64,000 nucleotides of DNA from Hesseltinella vesiculosa. Taxonomy: Eukaryota > Mucoromycota > Mucoromycetes > Mucorales > Cunninghamellaceae. Below are positions 1 to 64,000 of the stretch, piece after piece. The position numbers and the translations under genes are program-made. The DNA lies in the NCBI GenBank assembly GCA_002104935.1, contig MCGT01000016.1, positions 469,418-533,417 on the forward strand. Reading direction: 5' to 3'. Position 1 is the first letter of the stretch, and each line of letters opens with the position of its first letter. The notes under the pieces were generated by a model. The model was not told the origin of the DNA. It did no database searches and worked only from the letters and a program-made list of their open reading frames with translations.

Positions 1-1275
1 ACAAGTATGGAGGCAATCGGCGTCAGGGTTAGAGTGAGCATCGCCACGGAGGTTGGCACTAGTGGAGACGTTCAAGAAACGGAAACGAATATCATTTTCT
101 TCATCAATCCAGTTCTATGGTCAAAGAGAAATAAGCCTGAGGTTTTTTTTTGTCAATGGTGCCTACCTTCCAGACCAAGTCAAATTTTTCGAGTAAATCC
201 CATTGGTATTCGCCTTCATTCTTTTTAGGAACAGTGGCATCCGTGGAGGGCTTCTTGTATTGCGAGCACTTTGCATGGCCATAGGGGGTGCTGCGGACCC
301 ACAGGCGTTGGTGGGAGGCCAGGTTGGTTTTGAGGTAATCAAAGACGACACGCATACCCTTGGTAAAAGCTGCGATCAATTCTTCGTCGGATTTGTTAGG
401 ACCCCATTTTAAGTCTTGGTGCCAGTGGGGGCCGGTGTTGATGACAATGTACTCGAATTTGGGAAGGGCATGGATCCACGCAAAGTTACTGCCCTTGCCG
501 ATCATAAAACCTTCGTCGTCAAAGGGCTCCATCAATTTGTAGTCGTCTAGTCGCACCAAGTAGTCACTACGGAGGTAGGCAAGGGTGACAGCTCCAGGCT
601 GATCGGCCACTCGGTTGTGAACGCGCTGACCTGCCCAGGCTTTGGTGTTGCCTCCAGTCAGGTTGGTGTCGGTTCGTACGCCTGTCATGTCTTGGCCTAA
701 TGTGCAAGCCAGGGTTTCAAATTGGAGTTGTGTAATGGAGTCGCCAACCATCAGCAATGGATGGTCTGCAAGGTGATCTGTCAGTTTCCTCTTATCCACT
801 TGGATCAACGAGCAAGCACTTGGCTCCCAGGCATAGTTGGCACTGATCGAAGAAAGAAAAAAAAATGAGGGTTGATCTAGGCAGTGGCTTTCATCTTCGG
901 CTGGGAAACTTACATGGAAATACTACGATTAAATTCATTGCCCTCCTTTCGTCGATAGCACTTGTGAGGGAAATTCCAGTTGCAGAAGTATCCCTTGGCC
1001 TTTTCCAGAGCCTGGGGCGAGTCATTTTCCAAATAGAGCGGCTTGCGCACCCACGAGCCGACATTGAAGGTATCTGAAGAGCATTGTAAGGAATGGCTGG
1101 GAGCCCGCATAACAAAATCGAGACTTTCGGAAGGATCGGGTAGGTATTCATGAGGTTCAGGCAAGAGCAGATTACTGTCTCGCCAGGCCCATATGAATAT
1201 TAGCGATGTGATGATGGCAGTGACCGTGATGATATACACAACGGTGGACCTAAACGCTGGAGATGATGTACCCAT
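1..1275 (-). CDS. PC-esterase / TBL-like type II membrane protein (3' end outside window)
   Basis: Three exons are visible: 1275-914, 842-167 and 114-1, all with GT-AG junctions and matching phases; the gene runs off the left edge. After a short N-terminus a single hydrophobic segment (about residues 11-28, VVYIITVTAIITSLIFIW) predicts a type II membrane protein with a lumenal catalytic part. The join at 914/842 creates YAWEPSACSL, the usual start of the PMR5/TBL N-terminal region. Next comes a GDSI block (nucleophile Ser), and the last exon holds GDAHSNPDADCLHTC, matching the DxxH...DCxHWC block that supplies the Asp and His of PC-esterases. Members of the family O-acetylate or de-acetylate cell-wall or glycan sugars in the Golgi; the substrate here is unknown. 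The family call is from motifs that I see; the reaction is inferred. Confidence 0.8.
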
Positions 1276-1588
1276 CGAGAATCAAAGTGATCAAAAAGAC
1301 AATAAAAAGTTCAAAAAGGAAAGGAAATGGGAATCAAATAGGTGAGGAAAGAAAAGGGAAAAAAGGAAAAAAGGAAAAAAAAGGGGATCGACGCTCTTCT
1401 TCAAATTAGGGGGCCAGGATGGCGGCGTTCCAAACTTTTTAGAAACATGATGGATGTTACTGCTCTCAGTTTCACAATAGCCGTTGGTTTTTCTTTTTGC
1501 CTTCCTTCTTTCCGTTTGCAAGCATATCAATTTCGTTTTTTTTTTATTCTTGCAACATCCGACCATTGTTCTGGAGTTGTTGACCAAC

Positions 1589-1619
<31 letters not shown>

Positions 1620-2098
1620 AAAAGTTCTCCGCCAATGGCAGGTCGAGCCAAAAAGCGATCTAACTGCAAGTGACAAAAACAGACGAGGATGTCAAAGCTT
1701 GGCATCCAACATTGTTCATTGGGCAGGCCCACCGTCGCCCGTTGCCCAATGTTTTTTGCCAAGAAAAAAAGGATGCAAGCTAAAAAAAAAAAAAACATCA
1801 CTTTGGCAATTATGGAATGGTGTCGTCATTCTTGATTTGCGAGCAAGATCGTCACACCAACATTTCCTGCTTAAATAGGGCTTTTTTTTCGTCACACCGT
1901 CGATCCCAAAGTGGTAGATGGCTCATGGAGGTGATCTTTTTTATGTATTTCCTGGTTGAAGCAGCCACACGTGCCATCCATGCCTTTATTTCTCTCTCTG
2001 CACTACAACGTAAACACTTTTTTTGGGAATAGAAAAAGAAAAAAATGCCGAGAAACGAGCGATGGAGAAAGTGAGGTGGGTGGGAGGGGGAGCCACGT
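1276..2098. other. intergenic spacer, homopolymer-rich
   Basis: This lies between the start of the PC-esterase gene and the 3' end of the BTB gene. It has several long A or T runs (for example near 1590-1613 and 1782-1796) and G/A-rich stretches. The frames through it translate to low-complexity Lys/Phe tracts, and I see no supported gene, RNA or transposon end. Confidence 0.6.
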
Positions 2099-4763
2099 TT
2101 ACAAGCGGCCATGGTGCAATCCAAACATTTCCAGAGCAACCAGCATATCGATATCCAACTTGCCCTTTGCTTTGAGTTCATCCAGGCTCATTCTGATCTT
2201 GCCAACATAACCTGTGGTGGTGGGTTGCTGAGATGAGGGGGACGACTGCTCAGGCTCTGTTTCCGTCACTTGTGTCGCAGGCACCAAAACGCGATCTTCG
2301 GGGTCGATATGATCTGGCAATAGCAAAGGTTCATGGCGATTCAAGCAGTAAATGGCATATTGGATCTTTGGAGGCTGGTCGTGTTGCACTGCCATGTTGC
2401 TGGCTGTAGGACTATCATCCACCTTGTCTTGTTGTGTGGCTGGTGTGATGCCATCCCGCTGCAGTTCAAAACGACACTGAAGAAAAGGGTTGTCGCTGGA
2501 TGGTTGCTGAGATGGAGAATCATTTGTTGCTGACAGTATTAAAAAAAAAAAGGTGAGCCGCGGTCGCTTTGCTGTGGTTCCCCTCTCGCGTCTGTTATCA
2601 CTTACGAGAATCCAATGCAGGTGGATCCAGCACGGTAGCCTCGACACGGACGCGGTACCAGTGGCCGAGGATTTGTTCGGATTGGGTGAAGAAGACCTTG
2701 CGAAACAGGTGGTCATTGGGCGCAGGCGAAGGAGATATCAAGGCAGACGAGGGCGTTTCAGAACAGTCGCCAACTTCCAACAGCTCCACAGATGGTGCGT
2801 GCTTCTTTCTTGCGCGACGTTGTGCAGGAGTAGCAGATTTGGCATCCAGATCATCCATGTCATCTTCCACGGATCGTTGGATGGTACGGTCTTGACCCAT
2901 AGGCTCATCTACATCAATCAAGATGGGGGCTTCCTTGCTGCTGGATGGAATGAGTGGTTGGGAGGAACTGGCAGGGTTGGTGGCAGCCGGCAGGTCATCC
3001 TCTTCGCTTTCATACAGTTCATCCATGTCCACGGCTTGACTGTTGGGGAGGGCGAGCCAACCGTGTAATGGGTATTCCACAGTCACGGACGCTGAGAACC
3101 GGAAGCGAGGGGTGCCAAGCAAAAGGCGTCGGCGTCGTTCCTGGTCCAGGGAAGCACCATCTACATCAAAGTATTCACTCAAGGCGGCATGGCGTTCACT
3201 GTCATTATTGTCGTCGCTGTCTTCGGAGAGCTGAGAGGATGTGCGCTTACCAACAGTGGTGGGAATGGTGAGGGTAGACGTTGATGCGGGTGAAGTTGAG
3301 ATGGGTTTCATCACGGGACGTTGGGACGGACGATGGACGGTTGGATAGAGAAGGCGGTCGAGCGATTCACGTTGCCACAGCGCGCGGAACACAATGGTTT
3401 CGTCGACAATGCCGTCCTGGCGCACAATTGTGAGCTGGTCAAAAGTCATATTGCTGTAATTGACGGTGGTGCGAAGCAGGTAGGAGAGGATGGTGGCTTT
3501 GTCAAGAATACCACCAGACGAGGCATCGGCTAGCAGCTTTTCAAACGGAACGCAAGCGGAGAAGGAGAGGCGGGAGAGCTTGGGTTTGTTGGCAGGATTT
3601 TCGTCATTGAACAAGTCTTGCGACGAGAAGCGTTTGCGCTTGCGTTGGCTAGATAATCGAATGTCAGAGGCAGTGATCTTCTTTCTCTCCTGCAGAGAGG
3701 CGGTCATGGTAGAGGCTATGGGATGGTGGAAGCCATGGCTATTGAGATTCGCAGGCAAGCGTTTGACAAAGCCAGAGAGGCGCTTGCGTTCCTGGTCGAT
3801 GGGGCCGGTAGCCGTCCAGGTGATCTTGCCCACCGATTGCATGAAAGCCACCAGGACTTCACGCAGCAGGCTGTAGCGTTCATATTCGCAGCTGACAAAA
3901 AGAAGGTCGGCACTGAGGATATCTGACATGTAGTCGACCGGCAGTCGAGCCAGTAGGCGCGGATGGTCGGGTCCCTGCCGAAGCAGCAGCAGCAAGGCAG
4001 CGTCGCGCAGCTGGTGGTACGCCCGGTGGTATCGTGGTAGCTGGCAAATGATTTCAAGATCGCGATTGATAGAGCCCATGGTCAGTTGGCGCGCCAAGTA
4101 CTTGTTCAGACAAGCGTCCACCAGGGCGTCCAAGTCGAACATAATGGCGATACAGAGCACACGCAGGGTATCTTCCTCCTCGAGAGAGTCGACCAAGTCC
4201 TTTCGATGGATCGTGTACAGCCAACGAAGTACAAAGCGTACGTGTGAGGATAAGATGTGCTGTGGCTGGGCTGTTTCATCCTTCGAGTCTTGCTGCCGGG
4301 ATGGCTCTTTGGAAAGTGTCGGCGACGATGCATCTTCGGAAGAGGACGGGTCATTGGCCATAGGTTTTTGCCATTGGCGCCTAATGATGTGCTGGAACGG
4401 TGCCATGATAAAACCACGGCTAGTCATGGCGTCAATGAGATCCACCGTCAAGTGCAGGACAGGATGGCGAGATGTTGTGCAGGTGGTTTGACGAGAGGTG
4501 TCGTGCGATAGCAGAGCGCTGGATCGATCGTCAACAGAAGCAGCTGGTGAAGCTGATGGTGAATCAGGAGCGCTTCCAGTGGCTGGGGGAATACGATGGA
4601 TGTTGTCTAGCAAGCGTCGTAAAAAGGGCGATTGGGCTACTACGCACTTGTGCACATCGAACCTCATGGTGAACGGGAACGCCGAATGGTAAAATGCAAG
4701 AGACAGATCTGAAAAGAGGGACTTTTCAAACATGCTTTCAAGCACATGCTGTCCCAGATCCAT
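2099..4763 (-). CDS. BTB/POZ-domain protein with long acidic, disordered C-terminus
   Basis: Two exons, 4763-2606 and 2529-2099, joined by a GT-AG intron, give 862 residues in frame. The N-terminus (about residues 1-60, MFEKSLFSDLSLAFY...VHKCVVAQSPFLRRLL) has the BTB pattern: a hydrophobic strand followed by H-K/VAQSPFLRRLL, where the domain dimerises or binds Cullin-3. A second part of the domain continues after a Ser/Pro/Gln-rich insert (FVLRWLYTI around residue 180). The middle has leucine-rich helices compatible with a BACK-like region. The C-terminal third is Ser/Asp/Glu-rich and ends with a helix, DELKAKGKLDIDMLVALEMF. No Kelch or zinc-finger repeats are visible. A role as a ubiquitin-ligase adaptor or transcription factor is possible but not shown. 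Transcribed toward the PC-esterase gene in the same direction. Confidence 0.75.
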
Positions 4764-5084
4764 GTTGATTTATGCTAGATATGCCAAGGAATACGAAAGA
4801 AAGAAAAGAAAAAAAAAACAAAACAAAAAAACACGTCGTTTTCTCTTTGCGTCGCTTGGCCAATCAGTTAGCGATGATTCGAAAAAAACTTACCGCTCTA
4901 CAGAACTCACGGAAATGGAGGTTACGCAGGGCTAAAAATCTGCCGATAAAATGAAACCACTTTTCTGTTTTTGGCAAAAAAAAGGAGGGAAAAGTTTACT
5001 TGCTTTTTTTAACACCTTTTCCTGATATTTCTTTCTCTTCGCTATTTCTTATAATGCCATCACACAACGTTACGCGCCTAGATA
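4764..5084. other. intergenic region with a short dispersed repeat
   Basis: Upstream DNA of the BTB gene. Around 4897-4935 it carries CAGAACTCACGGAAA...CGCAGGGCTAA, a block seen again at about 16951-16990. Otherwise it is A-rich with no gene. Confidence 0.4.
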
Positions 5085-6698
5085 ATGCTTCCATTGAACG
5101 CTTTATTGCAAGTACCTGATCAAGTGCCCATCGCTCGCTGTAGTGATTGCAAATGTAAACGACCTCTAGTGCATTTTGAAGGACGCTGATGCTGGTACCG
5201 CACTTGCATCCGCTGCCGAAACAGTGCCACCCGCCAACGATCTCCCCCTTCTGAAGCAATGATTAACTGGGATGAGCTAGAAGAATTTTATGGCCAGTTC
5301 CGTCACAACCCTGCTCTGCCTATCAAAGAGCATCTTCCTTGCCGGTTGGCGACATTGCGCGTCATTTCATTGTGCATCTCTATGAAACGTCTGGCTTCAT
5401 GTTCTATTTGAAGCTTATCCATGACCCTTCAAGACGCTCAGCTATCGCCTTTTACGCTTCCTGTACAAGCTCAAGCGAAATTGACAACAACTTCCAGGTA
5501 AAGAAATCCAAAACAGAAAAATGATTTTATTGGACAATCCCAGGCTGAGTGTAACTTCGCAGCAAACGCCTTCAGCTTACATCCTTATCTATTTGACGTT
5601 ACGGAACACACGCTAACAAAGATGCTCTTCCCTTTGCTAGAAATGGGAATCACTCTTTCGAAGCAAGGTTTTCTCGACTTTTTCCATGTCATCGCAGCAG
5701 TCCAGCTACCGGCAGCTTGTCCAGAACGATATGAAAATCAAAAGGACTACACCAATCAAGATTTGTCTGGACCTTGTGAAGCGTCACATTCCTTGTCAAT
5801 TTAACCTGAAGGCATCAGCTAGACAAATTGGAAGTTGGCTCTCAAGCACTGGCAACTACGAATGGACAAAACAAAAAAGAAAGGACAAACGATCGCCAGA
5901 GTGGATGCTGTACGTGCTGACTGAAGACTGGATCAGTAACGGTAAGTACTAGGCATCACCTCGAAATCTTCCTGATAGCTTTTCCTTTATCGCATTTTTT
6001 TTAGAGATCGAATGCAAGAAGCTCTTCAATGTCTCATCCATTCAGGGAGATCTCCAAGCATCAAATTTGACAATGATAGGCTATGCCAGGAAGTCTGTTC
6101 AAAATGTAAATAATAATCTTCGCTCAAAAGCCTGCAGGACATGGTGAACCAACTCCGGGATGTGTACCTTTGCGAAGCTGTGTATGTATCTCCATATTCC
6201 AACGCGACTCAGGATATGGAGTGTCGAGACGTGCAACGACCTCGACCATTACCTTCTGCCTTTGCGTTTGACAATTTACTGACTGTGACAGGCGATTTCC
6301 AAGGTAAGCTACTGAGGCATGATAGAATTGCGTCCCCTTATTTTTTTTTTCTTGATAGACATGCTGACCCGTTTGAAAACGTCAAAGTCAGATGTTGTTG
6401 TGACAGTCATTGACTATGCAGGTTTGTCAACTTCACCCGCCCAAGTTGTCGAATTGCTGCGGTAAAGGTTATGGGTTTCAAATGACAATATGCACTAATT
6501 CTATATTATTTGATTAGTAAATGCAAGGCTATCAAGTATATCTTGGTGCACCACGGTCATAAGGCTGAGCTGATGACCCGTGACGACATCTTGGAGACCA
6601 ATGCCAGGAAGTTCAGCTGCCGTGTGGCAACCGTCAAAAGGTCAAAGGTTGGCCCCAACAAGGGTGGCTCCAAAAAGAGCAAGGCTGGCCCTCCATGA
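5085..6698 (+). pseudogene. Broken zinc-binding plus serine-recombinase-like protein gene
   Basis: Reading begins at ATG 5085 (MLPLNALLQ...) into a Cys cluster (CSDCKCK...CIRC), but an in-frame TGA at about 5190 interrupts the cluster and the frame shifts again near 5335 before GDIARHFIVHLYE. Later parts splice cleanly: an exon ending at about 5940 (EDWISN) joins after an AG near 6004 to IECKKLFN...MIGYARKS, then DMVNQLRDVYLCEAVYVSP, then DMLTRLKTSKSDVVVTVIDYAG, and finally RKCKAIKYILVHHG to the stop at 6698. The join after YARKS needs either a 32-nt intron or a frameshift. The GYARKS start resembles the N-terminus of serine recombinases (Tyr-x-Arg-x-Ser), but the later DRLGR-like Arg residues are replaced by DYAGLS. 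I believe it belongs to a lineage-expanded Mucorales family of unknown role. The stop and frameshift argue for a pseudogene. Confidence 0.55.
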
Positions 6699-7885
6699 CC
6701 CCCCGTCCCTCCAATAAAGAGCTACCTCAGCAGAGGACAAGGCGGTTTCACCTGCTTTTTTTTTTTTTTTTTTACGGGGTGTCGAGGAATCGAAGGAGTT
6801 ATAAAAAGCTAAACAGGCATCAAGTTGGCCGGGCAACCACCTTCACATTGACTTGACTTTTTCAGCATCAACGTCATGCATGATTTATAGCTTCCACGTA
6901 AAGTTTGGCGACGATTTTCTTGCTAACAGTACTGTGCGCCATACCCATTTTTTTTTAAGATGGCTAGTGGAATCTCAGATCTCCTCCGACGATCTGGTAG
7001 AAAATCAGGGAAAAAACCATCAAAAATCGAGCTACCTCAAATTTTGCATACGTGCGCAATATGGTGAGATAGAATCATAGCTGAAGTCACAGCCTCTCAG
7101 ACATCGTGTGGTCATGTTAGGCTTATGCCAATCATGCATTGCCACCTTCCAGTCAAATTTAACTTGAGGGAGGGGTGTTTTTTCCTCAGGATATTGAAGG
7201 AATCATAAGATGTGAAATTTCGTATGAGTTGTGAAGCTCATAAAGAATGACATTATCAAAAATATCGGATCGATCAGTGAAGGCGATATAGTTAGCCGGC
7301 TCTCAGCTTGATGTTGGTAGTTCCGAGACACTGGCCAAAATGGGCTAGGTTTCCCAGCCGATGATCTCGTCAACAATCATCTAAACTCAACTTATTCTCA
7401 CCAAACTTGCACAGAAATAGTATAGGATGGTCCACCAGTAAAAAGCTTAAGCCTCTCGGATGCAGTCGTCTGGCACCTGAAATGGACGAGTGCGGTGATT
7501 TAGCTGCAGAAGGCGTATAAAAAAAATTATGGGTATTTCGCCCATCCTACTTCGTTGCTAGTCCTTGGCCGCACCCCCACCCAAAACAAGGAAAAGGCTA
7601 AGTATACACTCAAGGCACCTTGCCTTTTTTCTCGAGCGATCGTTACATAGTCGTCTATGATCCATTCAGCATGACAGGGGGCAGACATCTATTTTATTTT
7701 AAACAAAAATGAAAGAGAGAGGGCAGGTGGATAAAGGAGTATAAAAAAATATGGGCCAACGATGTTGCGAGCCATAACGACACATGGCACCCGATATTTT
7801 AAGCGCTTCCTTCATCAAAGGATTCACCACAGATCTTGTACATGGATAGCATCCAAATGGAAGGGAGGGAGAGAAGGAACAGGGG
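6699..7885. other. intergenic region with decayed repeat
   Basis: No gene is supported. Around 7020-7110 the sequence (CTACCTCAAATTTTGCATAC...) aligns loosely with the arm of the palindromic element at 33-34 kb, including a shared GAAGTCACAGC/GAAATCACAGC-TCAGAC end. The right part (7700-7885) is 3' flank of UPF1. Confidence 0.4.
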
Positions 7886-10800
7886 CTAGAATTGAGTGTA
7901 GGCTTGGCTTGCTTGGCTGCGAAGATCAAAATCTTGACTCATGACGGTAGAGACATCTTGGGATTTGTAGTCGTCAAAGGAGAACCCATCCTGGCTCATA
8001 AGATTACTGCTCTGGGGTGACAATAGCCCACTAGGTTGCGAGGCGAGATCGGCCATCATTCGGAGACGATCGCTTTGGGACAGCGCAAGGCCCATGGAAG
8101 CTTGGCTGTTGAAGAGGTTTTGGGAAATGGAGCCATTCCAACCCAAGGTATGACTGGCAAACGTAGATGATCCAGGGATATAACGAGTTTGGCTTGGGGA
8201 AGGCTCGGTCGAATGCTTATAACTCTTGCGATTGACCACACTGGATTGCGACAGATCTTGTGTAAATGGACCCGAGGCGGAGGGGATAAAAGGAATACTG
8301 ATCTGTGATGACGGCACTGAGCCAAGATCCGAGGGAATGTATCCCACAGGGTCATGGGTATGCATGTACTCTTGGCCAAAGGCACGATTTCCTCGGCGAG
8401 CTATGGAGTAGAAAATAAGTAAATAAATAAAAAATGAGTCGTGATCTGGTTTTTCCCAAATGGAACTAAAAAGTTACCATCAGTAGCTAAAGGGGCTTTG
8501 GCAAAGGCCTCACGAGCATCGATTTGATGAGCTAGACCTTGGCGGAACTTGTCGTCCTTGTTGTAAGATTTGCGGGGGCGGTTGAATTGGATCATGGAGA
8601 CACGCAAATTGTTCAGGGCGCCATCAACAAGGCAGCCGCGTTCTTTGAAGTGAACCAGGAGGTGATGCCATAGGGGATGTCGGCTGAGAATCTTGGGATT
8701 GCCAAGGATGACAACGCCATACTTTGCACGGGTCAATGCCACGTTCAGACGACGTGGGTCGCTCAAGAACCCAATGCCTTGATGCTCATTGCTTCGTACA
8801 CAGCTGAGGATGATGTAGTCCTTTTCACGACCTTGGAATGCGTCGACACTGGCAACTTCGATGTCCTTGTAGAGATCTTTTCGCATTGAACCGCTCGATT
8901 GCATGTACTGGACAATGTAAGCTCGCTGACCTTCATAAGGAGTGACGACGCCGATCTGTGAGGGGTGGATACCCGACTTCATGAAGCGGGTGACGACCTT
9001 TTCGCAGTTGGTGGCTTCAGTGCGGTTGAGATAGGATGTGCCGGAGGTGGAGATTTCTTCGTTTCCCAGATTGACGTAGAACATCATGGGGTTTTCGGGT
9101 TCGGGCCAAGGGAAGTCGACGTTTTTGCGCAGACGTTCCTGGGTGGTGATGCCGTTCTGCAGCGTGCCTTCATAAAACATGTTGCTGGGGAATTCAGAGA
9201 GGCATGGGTGCATGCGGTACTGCACTTGTAAGCGGATTGGGCGAATGCCGAGGACGACAAGGCGTTCAAACAGTGATTGACACAAGCCTGCACGAGATGC
9301 TTTCTTGTTCATGATCACAGGGCCCAGCTGCTGATGGTCACCAACGAGGATGACTTGCTTGCAACCGAGAACTAACGGGATCATACACTCGGGCTCGGAG
9401 GACTGTGTGGCTTCATCGATCAAGACAGTGCGGAACTTCAGTTTCCCAACGCGAGGATCCCCAGCACCTACATTTGTACAGCAAATCACATCGGCAGCCT
9501 AAAAACGAAAAAAATGATAGAAAGAAATCAATGCCATGTAAAGGCAGCCATTCAAAAATAACCACACTTACATTGAGAATTTCCTTTTCGCAACGTCGCT
9601 TGAGTGCATGGTACTTGGTACCGTCTTTTGCGCTAAGTTCACCTTGTTCTTTTTTCAGCTGGATTAGTTTTTGCAGCTCTGGGTTGGTATCGTTGTTGCT
9701 GACTTGTTCGTGCAGGGTCAAGAAGGAGATAGGTGAGTCGAGGGCTTCACGCGACTTTGCAGTCACGCGCACCACTTTGAGGCCGGTCGTGTGGATCTTT
9801 TCCGCCAATTGGTCGACCGCCACATTTGATGGGGCACACACAAGCACCTGGCCAGCATTCATCTTGGCAAGGTGGTAGACAATCGAAGCCGAGGTCACGG
9901 TTTTCCCTGTACCAGGAGGGCCCTGGATCAAGCTGAGCGGCTTCTGCAGTACGGATTTGACGGCATACACTTGCGAATGATTCAGCTCTGGCAAATTGGG
10001 AACGGAGAAGCTGGGCAAACGGTGATAATAGGACATCAGGTCTTTGATCATCTGTCAGCCCATTTTTTTTTTTTTTTTTTTTTGCTTACCGCTTGGGCAT
10101 TTGCGTTTTCAACACCTGAGGCTCAACGTCATGACCAAGCAATCGGTGATAGACATAGCCAGAAACACTCTTTTCATCGACAGCAAATGTGCGCATAGCA
10201 TTTTGCATACGGTCAAAGCTAGTCGATTTCCAAACAAAGTCCACCGAAAAGTTATGGGTGCATCGCGTAGGCACCCTGCTACCGCGCAGTTCCAGGGCAA
10301 CTTCATCGTTGATGCCTAGAATAATAGGTGAGTGTCTGTTCTATTGTTCAGAAATATAAAAGGTGCGACCTACTATCAGGGATCTTAATGACATGCCCAG
10401 CGTCTTCCCAAGCTTCGTGCAATTCACCACGATACCGAAGGCAGAGCTCGTCGCCAATGGCCAGCTTGACTTCACCCATTTCAAGCTTTGGAAAATAAAA
10501 CCAAGCGATATGCTTCTGGTTCAGCCCAACATCCCAACGCACAACAATGTCATCACAGGTCTAATTTAAATCGTACATGAGAATGTTGCCCACTTTTTTT
10601 TTTTTTTTTTTTTAGAGCGTGGCGAACCAACCTGGGATTCCTTGAGTTTCTTGTCATAGTCGGCTTCCATTTTGACCAAAGGCCCAAAAATGTTTTGATA
10701 CTGGTAAGCATCTTCATATCTCAGCAAAACAGGGTGAGGTTCGTCATCGACACCGGGTTTATCCAAATCCTCCAGTGTAGCTTCTTTGTCCTCTTTCCAT

Positions 10801-11614
10801 AAGTCTTCCAAGCGGTTGATTTGTTGTGAGGTGATTTGGCGAGCGCGTAGCTGTTCTTGGTCGGAAGGAATTTTGACAAGCCAGGTCAAGAAGCAGCGAT
10901 CGTCGATCAAAGGCATCCATTGAGATGTGTCCCAGGTCATATCCTTTGAAGATGGCACAGCAGCACAGGGTTGGCTGGCAGAAAAAAAAAAGTCAGTCAA
11001 AGGATAAATCTAAGTGAACAGGCAGAGGTAACTTACCGACAGAGCAAGACGACAACGGTGTCACTTTTGGCAGGAATAAAGCCAAGCAAAAAGACATTGC
11101 GACAGCCGCAGTTGTAGCATTCCAGAACAGTTTCGCCCAGAGGTGACTCTGGATGAAGCATGACCTCCTTGTGTTTAGCACGAACAAGATGGTTGATGAT
11201 ATGAGAACCGGAGGTATTTCCACGAGAGTTACAGAACCAGCGATCACATGTTACACACTTGACAACAGAGGCTGGTGAATGGATACCGCAGTACTTGCAA
11301 GCATGCTCAGGTAAAGAATGATCAAGTTCAGAATGGTCGCCAAAGCCGTCTAAATCATCAGGCTCTTCAAACTGAAAATCATCAGCAAAGGAGGTGCCTT
11401 TGGTAGTCAGTTGGTCATCGTCATCGTCGTCTTCCTCATCGTCATCGTCGTCATCGTCAAAGGCATTGTCAGCAAGCGATAACGTTGCAATAGAGAGATC
11501 CTGGTTGTGCGTCTGCTGCGTAAAATCGTTGAAATCATACTGTGACGGCTGTGTGTCGGCAGAGTATTCCAGGTACGTAAAATCATCCTGAGGTGTATCT
11601 TCAAAATGATCCAT
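7886..11614 (-). CDS. UPF1: UPF1-type RNA helicase, nonsense-mediated decay
   Basis: A multi-exon gene (first exon 11614-11037, last part ending at 7886) with introns often carrying long T runs. The N-terminus is very acidic (Asp/Glu run around residues 50-70), then the Cys/His-rich CH domain that binds UPF2 ([15 protein letters not shown]...CDRWFCNS...CYNCGCRN). Helicase superfamily 1 motifs follow in order: GPPGTGKT (Walker A), IDEATQ (motif II), GDHQQLGPV (III), QYRMHP (IV), [13 protein letters not shown] (V) and [11 protein letters not shown] (VI). The C-terminal tail is rich in Ser-Gln pairs (for example [17 protein letters not shown]), the targets of SMG1-type kinases. It unwinds RNA and triggers decay of transcripts with premature stops in the cytoplasm. 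Start ATG 11614 is preferred over upstream in-frame codons, which read through a Phe-rich spacer. Divergent from the nucleoporin gene. Confidence 0.95.
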
Positions 11615-11790
11615 GGCTACGGCCCAACGATAATAAAAAAAAAGTGAAAAAACAACACAAAATGAGAAGAGGGGAAAAAATGCTTGGTGTTTCTCTTGGT
11701 TTTGATTGGCTGCCAAAAGTCAAGTCAAGTCAAGGAAAACAATTCAAAAACTCTTTTCTTTCAAGAACGCGGCTCTGCTCAGTAACAATT
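11615..11790. promoter_or_regulatory. shared divergent promoter, UPF1 / nucleoporin
   Basis: Only 176 bp separate the two start codons. It contains an A-rich stretch on the UPF1 side and a direct repeat CAAGTCAAGTCAAG near 11719-11733. No TATA box is evident, and the two genes probably share a bidirectional promoter. Confidence 0.5.
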
Positions 11791-14700
11791 ATGGACTATG
11801 AAGCAGAACTGACCAACAGCAATGACATGCCTTTACCTTTATTTGGCCGCGATCCTTCTGCTCCTATGGATAGTTTATCGGTCATTCCTTGGACCCATCC
11901 ATTCATCTACGGCGAAAATCAACAGATTTCGATTTCCAGAGCGTTCAGCATTCCTCATTTTATCCAAACCAAGCTAGATCTTTGGAAAGGTACCTCTTTT
12001 CCCTCTTCTTCTATCGTATATCTTCATTAAATAGCTTGTACTCACCTCACTCATTTCCTTTTTCCTTTTTTTGTCTCGTAATGTCGATCCAGGCCAACCC
12101 TTGCGTCTGATAGCATCAGTCAACCCTCCAGCTCTACTGCTCTCCTCTCCTCGTCAGATTGCATGTTACTTGCCGATGCTCAAGGTAAGCTCGTTATGAC
12201 TTTCCAGCTCTAGGGATATTAACTGACGCGCATTTTGTGTCAATTTGTGTCTTCGTTAGGACACGACCTCCGAATTCTGCATCGACAACCGTTCTGGCAC
12301 TACGAGTCCACCGTTTGCTAAGCTGATTGCACCAACCGGTGGCATCCTCATTGTTACTGTTGCAGGTGAATTGCAGTACAGGAATTTCCAACGTGTCACT
12401 GCCACCGATCCCACGGAACACATTCATGTCAAACTCCAGCTTGGCTACGATGAAGCTATCACTTCCTTGTCGACCGACTTGACCTTGTCACCTTACATTG
12501 CTGCTATTGGTTCATCTGTCGGAAACGTATACCTTGTACGAATGACAGAAAACGGCAACCCTCCCACACTCGAGTATGTTGCCTTGTACAAAAACACCGC
12601 CAATGCCAGCCGCTTGCGCAGTCTTTGGTCCTACCTATCCGCGAGCACCGAGCAAAATACCATGGGCCAAATCATCAAAGTCATGCAAGGTCACGCCACG
12701 TAATTTATTACTGTACATGGAAGAAACTTTAACATCATTATTGACTCTTTTTTTTTTTTTTTATTTCATCAATAGCAACAGTCTTGTCGTCCTCAGCACG
12801 ACCATGGCCCAATTCTGGACAATATCTTTGGAAGCTGAACCAGTGGTAAAAGTGCCTCAATCTTCGAATGCTAGGTAATTCTCACTATTCTCGCCTATTC
12901 TAGATGAATTGCTTGATGGAACTTGAATCTTACGTCGAGCAACATGTTCTGCCTTGGCTACCAGAAATCCATGGCGCAAAGCCTGCTTTGCTGGACATGG
13001 AAAAATACGCGTATGTTTGGTACATGCATTTTATAGGTAGCAATCTCACGCAGACTCTTTTCTTTGTTAACGTAGAACTGAATCTTGGGCGGCTCTTTTA
13101 ACATACCGTGCTGGTGAACAATCACATCTGGTGTTTGTTGTCATGAAGCAAAAAGATCAAGTCTTTGAATGCATCCATGCCATTCAACTACCGCACGTGC
13201 TTGTAAGCTTTTTTTTTTTTTTACGATAGGAATTGACTTTTCTTTTTCTGCTTTTTCTTTCAGAACGGTGTCCCTGCCCAATCACAAAGCAACCTAAGGG
13301 TGAGCACCGACAACAGAGTTACATTTGTGACCGTGGGTGATTCTGTAACGGCTGTGTCCATGGCCGACTACACCATTTGCGAAAACTACCTTAGCCTACA
13401 GCATTCTAATCATATCCTGAGCACCATCGTTCCCCAGCACAACACCGACTCCACTGTTGCAACCACAACCACTTCATCACCATCATGTACCTCTGAATGT
13501 TTGGTCTTCACTTCAGCCTCGGATGTCTTGACTTTCAAAGTGAAACCAAATCACATGCAAAAGTACACTTCACTCTGGAGAGGGGGGAGTAATGGATACA
13601 TATACTCATATTGCTTCCCATTTACTGCTAGGCCAAGTCAAGCTGACGCGCAGGTCCATCAGCTTCGCTCTCAATTGGAACAATTGGTCTTCTTTGGTGC
13701 CAATCACAGGGTAGGCGAACGTTACCGATGAATGTGGATGGTTCGCTCACAATTCATTTTTTTGAACAGAACCCTTTGCTATTCCCACTTGCGATCGACA
13801 CAGACGGCAAAATCGGTATGGTGGCTTCGGGGTTAGCAAGCGATATTGTTAATGGAGGTAAGAAGCGCTCCAAGTTAACCTCGAGAAAATGGTAAAGATC
13901 GTCTCTTACAAACCTTCTTGTTAGGCACGTCTTTGATGCCGCTGTCCATGGACATCCAAGTTCTACTAACGCAGCGGCTAAAATTTGTCAAGCGCATCCC
14001 TGAAATTATCAAGTCTGAAGGTTGCTTGGATCAACTGCACCAATCAGTTCTCTTGCAAATTCTACGATTCGCTGAAGCGTGTCAAATTGGTGTGGAAATC
14101 ATGAATCAATGGCTGGAATTAGGGTAATCCTTGAAGGAAACGAGCGCCGGGCTAACTTGTCCTTCTGCTATATTCACTAGACAAGAGGAGTCTCGAAAGC
14201 GGGAATTATTGGAGCTTTATTGGACTACAGCTCTGGACGCCTCGGACCAATCAACTTTACAAAGGCACCTAGCTGAACATGTAACTACAAATCACTGAAC
14301 AAGAGAAAGCAAAGTCAGGGCTAAGCCTCGTTTTTTTTTTTTGCAGATGATGAATCTACCTCGGTATTTAGAAGATGACAATGGCTCTGTTTTAAACATG
14401 TTGTCAACGACGCTACCGCCTGCTGATTACCAAGAACTGCTGTTACTCATAAGTCAAGGCGATACGGTAACCCCTACGTTCATCCATGCCCCAGCCATGA
14501 CGGCCATATCCACATGCTCATGTTTTACTTTATTCACGTGAATAGAACATCGTTTACAGCCTTGACTTACTTCGCCAAGCTTTTGAAAGAAACTACGGTG
14601 TTCAATACTCTGAAAACGACAAGTCAGGTACAAATGCGCGATATTGAACATGATCTGGGCTTCTGACATTTTTTTATTTTAGTCAACATCGCCTCCATAC

Positions 14701-16374
14701 TTGGTCATGCATTTGCACGCGTGAAGGCGTATTTGGAGCACGGATCCCTAGCCGATATTCACAATCGCGAGTTCCTAGGGCAGCTCAGTGAACTTGGCGG
14801 CTTCATCCTCTCTGACTGCCGATCAAAGGCACAGGGAAATTCAAGGTATCTCCACATTTGCTCTAAAAAAACTGGTTGAAAAACGACTGACCCCCCCTTT
14901 TTTTTTCCTTGGCTCATTCAGTCACGAATCCTTGTATCATTTAGAACGCGAAGCTGTGATATATACCTTATGGGAACTTGGAATGTCAAAGACTGCGACG
15001 GAACTGGCAAAGGAACATCGCTTCTTTACGTTTTTAGTGGAAATAACCGACCCAGATACCGATCAGGCGATGATAAAACAATACGTTGATACCTATGGCG
15101 CTGATTTTGTCAAAGCGCTACTTGAACACCACTTACAGCGCTGCGACGTTAGTGCTATCCTTTCCATGGCAATGTCATATGATGAACTTGTGGCAGATGT
15201 AATCAAAGATAACCCTCAAGTAGCTTGGAAATACTACTTGCATCGTGGTCAGTTCTTGCCGATGTCTCAAGCCTTGATGGCGTGTATTCCCACCATCCTT
15301 TCCTTGGAGAGGAAAAAGGTAAGAGGCAAATGACACAACAACACCTCTTTATTATTGACTTATTTTTTATTTTAAACCGACTTTAGATGACCTTGTCCCA
15401 AGCCAAACTAGCCGTAATAGCCGGTTACTGTGAAGGTCCGTCTGCACGGTCTTTGTCGTCGGTGCAAGATTTGCCAGAAGTCCAGGTGATTCTAGCCGAG
15501 TTAAGTTTGGTCGAAGCCGAGGAGCTGTTTGTAGCCAAATGCCGCGACCACTTCTTGATTTCAGCAAACAGTGGTGTCCACATCGAAACCATTTTAGATG
15601 GCCTTGCCTCCACCTTGATCAAACGCGATTGGAAATTTGAGCTTGCTGTAGGAAACAGCCAAGAAGGCCGTCCTGTCCCTCATTTCCTTTTTTTTCTTTC
15701 CTGGATAGGCATTATCGGATCGCTTGCATCGACTTCTTTGTGGTGAAGCCTTGGCGCTACCTGACTTTATCCTTGTTCTTTGCTCACTCGACAACCATGG
15801 TAGCGATCTTGAAAATTATTTTACCGCATTACAACTGCTTGTCCAATTTGCCGTAATAACATCTAATCTGTTTCCATTTATTGAAGACTCATTTTTTTCT
15901 CGAACGGGTATACACAGCTTGACAATAATGAAGACCAAATCGTGGCAATGCTGAATATCTTATGGGGCTCGATTTATATCCAGGACAAGTAAGCAGGAAC
16001 TTAACCGATCCAAAGTCATGGCTCATTTATTTTTTTTCCCAGTTGGCAAGAAATAGATGAACACATTCGCCAGAACCCAGACTGGCATGCAGATGTAGTG
16101 ATACAACAGACTGTGCTCTATCGCTTCCTTCGTCTGTGCAAGCAAAACGGTAAGTTGCGTGGGTTACAACAAGCCAGATGTTACTCATTTATTTTTATCC
16201 ATCTTGGCAGCACTCTCGGACGAATGGATTCGAAATCCAAATGACATCGATGATTGCAATGAAGACACAGCCAATACGATAGGACTTTTGCGGCTATACT
16301 GCCAATGCCATCACCTACCCACATACTTTGAACTCGCTATAAAGACACTCGCGTCTCACTCGTCCGCAGCATAA
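11791..16374 (+). CDS. NUP133-like nucleoporin
   Basis: A long gene of many short exons starting at ATG 11791 (MDYEAELTNSND) and ending at 16374. Exons in order: MPLPLFGRD...IQTKLDLWKG, then PLRLIASVNPPALLLSSPRQIACYLP, then VTVAGELQYRNFQR...AAIGSSVGNVYLVRM, all consistent with a beta-propeller. The second half is helical: CLDQLHQSVLLQILRFAEA, then YHLEREAVIYTLWELGMSKTATELA...FFTFLVEI, and a C-terminus with DEHIRQNPDW...VLYRFLRLC. This propeller-plus-alpha-stack plan and the LWELGM...A block fit Nup133, the membrane-curvature-sensing end of the Y-complex scaffold of the nuclear pore. Nup155 has a similar plan, so the exact paralogue is inferred. Several introns contain long T runs just before the acceptor. 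Confidence 0.75.
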
Positions 16375-16551
16375 ATCAGCCATCCCCCTTCTCCTTAAGA
16401 ACATCGGAGAGAGAAAATAATAAAGCGGCCATCTACACGCGTAGAAGCACTTTTTCTCATTTTTTTTCATCGTTATCCTTCATTACCACTCATTCCATTC
16501 ATTTACTTCCAATGTCAATCTTCCTCCATTTCTATTTAGTCATATAATTCT

Positions 16552-16770
16552 TTAATTTGAATCCAAATCTCCCTTTTTATAGCTGTTGTCTTTTCCAAGG
16601 TGTTGGACTGGGAGGAGGGAGCATAGCGAGTCACTTACAAGAGATCCATACTGTAATAAAACGGAATGCTGTAAAGCTGCTCCAATGACTTGCTGTAACT
16701 CTTCGGGCATAGCCTTCTTGCTGGAGGTGCAGTTCCTCGTCAGCAACTGGAAGTCAAAAGTAAAGATAAT
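16552..16770 (-). pseudogene. Possible orphan exon of an unknown gene
   Basis: On the minus strand a T-rich acceptor (TTTTGACTTCCAG) is followed by a clean coding-like run, LLTRNCTSSKKAMPEELQQV and then IGAALQHSVLLQYGSL, which ends at a good donor (CTT|GTAAGT). No start exon is found, because the DNA upstream is repeat-like, so this may be a gene remnant whose 5' part was lost to repeats. I do not recognise the protein. Confidence 0.3.
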
Positions 16771-17000
16771 TTGGAGGAGAGACAGGTGGGATCACAGCGC
16801 TAGGTCGATGCAGGGCGGACAAACAGGTGCTGGATATACGTGATATCCCGGTTCTAATCTGCGGCAGGAGGGTGGATCAGTGTGGCCAATCCATGTTTGA
16901 GTGGGTACTGATGTGCCGTGCAGTCAAGATTTTCGCTTCCTAAATACCCTCTCCCAGAATTCACGGAAACCTACGTTCCGCAGGGCTAACCCTGAGAAAA

Positions 17001-17108
17001 AAGCGTTTGGGAAAGATATGGAGTCGAAAGAGGCGTTTATTTACGCAAATTACTGTTACAAAATGATTTTTTTACCTCGTTCGACTCCATATCTTTTCCA
17101 TACGCTTT
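17001..17108. repeat. inverted repeat (about 31-bp arms)
   Basis: Left arm AAGCGTTTGGGAAAGATATG + GAGTCGAA (17001-17031) pairs with the right arm at 17076-17108, with an A/T-rich loop. It contains the GTCGAACG word that recurs in the hairpin at 17672-17746, so it may be a tiny MITE remnant. Confidence 0.6.
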
Positions 17109-17148
17109 TTTTTTTGTCGAACGCGTTAGACATTTCCCTTTTTGGACT

Positions 17149-18443
17149 ATTGGCGCGCAGGATAAAATTTTTAGCAGGCAAAAGAAAGCCAAAATAAATT
17201 TGAGTGCACGCAAACCAGGTCTGATTTGCCCGCAAAGCAAGCCTGATCTTCTCCACCCGCAAACCTAGTCTCCCCTCACGCAAACCAGATCTCCAGTGCA
17301 CGCAAAAAAAAAAAAAAATTAAAAATTAAAAAAAAGCACCTTCATTTATTTTTCTTGAAAAAAAAAAAGAGGTGCAGCGACTAGAGCTTCTCCTCCTTGC
17401 TCAAACAACGATCAAAAAAGGTGAGGGAGTACCGGATCCACCCTTGGCAATCGCTTGGTGTCACGGAGAGAGCAGCCTCGCGGATTCTTGGGGCCAAAGA
17501 GTCTTGATCGTCCAAGGGGGACCGGCGTACACCTGCCTTGATTTTGGCCCAACATTTCAAGATCTTGTCATATCGGAGTTGTATGGTCCTTGGTGAAAAT
17601 CTTGCTTCTGAGAAGAGTTGCACCTTTTTGAGCCAAATGGCAAGTCCACTTGCGACCAAAAAAAAAAAAGTCAAGTCGAACGATGTCGAACGCTCCGCTT
17701 GCGACCAAAAAAAAAGGCAAGAAGCGTTCGACATCGTTCGACTTGCCATTTTTTTTTTTTTTTTTGATTGCAAGCAGAGCGCTTCCAGAGCGAAGTCGCA
17801 TCTTCCTAAATTTGTTTGTCTCTCTCAATCTCTTCGAAAATGCGCATGGACATTCAATTTGTATTAGAAAAGGGAAGAGACGAAGAAACGCAGCAGCGAC
17901 CGCCAACCCAACAGAAAAGACATTACAACCGATATTCGAAAAAAATTAAACACGAAGTCCTTCTTGAAGCAATCCATAATCAGGGCAAGAAAACAATTGC
18001 AAAGATTGCAGCGAAGCATAACGTGCACTGACACATTGCACAACGTTGGATGAAGGAGTTGTGCCAGCCCCCTGTCTGCAGTCCTCCGAAGGCGATTGCC
18101 AAGGTTGGATTAGGCACTCGCCCACCTTTTATGAACGTTGTTTTGAGCATGGAGGAGATGCTCTAGATTCCCCCCCCCCTTTTTTTTTTACAAAAAACAA
18201 AGATTCTTTTTTTTTTTAAAAAAAAAAAGCGAATTTGCGTGTACTTGAGATCTGGTTTGCGTGGGGTGGAGATCAGGTTTGCGGGAGTCGGAGGTCTGGT
18301 TTGCGTTGGCTGGAGAATCAGGTTCACGTGCACTGGAAATGCTTTGCGTGCAAATCAGACCTGGTTTGCGTGCACTCAATTTTATTTTGCCTGTGAATTA
18401 GTTCTCTTTTGCCTGCTAAAAATTTTATCCTGCGCGCCAATCA
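17149..18443. mobile_element. DNA transposon remnant with long TIRs and outward-facing transposase pieces
   Basis: The ends are inverted copies of each other: ATTGGCGCGCAGGATAAAAT at 17149 pairs with the complement ending at about 18443, and the match continues through TTTTTAGCAGGCAAAAG and a subterminal array. In both arms (17190-17305 and 18235-18370) short GCAAACCAGATC / GTTTGCG-type repeats occur several times, as in transposase-binding subterminal repeats. Inside, a minus-strand piece (17581-17381) reads CWAKIKAGVRRSPL...GWIRYSLTFFDRC, the tail of a mariner-type transposase, while a plus-strand piece (17838-18165) reads RYSKKIKHEVLLEAI...IAKIAAKHNVH, an HTH N-terminus broken by a stop. 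The pieces point outward from the centre, so the element is rearranged and non-autonomous. No clear target duplication is visible. Confidence 0.7.
17672..17746. repeat. hairpin inside the long-TIR element
   Basis: AAGTCGAACGATGTCGAACG at about 17673 is repeated as its complement at 17723-17746, a perfect stem of about 22 bp around a loop with CTTGCGACCAAAAA copies. It sits between the two outward-facing transposase fragments and may mark the junction of the rearrangement. Confidence 0.6.
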
Positions 18444-18465
18444 TCACAACAAATCCTGTACTGTA

Positions 18466-19818
18466 CAGTGGCCGGCCAAAAAAAAGTACCCCTATTCCGA
18501 AAACGGAATTGCCCAGTGAAATTCGTCCAATAAGAGCGCAGTGATTTCGTACCCTGAGAGTGCGGGGAATGTTTTTTTTTCGCTTCGAATGGTTCTGAAA
18601 GTTGAGGATAAGGCTCAAGTGGTTGCATTGCATTACCGAGGGATCTCTACGACATCACTTAGCCGCCAATTTCATGTTACACGTAGAACGATTAGGCTCA
18701 CGATAAAGAAGTACAATGAACGCGGATCATTCGAACGGATGAAAGGATCTGGTCGCCCAAGAAAGCTTTCGAAGTATGACTTGAGTAGTTTGGGACGTTT
18801 GGCAAGAAAGCACAGACGAGCTACATTAGATCAATTACGACTAATGCTTGCTATTAAAGTGAGCAACCGTACACTTCGACGTCACCTACATGCAATGGGC
18901 ATCCATTCGAGAGTTGCCAAGAAAACACCGTTTATAAACAAACAACAGCGTAAAGCACGAGTCTCTTTCGCTAGAAACCATCTTCACTGGACGCAAGAAC
19001 AATGGAAGAAGGTATTATGGTCCGATGAATCTACGTTTGAAATTGGAAAGAATTCCCGCAGGGTTCGCGTATGGAGAAAAGATAATGAAGGCGACCACCC
19101 CGATAACCTGCAGCCCACTTTTAAGAGCGGACGTACCTCCCAGATGTTGTGGGGAGGCATCATGCATGGACAGAAGACAGAGCTTGTCTTTTTCGAGAAG
19201 GAGGGTGCCAACGACCGCAAGACTTGTAGCACATCCAAGGACTACCTTAAACAGGTCTACAACGGACCTCTTACGACCTTTATGGAAGCCCATGGCAACG
19301 ATTTCGTATTGATGGAAGATGGGGCTCCCATCCACAGGAGCAACCTCACCAAGGCTTGGCGTCAAAAGCGAGGGATCGTTAAATTGGACTGGCCGGCGCA
19401 GTCGCCAGATCTCAACCCGATCGAGAATTTGTGGGGTATTATGAAGCTTCGCGTCAATCTTAGATTTCATGAAGGGATGAAGCTTCCTGAGTTCCGGAAG
19501 GTTCTCCAGGAGGTGTGGAACGAGTTTACTGAGGACGACTTCAATAAATACATCTCCAGCATGAGGTTGAGAATGCAAGCTGTTATTTGCAATCGTGGCG
19601 GACCTACTCGCTATTGATCTCAACTTCAATTTTTTTTCATAAGCACAATGACAAAGATTTTTTTACTAAGGAATAAATATCCGTAACTGAATCATATACG
19701 AAATTTCCAGCAGGATCGATCGATTGGTCTTCAAGAAAGGTTGTATTTATTAACTCTGAAGATTTATGCAAGGTGTGACGGAAAAGGAAAAGGGGTACTT
19801 TTTTTTGTCCGGTCACTG
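18466..19818 (+). mobile_element. Complete Tc1/mariner element with TA target duplication
   Basis: The 1353-bp element begins CAGTGGCCGGCC and ends in the inverted counterpart GGTCACTG. The two 28-bp TIRs (through an A8 run and GTACCCCT) differ at two positions. A TA dinucleotide flanks each side (18464-18465 and 19819-19820), the standard Tc1/mariner target duplication. It carries one intact transposase ORF. High TIR identity and an unbroken ORF suggest recent activity. Its right TA is also the left TA of the next element. Confidence 0.9.
18589..19617 (+). CDS. Tc1-type transposase (DD34E), intact
   Basis: ATG 18589 gives 342 residues; no intron is needed. The N-terminal half has paired helix-turn-helix domains (EDKAQVVALHYRGISTTSLS and the TLDQLRLMLAIKVSNRTLRR segment) with the linker GSGRPRK. 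The catalytic core shows WSDEST (first Asp), LMEDGAPIHRS (second Asp) and SPDLNPIENLWG (Glu), with 34 residues between the second Asp and the Glu. These residues carry out cut-and-paste transposition into TA sites in the nucleus. Length and motifs are normal for a full Tc1 transposase, and I see no stop or frameshift. GTG at 18541 would extend the frame upstream, but a fungal start is more likely at the ATG. Confidence 0.93.
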   Translation: MVLKVEDKAQVVALHYRGISTTSLSRQFHVTRRTIRLTIKKYNERGSFERMKGSGRPRKLSKYDLSSLGRLARKHRRATLDQLRLMLAIKVSNRTLRRHLHAMGIHSRVAKKTPFINKQQRKARVSFARNHLHWTQEQWKKVLWSDESTFEIGKNSRRVRVWRKDNEGDHPDNLQPTFKSGRTSQMLWGGIMHGQKTELVFFEKEGANDRKTCSTSKDYLKQVYNGPLTTFMEAHGNDFVLMEDGAPIHRSNLTKAWRQKRGIVKLDWPAQSPDLNPIENLWGIMKLRVNLRFHEGMKLPEFRKVLQEVWNEFTEDDFNKYISSMRLRMQAVICNRGGPTRY

Positions 19819-19820
19819 TA

Positions 19821-20593
19821 CACTCTTTCCATGAATAAGTGGCGGCTCTCCTGGAAGACATGTGGCGGACTTTGGATTTCTGAGTGTCGCACAAGCCAAG
19901 ACAAATTTGGCGCAGCGTTTTTTTTTTTTTTTGCAGGATGACCAAATGCATAATGTCGCATTTTGAGAAAGTTGCCTTTATCCACGATCCTTGGTCCTTG
20001 TGCTTCTGGTGTTGTTCAAATCAGCATGAGAAGTCCGGCTACAAGGAACAAAAAAGCAAACTTGATCAAGTTACCTACAAACACATTGGCATCGGCACAA
20101 ACACTCATCACTACATCGCCTTCTTGAATGAGGTCATGATTACTATGGACCAACATCCAGAATTTGACGGCTGCTATTTGGTGATGACAATGCACCAATT
20201 CATCAATCCAAGGCCATCGATACCTTCATCAGGAATCGTGGGTATCGATACATGCATCTTCCACCCTATTCCCCTGAGCTCAATCCGATTGAGCAATTCT
20301 GGTCGGCCGCATCGAGTCAACGCGGCGTGTAATAATGTTTCTATAAGGATCTGCATGGCTTTATCGGTAATTCATCTCCCCGCATCAATGGCTGCTTCCA
20401 TAGGACCCCTATGTAGTTGAATTTAAGTAACAATTTGTCGCACGACAAGTCTATGACGACACGAAAAAAAAATATCTACGACAAAAAAAAAAAAAACGCT
20501 GCGCCAAATTTGTCATGGCTTGTGCGACACTCGGAAATCCAAAGTCCGCCACCTGTCTTCCTTGAGAGCCGCCACTTATTCATGGAAACAGTG
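19821..20593 (+). mobile_element. Deleted mariner-type element, copy A
   Basis: The 773-bp element starts CACTCTTTCCATGAATAAG and ends in the inverted GGAAACAGTG, with TIRs of about 100 bp that include GGCGGACTTTGGATTT and a GCGCCAAATTTG core. It is bordered by TA at 19819-19820 and 20594-20595. The interior keeps only the C-terminal half of a DDE transposase: HFEKVAF, then KHIGIGTNTHHYIAFLNEV, with the second Asp region frame-damaged and the tail GFIGNSSPRINDC in another frame. It is non-autonomous and shares family with copies B and C. Confidence 0.85.
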
Positions 20594-20595
20594 TA

Positions 20596-21364
20596 CACTC
20601 TTTCCATGAATAAGTGGCGGCTTTCAAGGAAGACAGGTGGCGGACTTTGGATTTTCGAGTGTCGCACAAGCTAAGACAAATTTGGCGCAACATTTTTTTT
20701 TTTTGTCAGGATGACCAAATGCATAATGTCGCATTTTGAGAAAGTTGCCTTTTTCCACGATCCTTGGTCCTTGTGCTTCTGGTGTTGTTCAAATCAGCAT
20801 GGCAAGTCCGCCTACAAGGAACAAAAAAAGCAACTTGATCAAGTTACCTACAAACACATTGGCATCGGCACAAACACTTATCACTACATCGCCTTCTTGA
20901 ATGAGGTCATGAATACTATGGACCAACATCCAGAATTTGACGGCTGCTATTTGGTGATGGACAATGCACCAAGTCATCAATCCAAGGCCATCGATAGCTT
21001 CATCAGGAATCGTGGGTATCGATACATGCATCTTCCAACCTATTCTCCTGAGCTCGATCCGATTGAGCAGTTCTGGTCGGCCGCATCGTCAAAGCGGCGT
21101 GGAATGATGTTTCTATCAAGGATCTGCATGGCTTTATCGGTAATTCTTCTCCCCGCATCAATGACTGCTTCCATAGGACCCCTATGTAGTTGTATTTAAG
21201 TAGCAGTTTGTCGCACGACAAGTCGATGACGACACGAAAAAAAAATATCTACGACAAAAAAAAAAAATCCTGCGCCAAATTTATCATGGTTTGTGCGACA
21301 CTCGGAAATCCAAAGTCCGCCACCTGTCTTCCAGGAGAGCCGCCACTTACTCATGGAAAGAGTG
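20596..21364 (+). mobile_element. Deleted mariner-type element, copy B
   Basis: The 769-bp element follows copy A with only a TA between them and has the same ends; here the outermost 13 bp (CACTCTTTCCATG and its complement) match perfectly. TA flanks lie at 20594-20595 and 21365-21366. The interior preserves VMDNAPSHQSKAI and YSPELDPIEQFWSA with 34 residues between Asp and Glu, but the N-terminal half (HTH and first Asp) is absent, and the frame is lost after the Glu motif through a small deletion relative to the 48-kb copy. Confidence 0.87.
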
Positions 21365-21371
21365 TACAGTC

Positions 21372-22558
21372 GTCAACGCAAGCACATCACCGATCAAAAA
21401 TCATTTTATCATTTGCTGGGAGTAATAAGACAAGATCCAAACGTTCCTCCACAAGTGCAGGTGTTGATTGATACTTTGATTATCAAAAAAAAAAGCAAAA
21501 GGTGGGCATTTTCTACCAAGATATCCCTGTTAGGACCTACTAACGCAGTTATTTAACCACAAAAGAGGAACCGTCACCCTCCCAAGTCGTCATCCAAGGC
21601 AATGTATACCAAGGTGACGATATAAGCCTGCATGCAAAAAAAATCATTATTGGACAAGCAACCTCATCCTCTACTCAGGCGTCTGCTGAGCCCACCTTGC
21701 CGATCTCTGGTGCTGCACAAACCAAGGTAAAAAAAAAGTTCATGTGTTTGCTGCTGCTCATTCTTCTTCGAATAGGATAAAGCTCCAGAATCTTACAGTG
21801 CACCTTTGGACCCATCTATCGGACCAAGGATCAGTGATGATGATACCGACGACGAAGTTTCCTTGGTATATGTTTGGGAGCCGAAAAGACCATGCCAATA
21901 TATCTAATAAGTTTTTTTTTTTTTTTTGAAAAAAAAGATTAAGGCTTCAACGGCGAGAGCGGAGGATCGAAGAATATCAGACATTGATTCCTTGTCCCCT
22001 GGATCATTTGTACCCAGTTCCTCACTGCTCGTACCTGAACTTGGCTCGTCAATCTCTCCAATCACAACAGAGTCGTCGTCTTTGTCGTTCCATCTTCGGC
22101 CTCCTGGACCCGATCGTATGCGCCTTGACGATGTTGACGTGTCGCAGCGATTTTTCGAGCTACAACAATCCACCTTTGGCGATGCATCCGTCGACGGATT
22201 GTCCTTGGAATCAGATGCTCATATGATATTGTCATTATCATCCATTTTTTTGCTCCAAAAAAACAATCGAATGCACCCAGAAATGATGCAATTATTTGGT
22301 AACAAGCTCTATCACCGTGTGCGCCATCAGTTTCAAGCGGATCTAAGTATGACCATGACGTTTCCAAACACAGCAATGCTGGATCTCTTCAAGGTTACTG
22401 AGAACTTGATATCCGGCAGTATTGACCGCATTGGGGCATGCTCACAAGTACTCTGTATGGCACATCTCAATGCAGATGGCCATCTAGATTTCATTGACAA
22501 GAAGCTTGTCGTAACAACATCTCAACTTTTGCTCAACTTACCCCTTGATTCAGCTTAA
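21372..22558 (+). CDS. Multi-exon gene of unknown function, start possibly removed
   Basis: Coding-like exons run from just after the mariner copy B: QRKHITDQKSFYHLLGVIRQ (frame from about 21373), then a segment ending ...ISGAAQTK with donor at 21727, a 90-nt exon 21776-21865 (DKAPESYSAPLDPSIG...), and a last exon 21944-22558 ending ...LLLNLPLDSA. The last two junctions keep phase 0. The last exon has Ser/Asp-rich disordered sequence and then a helical region (MHPEMMQLFGNKLYHRVRHQ). No domain is recognised; I suspect a Mucorales-specific family. No start codon is found before 21373 because the transposon ends there, and the first junction does not resolve cleanly, so this may be a 5'-truncated gene. 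Confidence 0.45.
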
Positions 22559-22569
22559 AAAAATGACTT

Positions 22570-22700
22570 TTCCGCAGGGGACCGACCCCCAGGCCATCTG
22601 ATCAAGAACCTCAGTGCAAAAATTGATTAAGTCAACTCACCCCAAATTCTGCAAACCAGTACAAATGATAAGAAATGACCATGATTAAAATTACAACTCT
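22570..22700 (+). repeat. partial copy of the palindrome-element arm
   Basis: CAGGGGACCGACCCC, then GCCATCTGATCAAGA, AAGTCAACTCACCCCAAAT and GACCATGATTAAAATTACA follow in the same order as at 33970-34110, where the words are GGGGACCCCCAC, CCATCTGATCAAAGG, AAGTCAATTCACCCCAAAT and GACTCTGATTGAAATCACA. It is diverged and lacks the rest of the element. Confidence 0.6.
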
Positions 22701-22792
22701 CTTAGAAAGAGGAAGGGAGAGCTAGAGGGTGGTAAACATCCACTGGTCTGCCCGACAGAAGTCGCCCATTGGCAATCTTTGACTGGATTTTG

Positions 22793-22820
22793 ATTGGCTA
22801 GCTGACTAGAAGCTATAAAA
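22793..22820 (+). promoter_or_regulatory. CCAAT and TATA elements of FAM32A
   Basis: An inverted CCAAT (ATTGG) lies at 22793-22797 and TATAAAA at 22814-22820, about 70 bp before the FAM32A start codon. The TATA-to-ATG distance is like that of the amidotransferase gene. Confidence 0.5.
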
Positions 22821-22886
22821 GGCGGACTCCTCGCAATGTTTTTTTTTCTCCCTCTTCCCCAGTTTCATTCTTCGACTAGCGAAAAC

Positions 22887-23358
22887 ATGTCTGCTTATGA
22901 GCATGTTAGCGGCGGGTCGTTAAAGTTTAAAGGGGGGACTTCCTCTATCAAGTAAGCACTCAGCATCTAAATAAGCAAAATACACCACATGGCCTGGATG
23001 CTCACAGAAACATGCCTTTCACAGGAAAAAAAAGAAAAAATCAAAATCAAGCAAGGAAAAGATGACCAAGGCAATTGAATCGTCCCAAGATGATCCAAAG
23101 ATTGTCCAGGTTGTGCAAAAAACAGATGCTGAAAAACGATTTGAAGAAATCAAAAGGAAACGAGTAAGTAATCAGTACGAAATATCCAATGCTCCTTGAC
23201 TTGTTGATGATTGACACCCTTGTTTTGATGTTTCACAGCAATTGGATCGTGCCTCGAAGCAAGCGCAAAAATCACACAAGGAACGCGTGGCTGAATTCAA
23301 TACGAAACTCGACAACCTCACTGAACACTTTGACTTGCCAAAGGTCGGACCAGGCTAA
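22887..23358 (+). CDS. FAM32A-family small Lys-rich nuclear protein
   Basis: Three exons (22887-22951, 23025-23163, 23239-23358) with GT-AG junctions give 107 residues. It starts [17 protein letters not shown], as FAM32A proteins start with an AYE...G.LK.KG block, continues with a Lys run ([10 protein letters not shown]) and ends [11 protein letters not shown]...[13 protein letters not shown], the conserved family tail (RVEDFN..L..LTEH.DIPKV). FAM32A sits in the late spliceosome, where the C-terminal tail reaches the active site in the step II complex; this role is known for animals and inferred here. The length matches the family. Confidence 0.9.
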
Positions 23359-23591
23359 CACGAAGCCAGCACTTTTTTTTTTTTTTTTTTTTTGGCAAGA
23401 GGGGGTCAAGGTTTTGCAAATTGGACGGTTTTTTTGCCGGGTCTCTCTTCAACTCTACAACTTCGATACCTGATCAGCGATCTTCACTTCCCACCTTTTG
23501 CTCTCCCAAAAAAAAAAATCCTACTTCAACCGTCTCCGTATCTGTTTCATTAAATAATACAATTGTGCTTTGAGCCATAACTATCTACAAG

Positions 23592-24606
23592 CTACAGGTT
23601 ACAAGTGTCAGGTAGAGTCAGGACATAGCTAGAGTTGGGAGAGCCGTTCACCATCCATTGATGACACCAGTCCTTAGTTAACATGCCCATTTCAGGACAC
23701 CAAGCGTGGCCAACTTTGTCGACGGTAATTTGAGCCCAGTCTTGGTATTCTCTGCCAGCTGAAGAAGTACGCAGTAATTCCACCAAGGGCTCGTTGAAAC
23801 GACCAGGAACCAATTTGTCAGCCCCACCACTGATCGACAGCAGTTTCTTGCTCTTCAGTCGTTCACCCATGTTCTGACAGTGGCTGTGAACAAGCTGCTT
23901 GAACCATTCAGGCATGTATTCGTCGGGATGACCGCCGTCCTTCAATCGGGCTTCCAACAAACCGATCAAGTCGCTTGTGCCAACCACAGGAATCACAACA
24001 GAGATACGGGCATCTGCAATCAGAGAGAGACATTTTACATCCGAGAGCTCGCTCTTTTTTTCCTACCCTGTGCCCCCGCCAGAAAGGCCACATGACCGCC
24101 CATGGAGAAGCCCATACAGCCCCACACTTGCACAGGGCGTTGGCCACCAAAGAGATAATGTTCCAGCACATCAATAAGCTCAGACACTGTGTTTGCCCCT
24201 GTGTGGATCATTGACCACATATCCACAGCATGTGATGGGTTATGGGCTTCCCAACCATTGTTTGCGTTCTTGTCCACAAGACGCGAGCCATGATTCACTT
24301 GATCAAATGTAACCACTAACAAATGACGTTGCCCAGGGTCTGAACGTGTGTCATTCAAGGGGCAAACGACACCAGCAAGGGGTTCCATGATGGCCTTTTG
24401 TTCTAATTGTAAAAAAAAGAAGAGAAAGAAAGAGGCAATGGGAGGTGTTAGAAATAGACTAATCAGCCCGTCGTGGACTTACGCAGTCGACCGTGAATGG
24501 CAAATAAAATACCAACAGGGGTACCTTTAGGCAAATTGTTGTATTCTTCTAAACCATAAACAGTGAGGTCAAGTCCATTTACAATAATATCTGTCTTGGA
24601 TGGCAT
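23592..24606 (-). CDS. Alpha/beta hydrolase, dienelactone-hydrolase-like
   Basis: Exons 24606-24483, 24402-24067 and 24013-23592 give 293 residues in frame. The N-terminus MPSKTDIIVNGLDLTVYGL leads to a strand ending FAIHGR (the HG oxyanion motif). The nucleophile elbow is GFSMGGHVAF, the acid is likely the Asp in GGADKLVPG and the His is in VGHAWCPEM, all in the right order for the fold. The His-containing region is close to the end, as expected. There is no signal peptide or membrane segment, so it is probably cytosolic. The substrate cannot be told from sequence. Its 3' end lies 233 bp from the FAM32A stop in convergent orientation. Confidence 0.8.
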
Positions 24607-25007
24607 GTTTCAAAGTAGAAGCAAAAAAAAAAGGGGGGGAGTGTATGGAAAAAAAAGAAAAGAAAAGAAAAGAAAGCTCAGCATACTTGGAAGTGCTTCG
24701 AATTTGTGATGAAACCAGGTCTCTCTTTCAGAAAATGTCAGGGGAACACATAAAAAAACATTGGATCAGGGTTCAATTTATAGCAAAGAGCGTTTTTAAC
24801 ACGTCGATTAAAAAGAAAAGGGTGGCATATGATAGGTGAGGTGATAATAATAGAGCATATAGGAAGCAAAGGGTCATACAAAAGAAAAGTAGCATAAACG
24901 ATCACTTTACAAGGAAACACCAGTGTAAACATAAATGGACATAACGGAAGGAGAGAGCGAGAGATCATAGGAGAGAGGGTGTGGTAAAGAGAGGAGAGCT
25001 ATTTTCT
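24607..25007. other. intergenic, A-rich
   Basis: This is the promoter side of the hydrolase and the 3' flank of the Myb gene. It includes GAAAAGAAAAGAAAAG tracts near 24655-24675. No gene seen. Confidence 0.5.
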
Positions 25008-25790
25008 TCAGCAAGGAGCTCTCCTGCCATCCATGGTTTTCCAAGGGCGACGGGCTAATCGGGATTGTTGCTGGAATTTGAAGTCGATCAGATTTTTGCT
25101 TTGGAGGGTTTTAAATCGGCCCCAGCAACAGCCACGCGACCGATGGGGAAGGTAGGTGGAAGAGATCATGGCCCATGATAAACCTTGTTCAAAGCCTTTT
25201 TGCAACAGCTCATCCTCCGCCGGTGTCCAAGGCGTACGTGTCTGCATTGGTGTGGAGGACAAAGAAGAAGCAGCCATGAGGGTATGGACATTGGAAGTTG
25301 AGCATGACCGATGACGTTGGCGAGCATGGGGAGAGGGTCGATGAGGAGGGCTGGATAGAATGGTGGTGGACATGGATGTTGTCAAGGGCGCGACCAACGC
25401 CTCAGCATAGTGATGGGGCTGTTGGTAATATGAGATTAAGGGCGAGGTACGATGATGCTCACTCTGAGATCGTTGGCGAGGAGAACTGTTTTGACTGCTG
25501 ATGCTATTGCTGCGACTACTGATCGTACTACACGTACTCAAACTGCTGCTGCTCATAGATCGAGCATGTTTCCAGGCGTCCACATCGTCATAAATCTGTT
25601 CAATAAACGTAGCCTCTTGTGGTGACTGGATGACTAAGGGGTCAACATATTCCTTGAGTTGTTGTCGCTGTTGCTCAATATCCATAGTTTGGCATAACAA
25701 ATGTTTGATATCCATGACACCTAAAAATCATTTACAGAGTGAGCGCCAATTGGAATCATTTCTACGCGGAAGTCTAAACTTACGTGACAT
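25008..25790 (-). CDS. Myb/SANT-domain protein, small
   Basis: A 7-nt first exon (25790-25784, ATGTCAC) is spliced at GTAAGT to 25720-25008, giving MSRVMDIKH... and 239 residues; alternatively translation starts at MDIKH in exon 2. A long Ser-rich, probably disordered middle is followed by a SANT/Myb repeat near residues 170-215: RTPWTPAEDELLQKGFEQGL and then W(A)MIS..YLPHRSRGCCWGRFKTL, with two of the regular Trp residues. One repeat with basic flanks suggests a DNA- or chromatin-binding regulator. The 5' flank is unusually A/G-rich. Confidence 0.75.
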
Positions 25791-28515
25791 GATACAATGA
25801 TGGTTGCTTGACAATGAATGAGAATGACTTGGTGTAACAAGAAATTAAAAAAAAAAATACAAAAAAAGGTGATGTAAAACAGCAATAGATGATGGGTTCT
25901 TTGACAAGCACAAAAAAAGAGAAAAGGAAAGAAGGAAGAAAAAATGAACGGTCAGCCGCAATAAAAAATATCGCAGTGGGCTATTTTTATAAGGAGTAAA
26001 TGAGGTTAATATAACAGGGGAAGGGGATTAAAATCATAAAAAAAAGGAGGTAGTGAAGAAGAAGAAAAAGAACAAGAAGAAGAAGAAAAAATAGTAAAAG
26101 AAAGGGGAAGAAGAAAGGGGGAAGGTCGGAAAAAGGATTACAGGACAAGGCCGAAAAAAAATCAAGCCGTCACCCGACATGCATCACCCATCACAACAGC
26201 AATGAAATAGGAAAAACAAAAAAAAAAAAAAAATGAAAATGAAAAAGGACACAGAACACATGAAAACAAGCCTAGCATGCACTGCGAACACTCCACAAAA
26301 CTACTCCATAGGCGCGGGTTGGTCCCATTTCACACTCGATATGCATGAAGCAAGCTTCTTTTTGCTTTTAAAGGCAGTGTGAGGTGCACACGCATTGATA
26401 GTTCCAATGGGAGGATCGAGGCAAGGGGACAAGTAAGCAAACAGCCAGCAAACCCAAGGATGGCATTCATTGAAGCCCCCTAGTGGGGCTACATCCGACA
26501 TGCGTGGCAATGCTCGGCAGCCATCATTTTTGCATCGCCTTGATCATTTTTCCAAAAATGGAAATCAAAAATAAAGAAGCAATACATGCATTCTTTTTGT
26601 TTTTCTTTTCGTTATCAAAAAAAGGAGTCAGTCGCATTTGCCATAAAATACTTGTTCAATCCTTTCGATGCTATCCAAGTGGATGAAAAAGATTTAGCTC
26701 GCGCGACTTGTCGAATGGATCTGCTGGCTACCATGGCAATTTCAAGTTTGATGTCAGCTCACGAGGTTTCTCCTCCTTTTTATTTTTGTTTTCAATCAGC
26801 CAACCTGTCACAAAACGACAAGATTTTTTCCTATATTAAGGCAAAAGAAGGAGGGATGACGTGTGTATGTGCGTAGATGAATTGGCAGTGCGTCAAGACA
26901 AGAGATATTGTATCACTGAGGAACGAAAGCAATGAAAATGGTTCTTCCTGAGAACTAGCTCAAATGGAAAGTACGCCATGTCATGCGCATGTGTTTGTCA
27001 TCCCAGGCATTACGTTACACGTTGCTCCTCCCCCTTCTTCCCCCTTGTCTCCTTGACCAATCTTGGCTATCTTGTCAAAAAAAAAAGCGCTGGACAATAT
27101 GAGAATGGCATTAGCTAGAAATGGTAATCTGTCAAATGATGGCTGAAGAATAAATGACTGATGGGCATTGTCATGCAACAGGCAAGCACCTGGGTGCATG
27201 GATATTTTGGGTCATTTTATACTGTTCAACAACAGCTCAAAATGTCAGGATGACGCACGAAATCACAAGGGCATCCCTCGGCCCCTTCGCACGTTGCCAT
27301 TGAAAAAACAACAGGGTCAACTCCAAAACAATCTTTTGCCATCAGCTGCAAATTCTTCAGGAAAAATGAAACGCATACAGTTCACCCAAGCCCTATTTTC
27401 CACCTCCCATCACAATGCGCCCCTGGAAACCCTTTCCTCAGTCGGTTTACGCCAATTTTCCTATTTTTTTTTCCTTTCTCGCCAAACGAAAAAAGTGGAC
27501 TGCAGTAAAACCGCCCTGTTGATTAGACCTTGAAAATTACCTTTATTTGGTAAAAAAAGTACCATCATTTGATCTTGGCCAATTTGGGTAAACGCATTCA
27601 TGACGCTTGGACATCCGAGACCATTCATCTTTTTTTTTTTTATTATTACGTGACTGTGTCACATCTGCAAGTGCTCACCGGTTTCGCCCATGCAGTTTGA
27701 TTCTAGTTTTTCCGCTGTGCTCTCTGCAAATTTCAAACGATTGGCTCTCGTACCCCAAACCAAGGCAGCAGCACGTCTTGCGTTTTTTTTTTGTGTTTTT
27801 TGTGTTTTTTACTACTTACAAGCGTCAAACTTTTGCGTAATAATGTATGGTCAAGATATTACAGAAAGAACTGATCACACCAGTCTTGTGTGAACAAATG
27901 AAAAGCCTGACTTTTTTTCGAGTTCCCTTGAAAAATATCTTATTTTGGAGGGAATAAAGTAGCTCGTGAGAGTGGCTAGGAATGAGCCATCCCGATAATT
28001 TTCATATCACTCAATGCTTCCATTGGAGGGCCTTTGACCAAATAGAGAAAGAAGGACTTGAGATCAATGTTACACGCGGCATCGTGACACTTTGATTGGC
28101 TTCCATGATCTTCAAGGTACTGATGAGAAAATGGTTTATGATTGGTGGTTTAGATCACTCCAGGTTGTAATTGGCTGATGCCGTGAGAAAGCGGTTGCCT
28201 GTTCCTGTTGACCTCGATAATCTAGAAACTGATCCTTTTTTTTTTTTTACTCCAAGCGCCCCTTTCTTCGCATCCGTCCGACAGGTCTGCTATTTAAAAA
28301 TTGGTGCCCTTTGGCAAAATAAAATTTTATACTTTTATACCATTCCAAGCGGGAACCATGGTCCCGGGCCCTTGTCACATCCCTTCCTTTTTTTTTTTCC
28401 AAGCAAAACCTTATTTATTTGAATGGGCAGCAAAAAAAGTATAAATTCGATGTAGTTTTCACACCGACTCTTTTTGTTTTTTAAAAAAAATTGTATCTCA
28501 ACAACCCTAGCTACC
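25791..28515. other. 2.7-kb intergenic region
   Basis: An A/G-rich stretch (25840-26240) is followed by more even composition. Near 26476-26492 AGCCCC-CTAGT-GGGGCT can form a small hairpin. Open frames at 26586-26876 and 27168-27533 have no recognisable domains and end in homopolymers. I see no tRNA, rRNA or transposon ends. Confidence 0.4.
28440..28446 (+). promoter_or_regulatory. TATA box
   Basis: TATAAAT stands 70 bp before the start codon of the amidotransferase-like gene. Confidence 0.5.
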
Positions 28516-29403
28516 ATGATCAAAGAACCCCATCTCGACATTGCTATATTGGAAACATATCGACCCACAGCCGATATTCAAAAACGCCATGGCTCTTTTG
28601 TGGACATGGTGCAGTCGGCATTTGATCGAGCCATAGCCAAACGGCAAGAGCAAGAAAATCAGCCGAAAGTGACCGTGTCCTGGCATGTGTTCAATGCGCT
28701 TGAGCAAGAATTCCCTTCACTCAGTGATTTAACCTCGGGTAAGTTCCAGGGTGTCTTTATCACAGGGTCTGTCGACAATGCCTATGGTGATGAATCTTAC
28801 AAGCTAGCCATGGTCCAATTCATCCAGAGCTTGGTCATTTCCGAGGGCACATTCATGCTTCCTCTTGTTGGCATCTGTTTTGGTCATCAAATCATTTCCC
28901 GTGCCTGCGGCAATCCCAGTCAAAAAAATCCTAATGGGTGGGAGTTAGGACCGACCGCAATTCAATTGACCGAAATTGGCCGGCATGTGCTCCGCACTGA
29001 TAAAGATATCATTGTATGAATGAAACTGATGAAGCATAATCTAAACCTGTCTAGTTACTAACCTCTTTTAATTGTCCGCGTACAGACGTTGAATGAGTTC
29101 CATGAAGACCATGTGGCGACTGTGCCTCCTGGTTTTTTCAATTTGGCCACCACATCGCCTCACACCGCTGTGCAAGCTATGGTTTCCGCAGATGGCAACT
29201 GTCTCACCTTGCAGGGACACCCAGAAATCAACAATCACACCGTTCATACAGTCATCCACAAGCTGTCAGACACTTTGCCTCCCGATCTTGTCAAATCGGC
29301 CTTGCTGCAGCTCGCCTCAGACCCAGCATTGGATGATGTATGGCTCACTGATCGGCTACTTTCACACTTCACGGGCAGCCTCCCTCGACCATTTGTAACT
29401 TAG
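28516..29403 (+). CDS. Class I glutamine-amidotransferase-like protein
   Basis: Exons 28516-29013 and 29086-29403 give 271 residues. The chain has GVFITGSVDNAYG (oxyanion strand and glycine loop), then LVGICFGHQIISRA, in which Cys is the nucleophile of class I GATases. The His-Glu partner is LQGHPEINN, preceded by HEDHVATVPPGF. No synthetase domain is attached, and the length (about 270) fits the stand-alone GMP-synthase-like group, which removes the gamma-glutamyl or amide group from small substrates in the cytosol. The substrate is unknown. A TATA box lies 70 bp upstream. It converges with the RabGGTase gene. Confidence 0.85.
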
Positions 29404-29447
29404 GTGACCTTCCTTACCCATCTTCAAAAGAAGGCTCGAATAATAAA

Positions 29448-29575
29448 GTACAAATTCATACAAAATGGCATATTTCTACAATTCATAAAGATAATTTAAC
29501 AAAGTGGATGCATGGTCTTTTTTTCTTCGGATTACATCGACCCTCCTTTTGCATGAATGCGTTTTTCTAAAGTGC
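29448..29575 (-). pseudogene. Decayed duplicate of RabGGTase alpha last exon
   Basis: This block repeats the terminal exon at 29889-29798 including acceptor (CACTTTAG), coding part and stop, and extends into the 3' flank (AAATGCCATTTTGTAT). Read without indels it encodes RRVDVIRRKKDHASTLLNYL then YEL and stop, against RRKVDAIRRNKDHASTLINY then LFEL. A 1-nt deletion near the start shifts the frame if it is spliced like the original, so it would give a short tail ending ...GGSM. It lies in the spacer to the amidotransferase gene. Confidence 0.75.
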
Positions 29576-29797
29576 TGGTTTTTTTTTTTTTTTGCCAGCT
29601 TGGTTTTGTCAAGCAGCTGCACTGGGGGACGTATGTCGAGGACCATTGTCAAAGTAAGGAGACAGTGATGAAGGGAGATCGATGGGAACTAAGTCTTAAA
29701 CAGGTGGTGCCGCACGAGAATCCATAAAGATGGTGCTTGCTTGAAAATAAATCAATGAAAGGCGCACAAGGGCAGTTTATACAAAATGGGCATTTTT

Positions 29798-31800
29798 CTA
29801 CAACTCAAAAAGATAATTTATCAACGTCGATGCGTGGTCTTTGTTTCTTCTGATTGCATCGACCTTCCTTCGGATATGAATGCGATTTTCTAGAGTGAGC
29901 GAAAAAAAAAAAGAGGTTGAGTTGCTGGATAGAGTGCGCGGTCCTTCAACTTACTGATTTCTTCGTATCGTCTAACACGATAAGGATCCAAGGCAATCAA
30001 CTGATCTATCAGATGAAGGCACTCATCATCCAAAGCGTCGTCCTCGTTACCAGTTCGCAATCGCAGCTGCTGCAAAAAGTGGACCAATGTTTGTAGCGCC
30101 CCTAACGTTTTACAAAATACAGCTGCATCAGCGATCCGTCGCGAAGCTTTCACTTGCCAACCTACATTTGCTTTCTGGCTCACAGTCAATAAGGTCGCGT
30201 ACTACTTGGATTTCTGATTTTAACGTTTCCACTGGGTCCAAGGTATACCAATTATTAGATTCCTGTGTGATTGAGTCCTTGTACTGCTTGGCCAATGTCA
30301 CTGGTTTCGAGAGTGCCTTTTTTTGCTCTACCATCGCGGTCCAAGCATCTATTCGAAAAGAAGATAAAAACGTCAGCGATGTCCTTTCTTTTTTGTCCCT
30401 AACCTACTAGAGCCAAAAGTTACAGGCTGGATATCTTCAGTCCATGTCTTGTCAGAGTCCATAGTCATGGCGCTGCTGATAGGAAAGACAGTACTGGAAT
30501 CCATGATTGCTGTCGATGGCAAGGTGGTTTGATCAGCGTCACACACAAACAACCAAACGGAACCACTATCACCGGGGAAATAGCTGCTGGAGGTCGAGAC
30601 GACCGTCTCCATTGGAAACCATTGTCCAGCGGTCGGGTTTTGTAGGTCGTCCAGCAGCGTTGGGTATTGAGAGAACCGAACCATATCGTTAAAGACACAC
30701 ACAATATTCCCATCGCCAACATGATACACGCCAAGTAACATCACATGAGAAGGCGCTAGCACAAGAAAGAGAGGTTACTGCCAATTACCGCTTTTTTCAA
30801 TGAAGTTACCTTTGCCAAGAACCCACCAATAATATAGCCAAGCAGATTGGTCATCAGGGTCTGTGTAAATCGCATTTTGGACCATTTCCAGTTCGTTTCG
30901 AGCCACATCGTTCTTTTCTTCGGCAGTCATGTCCTTAACTATCTCGGGCAGTAATTTGGATCGCTGATGCCAGGCCGAGTAGTTACTGAAGGATTGATTG
31001 ATCTTTTGTGTAGTGAAATCGAATTCCTGATTGACGAGACTATCATCTTCCTCCGCTGACGCTGTCGACTGTCGAAGATGATGTACCACCACGCGGCGAT
31101 AGGTCCATCCATGGACTGCACGTATGAAATAAGAGGTGAGCTATGTCTTCTTGTCTCTTTCATCCCCTGCCCTTCTCTACCTTACAGTTACGAGCGTCCA
31201 AGGTGAGCATCTTATTGACCAAATGCAGCTCACCTGCCCAGCTGGGCTTGGGCATAGTACGCAAGCACCACAAGCGGTGGTTCCAAAGCCAATACGACTT
31301 GGGGTTGATCCGAATGAGTTGCATAAAAAAGTCAAGCTCTTGTAAAAAGAGCTTCTGTGCCATCTCTTGAGCTGCGGTGACATCGTGTTCATCAGGGGCT
31401 CTCGTTGGTTTAAGCAAGCCATCCTGGATCACAATACGTCGATGGTTCCAGACAGAGTAGTAATCAGGGTTCCAGCGCAAGATCTTCGTTGAAAAATTAA
31501 AAGCATCCTGATCGTATTGTTGCTCATCCATCTAGTTGAAAAGTATTTAACGTTAGCGATTCTCATCATCACGATTGCACCTTGCTTTCTAATACCTTTT
31601 TCCTTAGACATAACACAAGGTCGTTATATTCCTGAATCTTTGACGCTTCTTTGGCCCGGCGTGCCTTGATGATCTCATCCGTGGTCTTTTCACGCTTTCT
31701 TCCGTGCTAAAGTAGTGCATTAAAAACTATTAAAGGACTGCCCATTTGAATAGAAAAACAAATGCAATGTAATTGAAGAGATTCTTACCACGTCACTCAT
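29798..31800 (-). CDS. BET4: Rab geranylgeranyltransferase alpha subunit
   Basis: Eight exons (31800-31789, 31706-31596, 31531-31186, 31115-30810, 30755-30408, 30348-30166, 30101-29955, 29889-29798) give 514 residues with every phase matching. The first is only 12 nt (MSDV). Prenyltransferase alpha repeats are clear: NPDYYSVWNHRR, NPKSYWLWNHRLWCL, FHGWTYRRVVVHHL, NYSAWHQRSKLL and DPDDQSAWLYYWW. With the beta subunit this protein binds Rab-REP and directs geranylgeranylation of Rab C-terminal cysteines. The longer C-terminal half beyond the repeats fits RabGGTase rather than farnesyltransferase alpha. A fungal homologue of yeast Bet4. The terminal exon has a decayed copy at 29448-29575. Confidence 0.92.
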
Positions 31801-31905
31801 TCTAAAAAGAGGCTGTTGGAAGAAGAAAGATTCAGCTGCCTCCCCCCTTTTTTTTTAGGTTTAGCTCCGCAGATTTGCTAATGCCTTTTGAATTGCACTT
31901 CTTTA

Positions 31906-32253
31906 TTAGAGTATACTTCTTTTAAAAAATAATGACGCTATCAGTATTGAGATGATGGCAAACATAGCATTAACATTCGTTTTAGTCGAATCCGACGTAA
32001 ATCCAATAGTGATATTGTATTCTTTTCCAAATGATCCGCAACCGGCGGTGGGAACTGAGAGCATAGGTGTGTTTGTTAAATTGTTCGAGCATAAACCATC
32101 AGAAAAAGCTGTCAAATTCAGCCATTTGTTATTGTCTACGAATGTCCCAAGAAAGTATTTATCGTTGTAATAAGTGCAAACACCCGATGGCACAGTCGTG
32201 CAGTTTAGGTGGCAAATGTTGTCACTGCATAGCTTGAAATTATTTGCACTCAT
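31906..32253 (-). CDS. Small Cys/Asn-rich protein with C-terminal hydrophobic anchor
   Basis: A single 115-residue frame starts at ATG 32253, 48 bp after a TATAAAA. It has 7 Cys, several N-glycosylation sequons (NCT, NLT, NIT) and a C-terminal hydrophobic stretch (AMFAIISILIASLFF) followed by KRSIL. That looks like a surface protein that is tail- or GPI-anchored, but no N-terminal signal peptide is visible, and an upstream exon could supply it. Not recognised. It is A/T-rich compared with neighbours and sits beside the palindromic element. Confidence 0.45.
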   Translation of the reverse strand: MSANNFKLCSDNICHLNCTTVPSGVCTYYNDKYFLGTFVDNNKWLNLTAFSDGLCSNNLTNTPMLSVPTAGCGSFGKEYNITIGFTSDSTKTNVNAMFAIISILIASLFFKRSIL

Positions 32254-32300
32254 TATGGTAAAAAAATAAAAAGAGTGTGGTGGCCCCTGTGATATTCATT

Positions 32301-32307
32301 TTTTATA
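32301..32307 (-). promoter_or_regulatory. TATA box of the small Cys-rich gene
   Basis: TTTTATA on the plus strand reads TATAAAA on the minus strand, 48 bp before ATG 32253. Confidence 0.4.
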
Positions 32308-32886
32308 GTCCATGCGATCACATCAAATCTTGGAATTCCCGGAAGATTCTTAATTCTGTAGTGTAACGCATAATGATTTTCGTGTCGCTTTTATGCAGGC
32401 TGCGCTTTCAGTTACGCAGCGTCTTATTATGCTTATGACCAAACTTTTGTGAAGAAAGAAGTCATGAGATGGGTAACTTCATGATTAAAGGTAATAAAGT
32501 AAAATCGTGTTAATGCTGTTGTCAATAATGAAGTTGATGCCTCTGCTGTGTCCAGGCTGTTGATACATACCGGGCTTATGTCCAACGCGAGTATGTCTTT
32601 ATATGGCCATAGTTGCTTTAGATATGATGAATGCCTGGCTGATGTTATGAATACACTTGTTTAGGGCAGAATCATGACGGAAAACGCGAATGGCTGAACC
32701 AATATTGTAGTATGGAGATCAGTGTAAGCTCTGATATCTTGAACATCAGGGATCAGTCAGGTGTGAGCTTAGGCATGGAAAAGCGCAGCATCATAAAATA
32801 AAAAAATCCCTGTCGTCCTTCATGAGGGATTTTTGGTCGGTGAACCAATTGGATGATCCACTTACTCTTAAGTGCGCGAGAAAGTA

Positions 32887-34172
32887 AAATCAAGCGCGTG
32901 CGAAATTTTTCGTAGTGCAAGTTTTCCAACCTTCTTGTTGTTCACTCGACTCTCTGAGTGACCGGCGATTTCAATCAGAGTCATTTCTATGCATTTTGAT
33001 CTCGTATGAAAAATTTGGGGTGAATTGACTGGAACGGTTTTGCTCTGCAACCTTTGATCAGATGGCTTGGGGGTCATACTTCCCCTGAATTGAATTCAGT
33101 AGTCGAAATAGGCGGAAGGGAGACAAAAGCCTCATGCCACCCATCAAAAGATGGGCCCTTCCAACTATTTCATACGGTCTCGTCCGTTATCGGAATTAAC
33201 CAGACAAATCACTCCACGAACTAGGTCGGTCCCCTGGGGAAAACGGCTGATTTTTCATTGTTTTTAGCTGGGGGATCGGAGTTGGCAGAACGAAATTGGT
33301 CAAAAGTTGGCTGGGCAACCTTGGCCAAACGACCTGAATTATTCAGAATCATCATCATTCATGTATTTGCGCACTCGTACAAAATTTCACAACGATTCAA
33401 TCACTCAAAGGCGTTTTGCAGCGAACGATTTTTTTTTTTTCATTTTGAAAAAAAACTGGAATTGCCGATTCAGTCTCCGCACTACTCGACAAAAATCTAA
33501 AATCATTCGCTGCAATGCGACTTGGCCAATCAGACGCCTTTTTTTGGCTGCCGATTATTTTTTTCGTAACCCACATTTTTTTCGCTATACTGACTTAGAC
33601 ATGACCGTATAGAGAAAAAAGAAAGCACAAGCATGTGTGGCACACATGTCGCGAGTTTATTGACCTCATCAGTGTAGCGAAAAAAAGTTTGTTACGAAAA
33701 AAAAACCCGGCAGCGAATGATTTTAAATTTTTGTTGAGTAGTGCGGAGACGGAATCGGCAATTCCAGTTTTTTTTCAAAATGAAAAAATAAATCGTTCGC
33801 TGCAAAACGAGTGATTGAATCGTTGTGTAATTTTGTACGAGTGCGCAAATACATGAATGATGATGATTCTGAATAAATCAGGTCGTTTGGCCAAGGTTGC
33901 CCAGCCAACTTTTGACCAATTTCGTTCTGCCAACTCCGATCCCCCAGCTAACAACAATGAAAAATCAGCCGTTTTCCCCAGGGGACCCCCACACCATCTG
34001 ATCAAAGGTTGCAGAGCAAAACCGTTCCAAGTCAATTCACCCCAAATTTTTCATACGAGATCAAAATGCATAGAAATGACTCTGATTGAAATCACAGCTC
34101 ACTCAGACAGCCGAGTGAACAACAAGAAGATTGGAAAACGTGCAAAGAAAAATTTCGCATGCGCTTGATTTT
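32887..34172. mobile_element. 1.3-kb palindromic (foldback) element
   Basis: The left arm from AAAATCAAGCGCGTGCGAAA (32887) is repeated as complement ending at 34172. Arms of about 550-700 bp keep the same words in mirrored order, such as CACCCCAAATTTTTCATACG, GGTTGCAGAG, GGGGAAAACGGCTGATTTTT, GCTGGGCAACCTTGGCC and AACTGGAATTGCCGATTC, and meet near 33620 around TTCGCTAnACTGA. The left arm has a 156-bp insertion (33076-33231) that the right lacks. No transposase is encoded. It is probably a non-autonomous inverted-repeat transposon; pieces of it occur at 22570-22700, about 7020-7110 and 40978-41045. Confidence 0.75.
33076..33231. mobile_element. 156-bp insertion in the left arm
   Basis: Compared with the right arm (TGTGGGGGTCCCCTGGGG), the left arm reads GGGGGTC, then 156 bp, then GGTCCCCTGGGG, with GGTC at both edges (33072-33075 and 33228-33231) as a possible target duplication. 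It has no coding content. Confidence 0.5.
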
Positions 34173-34410
34173 AGTGAAAATACATAAGACTAAACGGTTT
34201 GGCCTAAAATATTTATTCACGGCTCAAAATAAGCATGGCAGCTGCCAAGTGATGGCGGAAATCTGGTAGGTTAAACCGAAAGAAAGGTTGGAGGAGTGGG
34301 AAACAGCTGGTGGTATTTTATTAGATGGTTTTAAGCGTCTGCCGCCGGTATCTTTCATGCCCAGGTGCTCTCTATCGCTTTTTTTCTTCTATGATGTTGC
34401 ATTCATTATT

Positions 34411-36514
34411 TTATAAGCGTGCTGTGATACGAGATAGCCCCGTGGCTGGTGCTAATTTCAATTTGAGGTATATGAGTACAATGGTGCCAGAGATATACAT
34501 GCCAGCTGTAAATAATTTGTAGCTGAAAAAGGCGGACGCGTTGGCGGAGGCTTCAATTATTGCCGCAATGTTGGGCCCAAACATTGCAAAAACGGTGAGG
34601 AGCAAAAACATGGAATAACCAGTTTCAAACTTTTCTGGGCCGGTGACAATTTTTGTGATCGACGGCCCCAAGGTCACGAAGACTCCGCCCGTCAATCCAA
34701 AGATGCACGCAAAAGCCATCAGCATTTGGAAATCGTATGCCAGCGTCCACAAAAACAAGGATGCGATGCCAGCTACAATACAGCAAAGGATCGTTGTGTT
34801 CATATACCCAATTCTATCTCCGATATGACTAGGTAATAAAAAAGAATGGGTGCCAGCTCCTCATTTCCATGACCAGTTTCTCGACGCCTTACCCCGTCAA
34901 CACTCGGCCAACAGCATTGCAAGCAGAGGCAATTGATATAAGTAATGAGCCCTGAGAATCTGTCAATCCCAAGAACGTGGAGTAGGCTAGGCAAGAAAAA
35001 AAATGAGCACAACTAAAAATTGTATCAAGCGCTTCTTTTTTGTTTTACATGGCAAAAAGAAGAGAGGCACGTAGTAGCCTGCTTCAATCAAAGTGTCGGC
35101 CAAAACCCAGATGAGAAGGTCGACGTTTTTGCACACAGACAAGTCGACGATGTCTTTGATCTTGGTATTTTTTTCTCGGGGGCGTTTATCTTTGAATAAA
35201 ATACAAGCGATGATACAAATAAATAATGAGATCATGCCTAGAATGCGATAACACCACGCAGCGCCTAGCGACCGGTTCAATGGTGTCATAACGAATGGCA
35301 TCACCAATCCACCAATGCAGCTCCCACTACTTGCCAATCCCAGAGCAACTCCTTGTCTTTTGTTGAACCATTGCGGCACGGTGCTCATACCAACCTGAAT
35401 CGATGGAAGAAAAAATCTGTAAGTTACCTTGGCTTCACTTTTCGATCTCCGAAAAGGTTTACATAAAAGATGATTGAGCAGCCAATTCCATAAACGATCC
35501 CTTGGGTCAACAGCAAATGCCAAATCTAACAGACAAGTCAAGCACAATTTAATTTGGTTAAATTATAAGTTTGTTTTTTTTTTTTTTTCAAAAAAAAGTG
35601 CTGTACTTTATGCACCTGCAGGAAGCAACGAAACTTTTTTTTTGTCCCTTACTTCGGTGCTTAGGCTTGCCAATTCCAATCCAGCTGCACAGAAGACAGC
35701 TGCGACAAGGATGCCACCTTTTGCGCCGACGAATGAGATAAGAACTTGGGTAAATACACTCATGAGATTCATAACGCAATTGGCAGCAGCTCCGACGAGG
35801 CTGAGCTGTAGCGCAACCGACGGGTCTACACCGAAATTATGTTGCTGATAATAATCTTGCATCACGCCTATTAAGCAGACAAAAAAAAAGTCAGCTGCGC
35901 CCTTGCGCTCCTTTGGTTTCTGCCCCTGATCTCCCAGCTTGTCACTCTCCGCCCTGACCCCTCTTTTTTTAAGCCCATTTTTAGCTAAGCAGTTTCCCCT
36001 ATATTAAGAAACAGGAGCCTCCCAAGCGACGATCGCTTTTATAATTGACCACTTACCCCTATTCGTTTCAAGTGCCAAAAATAAAGGTAGAATATACAAA
36101 ATAAAAAAAAATTGTGAGTTGCAGAAAATGTTTTGGTTAATTAGAAAGTTGGAGACACTTCTCCTTTTTTTTTTTAAAAAAAAAAAATAGGCTATGCCAG
36201 GCTGATCCTATTTTTTCTGCATTTTTTTCTGGATTTTTGGACAGGGAGTATCAAACTTACCAACCAGTGACAATGCCCAAGCCTGTAAGCTGAACCAGGA
36301 ACGCAGCAATTACAACAAACCAACCATAACCACCGTCGCATTCATCGTCATCCACGCCGGCCATGTCGGAGTGCTTGTTTTCCATGCTACCTGGGCAGTA
36401 GGTTTCTGTGTCACTTCGATAAAAGGCTTCCAGAGCAGCTGCATCGAGGGTTTTAAGCGTAGGGGGTTCAACAAGAGTTGACTCGGTCGATTGATCAAAA
36501 TACGGTGCTGGCAT
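34411..36514 (-). CDS. MFS monocarboxylate-type transporter, paralogue 1
   Basis: Exons: 36514-36261, 36058-36057 (2 nt), 35867-35653, 35525-35463, 35394-35049, 34986-34893 and 34828-34411, total 463 residues with all phases closing. After an acidic cytosolic N-terminus comes DGGYGWFVVIAAFLVQ and, only if the 2-nt exon GG is included, TGWGVMQDYYQQHNFG, the first-helix signature of fungal MCT-type transporters. Later blocks are QWFNKRQGVALGLASSGSCI, a second TM half starting near GHIGDRIGY (the loop RXGR-like motif) and FGPNIAAIIE. About twelve membrane helices; likely monocarboxylate or related uptake at the plasma membrane. Substrate unknown. A tandem paralogue lies upstream. Confidence 0.88.
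36057..36058 (-). other. 2-nt microexon (GG) of MFS paralogue 1
   Basis: On the minus strand the context is CGAATAG|GG|GTAAGT. The preceding exon ends with TG and the next begins with GC, so TG+GG+GC yields TGG GGC (Trp-Gly) and keeps frame; without these two bases the frame breaks. Confidence 0.7.
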
Positions 36515-37943
36515 TTTTCTTTTGCTGTATTAAAATATGTATGTCTAGTCGCTACGTACGTCCATTGTAAAGAATCCAACAGAAAAAAAGTAAGGGTCAA
36601 GGTTCATGATTCTGTAAATTGGGCGTTTTTTTTTTCGGTGGTGTTGGCCAGAAAATACGGACGATCAACGTCTGTGGCACTTTCTGTACGAGATACACCT
36701 TTTTTTGTCAGCTATGTGTTACCTTGGAAATATAGAAGACGTTTCTTTCCTGCGTTTTTTTTCTTTGCAAGTTGTTATAAATTACTAGGTGTGTTGAGAT
36801 GGAAATAAAACAAGAAAGTTGAGGCAAAAAAGAAACAAAGAGAGAGAAACAGAAATAATTTGATTGAATAATGAAAAAGTGCAAGGGATAAAAAAAAAAG
36901 CAGAACGGAGAGAGAGCGCGAGAGGTTGGAGAGAAAGGGGGGGTCTTTCCAAACGAATGAGATTATCCTTCCGAATGAGGTAAGCGGTTGTCAAACGAAT
37001 TTCAATCTTTCAACTTACAGAAGATTGTGATGATGTATCAATTGCGAAAAGAAATTTGAGGAGACCAAAAAAAAGTGATGAATGTGATTACACCTAGCAA
37101 GAGAGAAGCTTCGGTCCGTTATCTCGACGCGTTTAGCCTATTTTTTTTTTTTTTGTGATGATAATTCATCGATGCTGGCCTCCGTTTTTTTTTTTTACAC
37201 CTTTCCTGTCACTCCGAAAAGTCAGAGCGTTTCACCAAAGCAGAAAGTATTAAAAAATAAAGGAAAAAAAATGGAAACGCCTCGGGGATATTTATGCGAT
37301 AGGTAAGGTCGGTCCCGTGGGCTGCTTCTTTGACGCATTATTTTTGTGAAGCGATGCTAAAAATAAGAGGCAAAGAAAGCGGTAGTGACGAAGAGTATCT
37401 CGAAGGTGACGGATGATGTAGTAATGCTGACCCGCCAATTTTCTTTCAGCTTTTAAACAGAACAGCGGTCAGGCGACAGGAATAAAAGGGGGGCGATCCT
37501 TTTTTTTTTTTTTTACTTGATTATCTGACCGAGATCGTCAAGACATGAATAAGGTTTCCTCTCTCTCTCATCAGTACTACTTGAAAAAGGGGATTGCTAA
37601 CCAAGATGCTCCGTTGGGTCATTTTATCGAGCCACAATAATTTTTCATCAATGCATTGTCAGTTTGCCATGTGCTTTTATTATTTTGGTGCGGCGGGGAG
37701 TGTCCAGGACAAAAGCCGAGATTTTGGTCAACTCCGTTGTATTTCACAGCCCGCTGGCTCGAGAGCATTTCAAAAAAAGGGGTCCAGGCATGACACATCA
37801 TATAGGGTAAGGACGAAATAACTTTACTTGCATTATATCTGCTGATAAGCGATGAGATATCTTTGTCATTGTTTTTATTTCACAAAAAGAAGAAAAAAAG
37901 GAGAATCCAAATAGAGCAGAGCAGAGTAAGAAGCCAATGAGGG
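36515..37943. other. intergenic region between the MFS paralogues
   Basis: Promoter of paralogue 1 and 3' flank of paralogue 2. Rich in T and A runs; a CTCTCTCTC/GAGAGAGAG stretch appears near 36905. No coding or transposon signal. Confidence 0.5.
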
Positions 37944-40314
37944 TCATACTTTGCTAAAAATATGCTTGTTCAATCGAATTTTTAGAATAAAGAGAATCAT
38001 TGCTCCAAGCAAATAAGTCACGCCAGCAAACATCTATCAACGTTAAAAGGAGAAGCGCGTCAGTCTTTTTTTTATATTGTGTTTTTTTCCTGTTGCGGTT
38101 ACCTTGTACGAAAAGTATCTTGGCGAGTTCACGTTATTCTCTATCGCGGTTGCGATATTGGGCCCTAATGTTGCATCGAAAAAAAGAAACAATCATTTGA
38201 GTTTCAAAAAGGAAAGGAGCAGGATGATTGCAATAAACCAACTCCAGGGGTTTAGTAGAAAATATCAAGATTCGAATTAAAAACCCACCGACCCCTTTGC
38301 TTTCTAGTTTCGCATTGCATGTCATGTTTCTCTTTTTCTCGACGGAAAAAAAAGAGATCGACATTAAACCCCTGGACAACACTTGACCGGTTGGGCTCCT
38401 GCTGCCGCCGCCCCCTTTTTTTTTGTTAGACCCAATTCCATTTGCCTTACCAAATACAGAGACAATATTGCTGATGAGCAAGACACTCAGCGCGGTTGGG
38501 TATTTTTCAAGACCAACAATCTTTGTCAAAATGGGAGAAAGAAGAGAGAAATAACTGCCACAGAAAAGACCAAATATCGCGCTATAGGCCATCAAGGAAC
38601 CGTAAGTTTCAGCAAAGGTCCAAATCAAAAATGAGCTTAAACTGCCCATCAAAGTAAAAATGACGTTTGTATTCACGGCACCAAACCTGTCAGCAACCAT
38701 GCCAGCTATAATCTAATTGAGAACAAGGGGGGGGGGGAAATGAGATGAACCGAGGCAGAATTGCGATATTACCCGACCGATAAAGTTGCAGGCAGATGAC
38801 ACCGCAATCATAGCTGAACCTTGCTGATCTGACAAGCCCTTGGAGGTTGCATAGCTTGGCAGAAAAAAGTATGGTATAAAGTAGCCCAGGAGACTCATCA
38901 TTGATCCCAAAGAGAATAGGACCATGTTGATGTTTTTGAGGACATCTAATTGAACAATGTCACTGAACTTTTTTCGCTGGTGTGGTACTGGCGCACGGGG
39001 TTTGACAATCATGACCGCAACAATATCACACGCCAAGCAGATCAATCCAAGGATCCTATACGTCCACCCTGGTCCTAGAGAGTCATTGATGGGGGTCATG
39101 ATGAACGGAATGGCCAGCCCACCTTGTAATAATGAGAGATAGAAGGGGTGAAGTCAGTGCATGAGTCATACCATATCCTCCCTACCAATTCCACTGCCGG
39201 CAGCAACTATTCCTAGCGCTAAGCCTTGGTGTTTCCTGAACCATGCCTACACATTGGGGGTTAAAGTGAGCATGGAAACAAACTAGCGTTATCTTTGCTA
39301 TGATCACTTTCCAGAGTAAACTTACAGGTACAACGTTCATGATGCAAAAATACATGATGGAAGCGCCAAGGCCGAATAAAATTCCTTGCGAGAGATACAG
39401 GTGCCAGATTTCAAAAGCCCAGCCTGCAGTTATCAACCCAAGACTGACACGATACAAAAAAAAAAAAAAAAGAAACTCGTCAAATGGCCAACGTGAACAT
39501 GCTCTTGCAGGCTGCTATAGTACTTTACCTAACACACGCCGAGCCAATCATCATACTAGTCCGAATGCCTAACCAGGAAATCAATAGCTGGGATATCGGT
39601 GCTGATCCATAGATGAAGATCAACGAAATCGTTCTGCAAGAAAATAAAAATTCAGCACGTTCAGCTACGGGGAGGTATTTTTTCTTTTTCTTTTTCTGAC
39701 TCACCCAACGAAGCTAAGGTCAAGCTGCTTATCTTGCCCAAAATAGTATTTCTCAAAGTAATTTTGCATCACACCTTTGTAAAACAAAAAAAAAAAAGAA
39801 TGGGTAAACTATCTACCAGCTCATTGTCCGGAGGCATCATTCCTACCCCTGAACAAAGAAAAGGCAAAGTGAGAATGCAGAGTATTATTTTTTTCCCTGA
39901 ATGGTTTCATCTTACCAGCTGGTAATTGTTCCCTAAGATAATGGTATCAGTTAGGTGCGATGACAGGCGTGGAAAAACACAAAATTTGAAAAAAGGAGAT
40001 ACTTACGTAGCTTGTGATTTGGACAAGCGTTGCACCAATGACAATCACCCATCCAAATGGCATCTCTTGAAACTCTAATCCAAAGCCAAATAAATGATTA
40101 GCCAACCTTGCCGCAGCTATTTGATCTTCATTTTTTATTTACCTTCAACCTCAATCGGCTTCTCAGGAATCTCTTTGCCGGTTGAATGCACTTCATCCTC
40201 TTGATCTTTCATGGATACTGGCGATGGAATTGGCGGCGTGGGCGTGTGGTCTAATTTAGTTTCTGGGTCAACCTTCAATGGTGTTCCAGGAGATTGACTT
40301 TGGATTTCAGACAT
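37944..40314 (-). CDS. MFS monocarboxylate-type transporter, paralogue 2
   Basis: Twelve exons: 40314-40143, 40074-40007, 39932-39916 (17 nt), 39848-39847 (2 nt), 39774-39705, 39633-39529, 39443-39326, 39246-39186, 39122-38773, 38712-38451, 38164-38103 and 38033-37944. They sum to 458 residues with no phase conflict. A Pro-rich cytosolic N-terminus precedes PFGWVIVIGATLVQITSYG and TITSWGVMQNYFEKYYFG, which aligns residue by residue with paralogue 1 once both microexons are spliced in. Then WHLYLSQGILFGLGAS, FRKHQGLALGIVAAGSGIGG, GRIIAGMVADRFGAVN and GPNIATAIE. About twelve membrane helices. Likely carboxylate transport at the plasma membrane; substrate unknown. Intron positions differ from the paralogue at several sites. 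Confidence 0.87.
39847..39848 (-). other. 2-nt microexon (GG) of MFS paralogue 2
   Basis: Context on the minus strand is TTGTTCAG|GG|GTAGGA. The upstream 17-nt exon ends TG and the downstream exon starts GT, so TG+GG+GT reads TGG GGT (Trp-Gly), the same residues and same phase as in paralogue 1. Confidence 0.7.
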
Positions 40315-43099
40315 GTGTAGTGTATCCTAGCAAAATAGAGAGAGAGATAGCAAATCGGAGCCAGTGTTGGAAGAAGAAAGAGACAGAACAAAAAAAGGGG
40401 ATCGATATTTTTCTCAGGTGCTTCTTTCTGGTGTGACACGAAACTGCCATTGGCCCCGCATTTTCGGTAATTCATGCCCAGCTTTTAAGTAAGAAAAACG
40501 ACTTCAGCGGCAACCCACTCCTCACCTCAATACTGGTAGCATCGATATAAATCGACATGGGGATGATAGCTCAAGAGTCACCTGCGATAAGAGAAATTGA
40601 ATTTCCGCTTATTCATACAAGCAATGCAAGGCTAGGCTCTGTTGAAAAGTGCGATGAATTTTCTGGTTGACTTGAAGCTGGGAAAATAACTGGTGCATGC
40701 TGAGAAGAGCGTTTCACAGAACTGGGGCTACCTCCTGGTAAAATCAAGGGAAGGTCACGGTTTGCCTTGCTTCTAGCTTGGCTCTACCTAAAAAAGTATA
40801 GAAGGTTTGGGCTTGTCGTTAGCATCATGTCTCATCAAGGCCGAGCTGTGTGCCTTTTTTGGGGTGAATCGGTGGAGACTGGACTTTTTAACAAGTTAAA
40901 AGGATTTCGAGCCGTGGATAGATTCTTTAGCAGGCAAACCAATCGGACAAACGGCTAAATTATTTTCTAGTACGCACGAAAGTAAAATCAAGTGTATGAG
41001 AAAGTTCAATCTAGTGCACACAAGTCAGATTTTATCATTGCAGTTAGGTGAATTCCAAGGAAAAAAAAGAGGAGATGTAGAAAGTAACCATGCAGTTGTT
41101 TGGGCTCTTGAGTCAGATAGGCTGGAAAAGACTGTGCGATTGGGATTTGGACAGGTTGGTGAGCACTGGAGCTGCTAGACTTTGGACGATGATGTGCGAC
41201 ACTGTGGTAACAATACGCCAAAATTTGCTATTCTTGAAGCGGGAGCAGTTCCTTGTCGTGTTTATTCCACGGCTCCATGGCTTGGAGTAGTTTGTCATTA
41301 TAGGTAAAAACAAATGAGTCCATCGTGAAATGCTGCTGTCTGAGATATTGTCGCCTTGGTCGTCAGAGGCGCAGAGGCGCAGGTTACAGTGCTGATGGTA
41401 TCTTCCGAGTCAGATCCAGCATGCGATTGAAGGCGCAGATACTCGTCCAAAAGCTTGCTGTCGTTGGCACTCCTCCGTCTCTGCCCTTGACTTGCAAATC
41501 TGCTTCCATACTGGCCATGTTGGGGAGTTTAGAAGTAGACGTGGTCGTGCTATCCTGTCATTGAGATACAGACCTTCAGTTCCTGCGCAAAAAAAAAAAA
41601 TAAAATGACACGAGGGTTTTTTCTTGTGCCCCAACTTGACACCGAACTTACAGGCACGTGTCGAAGTAGTTTTTGCAAGAACTTTCCGATCTTTGGCAAT
41701 GGCAGTCGACACTAGTGCTGGTCCAAATGTATTAGGGCGACAGTGTTGCACAGGGGATAGCACAGGAGGCACAGCGGGCTACTTCCAAGAGGACAAGAAC
41801 TGGATGAACGTGACAGTCAAAAAAGAATGTTATGAAAAATTGGCTGGGCAACCTTCACCAATCGACCTGATTTTTCAGTGCCATGGGGATCACAGCGCCT
41901 GGTTGATTCACAACAGCCATCACATAACGTCGAATAAATATATGAGAGATGATTGAGATATCCCGATTGTGATCTCGAGGACTTGGAATGCGTCTTGGCA
42001 ATCGCACATCGCTCTTCGACCGCGAGAATGATAATCTTGCTTGTCCGGTTTGGTAGCTTCCATGAGACAGGTGGGACAGAGATGGGAAATGTTCTGTTAT
42101 GGCAGGCTTGCATCGAATGCAGATCTAATGACCTGCTTGTCGTTACATCCAGCCATTTTTGTCTTTTGCATTTACTTTGTGATCGACCAGGTCGCTGCCG
42201 CTTGATTCCTTTTTTTTTTTCAGAAAGCATGAGTCACGTTACTTTTATGCTTGTGTGGATAGTACCTCTTCATCTTCCTGTTGAATTTTCCTTTCTCTTC
42301 GGTATTGCTTTTGCTTAAATTATGCACTTCAATTATCATATCAAGCAAGATTGGGTTGACGAAGAATTGAAAAAAGAAAACGCGAAACTGCCTGAGAAAA
42401 AAAAATCGAGCTTTAAAATAAGTAGCGCCGCCATTTTTAATTGGCTGGATTCATTGGCAAAGCAAGTGAATATTCTTTCTAATGAAGGGACTTGATGAAG
42501 CATTCCTTATGGCCCACTCAATATGTCGTGGTCTTGTCGCCCCACCCCACACCTATACTTCCCCAGTAATGTATAACTCCGAGAGGCCCATGGACTCCCT
42601 GCGTCCAGATCCAATTGGGTCATGTGATCTCGACCGATAATCCCATTCTTTTCTTTTTTTTTTTTTGGCCACTTTTGCACTGTAAAAGGTTACAAAATCG
42701 ACTGTGCTGATAACAAGATCAGTGGAAGATGCATACCACTTCAGTAATTTGATAAACATTCATTGATTATTGTTTGATGGGATAAGTCGATATCCAATCG
42801 GATCTTGCATTTTTTTCTTGTTTTTTTTTTTGTATATTATAGTACCAAGTCCTTTGAAGCCAACAAACAGGTCAGCATGTGATGAATGGGTTATTTGAGA
42901 GGCTGGGGGTCGAGCAGAAAATAAAAATAAGGGGGGGGGGGGTGCTGACAGGGTTCGCAGATGCATAAAAAAAAAGTCATGCAAGTGCTTTCATTTCTTA
43001 CTCTTCCCTATTTTATTTTATTTTTTCTTTTTTTGTGCAAGAAAAATAAATGTGCCCATGCACCTTTTGCCAATAGCTGTGAGAAAACGCCCCTCCAAC
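40315..43099. other. 2.8-kb intergenic region with decayed repeats
   Basis: At 40978-41045 GAAAGTAAAATCAAG... matches the outer end of the palindromic element. At 41838-41885 TTGGCTGGGCAACCTTCACC matches its inner arm. At 41880-41985 GGGATCACAGCGC...GATATCCCG resembles 16787-16870. Minus-strand frames around 41410-41780 (FGPALVSTAIAKDRKVLAK) look partly coding but do not splice into a gene I can defend. Confidence 0.45.
40978..41045 (+). repeat. end fragment of the palindromic element
   Basis: CGAAAGTAAAATCAAGTGTA, then GAAAGTTCAATCTAGTGCAC, parallels 32880-32927 (GAAAGTAAAATCAAGCGCG, GAAATTTTTCGTAGTGCA). Only the outer part remains. Confidence 0.5.
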
Positions 43100-45873
43100 A
43101 TGAATCATCGTCGAAAGCCAGCCATGCTAGGGAACTACCTACCAGTCAAAACCATCGGTCGTGGTGTGTCTGGTAAGGCATAAAATAATAGGATAATGGA
43201 GCTGGTTTTAACACTTTGGTTTTGGTCGACAATGGGTTTTGTTCCGGCAAATAGGTTGCGTCAAACTCGCAGCCAACGTTCATACTGGCGAACAAGTGGC
43301 CATTAAAATTATTTCACGGAAGCTAATGAAAGAATCGATAGCAGTGTCGAGGGCTGTAGAAAGAGAGCTTGCCGTGCTTCAGCTTTTACACCATCCAAAT
43401 TTGGTGGACCTTCGCCACGTGATGCAGGATGAGCAAAACGTTTATTTTGTCATGGAATACTTAAATGGAGGTGATCTTTATAGACAGCTACTTCATAAGC
43501 GGCGCTTTTCTGAACAAGAAGCAAAGAACATCTTCCTCCAACTGATGCATGCCCTGCAATGGTGCCACAAACACCAAATATGGTAATGACAAAAAAAGCG
43601 TTCCTGACCAACCTCTTTTATTTAACATTTGCTTTTTATCAGCCATCGAGATATCAAACTTGAAAATATCCTTCTTGACCAGACAAAAAAAAACATCAAG
43701 ATTTCTGATTTTGGGATGGCTACTATGCAATCCCCCGATTCACCACTGAACACAAGTTGCGGGTGAGTCAAGCAAAACAAACAAACCAGCAGGCATCCCC
43801 TTTGTCTCCCCCTCTTTTTCTTCACCTCCCTGAAACTCTATTGATACAAAATGCTCTCCCTTCGTCTGTTAATAGATCCCCTCACTATGCAAGCCCGGAA
43901 ATAGTCAGAGTAAGCACAGTCGCCATGGGTATACAAAATCTACGCTGAATGGCTTTTTGCTATCCAGTCTTTTTTTTTTTATATTTTGACATGATTTCTT
44001 CTTTAGGGAATTCCATACTTTGGCCCCTCCAGTGATATTTGGTCCAGTGGTGTGGTGCTGTATTTATTGTTGTGTGGTCATCATCCTTTTGATGATAAGA
44101 GAACAGGAAGACTCTTGTCGAAGATCAAATCTGGAATATATCACCCATTGCCACGTGACGTATCACCCCAAGTCAAAGACCTAATAGCACGGATGCTCAT
44201 GGTGGACCCCTGCAAAAGGATCACAGTATGCCACTGGTTAAAAAATACAGTAGGAAGCCTAATTTTTTTGAGTTGCACAGATTGCCGAGATCCTGACGCA
44301 TCCATGGCTCCAAGCAAACCCAGAAAAACTACGACCCTGTTCCGATGATTGTGCCCAGTCACCAGACTCAATAGCCCAGCCATTGGTGACCAATGCATGT
44401 GATATCGAAGGCTGGATATGGAAAACCATGACTATTCTTTGGTGTGATATGCCAGAGGAGATGATCCTTCATGCGCTAACAAGTCATGAGTAAAAAAAAA
44501 AAAAAAAAGAAAGAAAGAAAAAAAAGAAAAGTCCCTTGTTTAGGTTTTATTTTTTTTTCCCTAATAGACCCAATGCGCAAAAACAAACGTACCGGCTTTT
44601 AAGAGACCGTGGTCAGCGAATAGCAACCGACGCGGAAAAAAGGCAGTCGATTGTCAGGAACCCAGCACTGCCCTCATCCGACACTACCGCCACACTCAGC
44701 TCCTACACGACAGCTCTTGAAGACTTGATCACTGAGTCCAATCTCTCGACCTCTTCCACACTGTGTTGTGAACCCGATGTCTTCAACTCGCCCATTAATA
44801 TGACCACATCTCGTGCTGGCCAACCGCCCACACCATCACCGTCATACCAGCGCAAGTGCAGGTCACTGCCAGGCAACCAAAGGTTCCTTTTCCTGCTTTT
44901 TTATTCCTAACTGCAACTGACTTTTTTTTTCTCTCTTTTGGTGCAGAAGATCAAATAGTTTACTGCTTACCACCAGCCTCTATGCTTCACCGTTTCACCA
45001 GGACATGGTCGGATTACACAGCGACCTGCCTCACTTCTCCCATACTTACGTTGATCGATCATTTGAGCGCTCTTTGGTCAATGTGGCAGCGTCCCAGCCT
45101 ATGACCCCGGCAAGCTTTATCTCAACGTCGGGGTTCAACATGCCCTTCCAAACATCCATTTCTTCCTCATTAAAGCTATCACACTCGGCCGCCCCTAATT
45201 TTATCCAAGACACAATGCAGCTTTGCAAAAATATATACCACCAAACGCAATCCTTCTTCCAATCTCTCTTCCATTCTGATCAGTATCCAAAGGTAACGAA
45301 ATCCGGACGAAACCGCACTTGTACCTCTCCTTACAAAGTCTTTTTGCAAAAGATTTATTCCATTCCGTCTCTGGCAAAGAATGAATGGGATGTGGCTGGC
45401 CAATTCAATCACGTGCTGCAAAAGGTAAGACAACAAGAGCCAGATGCATGTTCTCATTCCGTGCATTTGAAATGGGTAGCATTTTTTTGGCAGTCTCTCC
45501 CATCGAGGAAACGGTTATGGTCAATCTACTTGGACTGGATCCATCCAATCATCCAGAGGTAAAGCTGTGCATGGATCTAAATTAGGTAGTAGCTTACTTG
45601 CTTTTTTATTACGCCACGCAGATCCGTCGAAAGCACTTGAAATCCTCTGTTATATCCCGACTGCAGTCAACAGAAAAAAATGCATGAATGCAAACTTTGT
45701 ACTGGTGAGAGGTAACAGCGCAGCGAAGGTTTCAATGCCAACCAGGCTCAATTCTTATTTCAGGGGATCAAATGCTGATGAAATCTGCAATGGATCGGCT
45801 AAGTGCAGTGATGTTAGAATACGAGAGGGATATGTTTATCGTGACGCAGGCAAATGGCTGGAACATGTTGTGA
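43100..45873 (+). CDS. Ser/Thr protein kinase of the Gin4/Nim1 (SNF1-related) type
   Basis: The kinase domain is spread over exons 43100-43172, 43255-43582, 43643-43762, 43876-43909, 44007-44225 and 44281-44489. It has GRGVSG...CVKL (glycine loop), VAIKIIS (Lys), CHRDIKLEN (catalytic loop), ISDFGMAT (DFG) and [10 protein letters not shown] (APE-like). Start ATG 43100 gives [13 protein letters not shown], typical of Gin4/Hsl1/Cdr2 kinases that control septum and G2/M timing at the cortex. Exons 44568-44874 and 44947-45424 code a Ser/Thr/Pro-rich region. The last exons are less sure: [17 protein letters not shown] and a final piece [20 protein letters not shown]...ANGWNML to the stop at 45873 could form a KA1-like end. 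The donor at 44874 (AAAG|GTTCCT) is weak. Confidence 0.85.
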
Positions 45874-46171
45874 CATTGCATATCAATAAAACAATGCCTA
45901 TGCGAGCACCTATTTTTGCAATTCCTAGACCCAAATTTGGAGAAATTATTTTTTTAAAAGGAGATGCGTGGGCAAATGACATCTGCAGAGGAAGGGGTTC
46001 CCTGAGCGGTTTATTTTTTCAGTTCCACTACACAAGTCTCTGACGGAAAATAGGAAAGGAGAGGCACTATGCACTTTTGAATCTGCTTTGCAGCTCGAAT
46101 GACAAAAAAAGTGGGTAAAAAAAAAAACCAGGTTGTCAACCATTGCATTGACAAAGACAAGATCTCAATGA

Positions 46172-47380
46172 TCATTTTACTTCAAAATAGGCCTTCATCT
46201 CACTGACCCTGGTATCAGTACGTCTTGTACTCAGCTCTGTCAATTTCACTTCAAAATCATTCAAGTTCTTTGGCTCAAGAAGCATGCCGTCGCCACTTTT
46301 GATGGAAAGAATGTCTCCTACAAAAAAAATAAACGTGAGTCCAGAGATCCCCAAGCTTTTATCGTCTCTTTATACCGTTCAATCCATCGTCCTCAATGAG
46401 CCGAAGATAGCCACGGATGCAGGTTTCCATGGGAATATACCCAATGGCTGCTGCTGTAACTTTTGCAGCGCCGCTTAGCATGGATGTCTCTACTTCAAAA
46501 AAAAAATTGAATCCGGCGCATCAGCCATACGCTCTGGCTCATACAAATCTTGAGTAAATGTTATTACCGATAAATGAAGGGGCTATGCAATTGACGCGGA
46601 TGTCGGTGCCTCGAAGCAACAAGCCATAGCTTCGTGTCAACCCAATGATCTGCTCCAAGAAATCGTGTAGAAGCAAATCAGCTCTCTTTTCTTTTTATTT
46701 TTTTGTTTGGCTTACGGCATGTTTTGAAGCAGAGTACATGGGTGCCAAAGGAGCACCATAGAGCCCATAGATAGAAGAGGTGTTGATAATGCAACCTTGC
46801 TTTCCTTCGCGAAGGAAATGCTGGATAGCCAACCGGTTCGCTTTGACACAGGCTGTGATGTTGACTTGGATGGTGTGATAAGTACCGTCCGTCTCGTGAT
46901 CATTCATCAAGTCAGAGCTGTCGAGCACGCCAGCAATCACCACCACCATGTCCACGGATTTTCCAAATGCTTGTCTGGCATGTTCATAGCACTCTTCTTG
47001 TTTGTCCCAGTCAGTAATATCGCAGTGATGGAACACCGCGCGCTCAGTTCTGTAGTAGCAAATGGAATATCAGCGCTGCTCGCGTTTATACCTTTTATTT
47101 TTTTTTCGACTTACCTTATGGATTTGGCCATATCTTCTCCCTTTTCCAGGCTACTGCCCGTGTAAATCACGTTGGCCCTGGTGTGAAAGAAATAACGGCA
47201 TCAGTACCCGGCTGAGTTTTAATGTTTCCATTGCTTACCCTCGATCCAATAGTGCCATTGCGAGTGCCTTACCGATACCTATATCAAATAATCAGAGGTG
47301 AGGACAATACTCTGCATAAAAAAACACGCCTTACCAGAAGTACCTCCATAGATCAATGCGACAGACTTTTCGATTTGCAT
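46172..47380 (-). CDS. Short-chain dehydrogenase/reductase (SDR)
   Basis: A multi-exon gene from ATG 47380 (MQIEKSVALIYGGTSG, donor GGTAAG) to the stop at 46172. The joined exons show GGTSGIGKALA, the Rossmann NAD(P)-binding TGxxxGxG motif, then CDITDWDKQEEC, VVIAGV (in place of NNAG), NTSSIYGLYG with the catalytic Ser, and YSASKHA with the Tyr-Lys pair. The pattern and length (about 280) fit classical SDRs, with closest overall look to 15-hydroxyprostaglandin-dehydrogenase-like members; the substrate is not deducible. The NAD versus NADP choice is not clear. It converges with the kinase gene, about 300 bp away. Confidence 0.85.
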
Positions 47381-48937
47381 GTTCGGGAGGAGGTTGCTTC
47401 ACTGAACTCGCGGGGCAAACGTTGTAAATAAATAGATAAAAGAAGAACATCAAATATGCTAAATAAGTTTTTATATGCGAATTTATGTAAGGTTCATTGC
47501 ATCATGGATTTTATGGGAAACGGTTTTCTGCCCCTTCTAGCTGAGATGCAAAAAAGTTCTCGAGACTCGGTGTTTTTCCTATTTTGGTGGAGCAGAAGCA
47601 GCCCAGAGACTCCCTTTTTTACTGTACCAGCACCTTTACACCGTTTCCATCAATAACATTCTAGAATATGTATTGTCGACTTTGGATTTTCGAATGTCGT
47701 ACAAGCCAAGACAGTTTTTTTTTTTTTTTGTCAGGATGACCAAATGGATTATGTCGCATTTTGACAAAGTTGCCTTTTTCCATGTTTCCCAAATAAGTAA
47801 GTTTATAAGAAGCGATCTAATGTGTGGCAGTTGCATGTTTCGAAGGGCACTTGGTTGTTACGTATGAAAAAGCTCAGCTTTGTCCACGACCATGGTCTAG
47901 GGAAAATAACGGTAGACAGCGGCCAAGCGATGGTCATTGATGAGGAGCCAACCATTGGACTGGATCCAGGTGCGATGATCGAACTCAATCCGATTGAGCA
48001 GTTCTGGTCGGCCGTAAAGAGCAAGGTTAGGCGTGACGAGCTGAAAGATGACGTATTGCTGTCTCATCGAGTCAAGGCGGAGTGTAATAATGTTTCTGTC
48101 AAAGGTCTGCATGGCTTCATCGGTTATTCTGTTGCCCGCATCAATGACTGTTTCCATAGGACTCCCATGTCGTTGTATTAATAAGCAATTTGTCGAGTGT
48201 CATGTCTTTTACGACACGAAAAAATAATATCTGCGACAAAAAAAAAAAAAAAAAAAGCGCCAAATCTGTCTACATTCGAAAATCCAAAGTCCGCAATACA
48301 CATTCTAGAAAGTCACCACTTATTCATGGAACCGGTCCCATCGTACGTAGTTTGTCTTTACTCTGAAGGTATTGGGTTAAATAAAGTCATGCTACAGGAG
48401 GTGCTCGTTATTTTAAGGAATCATAAACTAAGCTATTTTCCCATCAAAGTCCCTCGCCAACGTTGAGCAGCTCTCGGATTTTTATCTTTGCCGGATGGTG
48501 TCATTTTTTTTTTTGGAAATTCACGTCATCTTTTAATCCTAATTTTGAATGGGGTGACAGTGCCCCTGACAGAAACGGAGAGAGGTGTGGTATAGGTTTA
48601 GCATAAACAGGGTGTCCATCATGCGGTCAGGGGGCGGTGCAAGGAGGAAGATAGGCACCGTGGAACATTCATAGAACCCCACTATCTTTTTTTTTTCGCT
48701 AAAGCCATCAGCTGAGGCAGTAGGGTGGTCATCCTGCCCACTCGGATGAAGCTGCGATTTTTTGTTCTCCGCCTTTTTACATTTTAAAACTTTTCTGTTT
48801 CCAACCGTTCTTTATTCTTTGTACATCATTCTATCTGCGTCATTCTTTCTGCGTCCTGTAACCATGTATGATTGAGAAACATTATCAACATGTACTGGGC
48901 TTGTAATAACATTTTTTCTTCTTCCCCAGATCATAAC
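47381..48937. other. intergenic region holding mariner copy C
   Basis: Apart from the element at 47639-48336, this holds the promoter sides of the SDR and SelO genes. A T-rich stretch precedes the SelO start, where CATGTATGA...CCCCAG at 48862-48930 may be a 5'-UTR intron. No other gene. Confidence 0.5.
47639..48336 (+). mobile_element. Deleted mariner-type element, copy C
   Basis: Starts CACCGTTTCCATCAATAA after TTTA and ends near GGAACCGGT; both TIRs carry TTCTAGAATnTGTATTG before GACTTTGGATTTTCGAATG. The left half is truncated after MSHFDKVAFFH and the second-Asp part is lost, but this copy keeps the part deleted in A and B: ELNPIEQFWSAVKSKVRRDE, then LKDDVLLSHRVKAECNNVSV and GFIGYSVARINDCFHR. 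It is more diverged than A and B and lacks a clean TA on the right. Confidence 0.75.
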
Positions 48938-50992
48938 ATGGGAATCCGAGTGGCAGCAAAACGCACGCTTGATTCTTTACCGCTGCGACCTGGACGACTG
49001 ACACAGTATCTGTCGTGCGATACCACCAATGCTGACTCTGAGCAGTTTTCCAGAATCTCCAGGCCAGTCCATGAAGACTATGTCCATGTCAATCCGGAAG
49101 TAGCGCCTGAGCCTGAGCTCCTGTCTGTTTCCAACGATGCAGTGATCGACCTCGAGCTTGATCCTGACGAAACTCAAACAGATCAGTTTGTTCAGGTCTT
49201 CTCTGGCAACACACTCTTACATGATACTCGGCCCTGGTCACTTTGTTACGGTGGCCATCAGTTCTCGCAAGTAGCTTTTTTTCTCATCAAAAGTGGACAT
49301 CTCATCTGAACTTTTTCAATTATTATCCAACAGGCTATGGGCTAACCAGCTGGGCGATGGTCGAGCTATTTCGTTGTTTGAAACAAAGACAAAGCAAGGC
49401 GAGTGCTGGGACATTCAACTCAAAGGTGCAGGAAGAACGCCATTCTCTCGCTTTGGTGACGGTTATGCAGTGCTGCGCTCCAGCATCCGCGAATATCTCT
49501 GCTCAGAACACATGCATGCGCTGGGTGTGCCAACAACGCGGGCCCTTGCTCTCATTACAACCTCACGCGAAGTTTATAGGGAACCTGAGGCAGAGACAGA
49601 TGCTGTTGGCCCTGAACATGGAGCTGTGGTTGCACGAATGGCTCCAAGCTGGCTTCGGTTTGGCAGCTTTGAATTGCCCTATGCAAGAAACAACATGAAA
49701 GCCGTGCAACGGCTCGCAGACTATTGCGCTGACCAGGTGTATGGCCCTGAAGCACTGGAATGCCTTGATGCCTCAGCTGCACCAGCCAATGAAAACAAAT
49801 ACACCAGACTCTTTTTGCAAGTGGCCAAGCGCACAGCCATCATGGTAGCTCGATGGCAAGCCGTTGGTGAGCTCAAAAAAAGAAAAAGATCCCGCTTCTG
49901 CTCACATCTCTTTCTCTTTTTAATGACAGGATTTAACCACGGTGTGATGAACACTGATAATTTCAGCATCCTAGGCCTGACATTGGACTATGGCCCGTTC
50001 CAATTTATGGATTTCTATGAACCTGCCTATATTTGCAACCACTCTGATACGGCTGGCCAATATGCGTTCAAGAGACAGGCAAGTTCATTTCCAGAAAAGA
50101 GGATCGCCGGAGAAGAACAGGGGCTGATGTTTTCATTCAACTCGTTTTAGCCAACGGTGTGCGTGTACAATTTATTCAAATTTGGCGTGCCATTATTTGA
50201 ATTGATTGGTGCTGGCAACAAGGTAGATGAGATTGTATACGTGGATCCACGAGAAGCGGACGAGGCAACCAAGGCGACAGCAACCGATGACGTGACACGT
50301 CAGGCCTACCGCGAAGCCGGCAAGGAATACGTCACCAAGGTACTCAGTGAAGACTTCACCGACTGGTTTATGGAGGAGCTCCAGCAGGTCATGCAAAACA
50401 AACTGGGCTTGCTCAAGTCTGACGCTTCAACCATGGCAGATGTAATCATCCCACTCCTGGATTGGGCGACGGAATTCAAGGTTGACCATCACCGCCTGTT
50501 CCGTTCCATGAGCAAATACGAAGTGACATCCAAAGGCGAAGACCATGACAATGCTCTTGCGCTATCCACCCTGGACATCATCCCCAAGGATCCTGCTCGC
50601 CTCGATGATGCCAAGCAAGCCTTAGCTCCCTGGCTGTCAATCTATCGCCACTTACTCTTGGACCAAGATGCAGCCCAAGAAAACAAAGCTCGTCAGCTGC
50701 GCATGAACGCCAATAACCCTCGTTTTGTACTCCGCAACTGGATTGTTCAACAAGTCATCGATGCCTTTGACAAGCAACCCCAAGACGAAGCCAAGAAAAC
50801 CCTCAATGCTTGTCTTTATGCCTGCACTCACCCATATCAAGAGCACTATAATGACCCTCAGATTGAAGCATGGATCAATGCCTCGGTACCAGAAGTAAGA
50901 TCATAGAGGCAAACGTATAAACCAGATGCTTACCAGCTTGCTGTTTTTTATTTTAGTGGGGCCAAGATTTGAAGTGCTCTTGTAGCTCCTAG
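48938..50992 (+). CDS. SelO-family pseudokinase (protein AMPylase)
   Basis: Exons 48938-49266, 49334-49866, 49930-50078, 50151-50894 and 50957-50992 give 596 residues. Family blocks are plentiful: YGGHQFS+LWANQLGDGRA, DIQLKGAGRTPFSRFGDG, VLRSSIREYLCSEHMHALGV, HGVMNTDNFSILGLTLDYG, GPFQFMDFY and the end NPRFVLRNWI...NDPQIEAW. SelO proteins have a kinase fold that binds ATP inverted and transfers AMP to proteins, usually in mitochondria. The C-terminus is CSCSS, so Cys occupies the position where animals have selenocysteine. Two introns (49267-49333 and 50079-50150) need GC donors (GCAAGT) to hold frame. An N-terminal basic start (VAAKRTLDSLPLRPGR) may act as a presequence. Confidence 0.93.
49267..49333 (+). 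other. GC-AG intron 1 of SelO
   Basis: Exon CAG TTC TC, intron GCAAGTAGC...CCAACAG, exon G CTA TGG. It yields GHQFSLWANQLGDGR, exactly the family spacing; using GT at 49271 shifts the frame and meets TAA. Confidence 0.7.
50079..50150 (+). other. GC-AG intron 3 of SelO
   Basis: Exon ...AAG AGA CAG, intron GCAAGTTC...CGTTTTAG, exon CCA ACG GTG. It yields FKRQ+PTVCVYNLFKF as in the family; GT at 50083 would change frame. Confidence 0.7.
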
Positions 50993-51294
50993 GTCCGCTG
51001 TTGCCTTTAGATTTACATACTTTATCATACCTTTTTATTTTATACAATACGAATCATTTCCGCGAGGATGACGAACTGGTTTTTTTTCCGGAGGTCATAG
51101 CATTTTGCTTGAACGAAAATTCAAGGCCATTTGTTAAAACTAAATCTGGAAATCCACTTTTATAAATGCTGCATTTTCTCACTATCAACAGTTAAATGAA
51201 GATCAGGCAACCGTGAGAGGACGGATGGGATGCAAAGCGAGATCGTGGATATTAAATAAATACATAATATGATAACAAGGTAGAAAAAAGGAGA

Positions 51295-54021
51295 TTAAAT
51301 AAATGTGTCCCCAAGCAAAAATTCCTGATCAGCAGATGACGACTCTCTGTCCAATGGTTGATTAGGTTGGGATTGTGAAGAGAGACGGCGCGGATAGGCA
51401 GACGAAGAAGGGAGGGGCGAAGCAGGTTCAGGTGAAAGGAGGCCGTTGGGATTGTTGCTTCTTATCCTGCTGGACCAGTCATTGAAGAGACGGAGGCCGT
51501 TCCCCATCATGTCTTCGCCAAAGTGTCGAACGTTCTTGCCCATGGCGATGACTTTGCTGAAATCAAAAGGCTCCTCGTCACTATCATACGGCGTGTATCG
51601 TTCGCTGTCTGTCGAAGCGCGGCTAGACTTGCGAGCCCCTGAGGGTTGATCATCAGCCTCTTCTTGTAATTGATTCAAAGAGGATGGCCGAGTTGCTGTA
51701 GGCCGTGAGCCGCGCCGTTGAGCTGGCGTTGAAACTGAAGGGCGGTTTGGTGCAGGGTCAGGGCCAGCAAACGAGGCGAAGAACGAGCTGGGCGTGTACA
51801 AGGGGCGCTGGTTGTCAGGTGGATCATTCGCTTGGTCCTGTTTGGCTTCGGTGGCAACGCCCATTGGGTTTTCAATATCGTTGTTGCTGGTCATGGCACT
51901 GATCTGGTTCACAAACTTGGCAATCGAAGGTGCCACCTCCATTAGTGAATTGCTGCGGCGATGCTGACGACGGCGTTGCTGATCTTGGTTGGCACCGGCA
52001 AATCGAGACGTAAAAGGGTCAAACGACTGGCTATGGGCGTGAAAGAGTTACGTCAGTTTCGCTCCGTTTCTTTTCATTTTTGAAGGATTGTCCTTCTCAC
52101 AGTCTATCATCCCTACCGTCGTTCATCGTCTTGGATAGAGGCAGATCGGTTACGTCGAGGAGGCTTTGGTGGAGGAACCTGGTGATCGTCTAAATGAGTG
52201 CTTGGTAGCTGTTGTTGTTGTTGTTGCTGTTGTTGATTGTCGTCGTCTTCGTCGTCCAAGCTCATGATGATGTTTTTACGGATATACGCTAATTTCTCTG
52301 TGAAGTCGTCAAGGCGGTCACCCAGGAGTGAATGAGCTACAGCAGCTACAGAGGAGCGGCGGCCAGGGATGGTGGATGGCGCAGGTTGGCTGGCACTAGC
52401 GCTATCGGATGAAGTTTCCGGAGTCTTTGCTGCAGATGATCTTCCCTGAGGTTCTACAATACTTGGTGTGGAGGTGGACAGGTCTGTGGAGGTGATCAAC
52501 GCAGGAGCAGTAGTGGCCAGCGTGTCAGTTTCGGTTGCTACCAGCAGGGAATGTGAAGGCGTCACAGTGGGCGCTGTGGCTGGGGTATAATGGCGATAGA
52601 TGGAAGGTGATTGGATGTTGTCGCTCACAGGATAATCGGTTGAAGGCGAAGGCGAGAGAGATGCGGCACCGGTAGCAGAGCTGACGTCCAAGGGGGGCGC
52701 TTCACTTTCATCTTGCTCAGGCAGAACCTCGTCCAATTGTTTCCGCACATCGCTGCCCCATGTTACTTCTTGCTGTTGCAAGCTGTCGTCCAGGTAAATT
52801 TCCTTCAGCAAGCCTTCACCTTGAGTAACTTCTTGTTGCATGTGGTTGTCTTGGTTCGCGTCACCGTTGACATCGTCAAAAATGGCTTCATGGGGATCAG
52901 AGCTACCACTCAACTCTCCGTCTTCTAGATCTGACGAGGCTCCTTGCTGGTTTGAGACAACAGTCATGTCGTCAGGGGGAGCCACGGCAGTGCTTTCTTG
53001 GATAGCAGGTTCATCATGTTCTGGTTGGTCATGAGCCACGAGCTCCAATTGTTCATTCACCAAGCTTTCACAAGTGCCACTGATTGAAGTAGTGTCGGAT
53101 GGTAGCGGTGCAATATCGGGTTGACAGTGCTCAACCACTACGTCTCGCATGATTGGCAGCATGTCGTCTTTGTGATCGAGTACCTCATTTTGATCATTGG
53201 TAAAAATAGCTGTACCATGGTCTAGTGCTTCTTGTACCTGACTGTCGTGCATCTCATCCTCAAACAACGGCTGGCCGTGATCGATAGGATCATCCTGCAG
53301 CAACACCTGCTTCTGAACTATCTGGTTTGAGCAAACATCTTCCGACAGGCGTAAAAGATCCTCGCTGTGATCATCGGGCCAATTCCCACTGTCACCATCA
53401 CTAACCAACTTGAATGGTTCAATTGTATTTAAAGAACAGTCTGTTTCGATCGTGGTGTCCAGCAGTTGCATATCCAGATCGAGGTCAACGCCGTCAGCGA
53501 CAAAAACGGTGTTCAGCTACAAGTAAGAAAAAAAAAAAGCTAAAGTGAGTGGTTCCTGTTTCTATCTGTATGTCACTTGATTGAGGTGCTATTACTTTTG
53601 GAGCGTCGTTTATCACAGCCGATATACGGTGGTCAGATAAAAAGGTGGCGTCTTCATCAGCTTCGACAAAAAAATCCAGGCGTGGAAGGGACGGGGTATC
53701 GCCCAAAGTGGAAGAGGCAAAAGGGTTGCGCGTGAGAAAGTTCTGGCCACGAGTAAGCTGATGATGGTCATCATCATTATCCGAAACGTTGTACTCTTCC
53801 AGTAAAGGCTCAATAGTTGTGCTGGAGGCTGGGTCCAAGTAGTCGTTCAAGGTGGCATCTTCAATGTCGGCAGGAAGTTGAATGCGACCAAGTCTGTTCA
53901 TATTGAATCGTGGCAAGCAGGGCACACAGCCTACAATAGAAAGGGATGTCTCTGGTGACGAGGAGAGCAGCAAATCGTCATCATCATCATCCAGCTGGAT
54001 GTTTGAGGAGTAAAGGGGCAT
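51295..54021 (-). CDS. Large disordered acidic protein of unknown function
   Basis: Exons 54021-53596, 53516-52117 and 52030-51295 give 853 residues in frame. ATG 54021 (MPLYSSNIQLDDDDDDLL) is chosen; the frame extends only through a TTG upstream. Most of the chain is Ser/Thr/Asp/Glu/Gln-rich. Short ordered-looking pieces are the segment LGDRLDDFTEKLAYIRKNII, followed by poly-Gln and then PPPKPPRRNRS, a likely SH3 ligand, then SFDPFTSRFAG and near the end FDFSKVIAMGKNVRHFGEDM. I do not recognise a family. The Pro-rich SH3 ligand hints at a cortical or endocytic adaptor, but that is only a guess. CAG-type repeats encode the poly-Gln and may vary in length. Confidence 0.65.
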
Positions 54022-54536
54022 TGTTCGCAAAGCTGGAGGTTATAACCAAGGGTATCAAAAAGTCAGTAAAGTTAAAAGGGGAAACACAATAATAAAAGGA
54101 ATGGAATCAAATACACATACGACAGTGAATGGATGCAATATTACAATGTGAGAGAGAGAAGAAGAAGAAGAAAGAAAAAAAGGAACCCAAGAGCTGTTGT
54201 TTAATATTTTTGGGTCGTGTCGTGAAGTCAGCTTCAAATCCGTTTTTCACTGAATTGGCCTGGGGAAGTCGATTTATTATAACTAGCGTGAAAGATGAAT
54301 TGGGTATATTTGGTCTTTTATTCATTGCTGCCCCTTGTCCTTTTAATATGTCCTTTGAAGACAAGCTTATTCGAAAACAGACCAGTGGGGTTGCACGAAG
54401 TTGATCATTTTGGAGCCCGTCCCACAAAGAAGTAAATCAAGTCCGCTCGATTTTATTTTTTTGATTTTAATTTTTCTTTCCTTTTTCATTAAAACTCTTT
54501 TATTTCTCATTTTTTGCGCTTCAAGGATAAGACACC
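54022..54536. other. divergent promoter region
   Basis: Between the disordered acidic protein and the universal stress protein. A GAAGAAGAAGAAAGAAAA tract lies near 54160; T-rich DNA directly precedes the USP start. No gene. Confidence 0.5.
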
Positions 54537-55528
54537 ATGGCATCGCAGTCTTTACCAGTTCCCGAAAAATATGTACGAGGTGTTTCGTTTGATACCATGA
54601 ACAGCCGGGATTTGCCCGATTACAGTTTTACGCTGCGTGGGAAATCTCCCGGTTATCGACGATCACGACGCTCGAGATGCTTTTTGGTGGCCACCGATTT
54701 GGCAAGCTACAGCGACCATGCTCTGAACTGGACAATCAATGTAATGACTGGGCATAGGGCACATTCCGGGAAAAACGAGCCGAGCAAAAAACTACTTCAG
54801 CTTATCTTCTACTGTTTTAGGACATTGTCGATGATGGCGATGAGCTCATTGTCCTTCGTGCTGTCACTGTAGATTTGAATGGTAAACTATGGTATACGAA
54901 GAGAGGCCCTATGCTAACTATTTGGTTTTATAGATAAGAAATCTGTCGTCGAAGCAACGTTGCAACGTGAAGAAAAGCGCGCGCGAGAAGATGCCGAAAA
55001 GGTGATGGATCAAATCATGTCCAATGGAACGGAGGATAAAAAGGTAAATTTCTCACACACCTCAATCTCCAAGCACAGCCATGCTTCTCATCCCTGCTTC
55101 AAGATTAGCGTTGTTATCGAATTTGTCGTTGGAAAGGTGCAGCAGACAATACAGCAAATGGTAAGACTACGCTCAAAAAAAAAAAAAAAAACCGCATTCC
55201 CATTTCGCCATTTTTCTCTCTCCTACAGATTGCCATGTATCAACCTTCGCTACTCATTGTGGGCACCCGCGGGCTCTCTGAATTTCAAAGCATGCTACTG
55301 GGAAGTGTGTCAAAGTATTGTTTACAGCATAGTCCCATTCCTGTTGCTGTTGTCTCGGGTGAAAAACATCACAAGCATAAAGCTAAAGGCAAAGGCAAAG
55401 GCAAGAAGAAGACCGGCCGGCTCAGTATGTTCAAGTCTCCACGTACATCAGACACGGATTCAAGTGATGAAGACGGCGACAGTGTCACTCCGGCCAACGT
55501 CCCTTTCCAAAGGCTTGCACTGGAGTAG
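54537..55528 (+). CDS. Universal stress protein (USP) domain protein
   Basis: Exons 54537-54740, 54821-54881, 54934-55043, 55104-55160 and 55229-55528 give 243 residues, all phases matching. After an N-terminal tail comes RCFLVATDLASYSDHALNWT (the beta1-alpha1 start of USP domains), DELIVLRAVTVDLN, a helix with EREDAEKVMDQI-like sequence, ISVVIEFVVGKVQQTI and the end LLIVGTRGLSEFQSMLLGSVSKYCLQHSPIPVAVV, which has the G-2x-G-9x-G-S ATP-binding pattern in a slightly changed form (GTRG...GSVS). The C-terminal tail is Lys-rich (KAKGKGKGKKK) and then acidic. Cytosolic or nuclear, probably nucleotide-binding; role in fungi is poorly known. Confidence 0.88.
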
Positions 55529-55926
55529 CTTGGGTAGAGAAAAATAGGAGTGGATAGCTGTACAAATTGGCTTTTGCTGGGCGAAGCTATTGAATAAACG
55601 AGATCCTTCTCTCCCTGGTTTAGGATGTGAAGTTTTTACGGCAAATACCCTCTGCCTTTGTGTCAAACACTAGTACTCCTCCATCTTGGCGCAATCGCTG
55701 CTTCCATGCCTCGAGAGGATGACCGGAATTTTTGCCGACCTATGATTCCGATTGGTCACTTTGCGATATCGAAACCCAGCTGAGCCGTGTGACATCATAG
55801 CGTTTATTGTCTAACCAGAGACGTTTATTGGGTGAAAAAAGAGAGGAAGATTTTGATCGGTATCAAAACTAAAATACAATTTAAGAGTCTAGAAATACAT
55901 TACGATACTGAGAGAGCTTGTTGTTT
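55529..55926. other. intergenic, convergent 3' flanks
   Basis: Lies between the 3' ends of the USP and permease genes. It has an AATAAA-like GAATAAACGAG near 55591. No gene. Confidence 0.5.
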
Positions 55927-57877
55927 TTAAATGGATTCAACTTGGTGGACTTGATATTGGTACTTGGTGTCCTTATCGTCGGCAGTGAAGCCTTCATCCA
56001 TGAAAGCATCAGGCTCCAAAGATTTCTTGGGTCCGCTGAAGTAGTGACGAGCACAAGCGTAATAAAAGGCCACACAAGCAAAAATGACAAAAGCATAAAT
56101 GACCAAGGCATAGTTCATATTCAATGGCGTCACAGGGTATTCCGTGGGGAAAACAAAGAGGATGCAAGTGAAGACGATCCAGAGACAACTGCAGACGCCG
56201 ATGGCATCAGAGAAGGGACCCAAATGGAAGGGGCCGCGCTTGAACTTTTTGCGGGACACAGTCAGACGGAGGAATATTGGAATAAGATAAGCAGACGACG
56301 AAGCAATGGTGTTGACGGACACAATGGCGGAATAAGCAGTGTCATTGATGATGTACTGAAAAAAAAAAAAAAAAAAGAATCATGTCAATGACCTGCCTCG
56401 TGATTGGGTGAGGCTATGGCTTACAAGAATGCCAACGACAACGGCAAAGATGATATTAGCCCAGACAGCCCAGACAGGGGTTTTGGTATAGTCATTGACA
56501 GTGCTGATTTGTTTGCTAAAAGGAGTGGCGTTGTCACGAGCAAAGGCATAAATCATACGGGAAGAGCCCAGAGTCAAAGCTGACCCGGAGAAGAACATGG
56601 CACCCATGACAATGGTTGAGAACACAATGGTCCAGTTCTTGCCGACACCATCGAGCCACACTTGGGTCATGGGCAGGCTCATGGTAGTGTTGACGATTTG
56701 GGCTTGGAAGTCTTGCACGCAGAAGTTGACTGACAGCAAGAACATCAAACCAACAATGGCAGCGGTACCAATAGCATAAATGATACCACGAGGGGCACTG
56801 CGAGCTGCATCCACAGTTTCGTCCGACATTTGAGCGGCACTATCGAAACCAGAGAGGGTCTAGGGTTGCACAAAGGGTCAATGTCATGCCGATGATTTCC
56901 ATCATACACTTACATATTGTGATTGGAGCAAACCAATCAAAAAGGCGTAGCTATTGCTGGAAAAGCCAGTGTCGTTTTCAAAATAGGTAAACTGGAGAGA
57001 GGAAAATCAGTCAGATGAGGAGATAAAAAGACTAGAATTTCATTTTACCACCCATTCGGCTGAAGGCTTGTTGGGAGTTAAAGCCAAGCCGACAATGACA
57101 ATGAGAAGGGTGCCGATCAAATGCCACCAAAGCGAGGTCTGGTTAAAGAAACCGTTGTATCGCACACTGGCTGAATTGATGACACCGTGGACAAAAGCAA
57201 TGACAAGGAACAAGCCAAATTCCCAATATTTGGTAATGGTGTAGTCGGGATTTTGAAGATTGATGACTGTGCCCAGAAATTGAGCCAGGGCCAAATCAGC
57301 GGATGTGATCTAAAAAAAGAAAAAGAAAACCACGTGAGCTGCCAGAGATCGAAAAAAAAACTGATCTTCTACATACAGCAACGGTCAATCCAAGCCAATT
57401 GCAGTAACCAGTGATGAAACAGGCTAGAGGTACGTATTTTTCAGGGGCCAACTGTGATGTCCACACGTATAGACCTCCCGTCAAAGGCATAGAAGAACAG
57501 ATTTCTGCCAGCGAAAGGCCAACCCCCATCGTGAATACAGACACGATCACCCAACCCCAAATCACAGCAATGGAGCCACCGCTCATCATTGCATTACCCC
57601 ACATCTAAAAAAATAAAATAAAATAAAATGTCAATATCAGTTTTGTGGTGGATGGGTGTGTGGTGGTTCTTTAGAGCGTGCAACATACGGGAGTGAGACC
57701 AGAGAGAATGGAACAGCAGCCAAAAGCAATTGAAAAATTGGAGAGGGTGGAGATACTTTTGCTCATTTCTTGTTTATAACCAAATTGACGAAGCAAATCT
57801 TCCTCTGTTTGCTCAACAGGGCGACCAGCTTCTTCGATTGTCACATCATTTTTCAAGTTGTCGGAAACGCTAACCAT
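55927..57877 (-). CDS. Amino-acid/GABA permease, APC superfamily
   Basis: Five exons from ATG 57877 to 55927. The N-terminus has DLLRQFGYKQEMSKSISTLS and FSIAFGCCSILSG, the start of GabA/Uga4-like permeases; next are GGSIAVIWGWV, SLAEICSSMPLTGGLYVW (substrate-binding helix), SADLALAQFLGTVI, SGFDSAAQMSDETVDAARSAPRGI, GSSRMIYAFARDNATPFS and PIFLRLTVSRKKFKRGPFHLG. About twelve membrane helices. Substrates of relatives are GABA, choline and small amino acids, taken up at the plasma or vacuolar membrane. Nothing unusual in the reading frame. Confidence 0.92.
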
Positions 57878-59892
57878 TGAACGCTAAGCTGAGAGTGTGG
57901 TCGGGTAATTTTCGAAGATGTTATAAAAAAATAAGTATAAATTAAAAAAAAGTCGAAGTGGTGTTGTTGAAAGAAAAGGGCGATTTCACACAAGGAGCTG
58001 TAAACAAAGACACAAAGGAAAGGAAAGAAAAGAAAAAATTTTAATCTGCTTTTATAGGTGAGACTTCCCCAGGCACCATTTTACAGCCCAGATGCCATCG
58101 TACTACCGCGATTGGTTCGCTAGGATATCTTCTCCAATTAGAGCTAAAGATAAGGTTTTTTCTCGTTTTCTTTTCAGCTTCACAGCCCGCCTTTCAGTCA
58201 CCTTAAAAGGTTAAAAAGTGACAAGTGATCCTGTTGCCAATCGTTTGACGGCCCAGCTCTCACGGTCAGACCTACCCTTTTTGAACCCAATCTTAGTAAG
58301 ATCGCTTATTCCACGACGCACAAGGTTCGCTTTTTCGTAATTTTTAAGGTCGTGACAGCGTGTGATTGTTTCGGTCCTTTTTTTACGGTCGTCCATTATT
58401 CTTTTCAACAATGGTCCTTATCATGTCATTGCCCGTTCATTCGACGTGGTCACAGCTCTCATTGAATGGAAAAAACGGTTGCCCGCTGCCATCCAATTGG
58501 TGTTGAAAAATATAAAAAATCCACAGAGAACACATGGAACAGAAGCATATTTTTTTTTTCTGGGGATAGGGGTTCCAAAGCCGTGGAATCGGGAACAATG
58601 GCTCGTTTCTTGGTTGGTCTTTTTTTGTGGAGTGTGGGAAATGAAAGCGCCGAAAAAAAAAGCATGAAACTAAAATTCTCAATATTCTGTCTAGCATATC
58701 GAGTACAAATGGTATTCCACCAATGACCCCGGCCCCAGCTTTCAGCTTCACCAATGCTCCCTTGAAATAAGCTCCACCGATACTTCCTAAAAAAACAAAT
58801 CCAAAGCACAGCACGTTGACTCCTATCTGACTAGTACCTCACTCAAGCAAAGTTGGCAATTGAGCAATGCAGAGGGGCTAGGTAAGTGAACAGCTATCGT
58901 ACAAACTCAAATTCGATCCAAAGCTAACAGGGATGACCTTCAATTTCTTTCACTCGCCAGGCTAAATCACCTCCTAGAAGGGATACTGGCGTTTTAATTG
59001 CCTTACCTCAGGCAATTAGCAGTTATTTAATCCTTGTCGAGTAAGCAAATATTATCGTCTGTGATGGAGTGCGAAAAAATGAAAGAAGCAGTGGTGCTAC
59101 TGCGTGACTTGCTAAGCCAAATTTGCCAGAAGAGCACGCATCTTGCCGTATCTCTTGCTCTCCACGCTGTGATCTAATGCGTCTAAAATTTTCCCCATCG
59201 TCGCTGTCCGTCATCTACTGCTTCCATGCAAAGTTTAACGTCAATTGGACCAACCAGAATTTGGCCTACGTCGCTGCAATCCTTCGCCTGTGGTCATATT
59301 TTGGCTGGAGAGCCATGTCTTTAAGTGGGCGTAGGTCGGCAGGACGTGACGTCAGAGGTATGGGAGCTTAACCATGATTAGCTTGGTGCATAAAGAGGTT
59401 CGTTGGAAAATTTGGTGAGGATTGGTGGAGAAATGATATTTGGCTCGTTTTTTTGGCTGCCTATGTTTTTGATAAAAACGGTCAGGGTATGCTCAGGGAT
59501 TTTGGAAAATAGAAAAAGCGTCATCATTCGGTTTTGAGCGGGCGAATTCAGTTCCTATTTCGCATGGATATACACTTTATTCACAATGTAATGTCGCAAG
59601 TGAAAGAAACAAAATGTCACCAAAAGATCTAATAAAAATAGAAATACGAGGGGTAAGTTTAGCAACGAGTCGCAAATAATAGATGAGCTTACCAATATCC
59701 CAATGGGCGCCATACACATGAAAAAAAAAGTGAATTGACAATGAATTTTTTTGAAGGTGACTTACGTTGTTTTCACATCTTCATGATGGGGCCGCCGACT
59801 CACACTTGCAAAGCATGTGACATTGTACAAAAAAATAGAATTGACGATTGATACTGAGGAGTAGAGTTAAAAAAACTGTGGGAGGCAGAAGA
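57878..59892. other. 2-kb intergenic region
   Basis: Promoter side of the permease and 3' flank of the Fanzor gene. A minus-strand frame near 58814-58660 (FVFLGSIGGAYFKGALVKLK) looks membrane-like but has no start exon or stop context I can support. Splice-like signals at 59684-59700 and 59760-59780 may be 3'-UTR introns of the Fanzor transcript, and GAATAAAGTG near 59578 (minus strand) could be its poly(A) signal. Confidence 0.4.
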
Positions 59893-62800
59893 TCAAAAAA
59901 TGGGGTCCTTGGTGAGTTGACCATAGGCACGTAGTGCGATGCATGTTGCGGACAGAGTATCCCGGCCAAACGAGTTCTTGCATTCTTTGTAGCAAGCACA
60001 ATTTGGATTCGCACAGCAGCTTGTTCCAAGGTTCAGCTTCCTTTTGCCCATCGTCAGCTTCCTTGGGTGAATGATTCGTTCGCGGCAATATGGGCAAACC
60101 ATGCTGGTCCGTGCTTCGTTGGTGATTAGAGCGATGGAATGCTGCCGGGTGAATTGTCGATGCCACTTTCCACCTAATCGCAAATGCCCCTTTATACGAG
60201 TACCAGTTCCTGTCCCTGCATGGCCGATAGCTTGTATCAGAGTTTTTTGAGGGTGTTGACGTTTCTTCTCGACCACGATCTTGGTTTTGACAAGCTTGGT
60301 TCGCCAAGCAATAAGGCGGCGCCTTCGTTCAAACTTGGGCTGGTGGTAAAAGGCACGGATGGCTGGGGTCTGTTCTCGGATCCGGTCATATCGATCTTGG
60401 AATGTTTCTAGGTTAAAAGCAGTTGAGAGGGTGTTCTCGGCAACGATAGTCTCAGCCTGTTGTGCAGCTTGGCCACTGGGGGACTACAAAAAAAAACAAC
60501 AGTTGAGCTTGGTCACACGCCAGCGAGGTGAAAGAGGTTGTATACCTTGGCTTTGTCATATTTCATTTTCTTGTTGAACTGGTGTTGACCAGTCTTCCAT
60601 GATATGTCTCGAGCAGTGATCAAAGTGGGCTTGCCAAGTCTCACCAGCTTGCCAGCCTTGATTGATTCCAGATCAGAAACCGAATGGGTCACGGTGGTGG
60701 CGAGAGTAACAACACCATAGTCAGTTCCAGAAATCAGGAGGTCATTGGTATCGATTTTCAAGATGGTGTGCCGAGGATCTTCCTCCACACGTGTGGTTTT
60801 CTTGAGTTCAGTGGGAGGGAGGGGCGATTCCTTGTCCTTGGATTTCTTCTTTCCTTTCTTTGCTTGTTCTTCCTCAGCCTTTGGAAAAAAAACAATCGGG
60901 TCACGTTCGTCCTGCTCCTAACCAACTCCCCACCAAAACGCATACCTTTTGAAGAGTATAGCGGGTGGACCGCAAGTTTGCCAGACCGTCCTGTACACTG
61001 TGCACATCTCGTGTTGCTTGCTGGAGGCTGTTCTTCAATGTACGTTCGACCTTCACATCGTGGAATTTTTGTGCAGCAGGGTCTAGTGAATAAAGAATAA
61101 AAAAAATGAGAGGTACAGATGAGACTACATATCTTTTCACTCTTTGGAATTACCATTGTTCTTCATCGATTGCCGATGCTTCATCAAGGCATTGCTGCAG
61201 TCCCGCTTGGTTCTGGAGAGTCGATCTCGTTCTTTTTCCTTCTCAGCAATATTGGTCATCAGAGTGTCAAGTGAGTGTGGAGTGGATGGAGGCACGGGGT
61301 TGGACTGTTCTTGCTTCAATCGCTGTGGGTAGAGGGAGCTTTGCCTTGGCTTCACTGTTTGACCTTGCATGGACGCATCGTTTGCAGGGCTAATGTCCAT
61401 CCTGTGCATAAATTCAATACCATTTTTTTGGCAGATGGAGTTGATGGCAGACATGTCGAAAAGGCAGCCAAATACTTGATCTTTTCGCCGGCGCGCTTCG
61501 TTGGCAGACGTAATACCTTGACTGCGCTTCATATCCAAGGGCTTGCCAAATAATTCGTAGATAACGGCGGCATCAATGGATAGAGCGTAGAGCGAACCGG
61601 TGGACACAGCTGGGGCATAGCGCATGCAGAATTGGTGGTATCCACAGAGCCGAAGCAAGGCGTTGCCAAAAAACAGTAGGTTCACTCGGCAGTACTTGGG
61701 CTGGTCTACAGAGATAATGAACGGCTTGATGTTGCTGTAAATGAGCTTCAGGGCTTGTGATTCCTTGTCAGAAAGGTCTAGTTTCTTGGTGTAGGACTTC
61801 ATCACGTCCTCTGTCAAGCTAGACACGTTTTCATTGTAGATCATGCGTGTCAGGATACCTTGCAATGTGCCAAGCCGTCGTGCTGAGATATCACCATTGC
61901 TCTTGTCTGTAACAATTTCATCCAACTCATATCCGGTCGAATTCAGGTCGTCATGCACAGCCATTTCATCAAGCTCTTCTTTCACATCATCACCCTAAAA
62001 GAAAAAAATGAGACATCATACACTTTGGTGGGAAAGCAGCCATACCTCGTTGTCCGGGACATCATTGTGAGATGCTTCTTCTGCCGCAAAGCCAGAGCTT
62101 GTCTTGGAACTGGAGCTGGTATCCTACAAGGAGAAGCAGAGACAGAGAAGATTCAGTAAACATATTAGGAAACATTGTGGAAAGATACCTTTTCTGCTTG
62201 TTCATCACAGTCTTCTCTCTTTAAGCGTTCACGATCTTCTTTCAGCGAACCCTACAAAAAAAAAACTGTGTGTTAAAGCTGAACGTGTACTAGCCTGCCA
62301 ATGAACTTACAAGGACTTTCGTTAGGTGTCCAATCCGAGCCTCGTAGCCTTGACGTTGGTGGTCACTGAGCTTGATCTTTTCAGTCTTCTTCTGAAGCTC
62401 CCATTGTTGACGTCGCAGAGCGTTTCGGACGCCATTCCATTTGCTTTTCAGTTGCTTCTGTTTGGATTGATAGACAGCCTTTTTTTTTTCCAAAGAAAAA
62501 CAAGTGAGCATTTCAAAATCTGGGAAATACAAATAGTGTAGCGTCGCACTACCTCTATTTTCTTAGCCTTTTCATTAGCTGCCTTAGCCTTGGCTGCATG
62601 GTATCGTTGTTCGCGGAGGGGAGCAAGGTGGAGACGGAGGAGGAGCCGCAGGACGTAGCGAACCATTTTTTTGAAGGATGGGCCATTGAACAGATTCTTC
62701 AAGTCGGTTTCAAGCTTGTTATTGTATATGGCTTGAAGGCTGGTGGTCACCAGTGGGCTTATTGTGCCTGGCGTCCAGTCATCATCTAGGGAGGTCCAAA

Positions 62801-63684
62801 CAAGATTGTTCGCGTTGGATTGCTGACAACGACCGTAGTGACAGGACTTGAGGTGCTGGATGTGGCGCAGATCAAAAAGCTTGCTTGCGAGAGGTTTATC
62901 AGGAGGAGGAAGCCCTGGGAGATAGCCATCGTTCAGTATGGTATTTTCACGCCAAGCAAAAGATGGTACAAGATCTATGGCTTTGGTGGGAAGCGGGACC
63001 GCTGAGGAGAAGTAAAAAAATCACCTGAACACGATACCCTTCTGCTTTTTTTTTTCATGACTTACAGCTGTACCAGTCTGCTTCCGGTGTCGTAACGAAT
63101 TTTATGATGGATGCTTGTACCAATGCAGCCATGTCCTGGGAATATTGAGTGACTGCTTGCATAGTGTTCTTGATGGTAGCAAAGATGGTTGATTGCAAGT
63201 CATTGTCGTTTCTGATGAGTGGCATCAAGATCGAAGTAAGGGACTTATGGCAACTACGAATTTCCTCTTTCCTCAGAGACGAGGGCTTTGAGGATGAAGA
63301 GGCTACGCCGACAGTGGAGGAGGAGGGCTTCTCGGAAGTAGAGGACACTTCGGCGGGGACTTGACTGGCCAAATTATTAAAGGAGGTGCGAATGAACTCA
63401 TGCCAAACGTCAATGTTTTTCAGGCTTCGGAATTTGCTGCCGAAGTTGCCTGCATTCCAATTGCATTGCTGTTCAATGGAAGCAACGATGCCACGTGGAA
63501 CCTTGGTCTTGGACATCAGCTCAGTCTTGAGCTTCTCAGGCTTTGTGTCCAACAGCCGCCGCTTGACGTACAGTTCGAATTCAGCAACCAAAGCATTCTT
63601 TGCAGCATTCTCGTTATCAAGTATCAATAAAGGCTTCTTGTTAGACTTCGTGCCATCGTTTTGTGCCGCACGCTTTCTACCCAT
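59893..63684 (-). CDS. Fanzor (eukaryotic TnpB-like RNA-guided nuclease candidate), intact
   Basis: Nine exons: 63684-63066, 63001-62553, 62478-62311, 62251-62189, 62123-62046, 61994-61154, 61082-60946, 60878-60546 and 60483-59893; they close to 1092 residues without stop. The N-terminus is Lys/Arg-rich (MGRKRAAQNDGTKSNKK), a possible nuclear signal. The last 260 residues hold a RuvC-like core: ISGTDYGVVTLATT (Asp838), KIVVEKK (Glu968), IGHAGTGTGTRIKGH, ITNEARTSMVCPYC (Glu1019) and SFGRDTLSAT (Asp1071). A zinc ribbon is made by CPYC and the CCANPNCACYKEC cluster. The GTGTGT-for-Glu swap with Glu before RTS fits the rearranged catalytic Glu reported for Fanzors. Homologues cut DNA guided by an omegaRNA. 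No TIRs bound this copy, and eight introns suggest long residence in the genome. The guide RNA is not identified. Confidence 0.82.
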
Positions 63685-63951
63685 GATGAACGACAATAAA
63701 AAAAAGTTGAGAGTGGGAAAGATAAAAAAAAACGCGACCTGTCTATTTTTTATTGAACGTCCGAGTCAGATCCAACAAAGGATTGTAACCGCAGGTGACC
63801 TGGACCCAATCGCCGCTGAGGCAGATGCCGTCATATCCACCGGCATTGCGTCTTCAAAGGATCATACTCATGTAGAGATGACAGTGGCACATTGGGAGGA
63901 AGAGGTGATAGCAATGGTAGGAGATGTTGCAGGGCTTGCTCATTCAAAAGC

Positions 63952-64000
63952 TTACTTGAGGTTGGTTTCTCGTAGCTCTTGCTGAATTTGATGGAGCACT
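63952..64000 (-). CDS. Possible 3' end of a gene outside the window
   Basis: On the minus strand VLHQIQQELRETNLK is followed by TAA at 63954-63952. The same TAA lies inside GTAAGC, so this could instead be an internal exon ending with a donor. No family recognised. It is the upstream neighbour of the Fanzor gene in the same direction. Confidence 0.3.
   Translation of the reverse strand, partial: VLHQIQQELRETNLK

Follow-up and report, generated by a model that had tools for sequence, protein, structure and literature searches.

The question raised by this locus is whether an intron-rich gene at the edge of a fungal contig codes for an RNA-guided nuclease of the Fanzor kind and, if so, whether it belongs to a mobile element or has been taken over by its host. 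The DNA analysed (hereafter, the window) comprises 64,000 nucleotides, bases 469418-533417 of contig C8 in the 27.05-Mb assembly of Hesseltinella vesiculosa (Mucorales, Cunninghamellaceae). The reading favoured here, with a probability of about 0.75, is that the gene codes for the RNA-guided nuclease of a Fanzor-kind mobile element, belonging to a large and divergent sub-lineage that has GTDYG in place of DPG. Confidence in it was lowered because a second structure prediction proved as poor as the first and because recent copies of the element show no visible constraint. In what follows, the family of the window element is named Q, a related family B, and the DPG-type Fanzor elements of the same genome F2.

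Gene structure and relationship to Fanzor nucleases

The gene lies on the minus strand at 59893..63684, and the coordinates, strand and splice sites of the original prediction, which described nine exons joined in frame, eight introns and 1092 residues, all hold. The exons (63684-63066, 63001-62553, 62478-62311, 62251-62189, 62123-62046, 61994-61154, 61082-60946, 60878-60546 and 60483-59893) add up to 3279 nt, coding for 1092 amino acids plus a stop, with no internal stop codon. All eight introns are of the GT..AG type and measure 51-74 bp. The deposited model P0001, which corresponds to a copy of the gene on contig C34, aligned without gaps over the eight junctions; it has the same eight introns and leaves out 44 residues around a frameshift. 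Since this block is kept in the relatives P0003, P0004 and B, the 44-residue gap in P0001, and that in P0002, was taken as a route around the frameshift.

The C-terminus follows the RuvC/zinc-ribbon plan. Exon 8 (60546..60878, minus strand) contains RuvC-I, with the catalytic residue D838 (60722-60720) within GTDYG, while exon 9 (59893..60483, minus strand) contains E1019 (60117-60115), a zinc ribbon formed by C1026, C1029, C1053 and C1058, and the RuvC-III residue D1071 (59961-59959). Each motif named beforehand was found: GTDYG, a G-rich block (GHAGTGTGTRIKG), a Glu ahead of RTS..CPYC, the zinc ribbon and FGRD. The three acidic residues, in the D-E-D arrangement of Fanzors, did not vary among the four proteins aligned. 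E1019 precedes the first zinc-binding Cys by exactly six residues (E1019-ARTSMV-C1026). This placement of the RuvC-II Glu relative to the zinc-finger Cys, named 'Ealt', marks Fanzors in the available text of PMC10711439; the other half of the fingerprint given there is DPG at RuvC-I. The window protein has the Ealt half, with DYG at the site of DPG, so that the definition in that text would make it, judged by its motifs, Fanzor-like and not a typical Fanzor. The departure extends to the family: a pattern search of the fetched loci found DYG in seven of eight distinct RuvC-I variants, the eighth (DCG) belonging to a copy with a stop, and GTDYG is also present in P0003, P0004 and P0007. An earlier definition of Fanzor/TnpB proteins, D-X(125,275)-[TS]-[TS]-X-X-[C4 zinc finger]-X(5,50)-RD (Bao and Jurka 2013; PMC3627910, available text), was written as a regular expression in which the spacing allowed inside the zinc finger was our own choice; its match ended at RD1071, with D838 among eleven possible starts, and none of 2000 shuffled versions of the protein matched.

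Profile searches gave a divided answer. The 1092-residue protein reached no Pfam cut-off, and PF07282 was unmatched even at E 1; searched alone against PDB sequences, it gave no useful match and SpuFz1, the Fanzor1 of Spizellomyces punctatus (8gkh), was absent. A profile of four relatives (P0001-P0004), in which the window gene is represented through its sister copies, had SpuFz1 as its best match among 177,635 PDB sequences (E 0.0065, next 0.34). SpuFz1 was again the best match to a five-member C-terminal profile that included the window protein (E 0.014, next 0.44), and a seven-member profile that included truncated and mis-spliced models did not match it. The profile alignments placed in register the Glu ahead of TS, the paired Cys of CPxC, CxNPNC and RD. 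PF07282 (Cas12f1-like TNB) matched one of seven relatives at E 0.016 and one of five at E 0.005, below its curated cut-off, and unrelated models scored as well on the relatives (Cluap1, 0.0013; DUF1644, 0.0042). PF01385 matched one of five at E 0.1, and the best E value with NCBIfam, searched with the seven relatives only, was 0.088. Alignment by hhalign with the PF07282 group fell in the right register with P values of 0.004 and 0.003 and a probability of 8-10%.

Fanzor1 is characterised by a RuvC fold together with kinked helices in REC2. Structure prediction for P0003 was poor (pLDDT 53.7, pTM 0.29). The model has two long consecutive helices before RuvC-I, followed by strands and helices whose order is plausible for RuvC; used at this low confidence in a structure search, it retrieved coiled coils, with Fanzor absent among the best 50 matches listed. 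The C-terminal prediction suggested earlier, carried out on exon 9 alone, also yielded a poor model (pLDDT 51.0, pTM 0.28).

SpuFz1 shares with the window protein the E-[xx]-TS-xx-CPxC stretch, the CxNPNC type of second knuckle (CxNPxC in the window protein), the RD at RuvC-III and the order of the parts. It differs in being a protein of 633 residues coded by one open reading frame, in an element with 33-bp terminal inverted repeats (TIRs) and a putative TA target site duplication (TSD; PMC3627910, available text); the window protein has 1092 residues, nine exons and DYG, and no TIR was found in its element. Its size is also well above the 600-700 residues that PMC11423790, in its accessible part, gives for the majority of Fz1 proteins. 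The expectation of a divergent lineage, with an N-terminus unlike that of described members, was borne out.

Relatives of the protein form at least seven clusters in a collection of 5.8 billion proteins. Those listed include five from H. vesiculosa, one from Halteromyces radiatus, also of the Cunninghamellaceae, and a partial one from Mycoemilia scoparia, of another phylum, whose sequence comes from a 1667-base contig. The H. radiatus protein (BX664DRAFT_13109; P0003) is of the same family, being 52% identical over the C-terminal region and containing GTDYG, although its model, unlike the window protein, lacks the first ~375 residues. The partial M. scoparia protein (H4219_006446; P0007) belongs to the family too. 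In its own genome the window protein gave at least 107 exon matches (the best 42 of 209 candidates were scored), which on grouping by hand correspond to at least about 32 related loci. Family B is 59% identical to the window protein in amino acids of the RuvC region. The PF07282 model matched 46 places in the genome, the window gene not being among them; by coordinates, these places overlap none of the ~32 related loci and none of the eight F2 loci.

A multi-copy element with a sharp right end

DNA ~99% identical to the window copy, with its introns retained, was found on contigs C34, C57, C52 and C62. The match to these sister copies ends sharply at 59570, where the element terminates in AATAAAGTGTAT. 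The part of the element inside the window thus spans 59570..64000 (minus strand); the contig stops at 64000, leaving the left end outside. Beyond 59570 the flanks differ between C8, C34/C57 and C62. The C34 and C57 copies have both flanks in common, so they represent one insertion that was duplicated afterwards; on C52 and C62 the contig ends within the copy. Origin of the copies by retroposition of an mRNA was rejected because they keep the introns.

Family B was found at seven places, with the last 202 bp 98-100% identical. Three copies compared in full, with unrelated flanks, begin with TTTACAGTC and end with CAATAAAGTGTAT; no TSD was seen in them. At 18 distinct sites (three of Q, eight of F2, six of B and one of a further relative, L035) the right end reads AATAAAG[TG][GT]TA, and the base that follows is T at 15 of them and C at three. 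This count leaves aside C57 (the same site as C34), C52 (cut), L034 (a chance match to the pattern), the decayed relatives L031, L046 and L047, whose ends lack the motif, and L065, the single copy of a further group, ending in TTTAAGTGTAT.

The gene had been described as lacking visible transposon ends, a statement contradicted by the right end at 59570. The accompanying remark that there are no TIRs is correct as far as tested: 97% of shuffles reached the TIR score of Q, a test that rests on an uncertain left end, and 8% reached that of B. A search for empty sites in the form of joined flanks gave, among the 113 matches listed, none extending more than 4 bases past an insertion point. Searches of the genome at E 0.001 gave no match to the IS607 serine recombinase (PF00239, in six frames, exon by exon), so that the hallmark of Fanzor2 was absent, none to the IS200/605 Y1 transposase (PF01797) and a single one to the Helitron domain (PF14214). 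No target-adjacent motif was found either.

It had also been proposed that the gene could be domesticated, that is, a host gene derived from a Fanzor and now immobile. The eight introns, the long complete frame and the fact that, of five copies, just that in the window is intact would fit this view, but the gene is multi-copy within a repeated element. Near-identical copies with the same introns lie on four other contigs, the right flanks of C62 and C34 differ, the related loci number at least about 32 and the right end is common to other elements. Domestication is therefore extremely improbable in view of the mobile copies: the gene is real, and the element is mobile rather than domesticated.

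A candidate left end at ACC in the C52 copy, which would give an element of 4575 bp, was rejected, C34 DNA being collinear across this point elsewhere. The C52 break falls 141 bases past the window edge. Since the C34 DNA on both of its sides is collinear with two other loci (C19:89153-88512 and C34:72083-72723), the C52 copy has probably been cut short there; an undisturbed copy of the repeat reads TACC where C52 reads CACC. The possibility that C52 and C62 are parts of one copy received no support from the repeat at the C52 break.

The 3' non-coding end and the tail shared with DPG-type elements

In comparisons of Q with B, aligned bases were 63% identical in the 3' UTR, 38-59% in exons, 34-58% in introns and 48% in the 5' region; taken at full length, the 3' UTR scored 56%, below exon 9 (59%). 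The 70 bases that follow the stop codon lack conservation (23-37%). Conservation is concentrated in a block at about 59766..59830 (minus strand; 73-77% identity to B in 30-nt windows) and extends, to a lesser degree, to the terminal part. A 64-bp intron-like stretch at 59629..59692 (minus strand; GTAAG .. CTAAAC .. TTTTTATTAG) has counterparts in B and F2. Because it combines donor, branch-point-like and acceptor signals, an RNA produced from this end may be spliced there. The terminal stretch (59570..59628, minus strand) is a candidate for the 3' part of an omegaRNA scaffold. In both families a 5-bp inverted repeat is found equally far from the end, as TTCAC/GTGAA in Q and TTGAA/TTCAA in B, two of its pairs having changed on both sides. 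Folding energies did not depart from those of shuffled sequences (z -0.1, -1.0, +1.0 and -0.2), the terminal 60 nt being no better, and a search of the region against Rfam gave no match at E 1. The conserved 3' non-coding region is a suggestive candidate for the guide-RNA region.

The right end is not exclusive to this family. The last 134-135 bases of two F2 loci differ from the window family by one inserted base: over 59570..59703 (minus strand), 134 of 135 columns are identical to these two ends, and identity to the six others is 84-89%. The F2 gene is carried by eight loci (L054-L061), with 98.0-99.8% mutual identity in the preceding 466 bases. The protein of L054 reads GVDPG, NEAYTSQVC and NRDKSAATNI, and its locus matched a PF07282-type Fanzor of the same genome with 31% identity (E 2.8e-4). 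The rearranged Glu preceding the zinc ribbon is common to the window protein, F2 and the PF07282 group (L001-L008). F2 and the window element have almost the same right end but differ at RuvC-I (GVDPG versus GTDYG). The Q end is 64% identical to that of B over 134 bases, and 70% over the last 93, and is therefore less like its own relative than like two F2 ends. The window protein showed no meaningful similarity by tblastn to the 4-kb L054 locus (best E 1.3). Since the tails are near-identical despite this lack of detected protein similarity, the right end was probably passed from one element family to another, on at least one recent occasion, which suggests that Fanzor elements swap guide-RNA ends. 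If the favoured reading is right, two Fanzor genes with no detected similarity and one near-identical right end make such exchange directly testable.

The same observations bear on the origin of the family. The protein could descend from a TnpB that eukaryotes captured separately, with the rearranged Glu and a D-phi-G motif as in the non-Fanzor Ealt clade of PMC10711439, and not from Fanzor1. DYG predominates in the family and falls under the D-phi-G definition in the available text of that paper, and the large size, the many introns and the tblastn result would agree with such a capture; however, the CxNPxC knuckle and the best PDB match point to SpuFz1, and the right end is common to a DPG Fanzor element. 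We consider this origin unlikely.

The terminal conservation might instead be a DNA signal and not an omegaRNA. The element would then be a non-autonomous, Helitron2-like passenger, and the hairpin at its right end would serve the mobilising enzyme. The 3' end is fixed, no TIR or TSD was seen in B, the inverted repeat lies immediately inward of the end, equally far from it in both families, and a T or C adjoins the end at all 18 sites. According to the accessible part of PMC3627910, the insertion point of the Chlamydomonas Helitron-1N1_CRe, whose ends are common to Fanzor1 elements, lies between TTTT and T/C. The same text describes the Chlamydomonas elements CRe-1/2/3 as non-autonomous Helitron2 elements that have a 3' end common to other elements and many 5'-truncated copies. 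Their ends match a known Helitron, whereas no mobilising partner was found for the window element, the genome having just one Helitron-domain match; moreover, the second conserved block (59830-59766), some 200 bp further inward, is more than a terminal signal needs. The Helitron2-like explanation is less likely than the main reading, with which it is compatible.

In TnpB and Fanzor systems, an RNA from the right end guides cutting of targets that lack the element, which favours its retention. For the RNA-guided nuclease preferred here, the 3' end (59830-59570) would be transcribed, and perhaps spliced, into an omegaRNA whose guide, by analogy, would be the host DNA adjoining the right end; for other Fanzors, native guides of roughly 11-21 nt are reported (PMC10432273). 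Protein and omegaRNA would cut the empty target site, and repair of the cut would copy the element back and favour its retention, while movement itself would depend on an enzyme acting in trans. If this is right, Fanzors would extend to proteins half again as large, with an altered RuvC-I motif. A more far-reaching version, which we regard as rather improbable, has the family as a third eukaryotic lineage of Ealt nucleases, giant, of the D-phi-G type and neither Fanzor1 nor Fanzor2. Its omegaRNA gene would contain a spliceosomal intron and its guide-RNA/right-end module would be exchanged with DPG-type Fanzors, so that a nuclease could both use and spread an RNA end belonging to another.

That transposons may contain intron-rich Fanzor1 genes is already known: CRe-1/2/3, with five to ten exons, have been in print since 2013 (PMC3627910, available text). 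What is new is the size, the DYG motif, a sharp right end with no TIR found, a frameshift common to the sister copies and the shared tail. A literature search whose coverage takes in few subscription papers found no paper on Fanzor together with Mucoromycota and, among the matches listed, none on the family of the window protein.

A frameshift common to the sister copies

All four sister copies (C34, C57, C52 and C62) lack one base at the position equivalent to 60193 (minus strand; codon 993), which breaks the frame. The window copy has at this point the same length as B, P0003 and P0004, and alone among the five is intact; C57, C52 and C62 have extra single-base indels in exons. The description of the gene as a complete copy without stop codons is therefore accurate, and that of slow decay fits the four sisters.

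Among copies with the common frameshift the right flank is of at least two kinds (C34/C57 and C62). The simplest reading is thus that these copies spread after the frame was broken, gene conversion among older copies being the alternative. If they did spread in this way, the nuclease would not be needed in cis, in line with the dispensability of TnpB for transposition in E. coli reported in PMC3627910 (available text).

The window and C34 copies are separated by eleven substitutions in exons, ten of which alter the amino acid, so no constraint is apparent at this recent scale. This, the four broken sister copies and the putative status of the guide RNA would agree with a RuvC-like nuclease that no longer uses a guide RNA, or with a relic. 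We judge this quite improbable: the four aligned proteins agree at every catalytic residue, parts of the 3' end show conservation, and dN/dS was 0.15 between the relatives B and L035 (last exon), pairs that include the window copy being saturated. The presence of one broken nuclease frame at different sites makes the need for the Fanzor in cis testable.

Sequences at the two sides of the Fanzor-like element

In the window family, the mobile element carrying the giant Fanzor-like nuclease gene, the 5′ region was collinear with C34:72083-72723 (+) and C19:89153-88512 (-). In contig C34, a match to PF07282 (Cas12f1-like TNB) lay 2.2 kb downstream of the collinear segment, and the window family and the classical Fanzor elements may therefore have their left parts in common as well.

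The right flank of the element (window 59211-59571) was itself repetitive DNA. This segment (query 4430-4790) gave matches of 67–69% at eight places, each beginning no more than 2 bases from the junction, and further places matched portions of it; the segment C34:315729-315960 was 98% identical. A satellite-like repeat, present in direct and inverted orientation, was seen at C52:92172-92374; it had dozens of matches in the genome, including many further places on C64, C60, C66, C50, C23 and C9.

Genomic setting and protein models

At least 12 of the ∼32 loci matched by exons of the window protein lay less than 5 kb from a contig end, a lower bound obtained from contigs of known length. These related loci were found at the starts of C66, C30, C6, C56, C27, C75, C50 and C48, and at the ends of C8 (the window contig), C52, C62 and C57. 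Such positions could reflect either a subtelomeric preference or an assembly broken at repeats.

The deposited models of two window-family copies, P0001 (the C34 copy) and P0002, both lacked the same 44 residues, which belong to the conserved block around the frameshift shared by the sister copies; P0002 lacked additional stretches.

Other features of the window

The only above-threshold Rfam match in the window was to 18S rRNA, over 149 bp (33073-33221, - strand; model positions 1297-1451, 76.8 bits). An open reading frame of 358 aa (18541-19617, + strand) resembles, as judged from its motifs, a Tc1/mariner transposase.
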